40,327 nucleotides of DNA from Sphingorhabdus sp. GTDB taxonomy: Bacteria > Pseudomonadota > Alphaproteobacteria > Sphingomonadales > Sphingomonadaceae. Position 1 is the first letter of the stretch, and every line of letters begins with the position of its first letter. The notes under the pieces are model-generated. The model ran no database searches, had not been told where the DNA came from, and saw nothing but the letters and a program-made list of their open reading frames with translations. Below are positions 1-40,327 of the stretch, in pieces. The DNA lies in the NCBI RefSeq assembly GCF_029865925.1, contig NZ_JARXAI010000048.1:1-40327 (forward strand). The letters are read 5' to 3'. Both the position numbers and the translations under genes were made by a program.

Positions 1-234
1 ACTTGGCTTGATTTGGTTCAGCAGCGCAGTTGTCGCGGGGACATCATCGGCATCAAGGCCATAGGTGTCGATATCAACGTCAGTGCGGTCCTTAACTGAC
101 GCTGCGATCGCGTCGCATTTCGATTTGGTGCGGCTTGCAAGGCTGATGTGGCTGAAGATATCCGGGTTCATAGCCATCTTGTGGACCGCAACCGACCCGA
201 CGCCGCCTGCGCCGATTACCAATATCTTGCTCAT
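1..234 (-). CDS. Carboxynorspermidine synthase / saccharopine dehydrogenase-like protein (N-terminal part)
   Basis: Only the first 78 codons are in the window; the gene runs off the left edge. The protein opens with a Rossmann NAD(P)-binding loop, GAGGVGSVAVHK at about residues 8-19, followed by ASRTKSKCDAI, a pattern typical of the Lys1/COG1748 family. The closest remembered relatives are the carboxynorspermidine (carboxyspermidine) dehydrogenases, which reductively condense a diamine with aspartate semialdehyde in the alternative polyamine route. Saccharopine dehydrogenase proper is the alternative. The ATG start is preceded by AGAGGAA, a good ribosome-binding site. The gene is divergent from the threonine dehydratase across 54 bases. 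The fold is clear; the substrate is inferred from the N-terminus only. In many alphaproteobacteria a carboxynorspermidine decarboxylase lies next to it, which would be outside this window. Confidence 0.75.
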   Translation of the reverse strand, partial: MSKILVIGAGGVGSVAVHKMAMNPDIFSHISLASRTKSKCDAIAASVKDRTDVDIDTYGLDADDVPATTALLNQIKPS

Positions 235-288
235 CTGCAGTTTCCTCTTATCAGAGATTCGTTCAGCGCACGCATATAGGGGCCTTTT

Positions 289-1275
289 ATGACAGGACAA
301 GAATTGGCTGCGGCCATCAAGACGCCAACGCATGAAGGTGTGCAGCGGGCTATGACCAAAATTGCCGGTATTCTGCCTAAAACACCGTTATTGCCGCTTG
401 AGGTGGATGGCGTAACGCTTTGGTGCAAGGCCGAAATGCTACAACCCGTCGGCGCGTTTAAAATACGCGGCGCTTGGCATCGACTGTCCGACTTAAATAA
501 AGAAGAACGCGCACGCGGCGTTGTTGGCGTGTCCAGCGGCAACCATGCCCAAGGCGTGGCGTGGGCTGCAAAGAAGCTTGGTATAGCTGCCACAATCATC
601 ATGCCCTCCAATGCGCCGCTTATGAAACTGGAGGCTACCAAAGCCTTGGGTGCCCAGGTTGTGCTGTACGACCGTGCAACCGAATCGCGTGATGAAGTTG
701 CCGCCGGTTTGATCGCCCAAAATGGCGCGACATTGGTGCATGCCTTTGGTGATCCATGGGTAATCGAAGGGCAGGGCACTGCTGGCATTGAAATCGCAGA
801 GCAGCTTGCAGCGCTTGGTTTGGGCGGTCCCGACATGATTGTCTCATGCTGCGGCGGGGGTGGTCTGGCCTCTGGTCTAGCGTTGGCCTGTCCCGACGCA
901 GACATTGCGATCGTTGAGCCCGAAGGCTGGGACGACATCATAAGGTCGCTTGAGGCAGGCGAAATCCTACCCGTAAAAGACTTGACGCACGCAACCTATT
1001 GCGACGCACTGCAAACGCCGCAAACTTATCCTGTTAATTTTGAGATATTGCGCCGACGCGTGTCCAACGGAGTGTCCGTTACAACAGGCGAAGTCATCAC
1101 AGCGATGCGTGTGGTGTTTGAAAAACTGCATCTTGTCGTTGAACCCGGTGGGGCAGTGGCGCTTGCCGCTGTGCTTGCAGGTAAAATTCAACCGAAGGGC
1201 AAAACCGCGATTACGCTGTCAGGCGGAAATGTCGATCTGAACGTATTTATGAAGCTACTTTCTCAAGCTGCCTGA
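289..1275 (+). CDS. Threonine/serine dehydratase, PLP-dependent
   Basis: This 328-residue protein is a fold-type II pyridoxal phosphate enzyme that should deaminate threonine to 2-oxobutyrate (and probably serine to pyruvate) in the cytosol. The PLP lysine is K58 in GAFKIRGA, the SSGNHAQG substrate loop is at 82-89, and the glycine phosphate-binding loop GGGGL is at 189-193. A C-terminal SGGN (around 312-315) is also characteristic. There is no C-terminal ACT-like regulatory domain, so it resembles the short catabolic (TdcB-like) form rather than the long biosynthetic IlvA. The start is supported by AGGGG six bases upstream of ATG. Its 3' end overlaps the convergent hemA by 13 bases. A related activity such as serine racemase cannot be excluded. 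2-Oxobutyrate is a source of propionyl-CoA, the substrate of the pcc cluster further along, but that link is only an inference. Confidence 0.9.
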
Positions 1276-2483
1276 GCGACAGGGATTTCCATCCGGCCCC
1301 AAATTTCGAGCAACGCCGCAGTCAAATCACGCATCATATCCTCATTATGCTGAGGTCCAGGTGTGAAGCGCAACCGCTCGGTGCCGCGCGGCACTGTTGG
1401 GTAATTAATTGGCTGCACATAGACGCCATATTCAGCGAGCAAAATGTCGCTGATCTTCTTGGCTTTGATAGGGTCACCAACCATCAACGGCACGATGTGG
1501 GTGTTGCTCATCATCACGGGCAGGCCGGCATCAAAAAACAGTTTTTTGAGCATCGCTGCGTTTGCCTGCTGCGCGTCGCGTTCTTCGCTTGAAGACTTTA
1601 AATGGCGCACTGCGGCCAACACACCGGCGACCAACACCGGCGACAATGACGTCGTGAAGATAAAACCAGGCGCATAAGAACGGATAACGTCGATGATATT
1701 CTGGTCAGCCGCGATATAGCCGCCCATAACTCCAAAAGCCTTACCCAGCGTACCTTCGATAATTGTTACGCGGTCAGCGACAGCATCCCGTTCGGAAATG
1801 CCACCGCCACGCGCGCCATACATGCCAACGGCGTGCACTTCGTCACAATAGGTCAGCGCATTATATTTGTCTGCAAGATCGCAAACCGCTCCGATAGGTG
1901 CTACATCTCCGTCCATCGAATAGACGCTTTCGAACGCAACTAGCTTTGGCACATCTGGATCGTCGGCCGCCAGCAATTCTTCGAGATGGGCGAGGTCGTT
2001 GTGCCGCCACACGCGCTTTTCACAGCCTGCATTTCGGATGCCAGCAATCATTGATGCATGATTGAGTTCATCTGAGTAGATTATGCAACCCGGCAGAACC
2101 TTGGCGAGCGTGGATAAGGTCGCGTCGTTCGAAACATAGCCAGATGTGAATAGCAAAGCTCCATCCTTGCCATGCAAATCGGCCAGCTCATGTTCCAGTT
2201 CGACGTGATAGTGGGTGTTGCCGCCGATGTTACGTGTGCCGCCAGATCCAGCACCAACGTCGTGGAGCGCGTTTTCCATCGCGCTAATGACATCCGGATG
2301 TTGCCCCATGCAAAGATAATCGTTCGAGCACCACACGGTTATGTCTTTGGGTCCGTTATGTCCGGCAAAGCACCGCGCGTTAGGGTAATTACCCTTGTTC
2401 CGCAGAATGTCGATAAAAACGCGATAGCGGCCTTCGGAATGAAGCCGGTCAATCGCTTTTTCAAAAAATGCTTTGTAATTCAC
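1263..2483 (-). CDS. hemA: 5-aminolevulinate synthase (HemA, C4 pathway)
   Basis: This 406-residue enzyme condenses glycine and succinyl-CoA to 5-aminolevulinate, the first step of tetrapyrrole synthesis in alphaproteobacteria. It is an alpha-oxoamine synthase with PLP. The Schiff-base lysine is K248 in EGTLGKAFG, the same number as in the Rhodobacter sphaeroides enzyme, and D214/H217 lie in CDEVHAVG. The glycine-rich stretch [12 protein letters not shown] is at 77-88. Length and colinearity are typical. The start codon is GTG, reading M-N-Y-K-A-F-F, which matches the usual MDYxxFF N-terminus; no better upstream start exists. The ribosome-binding site is weak (GGGG about 12 bases upstream). 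A good alphaproteobacterial promoter lies about 70-95 bases upstream, so the gene is probably transcribed separately from murI. Succinyl-CoA, its substrate, is the end product of the propionyl-CoA cluster in this window. Confidence 0.97.
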
Positions 2484-2552
2484 GGATACTGACCCCGTCG
2501 GTTGGACCGCACACGCGGCTTGCTCTTGCCCATTAATCGCGGAAAATGCAAA

Positions 2553-2578
2553 AATCTAGCGCGAACGACTTGCAACAA
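2553..2578 (-). promoter_or_regulatory. Predicted promoter of hemA (alphaproteobacterial sigma-70 type)
   Basis: On the minus strand TTGTTGC (2578-2572) is followed after 11 bases by GCTAGATT (2560-2553). This matches the Caulobacter-type housekeeping consensus TTGACGS, 10-14 bases, GCTANAWC at 5 of 7 and 7 of 8 positions. The predicted transcript would begin near 2546, leaving a leader of about 60 bases before the GTG of hemA. The prediction is by eye. Confidence 0.45.
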
Positions 2579-2613
2579 GCGTCATTCGAGTTTCTTTATT
2601 GTAATAGTTGCGT

Positions 2614-3417
2614 TCAGAGTGATGAGATTCGTGTCAAACCAAAGCCAGACAATGCCGGAAGCAACGTGTTTAGCGCAGCAGCTGGACCAGTTGTTACGAA
2701 AGTTCCTTCCTCGGGATCAACCGGCCAAGTGTGGTCCATTGTCAGATGGTTAATGCGCCGTGCGATGCCTGCTGCGCCGTCAACAAATGTCACATGCGGC
2801 GCGGCAGCGCGTAACTCATCCTCTACCAGAGGGAAATGCGTGCAACCAAGCACAACGACATCAAGTCGTGCCCCATCTGGCTGCTCCATCAGCCCAGCCA
2901 TGGCCCGCACATAAACTGCTGGATCAACTTGTTCCCCGCGCATTTTTACTTCGGCTGCGCTTACAAGTTCTGGCGCAGCGTGCCGGAGCAACTTCATGTT
3001 AGGTGCATGGTCTTTATGGAGTTTGTCGACGTAAGTTTGGCGGACTGTCGCATCGGTGCCCAATAGCCCAATAACACCGCTTTGCGTTGCTTCGGCCGCT
3101 GGTTTAATGGCCGGAACAGTACCCACCACCGGCACGTCTAACGCCGCCCGCACATGGACCAGTGCGATTGTGCACGCGGTGTTGCAGGCAATCGTAACTA
3201 GACGTGGCCGGTAACGTTCAACCAAGCGGCCGAGCAAAGCAGGGACCCGCGCCGAAATCTCTGCCTCGGTTTTGGTTCCATAAGGCAGCCCTGCATAATC
3301 GGCTGCAAAAACAATTGGAGCGTTGGGCAAAGCGGCTTGGACGGCTTTCAGGACCGAAAGCCCGCCAATGCCGGAATCAAAAAACAAAATCGGGGCCCTG
3401 CTTGGAACAATCGACAT
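2614..3417 (-). CDS. murI: Glutamate racemase
   Basis: This 267-residue cytosolic enzyme interconverts L- and D-glutamate to supply D-glutamate for peptidoglycan. It is a cofactor-independent Asp/Glu racemase with two catalytic cysteines: C78 in ACNTA and C192 in GCTHFPL. The N-terminal DSGIGGLSV at 14-22 is the family signature, and D14/S15 contact the substrate. The length is normal. The ATG chosen leaves a conserved N-terminus; no strong ribosome-binding site is visible upstream. The gene lies 130 bases upstream of hemA on the same strand and is divergent from plsY across 97 bases. Confidence 0.96.
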   Translation of the reverse strand: MSIVPSRAPILFFDSGIGGLSVLKAVQAALPNAPIVFAADYAGLPYGTKTEAEISARVPALLGRLVERYRPRLVTIACNTACTIALVHVRAALDVPVVGTVPAIKPAAEATQSGVIGLLGTDATVRQTYVDKLHKDHAPNMKLLRHAAPELVSAAEVKMRGEQVDPAVYVRAMAGLMEQPDGARLDVVVLGCTHFPLVEDELRAAAPHVTFVDGAAGIARRINHLTMDHTWPVDPEEGTFVTTGPAAALNTLLPALSGFGLTRISSL

Positions 3418-3514
3418 GCGGTATCGATAAACGGTAGCGGCTGTGCTGGCAAGCCGACAGCCTTGAGCATGCGGAACAAAACAGCTACGTAATACAGATA
3501 TTTAGAGGATTCGT

Positions 3515-4117
3515 GTGGTGAGTGATCTTTGGTTCAACATGGTTGCCGGTCTTGTGCTTGGATATGCGCTTGGCGCCATCCCTTTCGGTTTGCTCCTGAC
3601 TCGCTTGTCCGGTGGTGGCGACATCCGAACAATCGGTTCAGGGAACATCGGCGCCACCAACGTCTTGCGCACAGGACGCAAGGGTATGGCTGCACTCACA
3701 TTGATTCTGGATATGCTCAAAGGATTTTGTGCGGTGTGGTTAACCACCTATTATCTCCCTGGGGGAGAGATACTCGCAGCTGCAGGCGCGATTTTCGGCC
3801 ATCTGTACCCTGTGTGGCTTGGGTTCAAGGGTGGCAAAGGCTCTGCCACTTATGGCGGCATCTTGTTTGGCCTGTTTTTGCCGGGTGGGCTCATTTACGC
3901 GTCGGTGTGGGTTGGTGCTCTTGCGTTTTCACGTATTTCATCGGTGGCCGGTCTGGCAGCGGCACTCTGCGCACCTATTGCCGCTGCAATCCTCGGTCAT
4001 TATGATTTGGTTGCGATGCTTACCGCGTGCACGCTGATAGTTTTTTGGAAGCACCGCAGTAACATTGGGCGCTTGATTGATGGAACAGAGCCCCGCATCG
4101 GCGCAAGCAAAAGCTGA
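3515..4117 (+). CDS. plsY: Glycerol-3-phosphate acyltransferase PlsY
   Basis: This is an inner-membrane acyltransferase of 200 residues that transfers the acyl group from acyl-phosphate to glycerol-3-phosphate, the first step of phospholipid synthesis. Several hydrophobic segments are separated by the three conserved PlsY loops: GSGNIGATNV at 41-50, GHLYPVWLGFKGGKG at 95-109 and FWKHRSNIGRL near 177-187. The start is the first of two consecutive GTG codons, with AGAGGA six bases upstream; the second GTG is equally possible. In many alphaproteobacteria plsY is followed by dprA and topA. Here the next stretch is a wrecked dprA beginning five bases after the plsY stop, so the ancestral operon order is still legible. 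Confidence 0.96.
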   Translation: MVSDLWFNMVAGLVLGYALGAIPFGLLLTRLSGGGDIRTIGSGNIGATNVLRTGRKGMAALTLILDMLKGFCAVWLTTYYLPGGEILAAAGAIFGHLYPVWLGFKGGKGSATYGGILFGLFLPGGLIYASVWVGALAFSRISSVAGLAAALCAPIAAAILGHYDLVAMLTACTLIVFWKHRSNIGRLIDGTEPRIGASKS

Positions 4118-4122
4118 CTGCG

Positions 4123-4653
4123 GTGACTTTTGGCAGCCAGGTCCATTTTGATCAGCTCCGCTTGTAAAGTCACCCAATATTGGGCCTGTTAGTTATAGCC
4201 AGCTCATGTCGCGCTTCGGCAGTGCAAAGGCCGCTCTTGAGGCGTTACCTGACCTTGTGCGGCGCGGCTTGCAGCGGAGGCCGGGCGTGAGGTCATGGCT
4301 GTTCCAGGATCACCACTTGATCCGCGATTCCGCGGCTGCAACCAGCTTATCCGGAATGGTGCAACTCTTGCGCAAAATGCATCTGAGATTGTAGAGATGA
4401 TCCGTCCGATCGACAGTCGTATGCTTGGGCAGGCTGCATCCCACGCCAATCTAGCTCCAAAGATATCCGACGACGGTAGCAACGCCGAACGCAGCGCAGT
4501 TATCGACCTGATGGGCAGACCTATGTTTCGGTCGATGAATTGGTGCGGCAATCCGGAAGCAGTCCAGCAACTATCCAGATGGTATTACTGGAATTTGAGT
4601 TGGCCGGAAAATTGGAGCGCGGGGCAGGCGGCAAGGTTCGTTTTACAGCATGA
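4123..4653 (+). pseudogene. dprA: dprA relic: DNA processing protein A with internal deletion and frameshifts
   Basis: Four pieces of a DprA/Smf protein can be read in order but in different frames. The first runs from a GTG at 4123, five bases after plsY, to a TAA at 4165 (ending DQLRL). The second, about 4165-4267, continues with SPNIGPVSY and [15 protein letters not shown], the N-terminal SAM-like domain. The third, about 4262-4522, begins [17 protein letters not shown] and continues through LDPRFRGCN and [10 protein letters not shown], the end of the Rossmann-like domain. The fourth, about 4523-4653, reads [11 protein letters not shown] and [14 protein letters not shown] and ends at TGA, the C-terminal winged helix. 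The central core with the nucleotide-binding and SGxAxGID-type motifs is absent; compared with the ~360-residue family roughly 200 residues are lost. The junction sits in GCGCGGC (4262-4268), which suits both flanking frames and suggests deletion between short repeats. A functional DprA cannot be made from it. DprA loads RecA on incoming single strands during transformation. Confidence 0.9.
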
Positions 4654-4744
4654 AATAAAATCGCATTTTTCATCTTGACGGGGGGCGCCTTACCCCATCA
4701 GCCTGTACGCGTACGCGAGAGATTTTAGAAAAGCACAAAATATC
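4654..4744 (+). other. Spacer between dprA relic and topA
   Basis: No gene is visible. TTGACG at 4675-4680 could be a -35 box for topA, but no convincing -10 follows at normal spacing. GTACGCGTAC at 4705-4714 is a perfect 10-base palindrome. GGGG and CCCC blocks around 4680-4696 could pair. topA must be driven either from here or by read-through from plsY. Confidence 0.3.
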
Positions 4745-7303
4745 ATGCAATTAGTCATTGTTGAATCACCTGCAAAAGCCAAGACGATCGAGAAATATTT
4801 GGGCCCCGGCTTCAAAGTGCTGGCCTCTTACGGCCATATCCGTGACCTGCCGCCCAAGGATGGATCGGTCGACCCTGACAATGGGTTTGAAATGCTCTGG
4901 GACAACTATACCGACAAGGCCAAGCAGCTCAAGGCAATCACGGACGAGGCCAAGAAGGCAGATAGCTTAATCCTTGCGACCGACCCCGATCGCGAAGGTG
5001 AGGCAATCAGCTGGCATGTGCAGGAAGTGCTCGCGAAGAAAAAAGTGCTGCCGGCAAAGGTTGGCCGCGTAACCTTTAACGCCATTACCAAACAAGCCGT
5101 GACCGATGCTATGAAGCACCCACGCGCACTTGATGTGGACCTCATCGATGCCTATCGCGCCCGCCGCGCACTCGATTATCTGGTCGGTTTTACTCTTTCG
5201 CCTGTCTTGTGGCGCAAATTGCCCGGCGCGAAATCTGCCGGGCGTGTGCAGTCGGTCGCGTTGCGCCTAATCGTTGAACGCGAACGCGAAATCGAGGCGT
5301 TCCGTGCGCAGGAATATTGGTCCGTCAAAGCTGGCATGGAGCATAAGGGCCAAAAATTTGATGCCCGTTTGATCCAGTATCTTGGCAAGAAGCTCGACAA
5401 GATGGATTTGAAAACTGAGGGGGACGCAGAGCAAGCCCGCCTTGCAGTGGAAGCGGGCAAATTTACCGTCGAGACCGTTGAGACCAAACCTGTCACCCTC
5501 AATCCACAACCGCCCTTCACGACGTCCACTTTGCAGCAAGAAGCCGCGCGTAAGCTTGGTTTTTCCGCAAGCCATACGATGCGTATCGCGCAAGGCCTAT
5601 ATGAAGACGGCGCGATTACCTACATGCGGACCGATGGCGTCCAGATGGACCACAGCGCTATTTCCGCCGCGCGTAAATCCATCTCCGACCGCTTTGACAG
5701 TGGATATTTGCCTGAGAAACCTCGCGTTTATCAAACGAAGGCGAAGAATGCGCAGGAAGCGCATGAGGCAATACGTCCAACTGATTTCAATAAAGACAAA
5801 GCAGGTTCAGGGGATCATGGTCGCCTGTATGACCTGATTTTTAAACGTGCAATGGCAAGCCAAATGGCCTCGGCGCGGATGGAACGCACCACAATCGATT
5901 TTCTTGATGGCACCGGGCAAACAGGGTTACGCGTAACCGGACAAGTCATGAAATTCCCTGGTTTCCTTGCCGTGTATGAAGAAGGCCGCGACGATAGTGA
6001 CAGCGAAGACAGCGCCATCTTGCCAGCCATGGCCGTTGGCGACGCGCCTGCGAAGCACGCTGCGGAAAAGATCCAGCACTTTACGCAGCCGCCACCGCGT
6101 TTCTCTGAAGCGACGCTGGTGAAGCGTCTTGAAGAGTTGGGGATCGGCCGCCCATCGACATACGCGTCAACTATTCAGGTTCTAAAAGACCGCACATATG
6201 TACGTGTGGAAAAAAATCGTTTTTTTGCAGAGGAATCTGGGCGATTGCTTACAGCATTTCTTGAACGGTTTTTTGAACGTTATGTCGCTTATGATTACAC
6301 CGCTGGGCTAGAGGATCAGTTGGATGAAATTAGTGGTGGCCGTGCCAATTGGCAGTCATTTCTTGAGGCTTTTTGGCGTGATTTTAAACCGAAGACGGCT
6401 GAGGTCATGGAGCAGAAACCGTCAGAGGTTACAGCCGAACTTGATATATTCTTATCACCATATCTCTTTCCCAAACGCGAAGACGGAACTGATCCCAGAC
6501 TTTGCCCCAAATGTGGGGAGGGCAGGCTTGCCTTGCGCGGCGGAAAATTTGGAGCGTTTGTTGCGTGCTCCAATTACCCCGACTGCAAATATACCCGAAA
6601 ATTTGCACAGCCCGGGGGCGAAAATGGTGAAGATACCGGCCCCGAGATTCTAGGTCAGCATCCTGAAACCCAATTGGAAGTCACTCGAAAATCTGGGCGC
6701 TTTGGCCCTTATTTTGAAACGGGCGAGGGCACTGATGTAAAGCGAGCCTCAATACCGAAAGATATCCCGGCAGAAGATATTGGGTTAGAATGGGCTGTGA
6801 AGCTGCTGTCATTGCCCCGCACCATCGGGACACACCCAGAAAGCGGTGAACCAGTGATGGCAAGCATTGGTCGTTATGGGCCTTACCTTGCACATAATGG
6901 TAAATATGCCCGTTTGCAGTCAACCACCGAGGTGTTCGAAACCGGAATGAACAGCGCGGTTGTGAAGTTGGCCGAAGCTTTGGCTAACCCAGGCCGTGGG
7001 CGGGGTGCCGCACGCGCACCGTTGAAAGAATTAGGCAAGCATCCGCGCACTGAAGCTGAAATCAAGCTCATGGAGGGCCGCTTTGGTCCTTATGTGACCG
7101 ACGGCACCACCAATGCGACATTGCCCAAGTCGATTTCGCCTGATGCGCTTACACTTGAAGAAGCCGCGCAGCTAATCGATGCACGTGCAGCTATGCCGCC
7201 AAAGGGCAAGGTGAAGAAAAAGGCTGCGCCGAAAAAGAAAGCTGCGCCAAAGAAAGCAGCGGCAAAGCCAAAGTCTGCCCCTAAAACAAAGAAAGCGGAG
7301 TAA
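4745..7303 (+). CDS. topA: DNA topoisomerase I (type IA)
   Basis: This 852-residue enzyme relaxes negatively supercoiled DNA by a single-strand break. The N-terminal Toprim domain starts with VIVESPAKAKTI (E7 in ESPAKA) and carries D80-P-D-R-E-G-E86, the acidic Mg-binding motif. The catalytic tyrosine is Y293 in ITYMRTDG. The C-terminal part has one four-cysteine zinc ribbon (C587, C590, C608, C614) followed by topoisomerase C-terminal repeats (GRFGPY, GRYGPY and GRFGPY motifs). The last ~35 residues are an Ala/Lys/Pro tail, as in other alphaproteobacterial TopA proteins, likely a nonspecific DNA-binding extension. The ribosome-binding site upstream of the ATG is weak. The gene converges on the lepB-rnc-era operon. 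Confidence 0.97.
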   Translation: MQLVIVESPAKAKTIEKYLGPGFKVLASYGHIRDLPPKDGSVDPDNGFEMLWDNYTDKAKQLKAITDEAKKADSLILATDPDREGEAISWHVQEVLAKKKVLPAKVGRVTFNAITKQAVTDAMKHPRALDVDLIDAYRARRALDYLVGFTLSPVLWRKLPGAKSAGRVQSVALRLIVEREREIEAFRAQEYWSVKAGMEHKGQKFDARLIQYLGKKLDKMDLKTEGDAEQARLAVEAGKFTVETVETKPVTLNPQPPFTTSTLQQEAARKLGFSASHTMRIAQGLYEDGAITYMRTDGVQMDHSAISAARKSISDRFDSGYLPEKPRVYQTKAKNAQEAHEAIRPTDFNKDKAGSGDHGRLYDLIFKRAMASQMASARMERTTIDFLDGTGQTGLRVTGQVMKFPGFLAVYEEGRDDSDSEDSAILPAMAVGDAPAKHAAEKIQHFTQPPPRFSEATLVKRLEELGIGRPSTYASTIQVLKDRTYVRVEKNRFFAEESGRLLTAFLERFFERYVAYDYTAGLEDQLDEISGGRANWQSFLEAFWRDFKPKTAEVMEQKPSEVTAELDIFLSPYLFPKREDGTDPRLCPKCGEGRLALRGGKFGAFVACSNYPDCKYTRKFAQPGGENGEDTGPEILGQHPETQLEVTRKSGRFGPYFETGEGTDVKRASIPKDIPAEDIGLEWAVKLLSLPRTIGTHPESGEPVMASIGRYGPYLAHNGKYARLQSTTEVFETGMNSAVVKLAEALANPGRGRGAARAPLKELGKHPRTEAEIKLMEGRFGPYVTDGTTNATLPKSISPDALTLEEAAQLIDARAAMPPKGKVKKKAAPKKKAAPKKAAAKPKSAPKTKKAE

Positions 7304-7348
7304 CTAGCCCTACTTCAGACAACCGGAACGTCCTTTGCGAAGTAAGAT

Positions 7349-7365
7349 GCTGAAGCGCGTTCAGC
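7349..7365. terminator. Possible bidirectional hairpin between topA and era
   Basis: GCTGAA and TTCAGC form a six-base-pair stem around a five-base loop in the 89-base gap where topA and era transcripts converge. No T-tract follows on either strand, so a terminator role is weakly supported. Confidence 0.2.
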
Positions 7366-7392
7366 GGACCTGTTGGCGCGTCAGGGCTTCTG

Positions 7393-8286
7393 TTACTCCA
7401 CCCACTCAAGCCCAATATCGCGATATAGGCTGCGGTCTTCGTCCCATTTGGCATGCACTTTTACATGCAAATAAAGATGAACTTTAATACCCATTAGCTT
7501 TGCCAGCTCAAGGCGTGCTGCCTCGCCAATCGCCTTAATGCGCGTGCCACCTTTGCCCAATACAATCGCACGCTGGGTCGGCCGGGCAACGAGTATCTGC
7601 TGGTGAATTTCCAGCGACCCGTCTTCACGCTCGCTATACTTTTCGGTCTCAACCGCACTTGCATATGGCAGTTCTTCGTGCAGTTGCAGATAGAGCTGTT
7701 CCCGCGTGATTTCGGAGGCGATCAACCGGTCTGTGGCATCTGACACTTGATCCTCAGGGAAATGCCATTCTCCCTCAGGCATATTGTCGGCAAGCGCGGT
7801 TTTGAATTCTTCAAGGCCGTCACCGGTTGCCGCGCTGATATAATAGATCTGCTCAAACGCGCATTTTTCGGTCAATTTCGTCGTGAGCGCGAGCAGCTTA
7901 TCCTTGGCTGCAATATCGACCTTGTTCAAAACAAGCCATTTACGTTCAGGCCGGTTTTTTAGACCATCGAGAATTTTTTCCACCTTTGGTCCAGCACCAG
8001 CCCGGCCATCGACGATCAATGCGATCATGTCGGCGTCGCCCGCGCCATCCCATGCCGCCGCGACCATGGCGCGATCAAACCTACGCTGTGCCGCAAAAAT
8101 TCCCGGTGTATCGACTAAAATGATCTGCGTTTCGCCAGCCAGCGCCACGCCCAACATACGCGTACGGGTAGTTTGTGCCTTTGGACTGACGATAGCTACC
8201 TTTTGCCCGACGAGAGCGTTGACCAAGGTCGACTTTCCGGCATTTGGCGCGCCGATAATAGCAACATGTCCGCACTTCTTGGTCAT
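7393..8286 (-). CDS. era: GTPase Era
   Basis: This 297-residue essential GTPase binds the 3' end of 16S rRNA and assists assembly of the small ribosomal subunit. The G1 P-loop GAPNAGKST is at 12-20, G3 DTPG at 59-62 and G4 NKVD at 121-124. A C-terminal KH domain contains VLGKGGTRIKAIG. Its ATG overlaps the rnc stop (ATGA), so it is probably translated by coupling as the last gene of lepB-rnc-era, a conserved arrangement. Length and domain order are normal. Confidence 0.97.
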   Translation of the reverse strand: MTKKCGHVAIIGAPNAGKSTLVNALVGQKVAIVSPKAQTTRTRMLGVALAGETQIILVDTPGIFAAQRRFDRAMVAAAWDGAGDADMIALIVDGRAGAGPKVEKILDGLKNRPERKWLVLNKVDIAAKDKLLALTTKLTEKCAFEQIYYISAATGDGLEEFKTALADNMPEGEWHFPEDQVSDATDRLIASEITREQLYLQLHEELPYASAVETEKYSEREDGSLEIHQQILVARPTQRAIVLGKGGTRIKAIGEAARLELAKLMGIKVHLYLHVKVHAKWDEDRSLYRDIGLEWVE

Positions 8287-8951
8287 GCGTTGGTCTCCAA
8301 AAAGGCCAGTGCTGCGGCGGTTTCGGCGGCCTGTTTGCTGTTCGCGCTCGCAGTGACGGGGGTAAAACCCTTCACGGTAACGGTGATTTCAAATATCATA
8401 GCGTGGGGAGGGCCTTCTTTTTTTGTGACAACATATTCTGGAACCTTGCGTCCATGGGCGGCGCACCATTCCTGTAATTCGGATTTAGGGTGCTTGGGAG
8501 CGCCATTTGCGGTTTCAAGAAGTGGCGCCCAGAACTGTTCTATAAGCTTGCGCGCAGCATTTAGGCCATGGTCAATATATAGCGCACCAATAATTGCTTC
8601 CATGACGTCACCCAACACATTCTCACTTTGTTGAGCACCATCGTCACGGGCCTGCTTCCCAAGCCGCAAATAAGCCGCAAGGCCAATTTTTCGAGCAATT
8701 TCGGCGCATGTTGCGCCGGATACAAGGGCGTTTAAACGATGCGACAAGCGCCCTTCTGCTTCGTCGCTGTACCGGTGATACAGCATGTCAGCTATGACGA
8801 GGCCCAATATTCGATCGCCCAAAAATTCGAGGCGCTGATAATCCGGTTGCCCAGTGCTTCCATGGGTTAATGCGCGGCTATACAGATCCCAATCCGATGG
8901 CTGCTCAGGAAGCAGTTCCGCCAGCCAGATCTCCTGATCGCTGCCAATCAA
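8283..8951 (-). CDS. rnc: Ribonuclease III
   Basis: This double-strand-specific endoribonuclease processes rRNA precursors and structured mRNAs. I choose a TTG start that overlaps the lepB stop (TTGA). It gives 222 residues, the normal family length, and puts the first conserved block (RALTHGSTG) near residue 26 as in homologues. Longer starts would run deep into lepB, and no ATG or GTG lies near. The signature RLEFLGD (40-46) supplies E42 and D46, and ENVLGDVMEA (110-119) supplies D115 and E118. A double-stranded RNA-binding domain follows (PKSELQEWC onward) to the end. The stop overlaps era by four bases, so all three genes of the operon are linked by 4-base overlaps. Confidence 0.95.
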   Translation of the reverse strand: MIGSDQEIWLAELLPEQPSDWDLYSRALTHGSTGQPDYQRLEFLGDRILGLVIADMLYHRYSDEAEGRLSHRLNALVSGATCAEIARKIGLAAYLRLGKQARDDGAQQSENVLGDVMEAIIGALYIDHGLNAARKLIEQFWAPLLETANGAPKHPKSELQEWCAAHGRKVPEYVVTKKEGPPHAMIFEITVTVKGFTPVTASANSKQAAETAAALAFLETNA

Positions 8952-9838
8952 AATCCACGTCCAATGCGTTCGGGCCGCATTGCAGTGAACCAAGTCCACG
9001 GCAGCAACCAATGCGACGACCCATCGGTCGAGAAAACAGATACAAGCGCCCGGCCGATTAAATTTTTCTGCGGTACAATGCCAATGGCGCCGGGCTTGTC
9101 TATGGGCGTCCACCGACTGTCTGCACTGCGGTCACGATTGTCACCCATCAGGAATAGATCATCCTCCCCGACAACAAAGGCCTTGGTATTGTCACCCTCA
9201 AGGCCGTTTTGCAGGTCCAATATTTCATAGCTTTTGCCCTCGGGCAATGTCTCGCGATATCGTGGATAACGACATTGTGAACCACCGTCGGCGCTGGGTT
9301 CCTCCATATCGGGCCGCCAGCAAGGGAAAGGATTACGGTCAAGCTCAGCTGTGTCCCGCATATTTTGGGTAACAGGGATAACAAGGTCGGCAATGCGCTC
9401 CTTTTTTACCGCTACTCCATTGATTTCCAATATGCCGCCGCGCATTTGAATGACGTCACCGGGAAGACCAATGACGCGCTTAATATAGTCGGTGCCGTTC
9501 GACATAGGCGCTTTGAAAACAACGACATCACCACGCGTTGGTTGGCTGGCAAAAATACGGCCTGGAATGATTGGTAACGATAGCGGCAGGCTATATTTTG
9601 AATAGCCATAAGGCCATTTTGCTACCAGCAGATAATCCCCAATCAATAAGCGTGGTTGCATCGATTCAGACGGAATGTTGAATGGCGAAACGATGAAACT
9701 GCGCAACACGAACACGAACAAAGCGAGCTTTAAAAGGAAGCTTCCATATTCGCGCCATTCGGACGCTTGTGTTGGCGCAGCCCGTGTTTCGGACACTGCC
9801 GCAGCTACATCGTCCGGCTTTTCGGTGGTTGAAGTCAC
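8948..9838 (-). CDS. lepB: Signal peptidase I
   Basis: This inner-membrane serine protease removes signal peptides from exported preproteins. One N-terminal membrane anchor (about FLLKLALFVFVLRSFIV) is followed by the catalytic serine S59 in IPSESMQP and the catalytic lysine K120 in DYIKRVIGLPGD. The GDNRDRSADSR box near residue 240 completes the family signature. I place the start at GTG 9838 because GAGA lies just upstream. A TTG four codons earlier (9850) is the alternative, giving 300 residues. The gene is first in lepB-rnc-era and divergent from pgi across about 120 bases. Confidence 0.95.
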   Translation of the reverse strand: MTSTTEKPDDVAAAVSETRAAPTQASEWREYGSFLLKLALFVFVLRSFIVSPFNIPSESMQPRLLIGDYLLVAKWPYGYSKYSLPLSLPIIPGRIFASQPTRGDVVVFKAPMSNGTDYIKRVIGLPGDVIQMRGGILEINGVAVKKERIADLVIPVTQNMRDTAELDRNPFPCWRPDMEEPSADGGSQCRYPRYRETLPEGKSYEILDLQNGLEGDNTKAFVVGEDDLFLMGDNRDRSADSRWTPIDKPGAIGIVPQKNLIGRALVSVFSTDGSSHWLLPWTWFTAMRPERIGRGF

Positions 9839-9960
9839 AAATTCTCGCAAAAAAAAGGTCGGCTAGCGACAGATTGACTGGTCTTTTACAGCGTAGGCGC
9901 GTTATTTGCCAGTGCCGAGATTCACTGTCGGCCGCGATGCCATAATTTAAGGGACAAAAA

Positions 9961-11463
9961 ATGACTGACACCCCCTGGACACGACTGGAAAAGCATCAGC
10001 CACAATCGCTTATCGATCTCTTCAAGTCGGACAAGGATCGCGTCGAGAAAATGACTATCCAGTTGTCAGGCTTAAGGTTCGATTTGTCGAAGACGCATCT
10101 CGACAGCATCGTGCTTGGTCAATTTGAAAAGCTTGCGGCGGACATGGAGCTTGACGGCTTAAAAGCAGCTTTGTTCTCTGGTTTCGCCATCAACGTTACA
10201 GAAGGCCGCGCAGCCGAGCATCCTGCAGAACGCGGTAATGGTGATGCGAATTCTGTTGCGCATGCACGTGCCCTTCAGGACAGAATGCGCGGGTTAGTAG
10301 AGGCAATTGATGCTGGCTTTATGGGAGATATTCAGCACATATTGCATATCGGCATTGGCGGATCAGCGCTTGGTCCAAAGTTACTCGTCGATGCGCTTGT
10401 GCGCGACGGCGCGCGGTATGATGTCAAGGTTGTGTCAAATGTTGATGGTGCAGCGCTCACCAAAGCGGTGAAAAACATGGATCCGCATAAGACCATTGTT
10501 GCTGTTGCATCCAAAACCTTCACCACGACCGAAACTTTGCTCAATGCCACAAGCGCCATGGAGTGGATGCGTGAGGGTGGTGTTGCGGACCCATATGCGC
10601 AGTTCGTGGCGCTTACCGCTTATCCAGATAAAGCTATTGAGTGGGGCATCGACGAAAGCCGCATATTGCCTTTTAACGAAGCCGTTGGCGGACGGTATTC
10701 CTTATGGTGCTCGATTGGCTTTCCAGTTGCACTTGGCCTTGGCTGGTCGGTGTATGCCGAATTGCTAGAGGGCGCGGACGCGATGGATCGGCATTTCCGC
10801 GATGCCCCTGTATTGGAAAACGCGCCAACAATGGCTGCATTTGCTGATCTTTATTATGCCCAGACTAAGTCGTGCCAGACGCGGGCAGTGTTTGCTTATG
10901 ATGAGCGCTTGCGCTTGTTGCCCGACTATCTGCAGCAGCTTGAAATGGAATCGAACGGTAAATCAGTTACCGCCGATGGCGTTCCGCTGGGCCGGAACAG
11001 CGCGCCAGTCACTTGGGGTGGCGTGGGCACCGATGCGCAACACGCCGTGTTCCAACTTCTGCATCAAGGAACGCACCTTATTCCCGTTGAATTCATCGCC
11101 AGCAAAACGCCAGGGCATGATTTTGACACCGCCCATCATGAGACTTTGTTGGTCAACTGCTTTGCCCAAGGCGCGGCATTGATGGCAGGGCAGCAATCCG
11201 ATGATTTGGCGCGCAATTATGTTGGCAATCGGCCTTCAACAACGATCTTGCTGGATGACGTCACACCGTCAACAGTCGGCGCATTGATTGCCTTTTACGA
11301 GCATCGTACGTTCGTCAACGCAGCTTTGTTGGGTATAAACCCCTTTGACCAATTCGGCGTTGAACTCGGTAAGCAAATTGCCAAAAGCATCACGGACAAC
11401 GGACCAAGCGGCTTTGATCCGTCCACTACAGCGCTGATCGAGGCGGCGCTTGAGGAGATCTAA
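9961..11463 (+). CDS. pgi: Glucose-6-phosphate isomerase
   Basis: This 500-residue enzyme interconverts glucose-6-phosphate and fructose-6-phosphate. The SIS-domain core is intact: GIGGSALGPKLL near 132, the GGRYSLWCSIGFP signature, catalytic E330 in EMESNGK, H368 in LLHQGTH, and K471 in GVELGKQIA. It is shorter than the ~550-residue enterobacterial enzyme, as usual in sphingomonads. The start is well supported by AAGGGA upstream of ATG. gor follows on the same strand after 96 bases. NADPH made from glucose-6-phosphate feeds glutathione reductase, a plausible but unproven reason for the neighbourhood. Confidence 0.97.
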   Translation: MTDTPWTRLEKHQPQSLIDLFKSDKDRVEKMTIQLSGLRFDLSKTHLDSIVLGQFEKLAADMELDGLKAALFSGFAINVTEGRAAEHPAERGNGDANSVAHARALQDRMRGLVEAIDAGFMGDIQHILHIGIGGSALGPKLLVDALVRDGARYDVKVVSNVDGAALTKAVKNMDPHKTIVAVASKTFTTTETLLNATSAMEWMREGGVADPYAQFVALTAYPDKAIEWGIDESRILPFNEAVGGRYSLWCSIGFPVALGLGWSVYAELLEGADAMDRHFRDAPVLENAPTMAAFADLYYAQTKSCQTRAVFAYDERLRLLPDYLQQLEMESNGKSVTADGVPLGRNSAPVTWGGVGTDAQHAVFQLLHQGTHLIPVEFIASKTPGHDFDTAHHETLLVNCFAQGAALMAGQQSDDLARNYVGNRPSTTILLDDVTPSTVGALIAFYEHRTFVNAALLGINPFDQFGVELGKQIAKSITDNGPSGFDPSTTALIEAALEEI

Positions 11464-11465
11464 GC

Positions 11466-11504
11466 AACGCGCGTTTGTTCGATAAGACAGCGCGAGAATT
11501 CTCG
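11466..11504. other. Two short palindromes between pgi and gor
   Basis: AACGCGCGTT (11466-11475) directly follows the pgi stop and CGAGAATTCTCG (11493-11504) lies further in the 96-base gap. Both are perfect palindromes. Neither is followed by a T-tract. The second is 55 bases before the gor start and could be a regulator site, but this is speculative. Confidence 0.25.
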
Positions 11505-11559
11505 TTGGTAAAAGCATGCATGTTTGACCATATCGCGGACACCTAAGAAAGAAATATAC

Positions 11560-12906
11560 ATGGCTCAGTTTGATTACGACCTTTTCGTCATTGGCGCGGG
11601 CTCCGGCGGCGTCCGCGCTTCTCGGATCGCCGCATCGCACGGCGCGCGTGTTGCTGTAGCCGAAGAGCACCGCGTAGGAGGCACATGCGTAATCCGAGGC
11701 TGCGTACCCAAAAAGCTGTTGGTATATGGTTCCCACTTTGCTGAAGATTTGAAGGACGCGCAGCGTTTTGGCTGGACTACAGAAGGAGCGACTTTCGATT
11801 GGAACATATTGCGTGACAATGTGGCTGCTGAGGTAAACCGATTGGAGGGCCTTTATGGCCAGACGTTGGGTAGCAATAAGGTTGAGATATTCCACGAGAG
11901 AGCTGTTTTGACGGGTACAAACAGCCTTCAGCTTTCCAGCGGGCGCACCATTTCGGCAGCAAATATTCTGATTGCGACCGGTGCGTGGCCTTCTGTTCCG
12001 GATATTCCTGGCGCCGGCCATGGTATCACCTCGAACGAAGTATTTAGCCTACCGGAATTACCCAAGCGCGCAGTGATTGCTGGTGGCGGGTACATTGCCA
12101 ATGAATTTGCAGGTATTTTTAATGAACTGGGCGTCAAAGTTAATCTTGTAACGCATGGTGACCGCGTATTGCGCAGCTATGATGATGAAATTGTCGACAA
12201 GCTTGTTCAGATTAGTCGGCATAAGGGTATAGTTATTCGTTTCAACTTTCGTTTCAAATCCATTATCAAGCAGGATGACGGCAGCTTGTTGATTGAAAAC
12301 ACCGATGGAAGCACGATTGAGACCGATCTGTTGTTATGGGCCATCGGACGCACACCACACACTATCGGACTTGGGCTTGAGGACATTGGCGTTCAGTTGG
12401 GGAAGGACGGCGCCGTGATGGTCGGCGAGGACAACCGGAGCAATGTGCCGAGCATTTATGCCGTTGGCGATGTTACCAACCGTGTGCAGCTAACGCCAAT
12501 TGCCATTCGTGAAGGCCACGCCTTTGCCGACAGTGTATTTGGAAACAACCCGCGTACGGTGAATTATGAATGCATTCCCACCGCCGTATTCAGCAACCCG
12601 CCCATTGCTAGTGTTGGTCTGACCGAGGCAGAGGCACGCGCGCAACATGCTGACGTCAAGGTGTATAAAAGCGATTTTCGGGCAATGAAAAATGTTCTTG
12701 CCGACCGGAACGAACGGGCATTGTACAAAATGGTGGTAGCTGGCCCCGAGGAACGCGTGGTTGGTCTTCACCTCATTGGCCCTGACAGCGGCGAAATTCT
12801 TCAAGCCGCTGCGATTGCGGTTAAGGCAAAACTGACCAAGCAGGATTTCGACGACACGGTGGCATTGCACCCCAGCATGTCTGAAGAATTGGTGCTGATG
12901 AAATAG
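11560..12906 (+). CDS. gor: Glutathione-disulfide reductase
   Basis: This 448-residue flavoprotein reduces oxidised glutathione with NADPH. The FAD-binding GAGSGGVRASR is at 12-22, and the redox disulfide is C43/C48 in GGTCVIRGCVPKK, the glutathione reductase rather than lipoamide pattern. A second nucleotide fold carries GGGYIANEFA, and the C-terminal active-site dyad is H437/E442 in HPSMSEE. The ATG at 11560 is chosen over an upstream in-frame TTG because the family begins right at the FDYDLFVIG strand. The gene ends one base before the stop of the convergent GST-like gene. Trypanothione- or mycothiol-type reductases are less likely given the motifs. Confidence 0.94.
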   Translation: MAQFDYDLFVIGAGSGGVRASRIAASHGARVAVAEEHRVGGTCVIRGCVPKKLLVYGSHFAEDLKDAQRFGWTTEGATFDWNILRDNVAAEVNRLEGLYGQTLGSNKVEIFHERAVLTGTNSLQLSSGRTISAANILIATGAWPSVPDIPGAGHGITSNEVFSLPELPKRAVIAGGGYIANEFAGIFNELGVKVNLVTHGDRVLRSYDDEIVDKLVQISRHKGIVIRFNFRFKSIIKQDDGSLLIENTDGSTIETDLLLWAIGRTPHTIGLGLEDIGVQLGKDGAVMVGEDNRSNVPSIYAVGDVTNRVQLTPIAIREGHAFADSVFGNNPRTVNYECIPTAVFSNPPIASVGLTEAEARAQHADVKVYKSDFRAMKNVLADRNERALYKMVVAGPEERVVGLHLIGPDSGEILQAAAIAVKAKLTKQDFDDTVALHPSMSEELVLMK

Positions 12907-13536
12907 TCAGGGGAAGAAGATGGGCGCGTCGCCCGCTTTCCATGGTTGATAGCGCGTCATAACGTGAGTGAACAGATCGCTGCTCACAAGTGAGGAAAGC
13001 CAGTTTTGCACAGCGGGTAGGGGCTGTGCCGTAAACCAGCCTGCGTCGGTAGCAGCGAATTGACGGACGAACGGAAATATGGCGATGTCAGTAAATCCAC
13101 ATTTTGACCCTGCTAAGTAAGGCGCAGCTAACAACCTATTTTCGAGCATCTCCAGATGCGCACCTGCTGCATTGCGATGCACTATGCCATCGGCAAGCCC
13201 GTAACGGTGGGGATATTTATACCGGTCGAGGGCTTGCTTAAAAGGGCCGTCATTAACCGTGATCAAGTCAGATGCCTCGTGACCTAGCCAGCACTCAGGA
13301 TCGCTCTGAACGAGCGCCCAGCGCATGATGTCGATGCTTTCTTCAACGACTTGGCCGTCGGGAAGTACGAGCACGGGAACGGTTCCCTTGGGTGAGGCCT
13401 CCAGCATTTCGTTTGGCTTGTCGCGTAACACGATCTCGCGCAGCTCGACTGTCACGCCGCTAACTGCGACAGCCATGCGGGCGCGCATGGCGTAGGGGCA
13501 CCGACGGAAGCTGTAGAGGATTGGAAGGTCAGTCAT
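12907..13536 (-). CDS. Glutathione S-transferase family protein
   Basis: This 209-residue protein has an N-terminal thioredoxin-like domain with [10 protein letters not shown] (C13), [14 protein letters not shown] and the EESIDIM turn typical of glutathione-binding domains, then an all-helical C-terminal domain. The CPYA opening resembles GST/glutaredoxin-2-like proteins, in which the cysteine rather than Ser/Tyr may react with glutathione. The substrate is unknown. The chosen ATG overlaps the trhO stop by eight bases, so the two are likely co-translated; a longer in-frame start would extend far into trhO and is not supported. It abuts gor tail to tail. Confidence 0.85.
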
Positions 13537-14470
13537 CCGCTCGCGGGATGACGCCGATATGTTGCTTGCCGCGTTTCTTGGCCAGAGCAATCTGTCTTTG
13601 CCGTTCTGCAAAGCGTGCGCGGTCCTCTTCAGTACGTTCGGCAACGCACGCCGGGCACGACACGCCCTCCTCAAAATGTCCTGATAGCTTGTCGTTTTGC
13701 GATATTGGCCGGCGACATGCGTGGCATAGCTCCATTTCGCCGAGCTCTAGCCCATGCGTGACGGAGACACGCTCGTCGAATACGAAGCACTCGCCTTGCC
13801 ATTTACTCTCCGCCTCGGGGATATTTTCGAGGTAGCGCAGTATGCCGCCCTCAAGGTGATAGACTTCATCTATGCCCTCGGCCTTAAGGAAAGCTGTCGA
13901 TTTTTCGCACCGGATGCCTCCAGTACAGAACATGGCAAACTTTGTTTTGCCTGCTGCAAGCTCTTCGCGATGTGCGCGAAACCATTCGGGGAATTCACTA
14001 AATGATTTGGTGCGCGGGTCAATTGCGCCTTCAAACGTCCCAATCGCAACTTCATAATCATTACGCGTATCAATCAACACGGTATCTGGATCAGAGATTA
14101 AGGCATTCCAATCGTCAGCTTGCACATAAGTGCCCACCTCACGTTTGGGATCAATGCCATCGACGCCCAGCGTTACGATTTCTTTCTTGAGACGGACCTT
14201 CATGCGGTAGAAGGGCATTTCCTTGGCGTGCGAATATTTTACATCAAGTTCGGTACAGCCGGGAATTGACCGCAAAAATGCAATAAGGGCATCGATAGCA
14301 TCGGGGTCGCCTGCGACTGTCCCGTTAATACCCTCCCGCGCGAGCAATATCGTGCCCGTGATGCCTCCCGCGATACATTTTTCATGAATGCGTGTCTGCA
14401 ATTCTTCAGGCGCTTCAAACGCTACGAAGCGATATAAAGCCGCGACTTTAATGGGATGCATAAATTCCAT
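13529..14470 (-). CDS. trhO: tRNA uridine-34 hydroxylase TrhO (rhodanese-domain protein)
   Basis: This 313-residue protein belongs to the YceA/TrhO family, which hydroxylates wobble uridine 34 of tRNA in an oxygen-dependent way. An N-terminal domain ([17 protein letters not shown] near 38-54) is followed by a rhodanese domain with the active-site loop [10 protein letters not shown], in which C182 is the catalytic cysteine and C188 is also conserved. The C-terminus has CHAC and CPAC pairs that may bind zinc. The ATG at 14470 has AGGG seven bases upstream; a second ATG three codons in is possible. It is upstream of and overlaps the GST-like gene and is divergent from pccB. Confidence 0.93.
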
Positions 14471-14537
14471 GATGTGGCCCTATAACGTGCTTTTGGAATT
14501 ATTGCAGCTTTCAATCTCGGGCTTTGCTAGGTGATTT

Positions 14538-14553
14538 TTAATCGTACGATTAA
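14538..14553. promoter_or_regulatory. 16-base perfect palindrome upstream of pccB (candidate operator)
   Basis: TTAATCGTACGATTAA reads the same on both strands. It lies in the 145-base divergent gap between trhO and pccB, 62 bases upstream of the pccB start. Just downstream is TTTGCAA (14554-14560), which resembles the TTTGCAAA half-site I recall for PccR-type short-chain acyl-CoA regulators, though no second half-site at fixed spacing is visible. The symmetry and location suggest a dimeric regulator of the propionyl-CoA genes. No such regulator gene is in the window. Confidence 0.5.
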
Positions 14554-14615
14554 TTTGCAATTTCTACGGCAGGATGCCAAAGCTTTGGGCAACTTAATTG
14601 ATTATGGGGAATGCC

Positions 14616-16142
14616 ATGTCGGCCAATATTGCTGAACTGGAAGCACGTCGTGCGGCGTCGAAATTGGGTGGTGGGCAAAAGCGTATCGATGCGCAGCACG
14701 CCAAGGGACGCCTGACCGCCCGCGAACGGCTTGATATCTTGCTCGATGAAGGCAGCTTCGAAGAGCTTGACGCGTATGTCACGCATAATTGCGCGGATTT
14801 CGGCATGGCCGATCAAAAGATACTGGGCGACGGCGTTGTCACCGGCAGCGGCACGATCAATGGCCGTTTGGTTTATGTCTACAGTCAGGATTTCACTGTA
14901 TTTGGTGGTTCGCTATCCGAAGCGCATGCCATGAAAATCTGCAAAGTCCTTGATAATGCGATGAAGGTCGGCGCCCCAGTCATCGGCCTGAACGACAGCG
15001 GCGGGGCGCGAATTCAAGAGGGTGTTGCCTCGCTGGGCGGCTATGCCGAAGTGTTCCAACGCAACGTCTTGGCGAGCGGTGTTGTCCCGCAAATCAGCCT
15101 TATCATGGGACCATGCGCTGGTGGTGCGGTGTATAGCCCGGCAATAACCGACTTCATCTTCATGGTGAAGGACAGCTCCTATATGTTTGTCACTGGCCCT
15201 GATGTGGTCAAAACGGTGACCAACGAAGTGGTGACGCAGGAGGAACTTGGCGGCGCAATATCGCACACGACGAAGTCGGGCGTTGCCGACAATGCGTTCG
15301 AAAATGATATTGAGGCGCTTCTTTCGGTTCGCGACTTCTTTGATTATTTGCCCGAGAATAACCGTGCTGGTGTGCCAGAGCGCCCAACCGAAGACGCGTG
15401 GGACCGCATCGAGCCCAGCCTTGATACGCTTATCCCGCCAAGCGCCAACCAGCCTTATGATATGCACGAGCTTATCCGCAAAACGGTCGATGAGGCCGAT
15501 TTCTTCGAGGTGCAGCCAACACACGCAGCAAATATCATCATCGGCTTTGGCCGTATTGAGGGCCGCACTGTGGGCATCGTGGCCAATCAACCGATGGTGC
15601 TGGCGGGTGTTCTTGACATCAATAGCTCAAAGAAAGCCGCGCGTTTTGTGCGTTTCTGCGACGCGTTCGAAATTCCGATCATAAGCTTCGTCGACGTTCC
15701 GGGCTTTTTGCCAGGCACCGCGCAGGAATATGGCGGCATCATCAAACATGGCGCCAAACTGCTGTTTGCGTATGCCGAAGCGACTGTGCCTAAAATTACC
15801 GTCATTACCCGTAAGGCCTATGGCGGCGCTTATGACGTCATGGCGTCAAAGCATTTGCGCGGCGACCTCAATTACGCATGGCCAACTGCTGAAATTGCGG
15901 TGATGGGTGCAAAGGGTGCAGTTGAAATTATCTTCCGTGGTCTTGGACCCGAAGAAATCGCTGAAAAGACCAAGGAATATGAAGACCGCTTCGCCAATCC
16001 ATTTGTAGCGGCGAGCAAGGGCTTCATCGACGAGGTGATCTACCCGCACTCGACGCGCAAGCGGATTGCGCTGGGTTTACGGAAATTGCGGAACAAGGAT
16101 TTGGAAAACCCTTGGAAGAAGCATGATAATATTCCGTTGTGA
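14616..16142 (+). CDS. pccB: Propionyl-CoA carboxylase, beta (carboxyltransferase) subunit
   Basis: This 508-residue subunit moves the carboxyl group from carboxybiotin on PccA to propionyl-CoA, making (S)-methylmalonyl-CoA. It has the two crotonase-like carboxyltransferase halves. The N-terminal half contains [12 protein letters not shown] and [13 protein letters not shown]. The C-terminal half contains [20 protein letters not shown] and [14 protein letters not shown]. The Asp in GGAYDVM is the residue linked to propionyl over acetyl preference in this family. The start at ATG 14616 has TGGGGA five bases upstream; in-frame TTG/ATG codons just before it overlap that site and are rejected. It is first in the cluster pccB-mce-scpA-bioB-DUF1330-pccA, with pccA unusually distant at the far end. 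Confidence 0.97.
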
Positions 16143-16151
16143 GGATGTAGT

Positions 16152-16592
16152 ATGAAACTCGGCCGTCTCAACCATATCGGCGTTGCAACGCCTTCCATAG
16201 CTGACAGCATCGTATTTTACCGCGACGTGATGGGCGCGACGAAAATTCATGCGCCGTTCGATCTGCCGGATCAAGGCGTTAAGGTCTGTTTTGTCGATAC
16301 ACCCGGCGCGGATGGCGCGATGAATGGAACACAGATAGAGCTTATCGAGCCTTTGCCGGGGAATGCCTCCATCGCAGCGTTTCTTGAAAAGAACCCTGCA
16401 GGTGGGCAGCATCATATGTGTTACGAGGTGCCTGATATTCACGCCGCAAAGGCGGAATTTGAAAAGATGGGCAAGCGGGTGCTAGGCGAACCACGTATTG
16501 GCGCGCATGGGACGCTCATATTCTTTGTGCATCCCAAGGATATGCAAGGTGTTTTGACCGAGATTATGGAGGTAGGGGTTAAAGCGCACTGA
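16152..16592 (+). CDS. mce: Methylmalonyl-CoA epimerase
   Basis: This 146-residue vicinal-oxygen-chelate protein converts (S)- to (R)-methylmalonyl-CoA, bridging propionyl-CoA carboxylase and the mutase. The four metal ligands can be placed: H8 in NHIGVA, Q61 in TQIELIEP, H87 in GQHHMCYEV and E137 in LTEIME. They fall at a constant offset of four from H12, Q65, H91 and E141 of the Propionibacterium enzyme. It starts nine bases after pccB with GAGG seven bases upstream of the ATG. Confidence 0.96.
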   Translation: MKLGRLNHIGVATPSIADSIVFYRDVMGATKIHAPFDLPDQGVKVCFVDTPGADGAMNGTQIELIEPLPGNASIAAFLEKNPAGGQHHMCYEVPDIHAAKAEFEKMGKRVLGEPRIGAHGTLIFFVHPKDMQGVLTEIMEVGVKAH

Positions 16593-16610
16593 CCGCGCAT
16601 TAACGCCCAT

Positions 16611-16722
16611 CGTCCTGCTGAACGTGTTTCACCTCTGGTGACTGATGTTTCAGCATCCATCATGCCACTCGGACCGATGAGGTGGGTGGTAAAATGGATC
16701 CTGAACCGAGTTCAGGGTGACG
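16611..16722. repeat. REP-like imperfect inverted repeat between mce and scpA
   Basis: The right arm (16694-16722) contains CCTGAAC-CGA-GTTCAGG, a perfect 7-base-pair hairpin, ending GGTGACG. The left arm begins CGTCCTGCTGAACG (16611-16624) and resumes with GTTTCAGCATCCAT (16647-16660). Read in reverse complement, the right arm aligns with the left arm over most of its length. The left arm is interrupted at 16632-16646, with GTTTCA duplicated on each side. Dispersed intergenic elements of this CTGAAC/GTTCAG type are familiar from sphingomonad genomes. Only one copy is visible here, so dispersal cannot be shown. Confidence 0.6.
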
Positions 16723-16743
16723 GAATAATGAATGGAAGTTTTT

Positions 16744-18867
16744 ATGACCAATATCGACCAGTGGAAAAAAGCGGCTGAAAAAGAGGTCAAGGGCAAGGAC
16801 CTGACTTGGCACACGCCAGAGGGCATTGCCGTAAAACCGCTATACACGGCTGAGGATTCAGCGGACCCTGGTCTTCCAGGCTTTGCGCCGTTCACACGCG
16901 GCGTGCGCGCATCCATGTACGCTGGGCGGCCGTGGACGATACGCCAATATGCGGGTTTTTCGACCGCTGAGGAATCCAACGCTTTCTATTGTCGCAATCT
17001 CGCCGCTGGGCAAAAGGGTCTGTCAGTAGCCTTCGATCTTGCAACGCACCGTGGTTATGACAGTGACCATCCCCGCGTTGTCGGCGATGTTGGCAAGGCT
17101 GGCGTCGCGATTGACTCGGTGGAGGATATGAAAATCCTCTTCGACGGTATTCCGCTTGACCAAATGTCGGTCTCGATGACGATGAACGGTGCGGTCATTC
17201 CGATCCTCGCTTTCTTCATAGTTTCAGGTGAGGAGCAGGGCGTCGCTCAAGAGCAACTCGACGGCACTATCCAGAACGACATCCTTAAAGAGTTCATGGT
17301 CCGCAATACCTATATTTATCCGCCTGAGCCTTCGATGCGTATTGTGTCGGACATCATCGCCTACACCAGCGCGCATATGCCCAAGTTCAACAGCATCTCA
17401 ATATCGGGCTATCACATGCATGAGGCCGGCGCGACGGCAGTGCAGGAGCTTGCGTTCACCATTGCCGACGGCAAGGAATATGTGCAGCGCGCCATGGCCT
17501 CAGGGCTTGATATTGATGCCTTTGCGGGACGGCTGTCGTTCTTCTTTGGGATCGGCATGAATTTCTTCATGGAAGTCTCGAAACTGCGCGCCGCGCGAAC
17601 ATTGTGGCACCGCGTGATGGACGAACTTGGCGCACAAGACGAGCGATCCAAAATGCTGCGCACGCATTGCCAAACATCGGGCGTGTCGTTGCAGGAGCAA
17701 GATCCTTATAACAACGTTATTCGCACAACAATCGAGGCGCTGGCGGCTACCTTGGGCGGGACGCAGTCATTACACACCAATGCCTTGGATGAGGCTATAG
17801 CCCTTCCAACGGAGTTCTCGGCGCGGATTGCACGCAACACGCAAATCGTGCTGACCGAAGAAACCGGCATTACAAAGGTAGTCGATCCTTTGGGCGGAAG
17901 CTATTATGTCGAAGCCCTAACTGCCGAACTGGTGGATCAGGCGTGGAAGATTATCGGCGAGGTAGATGAACTGGGCGGCATGACCAAAGCCGTCGCTTCC
18001 GGCATGCCCAAGCGCCTCATTGAAGAAGCGGCTGCTGCGCGTCAGGCGCGGGTGGACAAGGGCGAAGATGTCATCGTTGGTGTCAATAAATACAAGCTGG
18101 CAACGGAAGAGCAACTCGACACACTGGAGGTCGATAATGATTTCGTTCGTCAGGGGCAGATTGTGCGCCTTGCCGCGACCCGCGCCGCGCGCGATGAGGC
18201 CGCGTGTCAGGCGACGTTAAAGGCACTGACCGAAGGCGCAAAAGGTGGCGCAAACCTTTTGGCGCTTGCTGTCGATGCGGCCCGCGCACGCGCCACGCTT
18301 GGTGAAATTTCCGACGCGATGGAACTCGTGTTTGGGCGCTATGCGACCACCCCAGTGCCCGTTCAGGGCATCTACGGAAGTGCGCATGAGTTTGATAAAC
18401 GCTGGGCGCAAGTCATTGATGGCGTTGCTTCTGTTGAACGCCGATTGGGAAGAAAGCCGAAATTGCTTGTCGCAAAAATGGGGCAGGATGGCCACGACCG
18501 TGGTGCGAACGTTATCGCCTCGGCTTTCTCGGACATGGGTTTTGACGTGATAAGCGGTCCCTTGTTTCAAACACCCGAAGAAACCGTTGTGCTTGCCCTG
18601 CAACATGACGTTGATGCTGTTGGCGCATCCAGCCTTGCCGCCGGGCACAAGACATTGATCCCTGAACTCGTCAAAGGCCTGCGCGAAGCAGGACGGGGTG
18701 ATATCAAGGTGATAGCCGGTGGCGTAATCCCGCCGCAAGATTATGATTTTCTGCGAGAGGCAGGCGTTCGGGGTATTTATGGCCCCGGAAGTAATGTGGT
18801 TGAATGCGCAGCGGACGTTTTGACGCTATTGGGTCATAATATGCCGCCTTTGGGAGATATCTCGTGA
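16744..18867 (+). CDS. scpA: Methylmalonyl-CoA mutase, single-chain adenosylcobalamin enzyme
   Basis: This 707-residue enzyme isomerises (R)-methylmalonyl-CoA to succinyl-CoA. The N-terminal TIM barrel has the substrate-binding [13 protein letters not shown] stretch near 100 and the [14 protein letters not shown] block near 337. The C-terminal cobalamin-binding domain has the base-off/His-on motif D582-G-H584-D-R-G587 followed by GANVIASAF. The fused arrangement and length are those of the homodimeric MUT type, not the two-subunit MutAB type. The start is ATG 16744, with GGAAG six bases upstream; an ATG four codons earlier overlaps that site. The 151-base gap from mce contains a REP-like element, while the 3' end overlaps bioB by four bases (GTGA). 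It depends on vitamin B12; no cobalamin genes are in the window. Confidence 0.97.
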
Positions 18868-19871
18868 CCGTTCGTACCGACTGGACCCGTCCGGAAATAG
18901 CCGCCTTATTTGACCTATCTTTCGACGAATTGGTTTACCAGGCCGCAACCGTTCACCGTGCAAACCATGCGGCGGGACAAATCCAGCTTTGCACATTGCT
19001 GTCTATCAAAACCGGTGGCTGCCCCGAAGATTGTGGCTATTGCAGCCAGTCCGTGAAGGCCGATAGCGGCGTCGAGGCGACCAAGTTGATGGACGTTCAA
19101 GCGGTGTTGCAAAAGGCCGCTGAGGCGGCAGATGCTGGCTCACGCCGTTTCTGCATGGGCGCTGCGTGGCGGAACCCGAAAGACCGCGATATGCCAGCGA
19201 TTGTGCAAATCGTTCAGGGTGTGCGCGCCATGGGCATGGAAACCTGCATGACTTTGGGGATGCTCACGCCAAGCCAAGCGGACATGCTCGCCGACGCAGG
19301 TTTGGATTATTACAACCATAACATCGATACCTCGCCAGAGCGCTATAACGAGATCATTACCACGCGGACGATGGAAGACAGGCTCGACACGTTGGCCGAG
19401 GTCCGCCGCGCCGGCATCAATGTGTGCAGCGGCGGAATTGTCGGCATGGGCGAAACCCGCGCCGACCGGGTGGGCTTCATCCACACGTTGGCCACGCTGC
19501 CGCACCATCCCGAAAGCGTGCCCGTCAACGCCTTGGTCCCCGTGAAGGGCACCGTGCTGGGCGATATGCTTGCCGATACGCCGTTGGCGAAGATCGACGA
19601 CATTGAATTTGTCCGCACGATTGCTGTGGCTCGCATTACGATGCCGATGAGCATGGTCCGATTAAGCGCCGGGCGCGAAAGCATGTCCGAAGCAACGCAA
19701 GCCTTGTGCTTCATGGCAGGCGCAAACAGCATCTTCACGGGTGACAAGCTGCTGACTGCAGCCAATGCCGGCGACGATAAGGACGCGGCGATGCTGGCGA
19801 AACTGGGGCTGGTGCCAATGGAGGCCGAGGAGCCTCTTAGGGCGTGCAAGGCGTTGGAGCCGGCAGAGTGA
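18864..19871 (+). CDS. bioB: Biotin synthase
   Basis: This 335-residue radical-SAM enzyme inserts sulfur into dethiobiotin. The [4Fe-4S] cysteines are C53, C57 and C60 in [13 protein letters not shown]. The family blocks [34 protein letters not shown] and the VRLSAGRE region follow in order. The GTG start overlaps the mutase stop (GTGA), and its own stop overlaps the next GTG. This places biotin synthesis inside the operon encoding the biotin-dependent propionyl-CoA carboxylase. The other bio genes (bioF, bioD, bioA) are not nearby. It is highly conserved, with no sign of decay. Confidence 0.97.
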
Positions 19872-20218
19872 GTATTGCTTCCGCATTGTTGCCGGAGATT
19901 TCGAGCGCCGATACGCAGCAACCTCCCAAAGCGTATGTGATGGCCGAAATTGAAGTTATCGATGCTGGCACATATGAAGGCTATAAGTCAGCGGCGGCGC
20001 CTATCGCAGCGCAGTATGGCGGTCGATACATCATCCGGGGTGGAGAGATGCATCTGGCTGAGGGCGATGCCCCAAGCGGCAGCTTGGTGGTGCTAGAGTT
20101 CGCAAATTTGACAGCGGCCCAAGCATTTTTGAATTCCGATGAATATCGCTCGGTTGCCGAAATACGGCATAAGGCAGCAAAATCTCGAATTATGATTGTC
20201 GAAGGGATCATTCCTTAA
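19868..20218 (+). CDS. DUF1330 family protein
   Basis: This 116-residue protein has the ferredoxin-like alpha/beta dimer fold of DUF1330: [10 protein letters not shown] (strand), [10 protein letters not shown] (helix), [16 protein letters not shown] and a C-terminal SRIMIVEG. No enzymatic function is established for the family. The GTG start overlaps the bioB stop (GTGA) and its stop overlaps the pccA ATG by one base (TAATG), so it is translated as a link between the two. An alternative internal ATG about 24 codons later (AYVMAEIEV) would give a core-only protein. Its locked position between bioB and pccA suggests a role tied to propionyl-CoA metabolism or biotin loading, but that is inference. 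Confidence 0.85.
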
Positions 20219-22239
20219 TGTTCAAAAAAATCCTAATCGCAAACCGTGGCGAAATAGCTTGCCGCATTATCAAGACTGCGCGCCGGATGGGTATCGCGAC
20301 GGTCGCGGTCTATTCCGATGCGGATGCGCGCGCGCCGTTCGTGCAAATGGCCGACGAGGCAGTTCATATTGGGCCGTCACCTGCTGCACAGTCTTATCTG
20401 ATTGCTGATAAGATCATCGCTGCGTGCAAACAGACCGGCGCTGAGGCTGTCCATCCGGGCTATGGCTTTCTGTCGGAACGCACCAGCTTTGCCGAGGCAC
20501 TTGCCAAGGAAAATATAGCCTTCATCGGACCACCTATAAACGCCATTGCCGCGATGGGTGATAAGATCGAGTCCAAGAAACTGGCCTTAAAAGCAGGCGT
20601 TAATGTCGTTCCCGGCTTTGTCGGCGAGATTGACGATACCGAACATGCGGTCCGGATTTCTGCTGAGATCGGCTATCCCGTCATGATGAAAGCTTCCGCC
20701 GGCGGCGGCGGCAAGGGGATGCGGCTTGCATATAATGAGCAAGATGTACGCGAAGGCTTTGAGGCCACTAAACGGGAAGGGCTGAATTCATTCGGTGACG
20801 ACCGTGTTTTTATCGAGAAGTTCATCCTCAACCCGCGTCATATTGAAATCCAGATTTTGGGCGATCAACACGGCAACATCTTGTATTTAAACGAGCGCGA
20901 ATGTACCATTCAGCGCCGGCATCAAAAGGTTGTGGAGGAGGCGCCTTCGCCTTTCGTCACGCCCAAGATGCGTAAAGCGATGGGTGAGCAATGCGTGGCG
21001 CTGTCACGCGCTGTGGGCTATTATTCCGCCGGCACGGTTGAGTTGATCGTCTCAGGTGCAGACCCAAGCGGTGAAAGCTTCTACTTTCTCGAAATGAACA
21101 CGCGTTTGCAGGTTGAGCATCCTGTGACAGAATGCATCACTGGCATCGATCTTGTGGAACAAATGATCCGCGTCGCTGCCGGTGAAAAGCTTGCGATGAC
21201 GCAGGAAGACATCAAAATCGACGGATGGGCCATCGAAAATCGTGTTTATGCGGAAGACCCCTATCGCGGGTTTTTACCAAGCACGGGAAGGCTGACGCGG
21301 TACAGGCCACCCGTTGAAGGTTGGACCGACGATGGAACCGAGAATGGCCGCCGCGGCGTTGATGGCATCCGTGTAGACGACGGTGTCTATGACGGCGGCG
21401 AAGTTAGCATGTTCTACGACCCAATGATTGCCAAGCTCATCACCTGGGGACAAACCCGTGACGAAGCCGCCGACCTGCAAATCGCAGCGCTTGATCGTTT
21501 CGAGATTGAGGGGCTGGGCCACAATATTGATTTCGTTAGCGCCATTATGCAGCATCCGCGCTTCCGATCGGGGGAACTCACCACCGGTTTCATTGCGGAA
21601 GAATATCCCGATGGCTTCCAAGGTGCGGCATCCTCCATTGAACTGGTTAAGTCATTGGCCGCTATTGCTGGGTTTGTGGCCACGGCAGAAGCAGATCGCG
21701 CGCGTCATGTTGATGGGCAATTGGGCGACACTTTGCCGCCGCCATCACGTTGGGAAGTTAAGATTGCCGATGCCGTGCATGATATGGAAATGATCGATGG
21801 CGAAATGCACGTTGACGGCGCGTTGTTTGAACTTTCGATGGAATATGACCCCGGCGACCGCATCATTGAGGCGGAAGTTGACAGCGATGAACTTGCTGTC
21901 AAAATTACTAAAACCCGCAATGGTTTTAATTTGAGCACCCGCGGCGCAAAGCATGTCGCCCTAGTGCTGCCGGGTCATATTGCGCATCTGGCTGCCCACA
22001 TGATCGAAAAGATCCCTCCGGATTTGTCCAAGTTTCTCATTTGCCCAATGCCCGGCTTGCTCACGACGTTGCATGTCGGCGAAGGGGACGTTGTCGAAGC
22101 CGGCCAACCGCTCGCCGTGGTGGAAGCAATGAAGATGGAAAACATCTTGCGTGCTGAGAAAACTGGAACGGTGAAGCTGGTGAATGCTAAGGCCGGAGAT
22201 AGCCTGGCGGTATACGCAGTAATTCTGGAAATGGAGTAA
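20218..22239 (+). CDS. pccA: Propionyl-CoA carboxylase, alpha (biotin carboxylase / biotin carrier) subunit
   Basis: This 673-residue protein carries out the ATP-dependent carboxylation of its own biotin. The domains run from a biotin carboxylase fold (KILIANRGEIACRI at the start, KASAGGGGKGM near 159, EMNTRLQVEHPVTE near 300) to a carboxyltransferase-binding BT region (GIRVDDGVYDGGEVSMFYDP near 385). It ends with a biotinyl domain whose attachment lysine is K639 in VEAMKME. It starts on the last base of the DUF1330 stop codon. Its partner PccB is 4 kb upstream in the same cluster. Length and order are normal for the PCC rather than the AccC type, which lacks the carrier domain. Confidence 0.97.
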   Translation: MFKKILIANRGEIACRIIKTARRMGIATVAVYSDADARAPFVQMADEAVHIGPSPAAQSYLIADKIIAACKQTGAEAVHPGYGFLSERTSFAEALAKENIAFIGPPINAIAAMGDKIESKKLALKAGVNVVPGFVGEIDDTEHAVRISAEIGYPVMMKASAGGGGKGMRLAYNEQDVREGFEATKREGLNSFGDDRVFIEKFILNPRHIEIQILGDQHGNILYLNERECTIQRRHQKVVEEAPSPFVTPKMRKAMGEQCVALSRAVGYYSAGTVELIVSGADPSGESFYFLEMNTRLQVEHPVTECITGIDLVEQMIRVAAGEKLAMTQEDIKIDGWAIENRVYAEDPYRGFLPSTGRLTRYRPPVEGWTDDGTENGRRGVDGIRVDDGVYDGGEVSMFYDPMIAKLITWGQTRDEAADLQIAALDRFEIEGLGHNIDFVSAIMQHPRFRSGELTTGFIAEEYPDGFQGAASSIELVKSLAAIAGFVATAEADRARHVDGQLGDTLPPPSRWEVKIADAVHDMEMIDGEMHVDGALFELSMEYDPGDRIIEAEVDSDELAVKITKTRNGFNLSTRGAKHVALVLPGHIAHLAAHMIEKIPPDLSKFLICPMPGLLTTLHVGEGDVVEAGQPLAVVEAMKMENILRAEKTGTVKLVNAKAGDSLAVYAVILEME

Positions 22240-22250
22240 GGCGGAACTTC

Positions 22251-23018
22251 CTAATCCAAAATGGCAACCGCCCTTATCCATCCGGCACTTGCGCGCGCAA
22301 TTTTTACGGGGAAGCAAGAGAGCGTAAATCCAAATGATGGCAAGGCCTCCAAATTGGTCAGTTTCTCAATCTGGTAATAAGGCTGGATACGACCGGCCTT
22401 ATGTCCTTCCCAGATGATCGAAGGATCGCGCTTTTCGGCCCAGCGCTTTGCGGTGTAACTAAAGGGTGCATCCCAACTCCATGCGTCTGTGCCTACAACC
22501 AGAACCCCACGTTCCGTAAGATATAATGTTGCTTCCGCGCCCATGCCGACGCCTTGGTCCGTGAAATTTTCGGTACCATAAACTGCGCCGGACTGCACCA
22601 ATACGATATCACGCGGTTGCAGCGCATATCCAATACGTTCTAACTCTGCCTCAACTTCCGCCGCGCTTATAACATGGCCAGCGGGCATTTTAGAAAAATC
22701 GAGCTTCACAGCAGGCGCGAAAAATAGATCTAGCGGTGCTTCGTCAATCGACGGGGCAGGGGTCGACCCGTTGTCAGTGGTTGAATGAAAATGCCACGGC
22801 GCATCCATATGCGTCCCATTGTGCGTGGACAAGGTCAGGCTCTCCACCGCCCAGCCTTCGCCGTCAGGAAGGTCCTCTTTGGTCAGCCCCGGGAAGAACA
22901 TTGCGATTTGCTCCCAAGTGTTTTCATGAGTCATGTAAGTGATTTGCGGCCGCATCACGGGCGGATCGGACACCACGTCGTTGGTAATAGGGATTGAGAG
23001 GTCTATAAATTGCGGCAT
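22251..23018 (-). CDS. Cyclase-family metal-dependent hydrolase (kynurenine formamidase-like)
   Basis: This 255-residue protein belongs to the cyclase/KynB superfamily. The metal-binding signature is H66-N-G-T-H70-M-D72-A-P-W-H76. A conserved VVGTDAWSWDAPF segment lies near 175. Members include arylformamidase, isatin hydrolase and uncharacterised amidases; the sequence here is longer than typical KynB (~210) and the substrate is not clear. The ATG has a strong GGAGGAG upstream. It converges on pccA (11 bases apart) and is divergent from the transporter across 113 bases, so the two could share regulation and a substrate, which is an inference. Confidence 0.85.
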   Translation of the reverse strand: MPQFIDLSIPITNDVVSDPPVMRPQITYMTHENTWEQIAMFFPGLTKEDLPDGEGWAVESLTLSTHNGTHMDAPWHFHSTTDNGSTPAPSIDEAPLDLFFAPAVKLDFSKMPAGHVISAAEVEAELERIGYALQPRDIVLVQSGAVYGTENFTDQGVGMGAEATLYLTERGVLVVGTDAWSWDAPFSYTAKRWAEKRDPSIIWEGHKAGRIQPYYQIEKLTNLEALPSFGFTLSCFPVKIARASAGWIRAVAILD

Positions 23019-23075
23019 GAAGTGTCTCCTCCCGACATAGGCTAATGCCGCTTGTGGATAAGCGCAACAAGCCGC

Positions 23076-23103
23076 TTGAACGCTTTAACATTGGCGTTAA
23101 GAC
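23076..23103 (+). promoter_or_regulatory. Predicted promoter of the MHS transporter
   Basis: TTGAACG (23076-23082), 13 bases, then GTTAAGAC (23096-23103) matches the alphaproteobacterial TTGACGS/GCTANAWC pattern at 5 of 7 and 6 of 8 positions. Transcription would start near 23109, giving a short leader that includes AGGGGA before the ATG. Confidence 0.35.
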
Positions 23104-23131
23104 ACACATAGAGGGCTTATAGGGGAAAATC

Positions 23132-24718
23132 ATGGCCAGTGCCGCCGATACCGAAGTGACACTTGATCCGCAGCGCGATCGCCTCGTTATCACAGCATCA
23201 TCGCTTGGTACTGTGTTCGAATGGTATGATTTTTTCGTATACGGCATATTGGCAGCGTTGATCGGAAAGCTGTTTTTTCCCGCCGACAACCCTACCGCTG
23301 CGACATTGGCATCGCTTGCAATTTTTGGTGCAGGTTTCGGCGTGCGGCCGTTCGGCGCGATACTGTTTGGATATTTCGGCGACAAGATTGGCCGGAAATA
23401 TACATTTCTCGTCACGATCACCCTGATGGGCGTTGCCACTGCAGCAATCGGTTTGCTTCCAACTTTTGAAACTGCGGGTGTATGGGCGGCAGGGTTGCTC
23501 TTGCTCATGCGCTGTCTTCAGGGACTGGCGCTTGGCGGGGAATATGGCGGAGCGGCAATCTATGTCGCCGAACATGCGCCTGATGGCAAACGCGGGCAAT
23601 ATACCAGTTGGATTCAGGCATCGGTAGCGGGCGGGTTTCTGCTCGCGGTCATTGTCGTGCTGGTCACGCGCCAATCTATGAGCACCGAGGCGTTTGAAGC
23701 CTGGGGTTGGCGTGTGCCGTTCCTGACATCGATAGGGCTGCTGGCGGTGTCGCTCTACATGCGGCTTAAATTGTCGGAGAGCCCGGTTTTCAAGGCCATG
23801 AAAGCCGCTGGAACCACTTCCAAAAACCCGTTTATGGAAAGTTTCCAATATCCAGGCAATGTTGGCCGCCTCTTCGTCGCCTTGTTTGGTGTCGCTGCTG
23901 GTTTGACCGTCATTTATTACACCTCACAATTCGGGACCTTATACTTTCTTACTGGGACTGCGCGGGTTCCGGAAACGGATGCGCTGCTGTATATGGCTGT
24001 CGGCGCTGCCTTGGCCGCGCCAACCTATGTGGCTTGTGGCTGGCTGTCAGACAAATGGGGCCGCAAGCGACTTCTGCTGCTCGGTTATGGCCTATCGATT
24101 GTGGGTGTATTTCCGATTTTCTGGATGATGGCGGATGCAGCCAACCCGGCGCTAGCGCGGGCGACAGCGAGCAACCCTGTTACATTGTCGATGCCCGAAT
24201 GTGATTTTAACGTACTCAATCGTGTGCATGAAAGTGAATGCGCGCAGGCGCTAAACTTCCTGACGAAGCGCGGCATAGCCTATAGTAAGCAAGCCAGTGA
24301 TACCGTGTCGTTAAACGTCGGGGATGCAAATCTGAACGGCTTTGATGAAAAAGCCTATATTGCCGTGCTGGAAAAGGCCGGCTATCCCGATAAGTCAGAC
24401 CCAGCGCAGCGCGAGCCATGGAAAATTATACTGGCGGTGTTCCTGATGGTAGCGCTGTCGGGGATGACCTACGGGCAAGTCGCCGCGATCCTTGTGGAAA
24501 TGTTTCCGGCGAAAATCCGATACACCTCCATGTCGATACCCTATCATATTGGCGCCGGCTATTTTGGCGGGTTTTTGCCTTATATTTCGCAGTACATCGT
24601 GGCGCAGACGGGGCAACCATTCTCCGGGCTTTGGTATACGGTAGGGGTTACCGCCTTGGCGTTTATTGTGGCATTGATCTGGCTGCCGGAAACTTCGGGA
24701 AAGACCAAGCTGGATTGA
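23132..24718 (+). CDS. MFS transporter of the metabolite:H+ symporter (MHS) family, with periplasmic insertion
   Basis: This 528-residue inner-membrane protein has twelve predicted membrane spans. The MFS loop motifs are GYFGDKIGRK at 80-89 and GWLSDKWGRK at 303-312. The FEWYDFFVYG opening (29-38) is typical of MHS sugar/acid symporters such as ShiA and ProP. After span 9 (about 314-333) there is a roughly 95-residue hydrophilic stretch (about 334-429) before span 10, which should be periplasmic. It contains two cysteines (C357, C370) that could form a disulfide. Standard MHS proteins of about 430-450 residues lack this piece. The substrate is unknown; an organic acid or amino acid derivative is likely. 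Start: AGGGGA upstream of ATG. alr follows 31 bases later on the same strand, so D/L-alanine-related transport is one idea, not shown. Confidence 0.9.
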   Translation: MASAADTEVTLDPQRDRLVITASSLGTVFEWYDFFVYGILAALIGKLFFPADNPTAATLASLAIFGAGFGVRPFGAILFGYFGDKIGRKYTFLVTITLMGVATAAIGLLPTFETAGVWAAGLLLLMRCLQGLALGGEYGGAAIYVAEHAPDGKRGQYTSWIQASVAGGFLLAVIVVLVTRQSMSTEAFEAWGWRVPFLTSIGLLAVSLYMRLKLSESPVFKAMKAAGTTSKNPFMESFQYPGNVGRLFVALFGVAAGLTVIYYTSQFGTLYFLTGTARVPETDALLYMAVGAALAAPTYVACGWLSDKWGRKRLLLLGYGLSIVGVFPIFWMMADAANPALARATASNPVTLSMPECDFNVLNRVHESECAQALNFLTKRGIAYSKQASDTVSLNVGDANLNGFDEKAYIAVLEKAGYPDKSDPAQREPWKIILAVFLMVALSGMTYGQVAAILVEMFPAKIRYTSMSIPYHIGAGYFGGFLPYISQYIVAQTGQPFSGLWYTVGVTALAFIVALIWLPETSGKTKLD

Positions 24719-24749
24719 CAGGCAAAGGGGGAGGGGCGAGAGGCGGTTA

Positions 24750-25793
24750 ATGACGGACTTTGAGCCTCCCTTGCGCCTTACTCTTGACGGATCTGCGTTG
24801 GTTTCTAACTGGCGGGCGCTCGATCAACGCAGCGGCGCGGCCCGCGCCGGAGCCGCTATTAAGGCGGACGCTTATGGCCTTGGTGCGCATGAAGTCGTCG
24901 TGCGGTTGCGCGATGCAGGATGCCGCGACTTTTTTGTTGCCCATTGGGGCGAAGCAGAAGCGATGACAGATCTCATTCCACCCGAATGGATAGCAGTCCT
25001 GAACGGTATATCATCGGCGGATGTTCCCGGCGCGCGCGCTTTGGGCGCTATCCCGGTTTTGAACACAGTTGAACAAGTGGCGTTGTGGCGCACATCGGGC
25101 GGGGGGCGTTGCCACATCATGTTCGACAGCGGCATTAACCGCTTAGGACTGGGGCCAGAGCAGCTCACGGCCGCAGCAGTTCAGGGTGTTGAGGTTGATT
25201 TGCTGCTGTCGCATTTAGCCTCAGCTAATGCTGACGTGGCGCAAAACAGCGCACAGTTATCGAGCTTTCAGTCTGTTGTCGCCACCGTCGACGCCAAACG
25301 GCGTAGCTTGGCTAACAGTGCTGGCATCATGCTTGGTCCGGATTATCATTTTGACCTAACCCGCCCGGGGCTTAGCCTGTACGGCGGAATTGCGCGAGCG
25401 GAAATGGCGGCCTTCATCAAACCGGTGGTCGCGCTTTCGGCAAGGCTGCTTCAGGTGCGTGATGTTCCAGCGGGAACACCGATTGGCTATAATGCGACAC
25501 ATATCTGCAACTCGGACACCCGCGTGGGCACTATTTCGATTGGATATGCCGATGGCTATTTGCGTGCTTTTTCCGGTAAGGGAACTGCGCGTGTAGGCGA
25601 ATACATCGTCCCTGTTATTGGCCGCGTGTCTATGGACTTAGTCACGTTGGACCTAACTGCCACTCCCGACATAGGCGAAGGCGATTGGGTGGAGATAAAT
25701 TATGATCTCATATCCACATCCCCGCTAACTGGCCTGTCCCAATATGAACTGCTCACCAATCTCGGTTCAAGGTTCGCGCGTGCCTGGCGATAA
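24750..25793 (+). CDS. alr: Alanine racemase
   Basis: This 347-residue PLP enzyme interconverts L- and D-alanine for peptidoglycan, or for D-alanine catabolism. The PLP lysine is K38 in IKADAYGLG and the catalytic tyrosine is Y266 in IGYADGY. The RPGLSLYGG block is present near 206-214. The PLP barrel is followed by the beta domain with GRVSMDLVTLDL. The protein is slightly short but complete. It lies 31 bases after the transporter and is probably co-transcribed. It converges on the TonB-dependent receptor gene with a shared hairpin in the 111-base gap. Confidence 0.96.
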   Translation: MTDFEPPLRLTLDGSALVSNWRALDQRSGAARAGAAIKADAYGLGAHEVVVRLRDAGCRDFFVAHWGEAEAMTDLIPPEWIAVLNGISSADVPGARALGAIPVLNTVEQVALWRTSGGGRCHIMFDSGINRLGLGPEQLTAAAVQGVEVDLLLSHLASANADVAQNSAQLSSFQSVVATVDAKRRSLANSAGIMLGPDYHFDLTRPGLSLYGGIARAEMAAFIKPVVALSARLLQVRDVPAGTPIGYNATHICNSDTRVGTISIGYADGYLRAFSGKGTARVGEYIVPVIGRVSMDLVTLDLTATPDIGEGDWVEINYDLISTSPLTGLSQYELLTNLGSRFARAWR

Positions 25794-25849
25794 ATAATCG
25801 GTTAGTTTGCAATCAACGGCCAACGATTGCTCAGCGCCCATAAAGTCAT

Positions 25850-25877
25850 AAAAAAAGGGCGCCACAATGGGCGCCCT
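25850..25877 (-). terminator. Rho-independent terminator of the TonB-dependent receptor gene
   Basis: AGGGCGCC (25856-25863) and GGCGCCCT (25870-25877) form a perfect eight-base-pair GC-rich stem with a six-base loop. On the minus strand it is followed by seven T residues (25856-25850), a textbook intrinsic terminator 28 bases after the receptor stop. The plus-strand side lacks a clean T-tract, so its effect on alr transcription is less certain. Confidence 0.85.
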
Positions 25878-25904
25878 CTCAATTATTTCTAACATTTTCC
25901 AACT

Positions 25905-28900
25905 TTAGAACGTAGCGCGCGCACTAAGCTGGAAACGCCGGCCGATGAGGTCGTTGAAGCTAGATGGATGAAGCTCACCAAAGTAATTCTGACCTTGTCG
26001 ATTGAACAAGTTGGTCACCGAAAATGTCAGCCGTAAATTGTCTGTGGCTTCATAGAATATGCCGCCGCTAACAACGTAGTACGCTTTCAACTTGTCAAGT
26101 GCACGGGCGTCAGCGCCTGACCCTGCAACGCCAGGAGCACGGTTCAGCCGACTAAAAAGCTGATCACCTGTGTAGCTTACCGTGGTTGTCATACCAAATT
26201 CATTTTGAGCATAGCGGAACCGCAGCTGACCCGAAAACTCGGGGTCACCGATGACCCCATCACTGCGGCTCGGCGCAACACCGGTAATGTCGACCAAGCG
26301 GCGACGGACATAAAGCATATCACCGCCAACCGTGAAGTCACCGCTGAACAGCGGGAAGTTGTAACCAATTGTTCCCTGAATGCCGCTAAACTTGATATTG
26401 TTGCCGTTTACAAAACCGCTCCGTACGGCTGGATTTTGCGGATCACCCACCACTCGGCCATTGGGGCCGTAGTTGATTTGCTCGCAGAAACCGTTCCCAT
26501 TTGATGGGTCTGAAGTATTGAAATTAGGGTTATCGAAGCAGCCTGAAGCAATCTGCGCAACAGACAGACTGGAAATTGGTTGGTTCAAAGATATACTTAT
26601 ATAATCGGCCGTGATCGACAGCCGCGGTATGAAAGTTGGACGAACAATTACACCAAAACTGTAACTATCGGCTGCTTCGTTTTCCAGATTTGGATTTCCA
26701 CCCGATTGAGCGGGTACACTCGCCGTCGACGCGGGGTCAGGCAAGTTAAAGTCAGTACCTGGGAACGCCGCAATAAAAGCCGCGCAGTTTGCTGCACGGA
26801 TCGTCGGGGCGGGGCCGGCATTACGAGCGGATGTCTGACAAAGATCTGGTACGAACGCGAACGTATTCACCTTAGGCAAAAACAGTTCTGTAATTGCGGG
26901 GGACCGGAACGAGCGCGTGAAGTTACCTCGGAACTCTACGTCAGGGATCGGAGCCAAAGTACCGCCGACCATGTACGAGAAGAAGCCGCCGTTCACTGTG
27001 TTGTCGGAATAACGGCCACGACCAGTTACGGAAGCATTGTAAATGAAAGGAACGTTGTTTTCATCATTTACAAGTGGGATCACGAGTTCGCCAAACGCTT
27101 CATCGAGATTATATTTTCCTGCCAGTGGCGTAATAGCAACGGAACGTCCGCGACCTGCCTGTTGAAAATCGCTAGGCGTAAAGCTGGCCTTCTCTTCACG
27201 GTGCTCATACCCAAAGTTAAAACCAACTGGGCCTGCCCAAAGGTCAAATAGCGAACCACCGATGTTGGCGTTAAACACTGTCTGCTCTTGCTCACTAATT
27301 GTGACAAAATCTTCGATCACGTAATCCCGCGCAGCTGCGGATGCGCGACCGTCACCAAACACATCAAGCGGTACGCAATTTGCATCTGCGATTGGCGTTC
27401 CACCAGGAGCAGCAAAGCCAGTCAAAGCGGAACCGACGAGACGCGTGGGATTGACAGTACACACAATCTGACCGGATGCGTTGCGCGTTACGTTTACAGC
27501 ATTGATAAAGTTTTGAGCGTTGAGATCCTGCCCGTAGTCGCTACTGCGAGTGTTTCCGTGGCTGCCATAGGTTTCGAAGTTTAGAGTGCGGCCGAATATT
27601 TCTAAATCAGCCTTTAAACCACCAACCATGTTATAAAGTCGTGTTTTGTTAAACCCTGTGAGATCAGCATAGTCGTCTGATGCGCGAGACAAACTGAAAG
27701 ACGTTACACCCCGGGAAACCAACGCTTCCCGCGCCTGAGGCGTAAGCAAGGGGTTGTCCACCGAGAATGAGAGAGCGCCACTCAGCCCGCCAAACAACGA
27801 ACTGTTAAAGGTTGGCTGTTGTGTGAGCTCATCAGCGCGTGATTCAAAATAGCTGCCTTCGAAAAACAGCTCTATATTAGGTGTTACATCGAACGTAACG
27901 AAGGCATTTGCGCTCGTGCGGTTCAAATCAGATGTGATTTGGGTAAAGTCAGAGAAAACAAAACCATCACCGCCAGACCCAGATGTTCCCGGGAAGACTA
28001 CGCCCTGATTGAAAGGAACGAGATTGCCAAGCGGATCAAACTGAAGTCCTGTCGTGGTCCGGGTACCAAAAGGAACGGCTGGATTAAGGGGGTTCGTCCC
28101 AGCACCGGTAAGGTTTGTGGCGGTTATCAGACCACCCCGCGTCAGAAAGGGAATGTTTACGTTCCGGATCAATACCGATCCAGGCCAGCCATCGGTCGTG
28201 GAGTCGTTAAAGCCAATGCCGGGATCTAAGCGGCCATCATTTGTCTGGTTTACTCCAGGGAGGCGCAGCGTGCTATTTTGAACTGACGACGGGTTGGTAG
28301 CGCCGCCAATACGACGCTTTAGAAAATCACGGCTGTTATATTCAAGGCCGGTAAGCTCGTCGCGTGAAAGGGCCATGGTAACATTCAAACGCCCGTCAAG
28401 GAAATCCTTACCCACAATTCCCGAGAAATTATAATTCTCATTATCACTCTTTTCAGAAATACCTGTTGTAAACGAGAATTCAGCACCGTCGAAACGTGTA
28501 CGCTGGAAAATGTTAATAACACCAGAAATAGCGTCAGAACCGTAAATCGGCGCGCCACCAACGCTTAACTGGTCAATTTTATCGGTAAGAATGCTGGGCT
28601 GGGTGTTCAAATCGACCTGCGTCCCTGAGCCGGCATTTGCAAAAATAGTTGCAACGTTCGAACTTACAAACCGGCGACCATTTATCAAAGTAAGCGTTCG
28701 GTTTGATCCCAAACCATAGCTATTCGCGAAGTTAACACCTTGACCAAATCCTTGGCCGCCTTGTGGCGTTACACTGCCACGAATGCCAGGAAGCTCGTTG
28801 AGCGCATCTGCGATATTGGTAAAGTTACGTTCGCGCAATTGGCGATTATCAAGCGTCGTTGTTGGCTCGATCGATTCGAGATTAGGTAAACGAATACGCG

Positions 28901-29048
28901 ATCCAGTAACCGTGATTACTTTTTCATCTACTGCACTCTCCGCTGCAGGCTCATCGGCCGCTGGAGCATCCTGCGCGTAAGACGGAGCCGCTGTAAACAG
29001 TGCAAGGCTAATAGCAGAGCCAGCAATCAAAAAATTGGTCTTTTTCAT
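25905..29048 (-). CDS. TonB-dependent outer-membrane receptor
   Basis: This 1047-residue protein should be an energy-dependent outer-membrane channel. A signal peptide (KKTNFLIAGSAISLALFTAAPSYAQ) is followed by a linker rich in Ala/Glu/Asp and a TonB-box-like VITVTGSR at about 44-51. A plug domain (ADALNELPGI, LTLINGRRFV, PIYGSDAISGVINIF) covers roughly 55-180. A long beta-barrel ends with phenylalanine (LSARATF), the outer-membrane insertion signal. It is at the large end of the family and belongs to the group that starts with the TGSRI..LE pattern, common in sphingomonads for carbohydrates, peptides or other organic nutrients. The ligand cannot be told. Start: AGGAA eight bases upstream of ATG. 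No TonB, ExbBD, FecIR-type regulator or SusD-like partner is adjacent. Confidence 0.93.
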   Translation of the reverse strand: MKKTNFLIAGSAISLALFTAAPSYAQDAPAADEPAAESAVDEKVITVTGSRIRLPNLESIEPTTTLDNRQLRERNFTNIADALNELPGIRGSVTPQGGQGFGQGVNFANSYGLGSNRTLTLINGRRFVSSNVATIFANAGSGTQVDLNTQPSILTDKIDQLSVGGAPIYGSDAISGVINIFQRTRFDGAEFSFTTGISEKSDNENYNFSGIVGKDFLDGRLNVTMALSRDELTGLEYNSRDFLKRRIGGATNPSSVQNSTLRLPGVNQTNDGRLDPGIGFNDSTTDGWPGSVLIRNVNIPFLTRGGLITATNLTGAGTNPLNPAVPFGTRTTTGLQFDPLGNLVPFNQGVVFPGTSGSGGDGFVFSDFTQITSDLNRTSANAFVTFDVTPNIELFFEGSYFESRADELTQQPTFNSSLFGGLSGALSFSVDNPLLTPQAREALVSRGVTSFSLSRASDDYADLTGFNKTRLYNMVGGLKADLEIFGRTLNFETYGSHGNTRSSDYGQDLNAQNFINAVNVTRNASGQIVCTVNPTRLVGSALTGFAAPGGTPIADANCVPLDVFGDGRASAAARDYVIEDFVTISEQEQTVFNANIGGSLFDLWAGPVGFNFGYEHREEKASFTPSDFQQAGRGRSVAITPLAGKYNLDEAFGELVIPLVNDENNVPFIYNASVTGRGRYSDNTVNGGFFSYMVGGTLAPIPDVEFRGNFTRSFRSPAITELFLPKVNTFAFVPDLCQTSARNAGPAPTIRAANCAAFIAAFPGTDFNLPDPASTASVPAQSGGNPNLENEAADSYSFGVIVRPTFIPRLSITADYISISLNQPISSLSVAQIASGCFDNPNFNTSDPSNGNGFCEQINYGPNGRVVGDPQNPAVRSGFVNGNNIKFSGIQGTIGYNFPLFSGDFTVGGDMLYVRRRLVDITGVAPSRSDGVIGDPEFSGQLRFRYAQNEFGMTTTVSYTGDQLFSRLNRAPGVAGSGADARALDKLKAYYVVSGGIFYEATDNLRLTFSVTNLFNRQGQNYFGELHPSSFNDLIGRRFQLSARATF

Positions 29049-29501
29049 GGAAATATTCCTGAATTATCGTTCATATAACATCCAATTTCTAGTTAAAGCG
29101 CATGATTGCCGTTAGTGCAATGACTTGAAGCAAAAAAGTCCAATTTCTGTCACAATGTTGCCGTGAAACCACACCAGTGAATTGACTGCGTGTTGCAATA
29201 CCTATCATTATATTACAGTAACTTGAGCAGTAGTAATGATGGTAATGGTATGAAAATAGCCTTTGAAAATTAAGGCGCAAAAAAATGGAAAACATGGCAG
29301 AAGCAGCGCTTTGAACCTGTTGTCGCTAAGGATGCTTGATGTAAGATCGCTGTGTCGTTCATTTTACAAGAACTGCGTTTCTTGAAGTAGCATTACGAAA
29401 AGCGCTTGGACCTTACGCTCATGCGCGTCTTTACGCGCCAATGTTGCAGTGCACTATAACTTGGTGCTAGTAGTGACGGAGTATTCGGGGAAGGACCAAC
29501 T
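29049..29501. other. AT-rich divergent intergenic region between the TonB-dependent receptor and phaR
   Basis: The 453 bases contain no supported gene; the one short reading frame on the minus strand resembles no known protein. The right end holds the phaR promoter. The left end should hold the receptor promoter and its leader, but I see no clear -35/-10 pair. TTGC and GCAA half-sites (minus strand, near 29106-29122) could be regulatory. Confidence 0.5.
29445..29460 (+). promoter_or_regulatory. phaR -10 region with overlapping TGCA palindrome (candidate PhaR self-operator)
   Basis: ACTATAAC (29453-29460) matches the GCTANAWC -10 element at 7 of 8 positions. Directly overlapping its upstream edge is TGCAGTGCA (29445-29453) and the 8-base palindrome AGTGCACT (29448-29455). 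PhaR proteins are known to bind TGC/GCA-rich dyads and to repress their own gene, so this is a plausible operator. The -35 element is weak. The start codon lies about 35 bases after the predicted transcription start. Confidence 0.4.
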
Positions 29502-30077
29502 ATGGCACGTGCAGCCAGCAGAAACGGTGATGGGCCAATCATCATTAAAAAGTACGCAAATCGGCGGCTTTATAATACCCATACGTCCAAATATATCACG
29601 CTCGATTTCCTCGCTGAACTGACGCGCAAGGATATTGATTTTAAGGTTGTTGATGCAAAATCCAACGAAGATATAACCCACGGCGTCCTTACGCAGATAA
29701 TTATGGATGAGGAAAATAACGGACAGCAGATGCTGCCAGTAGGGTTCCTTAAGCAGCTTATCACTATGTATGGGGATTCCATGCAGGGAATGGTGCCGCA
29801 ATTTCTTGAAAGCTCGATGGATAACTTCCGCAAAAACCAACGACAGGTTCAGGACGTTATTGAAACGGCCATAACGTCGGGTCCTTTTGGCCACCTCGCA
29901 AAGCAGAACATCGAATTTTTGCGGACAGCGCGCGAGGCGCTTATGCCTAATTTGGGTAATTTGGGTAATTTAACAGGCAAGAAAAGCGAGCACGAGGACA
30001 GCATTGCGGACCTTAAGCAACAAATCGCTGCGCTACAGGCCAAGATCGACCAAATAGCGACTGACAAAGCTTTATAA
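29502..30077 (+). CDS. phaR: Polyhydroxyalkanoate synthesis repressor PhaR
   Basis: This 191-residue regulator binds both DNA and polyhydroxyalkanoate granules, and releases phasin and other genes when polymer accumulates. The N-terminal DNA-binding PHB_acc_N domain reads IIKKYANRRLYNTHTSKYITL-like (about 14-34). The middle PHB_acc part has QQMLPVGFLKQLITMYG near 74-90. The C-terminus is a probable coiled coil (SIADLKQQIAALQAKIDQI). A short Leu-Gly-Asn duplication sits before it. Start: AAGGA upstream of ATG. No PHA synthase or phasin genes are in the window, so its targets lie elsewhere. proS follows 26 bases later. Confidence 0.93.
   Translation: MARAASRNGDGPIIIKKYANRRLYNTHTSKYITLDFLAELTRKDIDFKVVDAKSNEDITHGVLTQIIMDEENNGQQMLPVGFLKQLITMYGDSMQGMVPQFLESSMDNFRKNQRQVQDVIETAITSGPFGHLAKQNIEFLRTAREALMPNLGNLGNLTGKKSEHEDSIADLKQQIAALQAKIDQIATDKAL
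29951..29970 (+). repeat. Nine-base tandem duplication inside phaR
   Basis: TTTGGGTAA occurs twice in a row (29951-29959 and 29960-29968) with the start of a third unit, encoding LGNLGNL. It keeps the frame and lies in the linker before the coiled coil, where length changes are probably tolerated. Confidence 0.7.
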
Positions 30078-30103
30078 CCTCACATATAATTACAGGTAAG
30101 ATT

Positions 30104-31633
30104 TTGATAAAACATGCATTAAGCGTTACGCGCGCCCAAAATTTCGCGGGCTGGTATCAAGAAGTCATCTCTGAAGCCGATTTGGCCGAAGAATCGGGCG
30201 TGCGCGGCTGTATGGTCATTCGGCCCTGGGGTTACGGCATGTGGGAACGCATCCAGAAGCTGATGGATGCAGAAATCAAAGCCGCTGGCGTTGAAAATTG
30301 CTACTTTCCATTGTTCATTCCATTGTCCTTCTTCGAAAAAGAAGCCGATCATGTGGAGGGCTTTGCCAAAGAAATGGCAGTGGTCACGCACCATCGCCTT
30401 ATCAGCGACGGCAATGGCAAGCTTATCCCCGACCCGGGATCAAAACTGGAAGAGCCACTTGTGGTTCGCCCAACATCGGAAACGGTAATTGGCGCAGCCA
30501 TGAGCCGCTGGGTGCAAAGTTGGCGTGATTTGCCTTTGATGGTGAACCAATGGGCCAATGTCGTCCGCTGGGAAATGCGCACGCGTATGTTCCTGCGCAC
30601 CAGCGAGTTTTTATGGCAGGAAGGGCATACGGCGCATGCCGACCGCGCGGATGCCATGCAGGAAACGATGCGCGCGCTCGAAATGTACCGTGCCTTTGCT
30701 GAAGGTCCGCTGGCGATGCCAGTTGTGGCTGGCGAGAAGCCTGAGAATGAGCGTTTTCCGGGTGCAGTAGCAACCTACAGCATCGAAGCGATGATGCAGG
30801 ATGGCAAAGCACTTCAGGCCGGAACCTCGCATTATCTCGGTACGGGCTTTGCCGAAGCTTCGGGCATCAAATATCAGGACAAAGAGGGCAATCAGCAGTT
30901 CGCCCATACCACCAGCTGGGGCGTTTCCACGCGCATGATCGGCGGCGTGATCATGACACATGGCGATGATGATGGCTTGCGTTGCCCGCCACAAATTGCG
31001 CCGCACCAAATTGTGATCATTCCTATGCTGCGCGACAATGACGAAGACGAAGCTGTCTTGGAATATTGCCGCAGCTTACGCTCCGAATTGCTTGCCCTCA
31101 GCGCGTTCGGCGAGCCGCTGCGCGTGCTGCTCGACACCAAGGCTGCAAAGGCGTCAAACAAACGCTGGGCTTGGGTAAAGAAAGGCGCCCCAATTATTGT
31201 CGAAGTCGGCCCACGCGACATGAGTGAGGCCAAAGCCGCCGTCATTCGCCGTGACCAACTTTACAAGGAGGATGACAAGCTTGCGACGGCATTTACCCCG
31301 CGCGATGCATTTATGGCCTCAGCAGCCGCGATGCTGGAAGACATCCAAGGCACCTTATACGCACAAGCAAAAGAACGTCTCGAAGCCAGTATTCGCCGCG
31401 ACGTAACTGACCTTGCCCAGCATTTTGCCGGCGATGAAGCCAAATTTGCTGGCTGGGTTGAAGTGCAATGGGCACGTCCAAGCGGCGCTGATCTCGACAA
31501 GATTGTCGCGCAGCTCAAAGCGCTAAAGCTGACCATGCGCAACAGTCCAGTAGACGCGGTGCCTGCGGACGGCGCTTGCTTCTTTACAGGCGCGCCCGCG
31601 GTGGAGCGGATATTGATAGGGCGGACCTATTAG
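30104..31633 (+). CDS. proS: Prolyl-tRNA synthetase, archaeal/eukaryotic-like type without INS domain
   Basis: This 509-residue class II synthetase charges tRNA-Pro. Conserved blocks include VVRPTSETVI, motif 2 RWEMRTRMFLRTSEFLWQEGH and motif 3 GGVIMTHGDDDGL. There is no ~180-residue editing insertion between motifs 2 and 3, and the protein ends in GRTY. The terminal aromatic residue and the C-terminal domain after the anticodon domain identify the archaeal/eukaryotic-like form. The start must be TTG at 30104, because the following ATG would remove the conserved opening (KHALSVTRAQNF). AGGTAAG lies upstream. rnr starts three bases after the stop, so phaR-proS-rnr are probably one transcription unit. 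Confidence 0.94.
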   Translation: MIKHALSVTRAQNFAGWYQEVISEADLAEESGVRGCMVIRPWGYGMWERIQKLMDAEIKAAGVENCYFPLFIPLSFFEKEADHVEGFAKEMAVVTHHRLISDGNGKLIPDPGSKLEEPLVVRPTSETVIGAAMSRWVQSWRDLPLMVNQWANVVRWEMRTRMFLRTSEFLWQEGHTAHADRADAMQETMRALEMYRAFAEGPLAMPVVAGEKPENERFPGAVATYSIEAMMQDGKALQAGTSHYLGTGFAEASGIKYQDKEGNQQFAHTTSWGVSTRMIGGVIMTHGDDDGLRCPPQIAPHQIVIIPMLRDNDEDEAVLEYCRSLRSELLALSAFGEPLRVLLDTKAAKASNKRWAWVKKGAPIIVEVGPRDMSEAKAAVIRRDQLYKEDDKLATAFTPRDAFMASAAAMLEDIQGTLYAQAKERLEASIRRDVTDLAQHFAGDEAKFAGWVEVQWARPSGADLDKIVAQLKALKLTMRNSPVDAVPADGACFFTGAPAVERILIGRTY

Positions 31634-31636
31634 CAC

Positions 31637-33907
31637 ATGACCAAATACGCGCAGTTTGAGGGACTTCCCACCCGCGATCAGATATTGGAATTTATCAAGA
31701 CGTCGAAGGAGCCTGCGGGCAAGCGCGAGATTGCACGTGAGTTTGGTCTACGCGGCAATGAGAAAATTACGCTTAAGGCGTTGTTGAAGGACATGACCGA
31801 TGAAGGGCTGATCGACATGGCCCCGGGCCGCGCTTTTCACAAAATGGGCGGCGTTCCGAAGGTTACAGTGCTAAAAATTGTTGCGATTGACGGTGACCAG
31901 GCGGTTGCTGTTCCCGAACATTGGGAAGCCGAAGGCATTCCACTACCTAAAATTCGCGTGATTGAAGCCAAAGGTAAGCGCGGGGCCTTGGGCATCGGCG
32001 AGCGAATATTGGCACGCACAGAAGAACGCGGCAATGGCTTGGTTGCGCATATCATGAAAAAGCTTGCGAAGGGCAGCGAGCAAATATTGGGCGTGGTCGA
32101 GGGCGGAGAAAACGGCCGCTACTGGTTAAAGTCGGTCGACAAAAAGGCGCGCTTTGACACCCAAATCGGGGATGTTGGTGATGCGAAGGCTGGCGAACTC
32201 GTATTGGCGGAATTGACGGGCAACGCGCACAAAAAATCTGCGCGGGTCACGCAAGTACTTGGCGACCCATTTGCACCCAAAAGCTTCAGCCTTATCGCCA
32301 TTCACAAATATGGCATTCCTTTGGAAATGCCGGAGGCGACTGAACGCGAGGCAGAACGCGTGCGGGAATTGCCCGTTACCAATGACCATCGCGAAGACCT
32401 GCGCCATTTACCCATAATCGCTATCGATCCGCGCGATGCTCGCGACTTTGACGATGCCATTTGGGCTACCGCCAATGCCGACACCGGCGGCTTTGACGCG
32501 ATCGTCGCGATTGCCGACGTAAGCTATTATGTCCGTCCCGGCAGCGCGCTTGACCATGAGGCATCAAAGCGCGGGAACAGCGTATATTTCCCCGACTTGG
32601 TCGTGCCCATGCTTCCCCATGCTTTGTCATCAGACAAATGTTCTTTGCGGGCAGGGGAGGACCGGGCGGTACTTGCCTGTCACTTGTCCATTGGCAAGTC
32701 AGGCCAAGTTACGTCATGGCGCTTTACCCGAGCGGTCGCGCGAATTGCTGCCAATATCCCGTATCCCGACGCGCAAGCTGCAATTGATGGACAAATGGAA
32801 AACCCGTTGCTCGAAACGGCGCTTAAGCCGCTTTGGGCCTGCTGGCAGCTTCTCGCCAAGGCGCGGGATAAGCGCGGGCCATTGGAGCTTAACTTACCCG
32901 AGAAGCGAATTACGCTGGACGAACAGGGCCGTGTCACTGGCGTGGCCGTGCGCGAGCAGCTTGAGGCCCATCGCTTGGTGGAAGATTTCATGATTGCTGC
33001 AAATGTTGCGGCTGCCAAGGCGTTAGAAGCCAAAAAATCATCCTTAATTTACCGCGCCCATGAACCGCCAAGCCGCGAAAAGCTTGCTGCACTCAAGGAA
33101 TATCTCAAGACCTTTGAAATCGACTTCGCATTGGGCCAAGTGGTTAAACCAGAGACATTCAACGCAATTCTAGAGAAAATCGTCGACGAAGAGGTCCGCC
33201 CGCAGATCATGGAGGCGGTGCTTCGCAGTCAGACGCAGGCTTATTATGGCCCCAATAATGTTGGCCACTTTGGCCTGTCGCTTGGAAGTTACGCACATTT
33301 TACTTCCCCAATCCGTCGTTATGCCGACCTTATCGTGCACAGGGCGCTGGTGAGTTCTTATGGACTTGAGATGCCCAAACCCAAGTTGAAGGATGTCAAG
33401 CCAACGACTGGCCTCACCGAGGCAGCCATTACGAAGCTTGCGGCAACTGCTGAAGCCATTAGCCGCACCGAACGCCGCGCGATGGAAGCCGAGCGTGAGA
33501 CGACCGACCGCTACATCGCGGCGTATCTCTCCGCGCAGGTCGGACAAATTATTCAAGCGCGTATTACAGGTGTACAAAACTTTGGATTTTTCGTGACAGT
33601 TGAAGGGGTTGGCGGCGATGGCTTGGTTCCGGTTTCAACCTTGGGCAAGGACTATTTCAATTATGACGAGGCAAGCCAAACACTAATCGGTGAAAAAACG
33701 CGGCAGGAATATCGCCCAGGAATGCGGCTGGAACTGCGGCTGGCGGAGGCAAACCCGATTTCAGGGTCTCTGCGTTTTGAGTTGCCAGAAGGTGGCAGCT
33801 ATTCACCTGACCGTTTTAAGCATAAGGGTAATCCAAAGACCGGAAAATATGATGCAGGAAAGCGCGGGCGTCCGGGCAACATCAGGCATCAGGGGAAAAA
33901 GCGCTAA
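31637..33907 (+). CDS. rnr: Ribonuclease R (RNase II family exoribonuclease)
   Basis: This 756-residue 3'-5' exoribonuclease degrades structured RNA, mRNA and defective rRNA. An N-terminal winged-helix region is followed by cold-shock domains. The RNB catalytic domain has D264-PRDARD-F-DD, in which D264, D270, D272 and D273 are the metal-binding acidic residues. A C-terminal S1 domain (GQIIQARITGVQNFGFFV) and a basic Lys/Arg/Gly tail complete it. The ATG is three bases after the proS stop. The order of domains and length match RNase R rather than RNase II (~640). Confidence 0.95.
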   Translation: MTKYAQFEGLPTRDQILEFIKTSKEPAGKREIAREFGLRGNEKITLKALLKDMTDEGLIDMAPGRAFHKMGGVPKVTVLKIVAIDGDQAVAVPEHWEAEGIPLPKIRVIEAKGKRGALGIGERILARTEERGNGLVAHIMKKLAKGSEQILGVVEGGENGRYWLKSVDKKARFDTQIGDVGDAKAGELVLAELTGNAHKKSARVTQVLGDPFAPKSFSLIAIHKYGIPLEMPEATEREAERVRELPVTNDHREDLRHLPIIAIDPRDARDFDDAIWATANADTGGFDAIVAIADVSYYVRPGSALDHEASKRGNSVYFPDLVVPMLPHALSSDKCSLRAGEDRAVLACHLSIGKSGQVTSWRFTRAVARIAANIPYPDAQAAIDGQMENPLLETALKPLWACWQLLAKARDKRGPLELNLPEKRITLDEQGRVTGVAVREQLEAHRLVEDFMIAANVAAAKALEAKKSSLIYRAHEPPSREKLAALKEYLKTFEIDFALGQVVKPETFNAILEKIVDEEVRPQIMEAVLRSQTQAYYGPNNVGHFGLSLGSYAHFTSPIRRYADLIVHRALVSSYGLEMPKPKLKDVKPTTGLTEAAITKLAATAEAISRTERRAMEAERETTDRYIAAYLSAQVGQIIQARITGVQNFGFFVTVEGVGGDGLVPVSTLGKDYFNYDEASQTLIGEKTRQEYRPGMRLELRLAEANPISGSLRFELPEGGSYSPDRFKHKGNPKTGKYDAGKRGRPGNIRHQGKKR

Positions 33908-33938
33908 TCTCCGACGCCGCGTTGCGCCATAGTGACAA

Positions 33939-34394
33939 CTAACTCAAATCATCCAGTTGTGCGTCGCTGAGTGATCCCGGGATCACCATGACTGGGCAGG
34001 GCAGTGTCCCGGCATTGACGCCGGTAAAGTGCGCTATCAGCGGCCCCGGCGCGCCTTGGGCGGCAGCGCCCAGCACAAGCGCCGCGATGCCCGGATGCTC
34101 CTCGAGCATGACCTTTACCACGTCGATTGCTTCGCCGGGTTTAACAGTGATGGCAGGGCGAACGCCCATTTCGTCGAAGATTGAACCCGCCGCAGCCGTC
34201 ACAAGCTGCTCTGCCCGGTCGCGGGCATCTTCTTCCATGGTTGCCTGAACGCCGCCCCATGCGACAAAATCAGCCTGCTCAACGAGGGCTAAGATATGCA
34301 CTTCACCTCCGGTTTTGGCAGCACGACGTGACGCAAAACGCAGTGCAAGGCGCGCTTCTTCGGTTTCGTCGATGACCACCAGATATGTCCGCAT
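33939..34394 (-). CDS. Universal stress protein (UspA family)
   Basis: This 151-residue protein has the alpha/beta USP fold: YLVVIDETEEARLAL at the start, GGEVHILALVE, then the C-terminal VLGAAAQGAPGPL and PCPVMVIPG strands. The nucleotide loop G-x2-G-x9-G(S/T) is only partly kept, as in other alphaproteobacterial relatives, so ATP binding is uncertain. I choose the ATG at 34394 because GAGGGA lies just upstream; an in-frame start five codons earlier overlaps that site. It converges on rnr and is divergent from pdhC. Confidence 0.87.
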   Translation of the reverse strand: MRTYLVVIDETEEARLALRFASRRAAKTGGEVHILALVEQADFVAWGGVQATMEEDARDRAEQLVTAAAGSIFDEMGVRPAITVKPGEAIDVVKVMLEEHPGIAALVLGAAAQGAPGPLIAHFTGVNAGTLPCPVMVIPGSLSDAQLDDLS

Positions 34395-34482
34395 GCATTC
34401 CCTCGGCACCAGCTTTGTTGCCAGCTATTTGTGATTTTATACAGACTGCGCGAAAATTGCATGATTGGCAACCTTATCACGC

Positions 34483-34510
34483 TTGACGCTTGGGAAAGCT
34501 TGGCTATTCG
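34483..34510 (+). promoter_or_regulatory. Predicted promoter of pdhC-lpdA
   Basis: TTGACGC (34483-34489) is a perfect match to the alphaproteobacterial -35 element. After 13 bases GCTATTCG (34503-34510) gives a partial -10. It lies 37 bases before the pdhC start and makes longer pdhC starts unlikely. Confidence 0.45.
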
Positions 34511-34546
34511 GGGTTATCAACGAAGTCCAAAAAAGGCCATTACCCA

Positions 34547-35836
34547 ATGCCCATCGAACTCAAAATGCCCGCGCTTTCTCCTACTATGGAAGAAGGCACA
34601 TTGTCGCGGTGGCTTGTGAAGGAGGGCGATAGCGTTTCTTCAGGCGATTTATTGGCAGAGATCGAGACCGACAAGGCGACTATGGAGTTCGAGGCGATTG
34701 ATGACGGGATCGTCACAAAACTGCTCGTGGCGGCAGGAACCGACGGCGTGAAGGTTGGCACGGTAATCGCAATGATTCAGGGTGAGGATGAGGACGCAAC
34801 AGCTGCGCCGAAATCAACCGCACCGGCAGCTGCGTTACCCGAAGCTTCAAAAACAGTGCAGGTCGTGTCAAAGTCGATTGAGACGCCGATAACAATATCA
34901 AAAGCTGATGTGCAGAAACAATCCTCCGATGACGAACGTATCAAAGCAAGCCCCCTTGCGAAACGCATCGCCGCAGAAAAGGGCGTTGACCTAAGCCGCG
35001 TAACCGGCAGCGGCCCCAATGGCCGCATCGTTAAGGAAGACGTTGAGGCGGCAGCGAGAAACACACCGACAGTAACGGTGGCACATTCCTCCCCTGCGGC
35101 GGCCGCTGCGCTGTCTCCGGCGCCCACAGCGGGTATGAACACCGACATCCCGCACGAGGTCATCAAGCTCAGCAATATGCGCAAAACTATTGCGCGCCGC
35201 CTGACCGAGTCCAAGCAACAGGTGCCGCATATCTATCTGACCGTCGATGTGCGCCTTGATGCGCTGCTTAAGCTGCGCACTGAGCTCAATGCGTCATTGG
35301 AGGCGCGCGATATCAAGCTTTCGGTGAATGATATGCTGATCAAGGCACTGGCGTTGGCACTGGTTCAGGTGCCGAAGTGCAATGTCAGCTTCGCCGGTGA
35401 CATTATGCTGCAATATGCGCGCGCTGACATCAGCGTGGCTGTCTCGGTGCCCACTGGCCTTATAACGCCAATCATTGCGGACGCTGCGAATAAATCGCTG
35501 TCCAAAATCTCGACCGAAGTCGGCGAACTTGCTGCCCGCGCCAAGGAAGGCAAATTGCAGCCGCATGAATATCAGGGCGGCACCGCATCTATTTCCAACA
35601 TGGGCATGATGGGCATCAAGCAATTCGACGCCGTGATCAACCCGCCACAGGGTATGATCCTCGCCGTTGGGGCAGGGGAAAAGCGCCCCTATATCGTCGA
35701 TGACGCGCTCGCCATCGCGACGGTCATGAGCGCAACCGGCTCGTTTGACCACCGCGCCATCGACGGCGCAGACGGCGCGATGTTTATGAAGGTGTTCAAG
35801 GAACTTGTAGAGAAGCCCTTGGGCCTGGTGGCGTAA
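34547..35836 (+). CDS. pdhC: Pyruvate dehydrogenase complex E2, dihydrolipoamide acetyltransferase
   Basis: This 429-residue core subunit passes acetyl groups from lipoate to CoA. One lipoyl domain carries the lipoyl lysine K43 in [12 protein letters not shown]. An Ala/Pro-rich linker leads to a peripheral-subunit-binding domain ([29 protein letters not shown]). The catalytic acetyltransferase domain ends with S-F-D-H402-R-A-I-D406-G, the active-site His and Asp. The [11 protein letters not shown] opening is that of pyruvate-specific E2. The start at 34547 fits both the lipoyl domain and the promoter. lpdA follows one base after the stop. The E1 genes (pdhA/pdhB) are not in the window. Confidence 0.95.
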
Positions 35837-35837
35837 A

Positions 35838-37229
35838 ATGTCTAACTATGATCTCATCGTCCTCGGCTCGGGCCCCGGTGGCTATGTTGCCGCAATTCGT
35901 GCGGCGCAGCTTGGGTTAAAAGTCGCGATTGTCGAACGTGAAAATCTCGGCGGGATTTGCCTCAACTGGGGCTGCATTCCGACCAAGGCACTGTTGCGGT
36001 CGGCGGAGATCTATCATTATATGCAGCATGCGGGGGATTATGGGCTGACGGCGGCCAATATCAGCGCGGATATCGACGCGGTGGTGAAGCGGTCGCGTGG
36101 CGTTGCCAAGCAGCTAAATCAGGGCGTCACGCATCTGATGAAAAAGAACAAGATCACCGTCCAAATAGGCGATGGAAAGTTACTCGCGGCGAACACACTC
36201 TCGGTCACCAAAGACGGTAAGACCGAGGAGCTGACCGCGAAGAATATCATCATCGCCACCGGCGCACGCGCCCGCGATTTGCCGTTTGCGCCTGCAGACG
36301 GAGAGCGCATCTGGACCTATCGCCACGCGATGGTGCCGCCCGAGATACCAAAGAAATTGCTTGTTATTGGTTCCGGCGCGATTGGTATAGAATTCGCAAG
36401 CTTTTACAACGATATGGGGGCAGATGTCACTGTGGTTGAAATGCTCGACCGCATCGTGCCGGTAGAGGATGCTGATGTCTCGGCCTTCCTTGAAAAGGCG
36501 CTGACCAAACAAGGCATGACCATCATGACCGGGGCGGGTGTCGAAAGCCTGAAGGCGACTGCTACTGGCGTATCGGCATCGATCAAGGGCAAGGATGGCA
36601 AAGTCGTGGCATCTGAGTTCACGCATTGCATTGTCGCCATTGGCATTGTCCCCAATACCGAGAATATCGGGTTAGAAGCACTTGGCGTAGAGATGGATCG
36701 CGGTTTCCTCAAAACGGATGTCAACTGCCGCACCAACGTGCCCGGCCTGTGGGCGATTGGCGACATTACCGCCCCGCCTTGGTTGGCGCATAAGGCAAGC
36801 CACGAAGGCGTGATTGCCGCCGAAACCATTGCTGGCGGGCATCCGCATGCGATGGAGCCGCTAAACATCCCCGGCTGCACCTATTGCCATCCGCAGGTCG
36901 CAAGCGTCGGCCTCACCGAAGCCAAAGCCAAAGAGGCCGGCTATGAGGTCAAGGTCGGCAATTTCCCGTTCATGGGTAATGGCAAGGCGATTGCGTTGGG
37001 TGAGGCTGAAGGCTTCATCAAGACCGTGTTCGACGCCAAAACCGGAGAGTTGCTTGGCGCGCATATGGTCGGCGCCGAGGTAACTGAGCTTATTCAAGGC
37101 TACACCATCGGTAAAACCGCTGAACTGGTTGAAGCGGACTTCATGCACACCGTGTTCCCGCATCCTACGTTAAGCGAGATGATGCACGAAAGCGTCTTGG
37201 GCGCTTATGGCAAGATGTTGCACATGTGA
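35838..37229 (+). CDS. lpdA: Dihydrolipoamide dehydrogenase (E3)
   Basis: This 463-residue flavoenzyme reoxidises dihydrolipoate and passes electrons to NAD. FAD binding is through LGSGPGGYVAAIRAAQLG (about 9-26), the redox disulfide is C41/C46 in GICLNWGCIPTK, and the C-terminal dyad is H442/E447 in PHPTLSEMMHES. NAD binding is through GSGAIGIEFASFY. It is one base downstream of pdhC and is probably the E3 of that complex. Its stop overlaps the GTG of the PAP2 gene. Confidence 0.96.
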   Translation: MSNYDLIVLGSGPGGYVAAIRAAQLGLKVAIVERENLGGICLNWGCIPTKALLRSAEIYHYMQHAGDYGLTAANISADIDAVVKRSRGVAKQLNQGVTHLMKKNKITVQIGDGKLLAANTLSVTKDGKTEELTAKNIIIATGARARDLPFAPADGERIWTYRHAMVPPEIPKKLLVIGSGAIGIEFASFYNDMGADVTVVEMLDRIVPVEDADVSAFLEKALTKQGMTIMTGAGVESLKATATGVSASIKGKDGKVVASEFTHCIVAIGIVPNTENIGLEALGVEMDRGFLKTDVNCRTNVPGLWAIGDITAPPWLAHKASHEGVIAAETIAGGHPHAMEPLNIPGCTYCHPQVASVGLTEAKAKEAGYEVKVGNFPFMGNGKAIALGEAEGFIKTVFDAKTGELLGAHMVGAEVTELIQGYTIGKTAELVEADFMHTVFPHPTLSEMMHESVLGAYGKMLHM

Positions 37230-37876
37230 CTTTGTCCGCACGTCTGCTTGTGACTGCCTTGCTGCTCTTTGCGGCAGTGATCGCATTAGGCTTTGCCGTC
37301 ACAGCAGGGCGTTTTCATGATTTTGACATTGCGCTATCACACGCCCTAAACATGCAACGCGGCGTTTCGCCTGATTGGCTTATCCATGCCATGCAAGGCG
37401 TTAGCTGGATTGGTGGCGGTATTCAGCGCTATGTCATCGTTGGTATTCTTGCTCTTGCGCTGTGGCGCTGGTGGGGTTGGGAGGCAGCATTGGCAATGGC
37501 GGTTGCGACCTTAGCCTCCGCAATGACGTCCGACGTGCTGAAAAGCTTTTTCGCGCGTGTTCGTCCTGTTCTCGTCCCGCAACTTGATCCGATCAGCAGC
37601 CCGGCATTTCCCAGCGGCCATGCAACCAACGCAGCTGTGGTCTATTTGCTATTCATCATGCTTGTTCCGCAAGCGCGCCATCCTGCTTGGCAATTGGCTG
37701 CTGTGGCTATGATTTTGCTTACGGGTCTTTCCCGTATTTTGCTAAATGTTCATTGGCCAACGGATGTCATCGGCGGCTGGATGCTTGGAACGTCTTTTGC
37801 GTTAATAGCCGCAGCGGTCATTTCATTCCGCCGGGAGCAATGGCAGAGCAAAGCCCCAGCTGTCCAAAAGTTTTAG
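37226..37876 (+). CDS. PAP2-family membrane phosphatase
   Basis: This 216-residue protein has about five or six membrane spans and the full acid phosphatase signature. K106-x6-R113-P114 is in KSFFARVRP, P129-S-G-H132 is the PSGH loop, and S169-R170-x5-H176-x3-D180 is in SRILLNVHWPTD. It should dephosphorylate lipid phosphates such as undecaprenyl pyrophosphate or phosphatidic acid on the periplasmic face. The GTG start overlaps the lpdA stop (GTGA), so it is translated in coupling with a central-metabolism gene to which it has no obvious link. Downstream is an 83-base gap. Confidence 0.92.
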   Translation: MTLSARLLVTALLLFAAVIALGFAVTAGRFHDFDIALSHALNMQRGVSPDWLIHAMQGVSWIGGGIQRYVIVGILALALWRWWGWEAALAMAVATLASAMTSDVLKSFFARVRPVLVPQLDPISSPAFPSGHATNAAVVYLLFIMLVPQARHPAWQLAAVAMILLTGLSRILLNVHWPTDVIGGWMLGTSFALIAAAVISFRREQWQSKAPAVQKF

Positions 37877-37928
37877 AACACGGGGCGCTAATTTTTACTG
37901 TCCTACACGCCGGTAATTTGTCATCTTA

Positions 37929-37938
37929 CAGTGCACTG
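37929..37938. promoter_or_regulatory. CAGTGCACTG palindrome upstream of the amidohydrolase
   Basis: A perfect 10-base palindrome 21 bases before the ATG, between TTGTCA (37918-37923) and TATTTA (37941-37946), which are 17 bases apart and could be -35 and -10 boxes. The same AGTGCACT core overlaps the phaR promoter. A shared regulator is possible but unproven. Confidence 0.3.
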
Positions 37939-37959
37939 ATTATTTATGGGACGTGAAAC

Positions 37960-39264
37960 ATGCGGTTAATGGCTAATTTACCACGGAATTTGCGAGTCGC
38001 GGTGTTAACGGGTGCGGCACTTTTGTCTGGCGCAGCACAGGCGCAAACAACTGTCATTACCGCCGACAAGATGATCGACGTTTTGACGGGTAAAACCGTC
38101 GACTTTCCAGCAGTTTTTGTCGGCCCAGACGGCCGCATCACCAGTATAGCTGACGCGCGCACCGTCAAATGGGGCAGCGATGTCACGCATATTAACATGT
38201 CCGGCAAAACCCTTTTACCTGGCCTAGTCGATATGCATGTCCATCTCGATAGTCCTGCTGACATAGGCGGTTACCGCGGTCTCGAATTCACCGACAGTTT
38301 CTGGGGCATGACGGCGGTGGGATCGGCGCAGGCAATGCTGAAGGCTGGTTTTACCACCGTACGCAACGTCGGCTCAAGCAACCGTAATGATATTGGTTTG
38401 AAACAAGCCATAGAAAACGGATATGCGACGGGCCCGCGCATTGTGCCCGCTGGCTATGCTTTAGGGGCGACCGGTGGGCACTGTGACTCGACCTTCCTGC
38501 CACCAAGCCTCGAAAAATCGGGCAAGGAAGAAGGCATCGCCGACAGCGAAGACGAAATGCGTTACCAAGTGCGCCGTCAGCGTAAATATGGCGCTGAGGT
38601 CATTAAGGTGTGCGCAACAGGAGGGGTATTCTCCCGCAACACTGAGCCCGGCCAACAACACCTTTCCGAGCGCGAGCTCCGCGTAATTGCGGATGAGGCA
38701 CATCAATGGGGCTTGCGCGTTGCGGCGCACGCGCATGGCGCAGAGGGTATCAAGGCGGCAATTAGGGGCGGTATTGATACCATCGAGCATGCCAGCCTTG
38801 TCGATGATGAGGGGATTAAACTTGCTGTGGCACGGCCGCGTCCGGTCTGGTTCTCCATGGATATATACAACACGGATTATACGCAGGCCGAAGGCGCCAA
38901 AAATGGCGTGCTTGAGGATAATTTGCGCAAAGACCGCGAAGTCGCGCAAATCCAGCGCGACAATTTCCGAAAAGCCCACAAAGCCGGCGTTCGGATGGTC
39001 TTTGGTTCCGACGCCGGCGTTATGCCGCATGGCTTGGTTGGCGGCCAGTTTAAGATCATGGTGCAATATGGCATGACATCAATGGAAGCCATTCAGGCAG
39101 CCACCCGCAATGCGGCGCAGGCCCTTGATCGTGAGAAAGACGTCGGCGCTATCGCGGTTGGCCGTTTTGCCGACATCATCGCCGTAGATGGAGATCCCTT
39201 GGCTGATGTGCGCGAACTGGAATCGGTCGATGCCGTGATTAAGGGCGGCCAGGTGGTGCAATAA
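37960..39264 (+). CDS. Exported amidohydrolase (Xaa-Pro dipeptidase / prolidase-like)
   Basis: This 434-residue protein has a signal peptide with probable cleavage after AQA at residue 28, so it is periplasmic or secreted. The amidohydrolase barrel carries the binuclear metal set: H93 and H95 in DMHVHL, K216 in EVIKVCATGG (likely carbamylated), H257 in AAHAHG, H277 in IEHAS and D351 in GSDAG. The closest known group is the Sgx9260-type prolidase-like amidohydrolases that hydrolyse dipeptides or N-acyl amino acids; imidazolonepropionase-like annotation is common but less apt. A start three codons in (MANLP) is possible, since the leader before the first ATG has only a weak GGGA. Confidence 0.9.
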   Translation: MRLMANLPRNLRVAVLTGAALLSGAAQAQTTVITADKMIDVLTGKTVDFPAVFVGPDGRITSIADARTVKWGSDVTHINMSGKTLLPGLVDMHVHLDSPADIGGYRGLEFTDSFWGMTAVGSAQAMLKAGFTTVRNVGSSNRNDIGLKQAIENGYATGPRIVPAGYALGATGGHCDSTFLPPSLEKSGKEEGIADSEDEMRYQVRRQRKYGAEVIKVCATGGVFSRNTEPGQQHLSERELRVIADEAHQWGLRVAAHAHGAEGIKAAIRGGIDTIEHASLVDDEGIKLAVARPRPVWFSMDIYNTDYTQAEGAKNGVLEDNLRKDREVAQIQRDNFRKAHKAGVRMVFGSDAGVMPHGLVGGQFKIMVQYGMTSMEAIQAATRNAAQALDREKDVGAIAVGRFADIIAVDGDPLADVRELESVDAVIKGGQVVQ

Positions 39265-39280
39265 TTCGGAGTGGTCTAAT

Positions 39281-39309
39281 CGTCATAGTGCATTGATTGC
39301 ACAATGACG
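39281..39309. other. Long inverted repeat downstream of the amidohydrolase
   Basis: CGTCATAGTGCA (39281-39292) and TGCACAATGACG (39298-39309) pair over 12 positions with one mismatch around a five-base loop. It lies 17 bases after the amidohydrolase stop. No T-tract follows on either strand, so it is either an atypical terminator, an mRNA 3' stabiliser, or an operator for the small gene downstream. Confidence 0.55.
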
Positions 39310-39375
39310 GTTGTGTAAACTAAGCATATCGCAGGTCGAAGAACCGTAAGGTTAACAACATCAGGGATTTGAATC

Positions 39376-39720
39376 ATGATAACCATCATCGCAACTGCAC
39401 TGCTTAGCATGGCCGCTATGAATGGCGACCCCTTGGATGACGCGCGTAAATCGTTCAACAATTGTATGATTGAAGTACATAATACTGCCGTAGGCGAAAA
39501 AGCGAGCCCGAGTGCTTTCATTCAAACCACCGACGCGGCATGTCCGACACAGCGCGCGGCGTATAAGGAAATCCTTGTAAAGTCAGAGCGGTCTTATGGA
39601 TCAAGCCAGACCGAAGCGGAGAAATTTGCATCGGAAGAAATCCAGATGATTGTGGATTCGATCGTCACCAGCTTTAACGAGAATATCGAAAGCGGCGCGA
39701 AGCTTACACCGGAGAAGTAA
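39376..39720 (+). CDS. Small probably exported protein of unknown function
   Basis: This 114-residue protein is not recognised. The first 15 residues (MITIIATALLSMAAM) look like a short signal peptide or anchor without an obvious positive charge. The rest is hydrophilic with two cysteines, C30 and C56, which could form a disulfide in the periplasm. A helical region follows (YKEILVKSERSYG, EAEKFASEEIQMIVDSI). Similar small sphingomonad proteins with a paired-cysteine pattern exist as hypotheticals. Start: AGGGA eight bases upstream of ATG. Coding-like composition and a good ribosome-binding site support it being real. Confidence 0.7.
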   Translation: MITIIATALLSMAAMNGDPLDDARKSFNNCMIEVHNTAVGEKASPSAFIQTTDAACPTQRAAYKEILVKSERSYGSSQTEAEKFASEEIQMIVDSIVTSFNENIESGAKLTPEK

Positions 39721-39814
39721 GGGCGCGAAAGGCAGCGATATCTGGCGGACAGGGTTGTTCCCCGTCAGCATTCAATCTGCCTTCGCAGTTCGCTATAACC
39801 TCGCTCGGGTCTTG

Positions 39815-40051
39815 TTAACGCTCAGCGCCTTTAGGTAAGACTGCATCAACAGCTACACACTGAAAACGCTGCGGTGCCTTCATGCTTTCTTGCGTTTTTT
39901 TGATGTGGGCTTCTGCCGTTAGACGGCACTCTTCAGCTGTATCGAATCGTGCATCAGGAACGAAATGGAACCCAAGTTCCCAAGGACCGTCCCAATCAAT
40001 CGCATCGTCTGGGGCAGTATAAATCATGAATATTAGTATCCACTTGACCAT
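39815..40051 (-). CDS. Small protein of unknown function with N-terminal hydrophobic segment
   Basis: This 78-residue protein is not recognised. A hydrophobic start (VKWILIFMIYTAP) may be a signal or anchor. The remainder has C42 in EECRLTAEAH and C65 in FQCVAVDA, about 22 residues apart. That layout recalls many small exported sphingomonad hypotheticals in which FDTxxxC is followed by CxxV near the end. Start: AAGGA about ten bases upstream of ATG. It converges on the preceding small gene with a 94-base gap; the two may be unrelated. Confidence 0.6.
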   Translation of the reverse strand: MVKWILIFMIYTAPDDAIDWDGPWELGFHFVPDARFDTAEECRLTAEAHIKKTQESMKAPQRFQCVAVDAVLPKGAER

Positions 40052-40327
40052 ATTTACATCCTTTTCTAGCGTGGAAAATTGAGGCTTATGTTGCCAATGA
40101 CCATGGGTTTATACAATTTCCATTGACCTAGATATTCAGGTTCGTTCCGCCGCCCGATTGTTCATCTCAAACTAAACCTTAGATGGAAATTTCAAATATT
40201 GAAAGCTCAGCTCCTCGTCAGCATTGGCTGTTCAGATATCGCAGGGCAATCAGACGGTCGGTGACCGTAACGGCAAGGTTTATCCGTTTGAGTGACGGGT
40301 TATTGCGGGGGTAAAAAAGATGTCGGC
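40052..40327. other. Right-end region with no convincing gene
   Basis: I see no recognised protein or RNA gene. A 43-codon frame on the plus strand (ATG 40183 to TAA 40314, Arg-rich, no ribosome-binding site) is doubtful. GGGGG at 40307-40311 followed by ATG at 40320 could be the start of a gene that continues past the window edge. Confidence 0.35.

Follow-up and report, generated by a model that had tools for sequence, protein, structure and literature searches.

The stretch between plsY and topA of a Sphingorhabdus genome holds a dprA pseudogene that was left in place and that very probably belongs to a dismantled pathway, four genes of which are broken or missing. The analysed genome (G000) is a draft of 2,102,858 bases in 103 contigs with a completeness of 93.6%, and the window, meaning the whole 40-kb stretch of DNA analysed here, is its contig C2. 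Comparison with the intact dprA genes of close relatives identified positions 4123–4653 of the window as the pseudogene. As judged from the genes of G000 and its relatives, the best reading is that of a repeated, lineage-specific dismantling of the pathway that would serve both DNA uptake and the reception of DNA from gene transfer agents (GTA).

Using the intact DprA of the sister genome G041 as tblastn query, we found four DprA pieces in order on the forward strand of the window, with identities of 81–96%. The first one (4123–4185) lies in the original start frame, begins with a GTG at 4123 and runs into an early stop, the match to aa 1–27 covering 4105–4185. A piece of the N-terminal HHH domain (DprA_N, PF21102) follows in a second frame at 4161–4265 (aa 20–55 at 4161–4268). 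Behind the deletion junction GCGCGGC at 4262–4268, where most of the Rossmann core is gone in the alignment with intact relatives, the end of this core and the linker are found in a third frame (4262–4516, aa 242–326, part of PF02481), and the winged-helix piece (DprA_WH, PF17782) with its stop occupies 4513–4653 (aa 326–371 at 4513–4650). The top tblastn score was 153 bits, whereas 200 mononucleotide shuffles of this stretch reached at most 21.6 bits and gave any match in 116 cases only. Pfam recognized DprA_N (E = 2.1e-14) and DprA_WH (E = 8.9e-12) in the pieces, as well as DNA_processg_A (PF02481) over positions 174–210 only (E = 5.8e-7; 29.3 bits, just below the cut-off of 29.6), and TIGR00732 reached 29.4 bits on the remnant, its cut-off being 191.15. 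With the PF02481 and TIGR00732 profiles no complete DprA Rossmann core in one open frame was found in the remnant, nor were the HHH and winged-helix domains found in frame with the core, both being present as pieces in other frames. The original prediction, made from the sequence alone, had described N-terminal, late-core and winged-helix segments of DprA in order and in shifting frames, and tblastn with the same frame order as well as Pfam now confirm this description.

A single-frame dprA is present at the same locus, in the order plsY–dprA–topA, in the relatives G041, G002 and G013. Aligning G000 with these three genomes and with G035 revealed a 565-bp deletion and, close to 4165 and 4517, two frame lesions of a single base each. 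This agrees with two earlier claims, namely that the nucleotide-binding core is missing and that the damage goes back to more than one slip, as the two separate single-base lesions come in addition to the deletion. In a blastn comparison of window positions 4061–4760 with G041 two blocks were obtained (4061–4268 and 4262–4760, with 92.3% and 95.6% identity), and in this pairwise comparison the 565 bp between them are present in G041 only. The 7-bp repeat GCGCGGC stands at both ends of the deletion and the junction aligns to both flanks in G041, as expected from the proposed deletion between short direct repeats. As the intact gene of G041 contains five copies of GCGCGGC, slippage between repeats fits, although it is not the unique explanation.

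It is exceedingly improbable that the remnant works as a short gene or RNA. An ATG-started ORF of 127 aa (4295–4678) does cross it, but from about 4516 on it is no longer in the DprA frame, it is without a complete DprA domain, and most of the corresponding sequence is deleted in G035. The substitutions on the G000 branch (3/6/8 at codon positions 1/2/3) also do not point to a strong coding constraint, at the low power of these counts.

Both direct neighbours of the pseudogene are open on the forward strand, plsY (glycerol-3-phosphate acyltransferase, 3515–4117) on the left and topA (DNA topoisomerase I, 4745–7303), the marker used for finding the same locus in relatives, on the right; these two names follow the original prediction and are presumed from the sequences. 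As a control, 37 long non-overlapping ORFs of the corresponding G002 region were compared with the window, 33 of which align to it while four lie beyond the shared block. Only one of the 33, dprA, is in pieces, namely four, and the other 32 keep to one frame along all of the length available, including one that is cut by the window start. Among these, 29 are without stop, and in three the only stops lie in the lead-in, ahead of the likely start codon. General genome decay is thereby ruled out for the 40-kb window, to which this control applies. A separate observation concerns the last ~250 bp of plsY, which are unusually divergent from the sisters: at window positions ~3851–4110 the identity is 71–79% to G041, G002 and G035 but 79–87% to the more distant G013, and in the same two bins G041 and G002 share 94–96%. 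From its sequence this divergent tract directly before the dprA remnant looks like an imported one.

Two consequences had been offered for the loss of dprA, either that the lineage no longer transforms naturally or that it has a second copy. The latter was not borne out, as the genome-wide search with PF02481 found one place only, the remnant itself (window 4259–4372, positions 173–210 of 212, 28.3 bits and below the cut-off), so that no second dprA was detected in the 2.1-Mb draft; this absence is strong and not absolute because the genome is 93.6% complete. As close relatives have an intact orthologue at this locus and no second copy was found in the draft, the dprA of G000 has the properties of a unitary pseudogene. 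The former alternative gains much support from the state of the other uptake genes, for which we carried out the genome search for comEC, comF and comM that the original prediction had proposed, all three being broken or missing; the lineage would hence probably no longer transform. For comEC, no PF03772 match was found in G000, where a 1,892-bp deletion (6-bp overlap) has brought the neighbours of the gene together, leaving aa 2–63 and 693–715 of 715. The comF gene shows a TIGR00201 match over positions 15–124 of 190 and lesions of 7 bp and 23 bp, between which the PRPP-binding segment (presumably the PRPP loop) is out of frame, although the reading frame stays open overall. The cut-off of TIGR00201 was reached in none of 45 genus genomes and comF was therefore called by the extent of the match and by alignment with the G041 and G002 genes. 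For comM, only a background chelatase-like TIGR00368 match was found in the genome, and its slot between the GST-like gene and rpsA comprises 789 bp with no comM trace. It carries an ORF of 196 aa with DUF4440 (L181:2556–3146, contig C3 of G000), and this gene does not align to the same place in G002 or G041; a plasmid origin of the 789 bp was considered and rejected, as no match was found in a plasmid collection. The gene names lexA, citrate-synthase-like, GST-like and rpsA used for neighbours are our assumption from their sequences. Thus, dprA, comEC and comF are broken at their usual chromosomal places and comM is gone from its place, the neighbouring genes being whole. No interruption by a mobile element was met for dprA and comEC, both lesions being deletions.

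The draft status of the genome with its 103 contigs could suggest a consensus error, a chimeric join or a binning artefact. We consider this extremely unlikely: the deletion is clean, lies at a 7-bp repeat and is accompanied by two separate frame lesions, the other 32 ORFs aligned to the window are in frame, and comEC, comF and comM, which sit on three contigs other than that of dprA, are broken or missing as well. Errors of this kind are not expected to fall selectively on a single pathway or to repeat this selectivity in other genomes. It is also very unlikely that dprA was lost for reasons of its own while DNA uptake works via another RecA loader or a second DprA copy. Such separate losses do occur, as the genomes G059 and G131 of the family and the congener G015 lost or broke dprA with comEC and comM being present, but in G000 comEC, comF and comM are also broken or missing and there is no second PF02481 match. 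The dismantling of the whole pathway is thus the preferred reading, and this pathway-wide and repeated loss lies beyond what the original prediction could see from the window.

To follow the four genes through the genus we analysed 45 genomes, 41 of which have a PF02481 match above cut-off. In G041 and G013 each of the four genes is open. In G002 dprA, comF and comM are open and an in-frame stop interrupts comEC (L147, 3536–5683, minus strand) near aa 597 of 715; this stop leaves 596 of 715 codons and falls after the core domain in a relative that is otherwise intact. The sister G035, whose assembly has 580 contigs and 7% contamination, shows damage in the same four genes as G000. Its dprA has a frame lesion and is without about aa 102–336, its comEC keeps aa 5–137 (frame-shifted) and 686–715, its comM has an in-frame internal loss of about aa 322–423 with a joined score that passes the family cut-off, and in its comF the frame is disrupted near aa 258. 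The dprA and comF lesions differ from those of G000, so that for these two genes the comparison with G035 speaks for lesions unique to the lineage, and as each of the two genomes keeps dprA codons that the other lacks, neither dprA state can be derived from the other. For comEC and comM an older lesion common to both may hide under the larger losses of G000. A left breakpoint shared by G035 and G000 had been considered since blastn stops at 4268 in both, and was rejected as the alignment shows G035 running past this position. Similarly, a PF02481 match of 24.2 bits on contig C297 of G035 was rejected as DprA on reading its sequence, which by eye we take to be a LOG/lysine-decarboxylase-like Rossmann protein.

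Further lesions were found in other combinations. In the congener G011 only aa 246–295 and 342–368 of dprA, aa 325–471 of comEC in two frames and aa 1–44 of comM are left, and the genome search found no comF, one weak match to the comF model being discounted on reading as what appears by eye to be a ribose-phosphate pyrophosphokinase-like protein. G030 has a comEC deleted between aa 45 and 660, a split comM and a dprA cut by a contig end. In G039 comEC, comF and comM are broken and dprA is open (L151, L153, L188), showing that dprA need not go first. The comEC of G024 carries a stop and frame changes, and that of G020 (L215) a frame change at about aa 266–274; G020 carries an open dprA and more than one copy of this gene. 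In G015 dprA (L040) has a 160-bp frame-changing deletion and comEC, comM and comF look open, so this break is possibly an early stage or an assembly error. A split or stop-bearing comM was also found in G012, G014, G018 and G020.

In order to compare these losses across the genus, G008 and G030 were set aside because of contig ends. A comEC lesion was present in three of the four genomes with a dprA lesion (G000, G035 and G011, not G015) but only in four of the 39 without (G024, G039, G020 and G002; Fisher p = 0.010, genomes treated as independent). We also searched 397 genomes of the family with at least 90% completeness, drawn evenly from a larger group, and found a PF02481 match in 387 of them, above cut-off in 385. 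One of the 12 genomes without a full dprA is G000 and the other 11 served as cases outside the genus, which were compared with 26 dprA-bearing controls hand-picked from seven of the cases' nine genera (37 genomes in total; for the cases G059 and G131 the controls include no genome of the same genus). No comEC match was obtained in 7/11 cases and 0/26 controls, and comM was below cut-off in likewise 7/11 cases and 0/26 controls (p = 3e-5 for each, genomes treated as independent although they are not entirely so), both findings applying to five cases and to no control. Four of the 11 cases are drafts of at least 380 contigs; with the cases of at most 120 contigs only, comEC is missing in 4/7 and comM in 5/7, again vs 0/26. 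Flawed genes exist among the 26 controls too, with comEC split, short or with a stop in G272, G144 and G047 and comM split or with stops in G061, G234, G320 and G144. The co-loss is imperfect, as G059 and G131 are without dprA yet have comEC and comM, G313 is without dprA and comM yet has comEC, and G135 and G397 are without dprA and comEC yet have comM.

The loss of dprA had been called recent because of well preserved codons. The timing finds some support in the presence of a whole dprA in relatives at about 94% nucleotide identity (93.9–94.1% between G000 and G041, G002 and G035 over the concatenated flanks), but the codon-position signal is too weak for dating. Third positions account for 22 of 47 substitutions in the remnants of G000 and G035 vs 36 of 56 on intact branches, and with no clear difference (p = 0.11) a signal of relaxed selection was set aside as evidence. 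The order of G000, G041, G002 and G035 came out unsettled both in a topA tree of 30 genomes and with eight concatenated blocks of five genomes, where site patterns conflict between blocks. The disagreement of shared-site patterns among these eight blocks of G000, G041, G002, G035 and G013 is as expected under recombination between lineages.

For a possible connection to GTAs we used a single marker, TIGR02218 (phage/GTA baseplate hub), which is present in 21 of the 45 genus genomes; the profile search of these 45 gave no match in G000, G041, G002, G013, G035 and G011. Four places carry a stop (in G001, G003, G010 and G036). Comparing 20 hub regions from 19 of the 21 genomes, with G001, G036 and the second place of G007 left out, we found portal, capsid, distal tail and hub above the NCBIfam cut-offs in the G009 region, with the 'megatron' below its cut-off. 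For 14 of the remaining 19 regions the alignment extends from the capsid through to the final tail gene; in three (G027, G008 and G034) the tail part is visible until the contig ends, and in both regions of G018 the alignment is limited to tail genes and is weak in one of them. No hub-bearing genome out of 21 shows a dprA or comEC lesion, compared with nine of the 24 hub-less ones (Fisher p = 0.002); when G002 and G020 are not counted, the lesions are found in 7/24 vs 0/21 (p = 0.010). This test is exploratory, as the lesions to be counted were selected with the data already in view and the genomes were taken without tree correction; moreover, the hub-bearing G008 and G019 are only partly assessable due to contig ends and incomplete drafts may hide GTA clusters among the hub-less genomes. 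The hub-bearing G018 with its split comM speaks against a strict rule. It is a tentative and rather doubtful idea that ComEC, ComF, ComM and DprA are kept in Sphingorhabdus mainly as the receiving side of GTAs and that GTA-losing lineages dismantle them, with different lesions each time.

For the preferred reading, the dismantling of the uptake and recipient pathway, the presumed course is that the ComEC channel, ComF, DprA loading RecA on incoming single strands and the ComM helicase became useless or costly. A first hit would then remove the selection on the remaining genes, and small indels as well as deletions between short direct repeats would cause their decay. The resulting cell would be unable to integrate free or GTA-delivered DNA via the ComEC–ComF–DprA–ComM route.

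Losses of competence genes as such are known, and the present cases were not met in the literature searched. Searches for Sphingorhabdus and dprA, for Sphingomonadaceae competence and dprA and for sphingomonad transformation and comEC found no reports, most subscription papers being outside their reach. In Pasteurellaceae unique and recent lesions break different uptake genes in each lineage, and a competent ancestor was inferred (PMC1626085). The damage to several pathway genes in G000 (dprA, comEC and comF, with comM missing) resembles these losses. In contrast, at most three defects per lineage and never a defective dprA are listed in a table of that report (PMC1626085), whereas here four genes are hit, and again so in relatives. 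The host group also differs, being Alphaproteobacteria, where the same genes also serve GTAs. In Acinetobacter baumannii comM is frequently inactivated in nature across strains, along with variation in transformability (PMC11472951), which is likewise a natural loss of a transformation gene. According to that study, mostly mobile elements in comM are responsible there and other competence genes are seldom inactivated, whereas we found deletions and indels in dprA, comEC and comF with several pathway genes hit together. For alphaproteobacterial GTAs, PMC10883770 reports that DNA entry is assisted by ComEC, ComF and ComM and the integration of the GTA-borne DNA by DprA and RecA. It also describes, for 293 GTA-containing genomes, a co-evolution in rate of GTA genes with comEC, comF and dprA. 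As in that work, the same genes appear tied together and to GTAs as a recipient pathway, but there the link is one of evolutionary rates and here it is physical gene loss, in genomes without a detected GTA hub gene.

These losses are of interest for how many genes are hit, for the recurrence of the damage in close relatives and for a possible tie to GTAs. DNA uptake of a sphingomonad should not be assumed from the dprA and comEC of a close relative. With relatives at about 94–96% nucleotide identity, the four uptake genes intact or broken and GTAs coming and going, the genus offers a natural experiment that bears on what keeps competence genes and on how their loss affects recombination and genome content.
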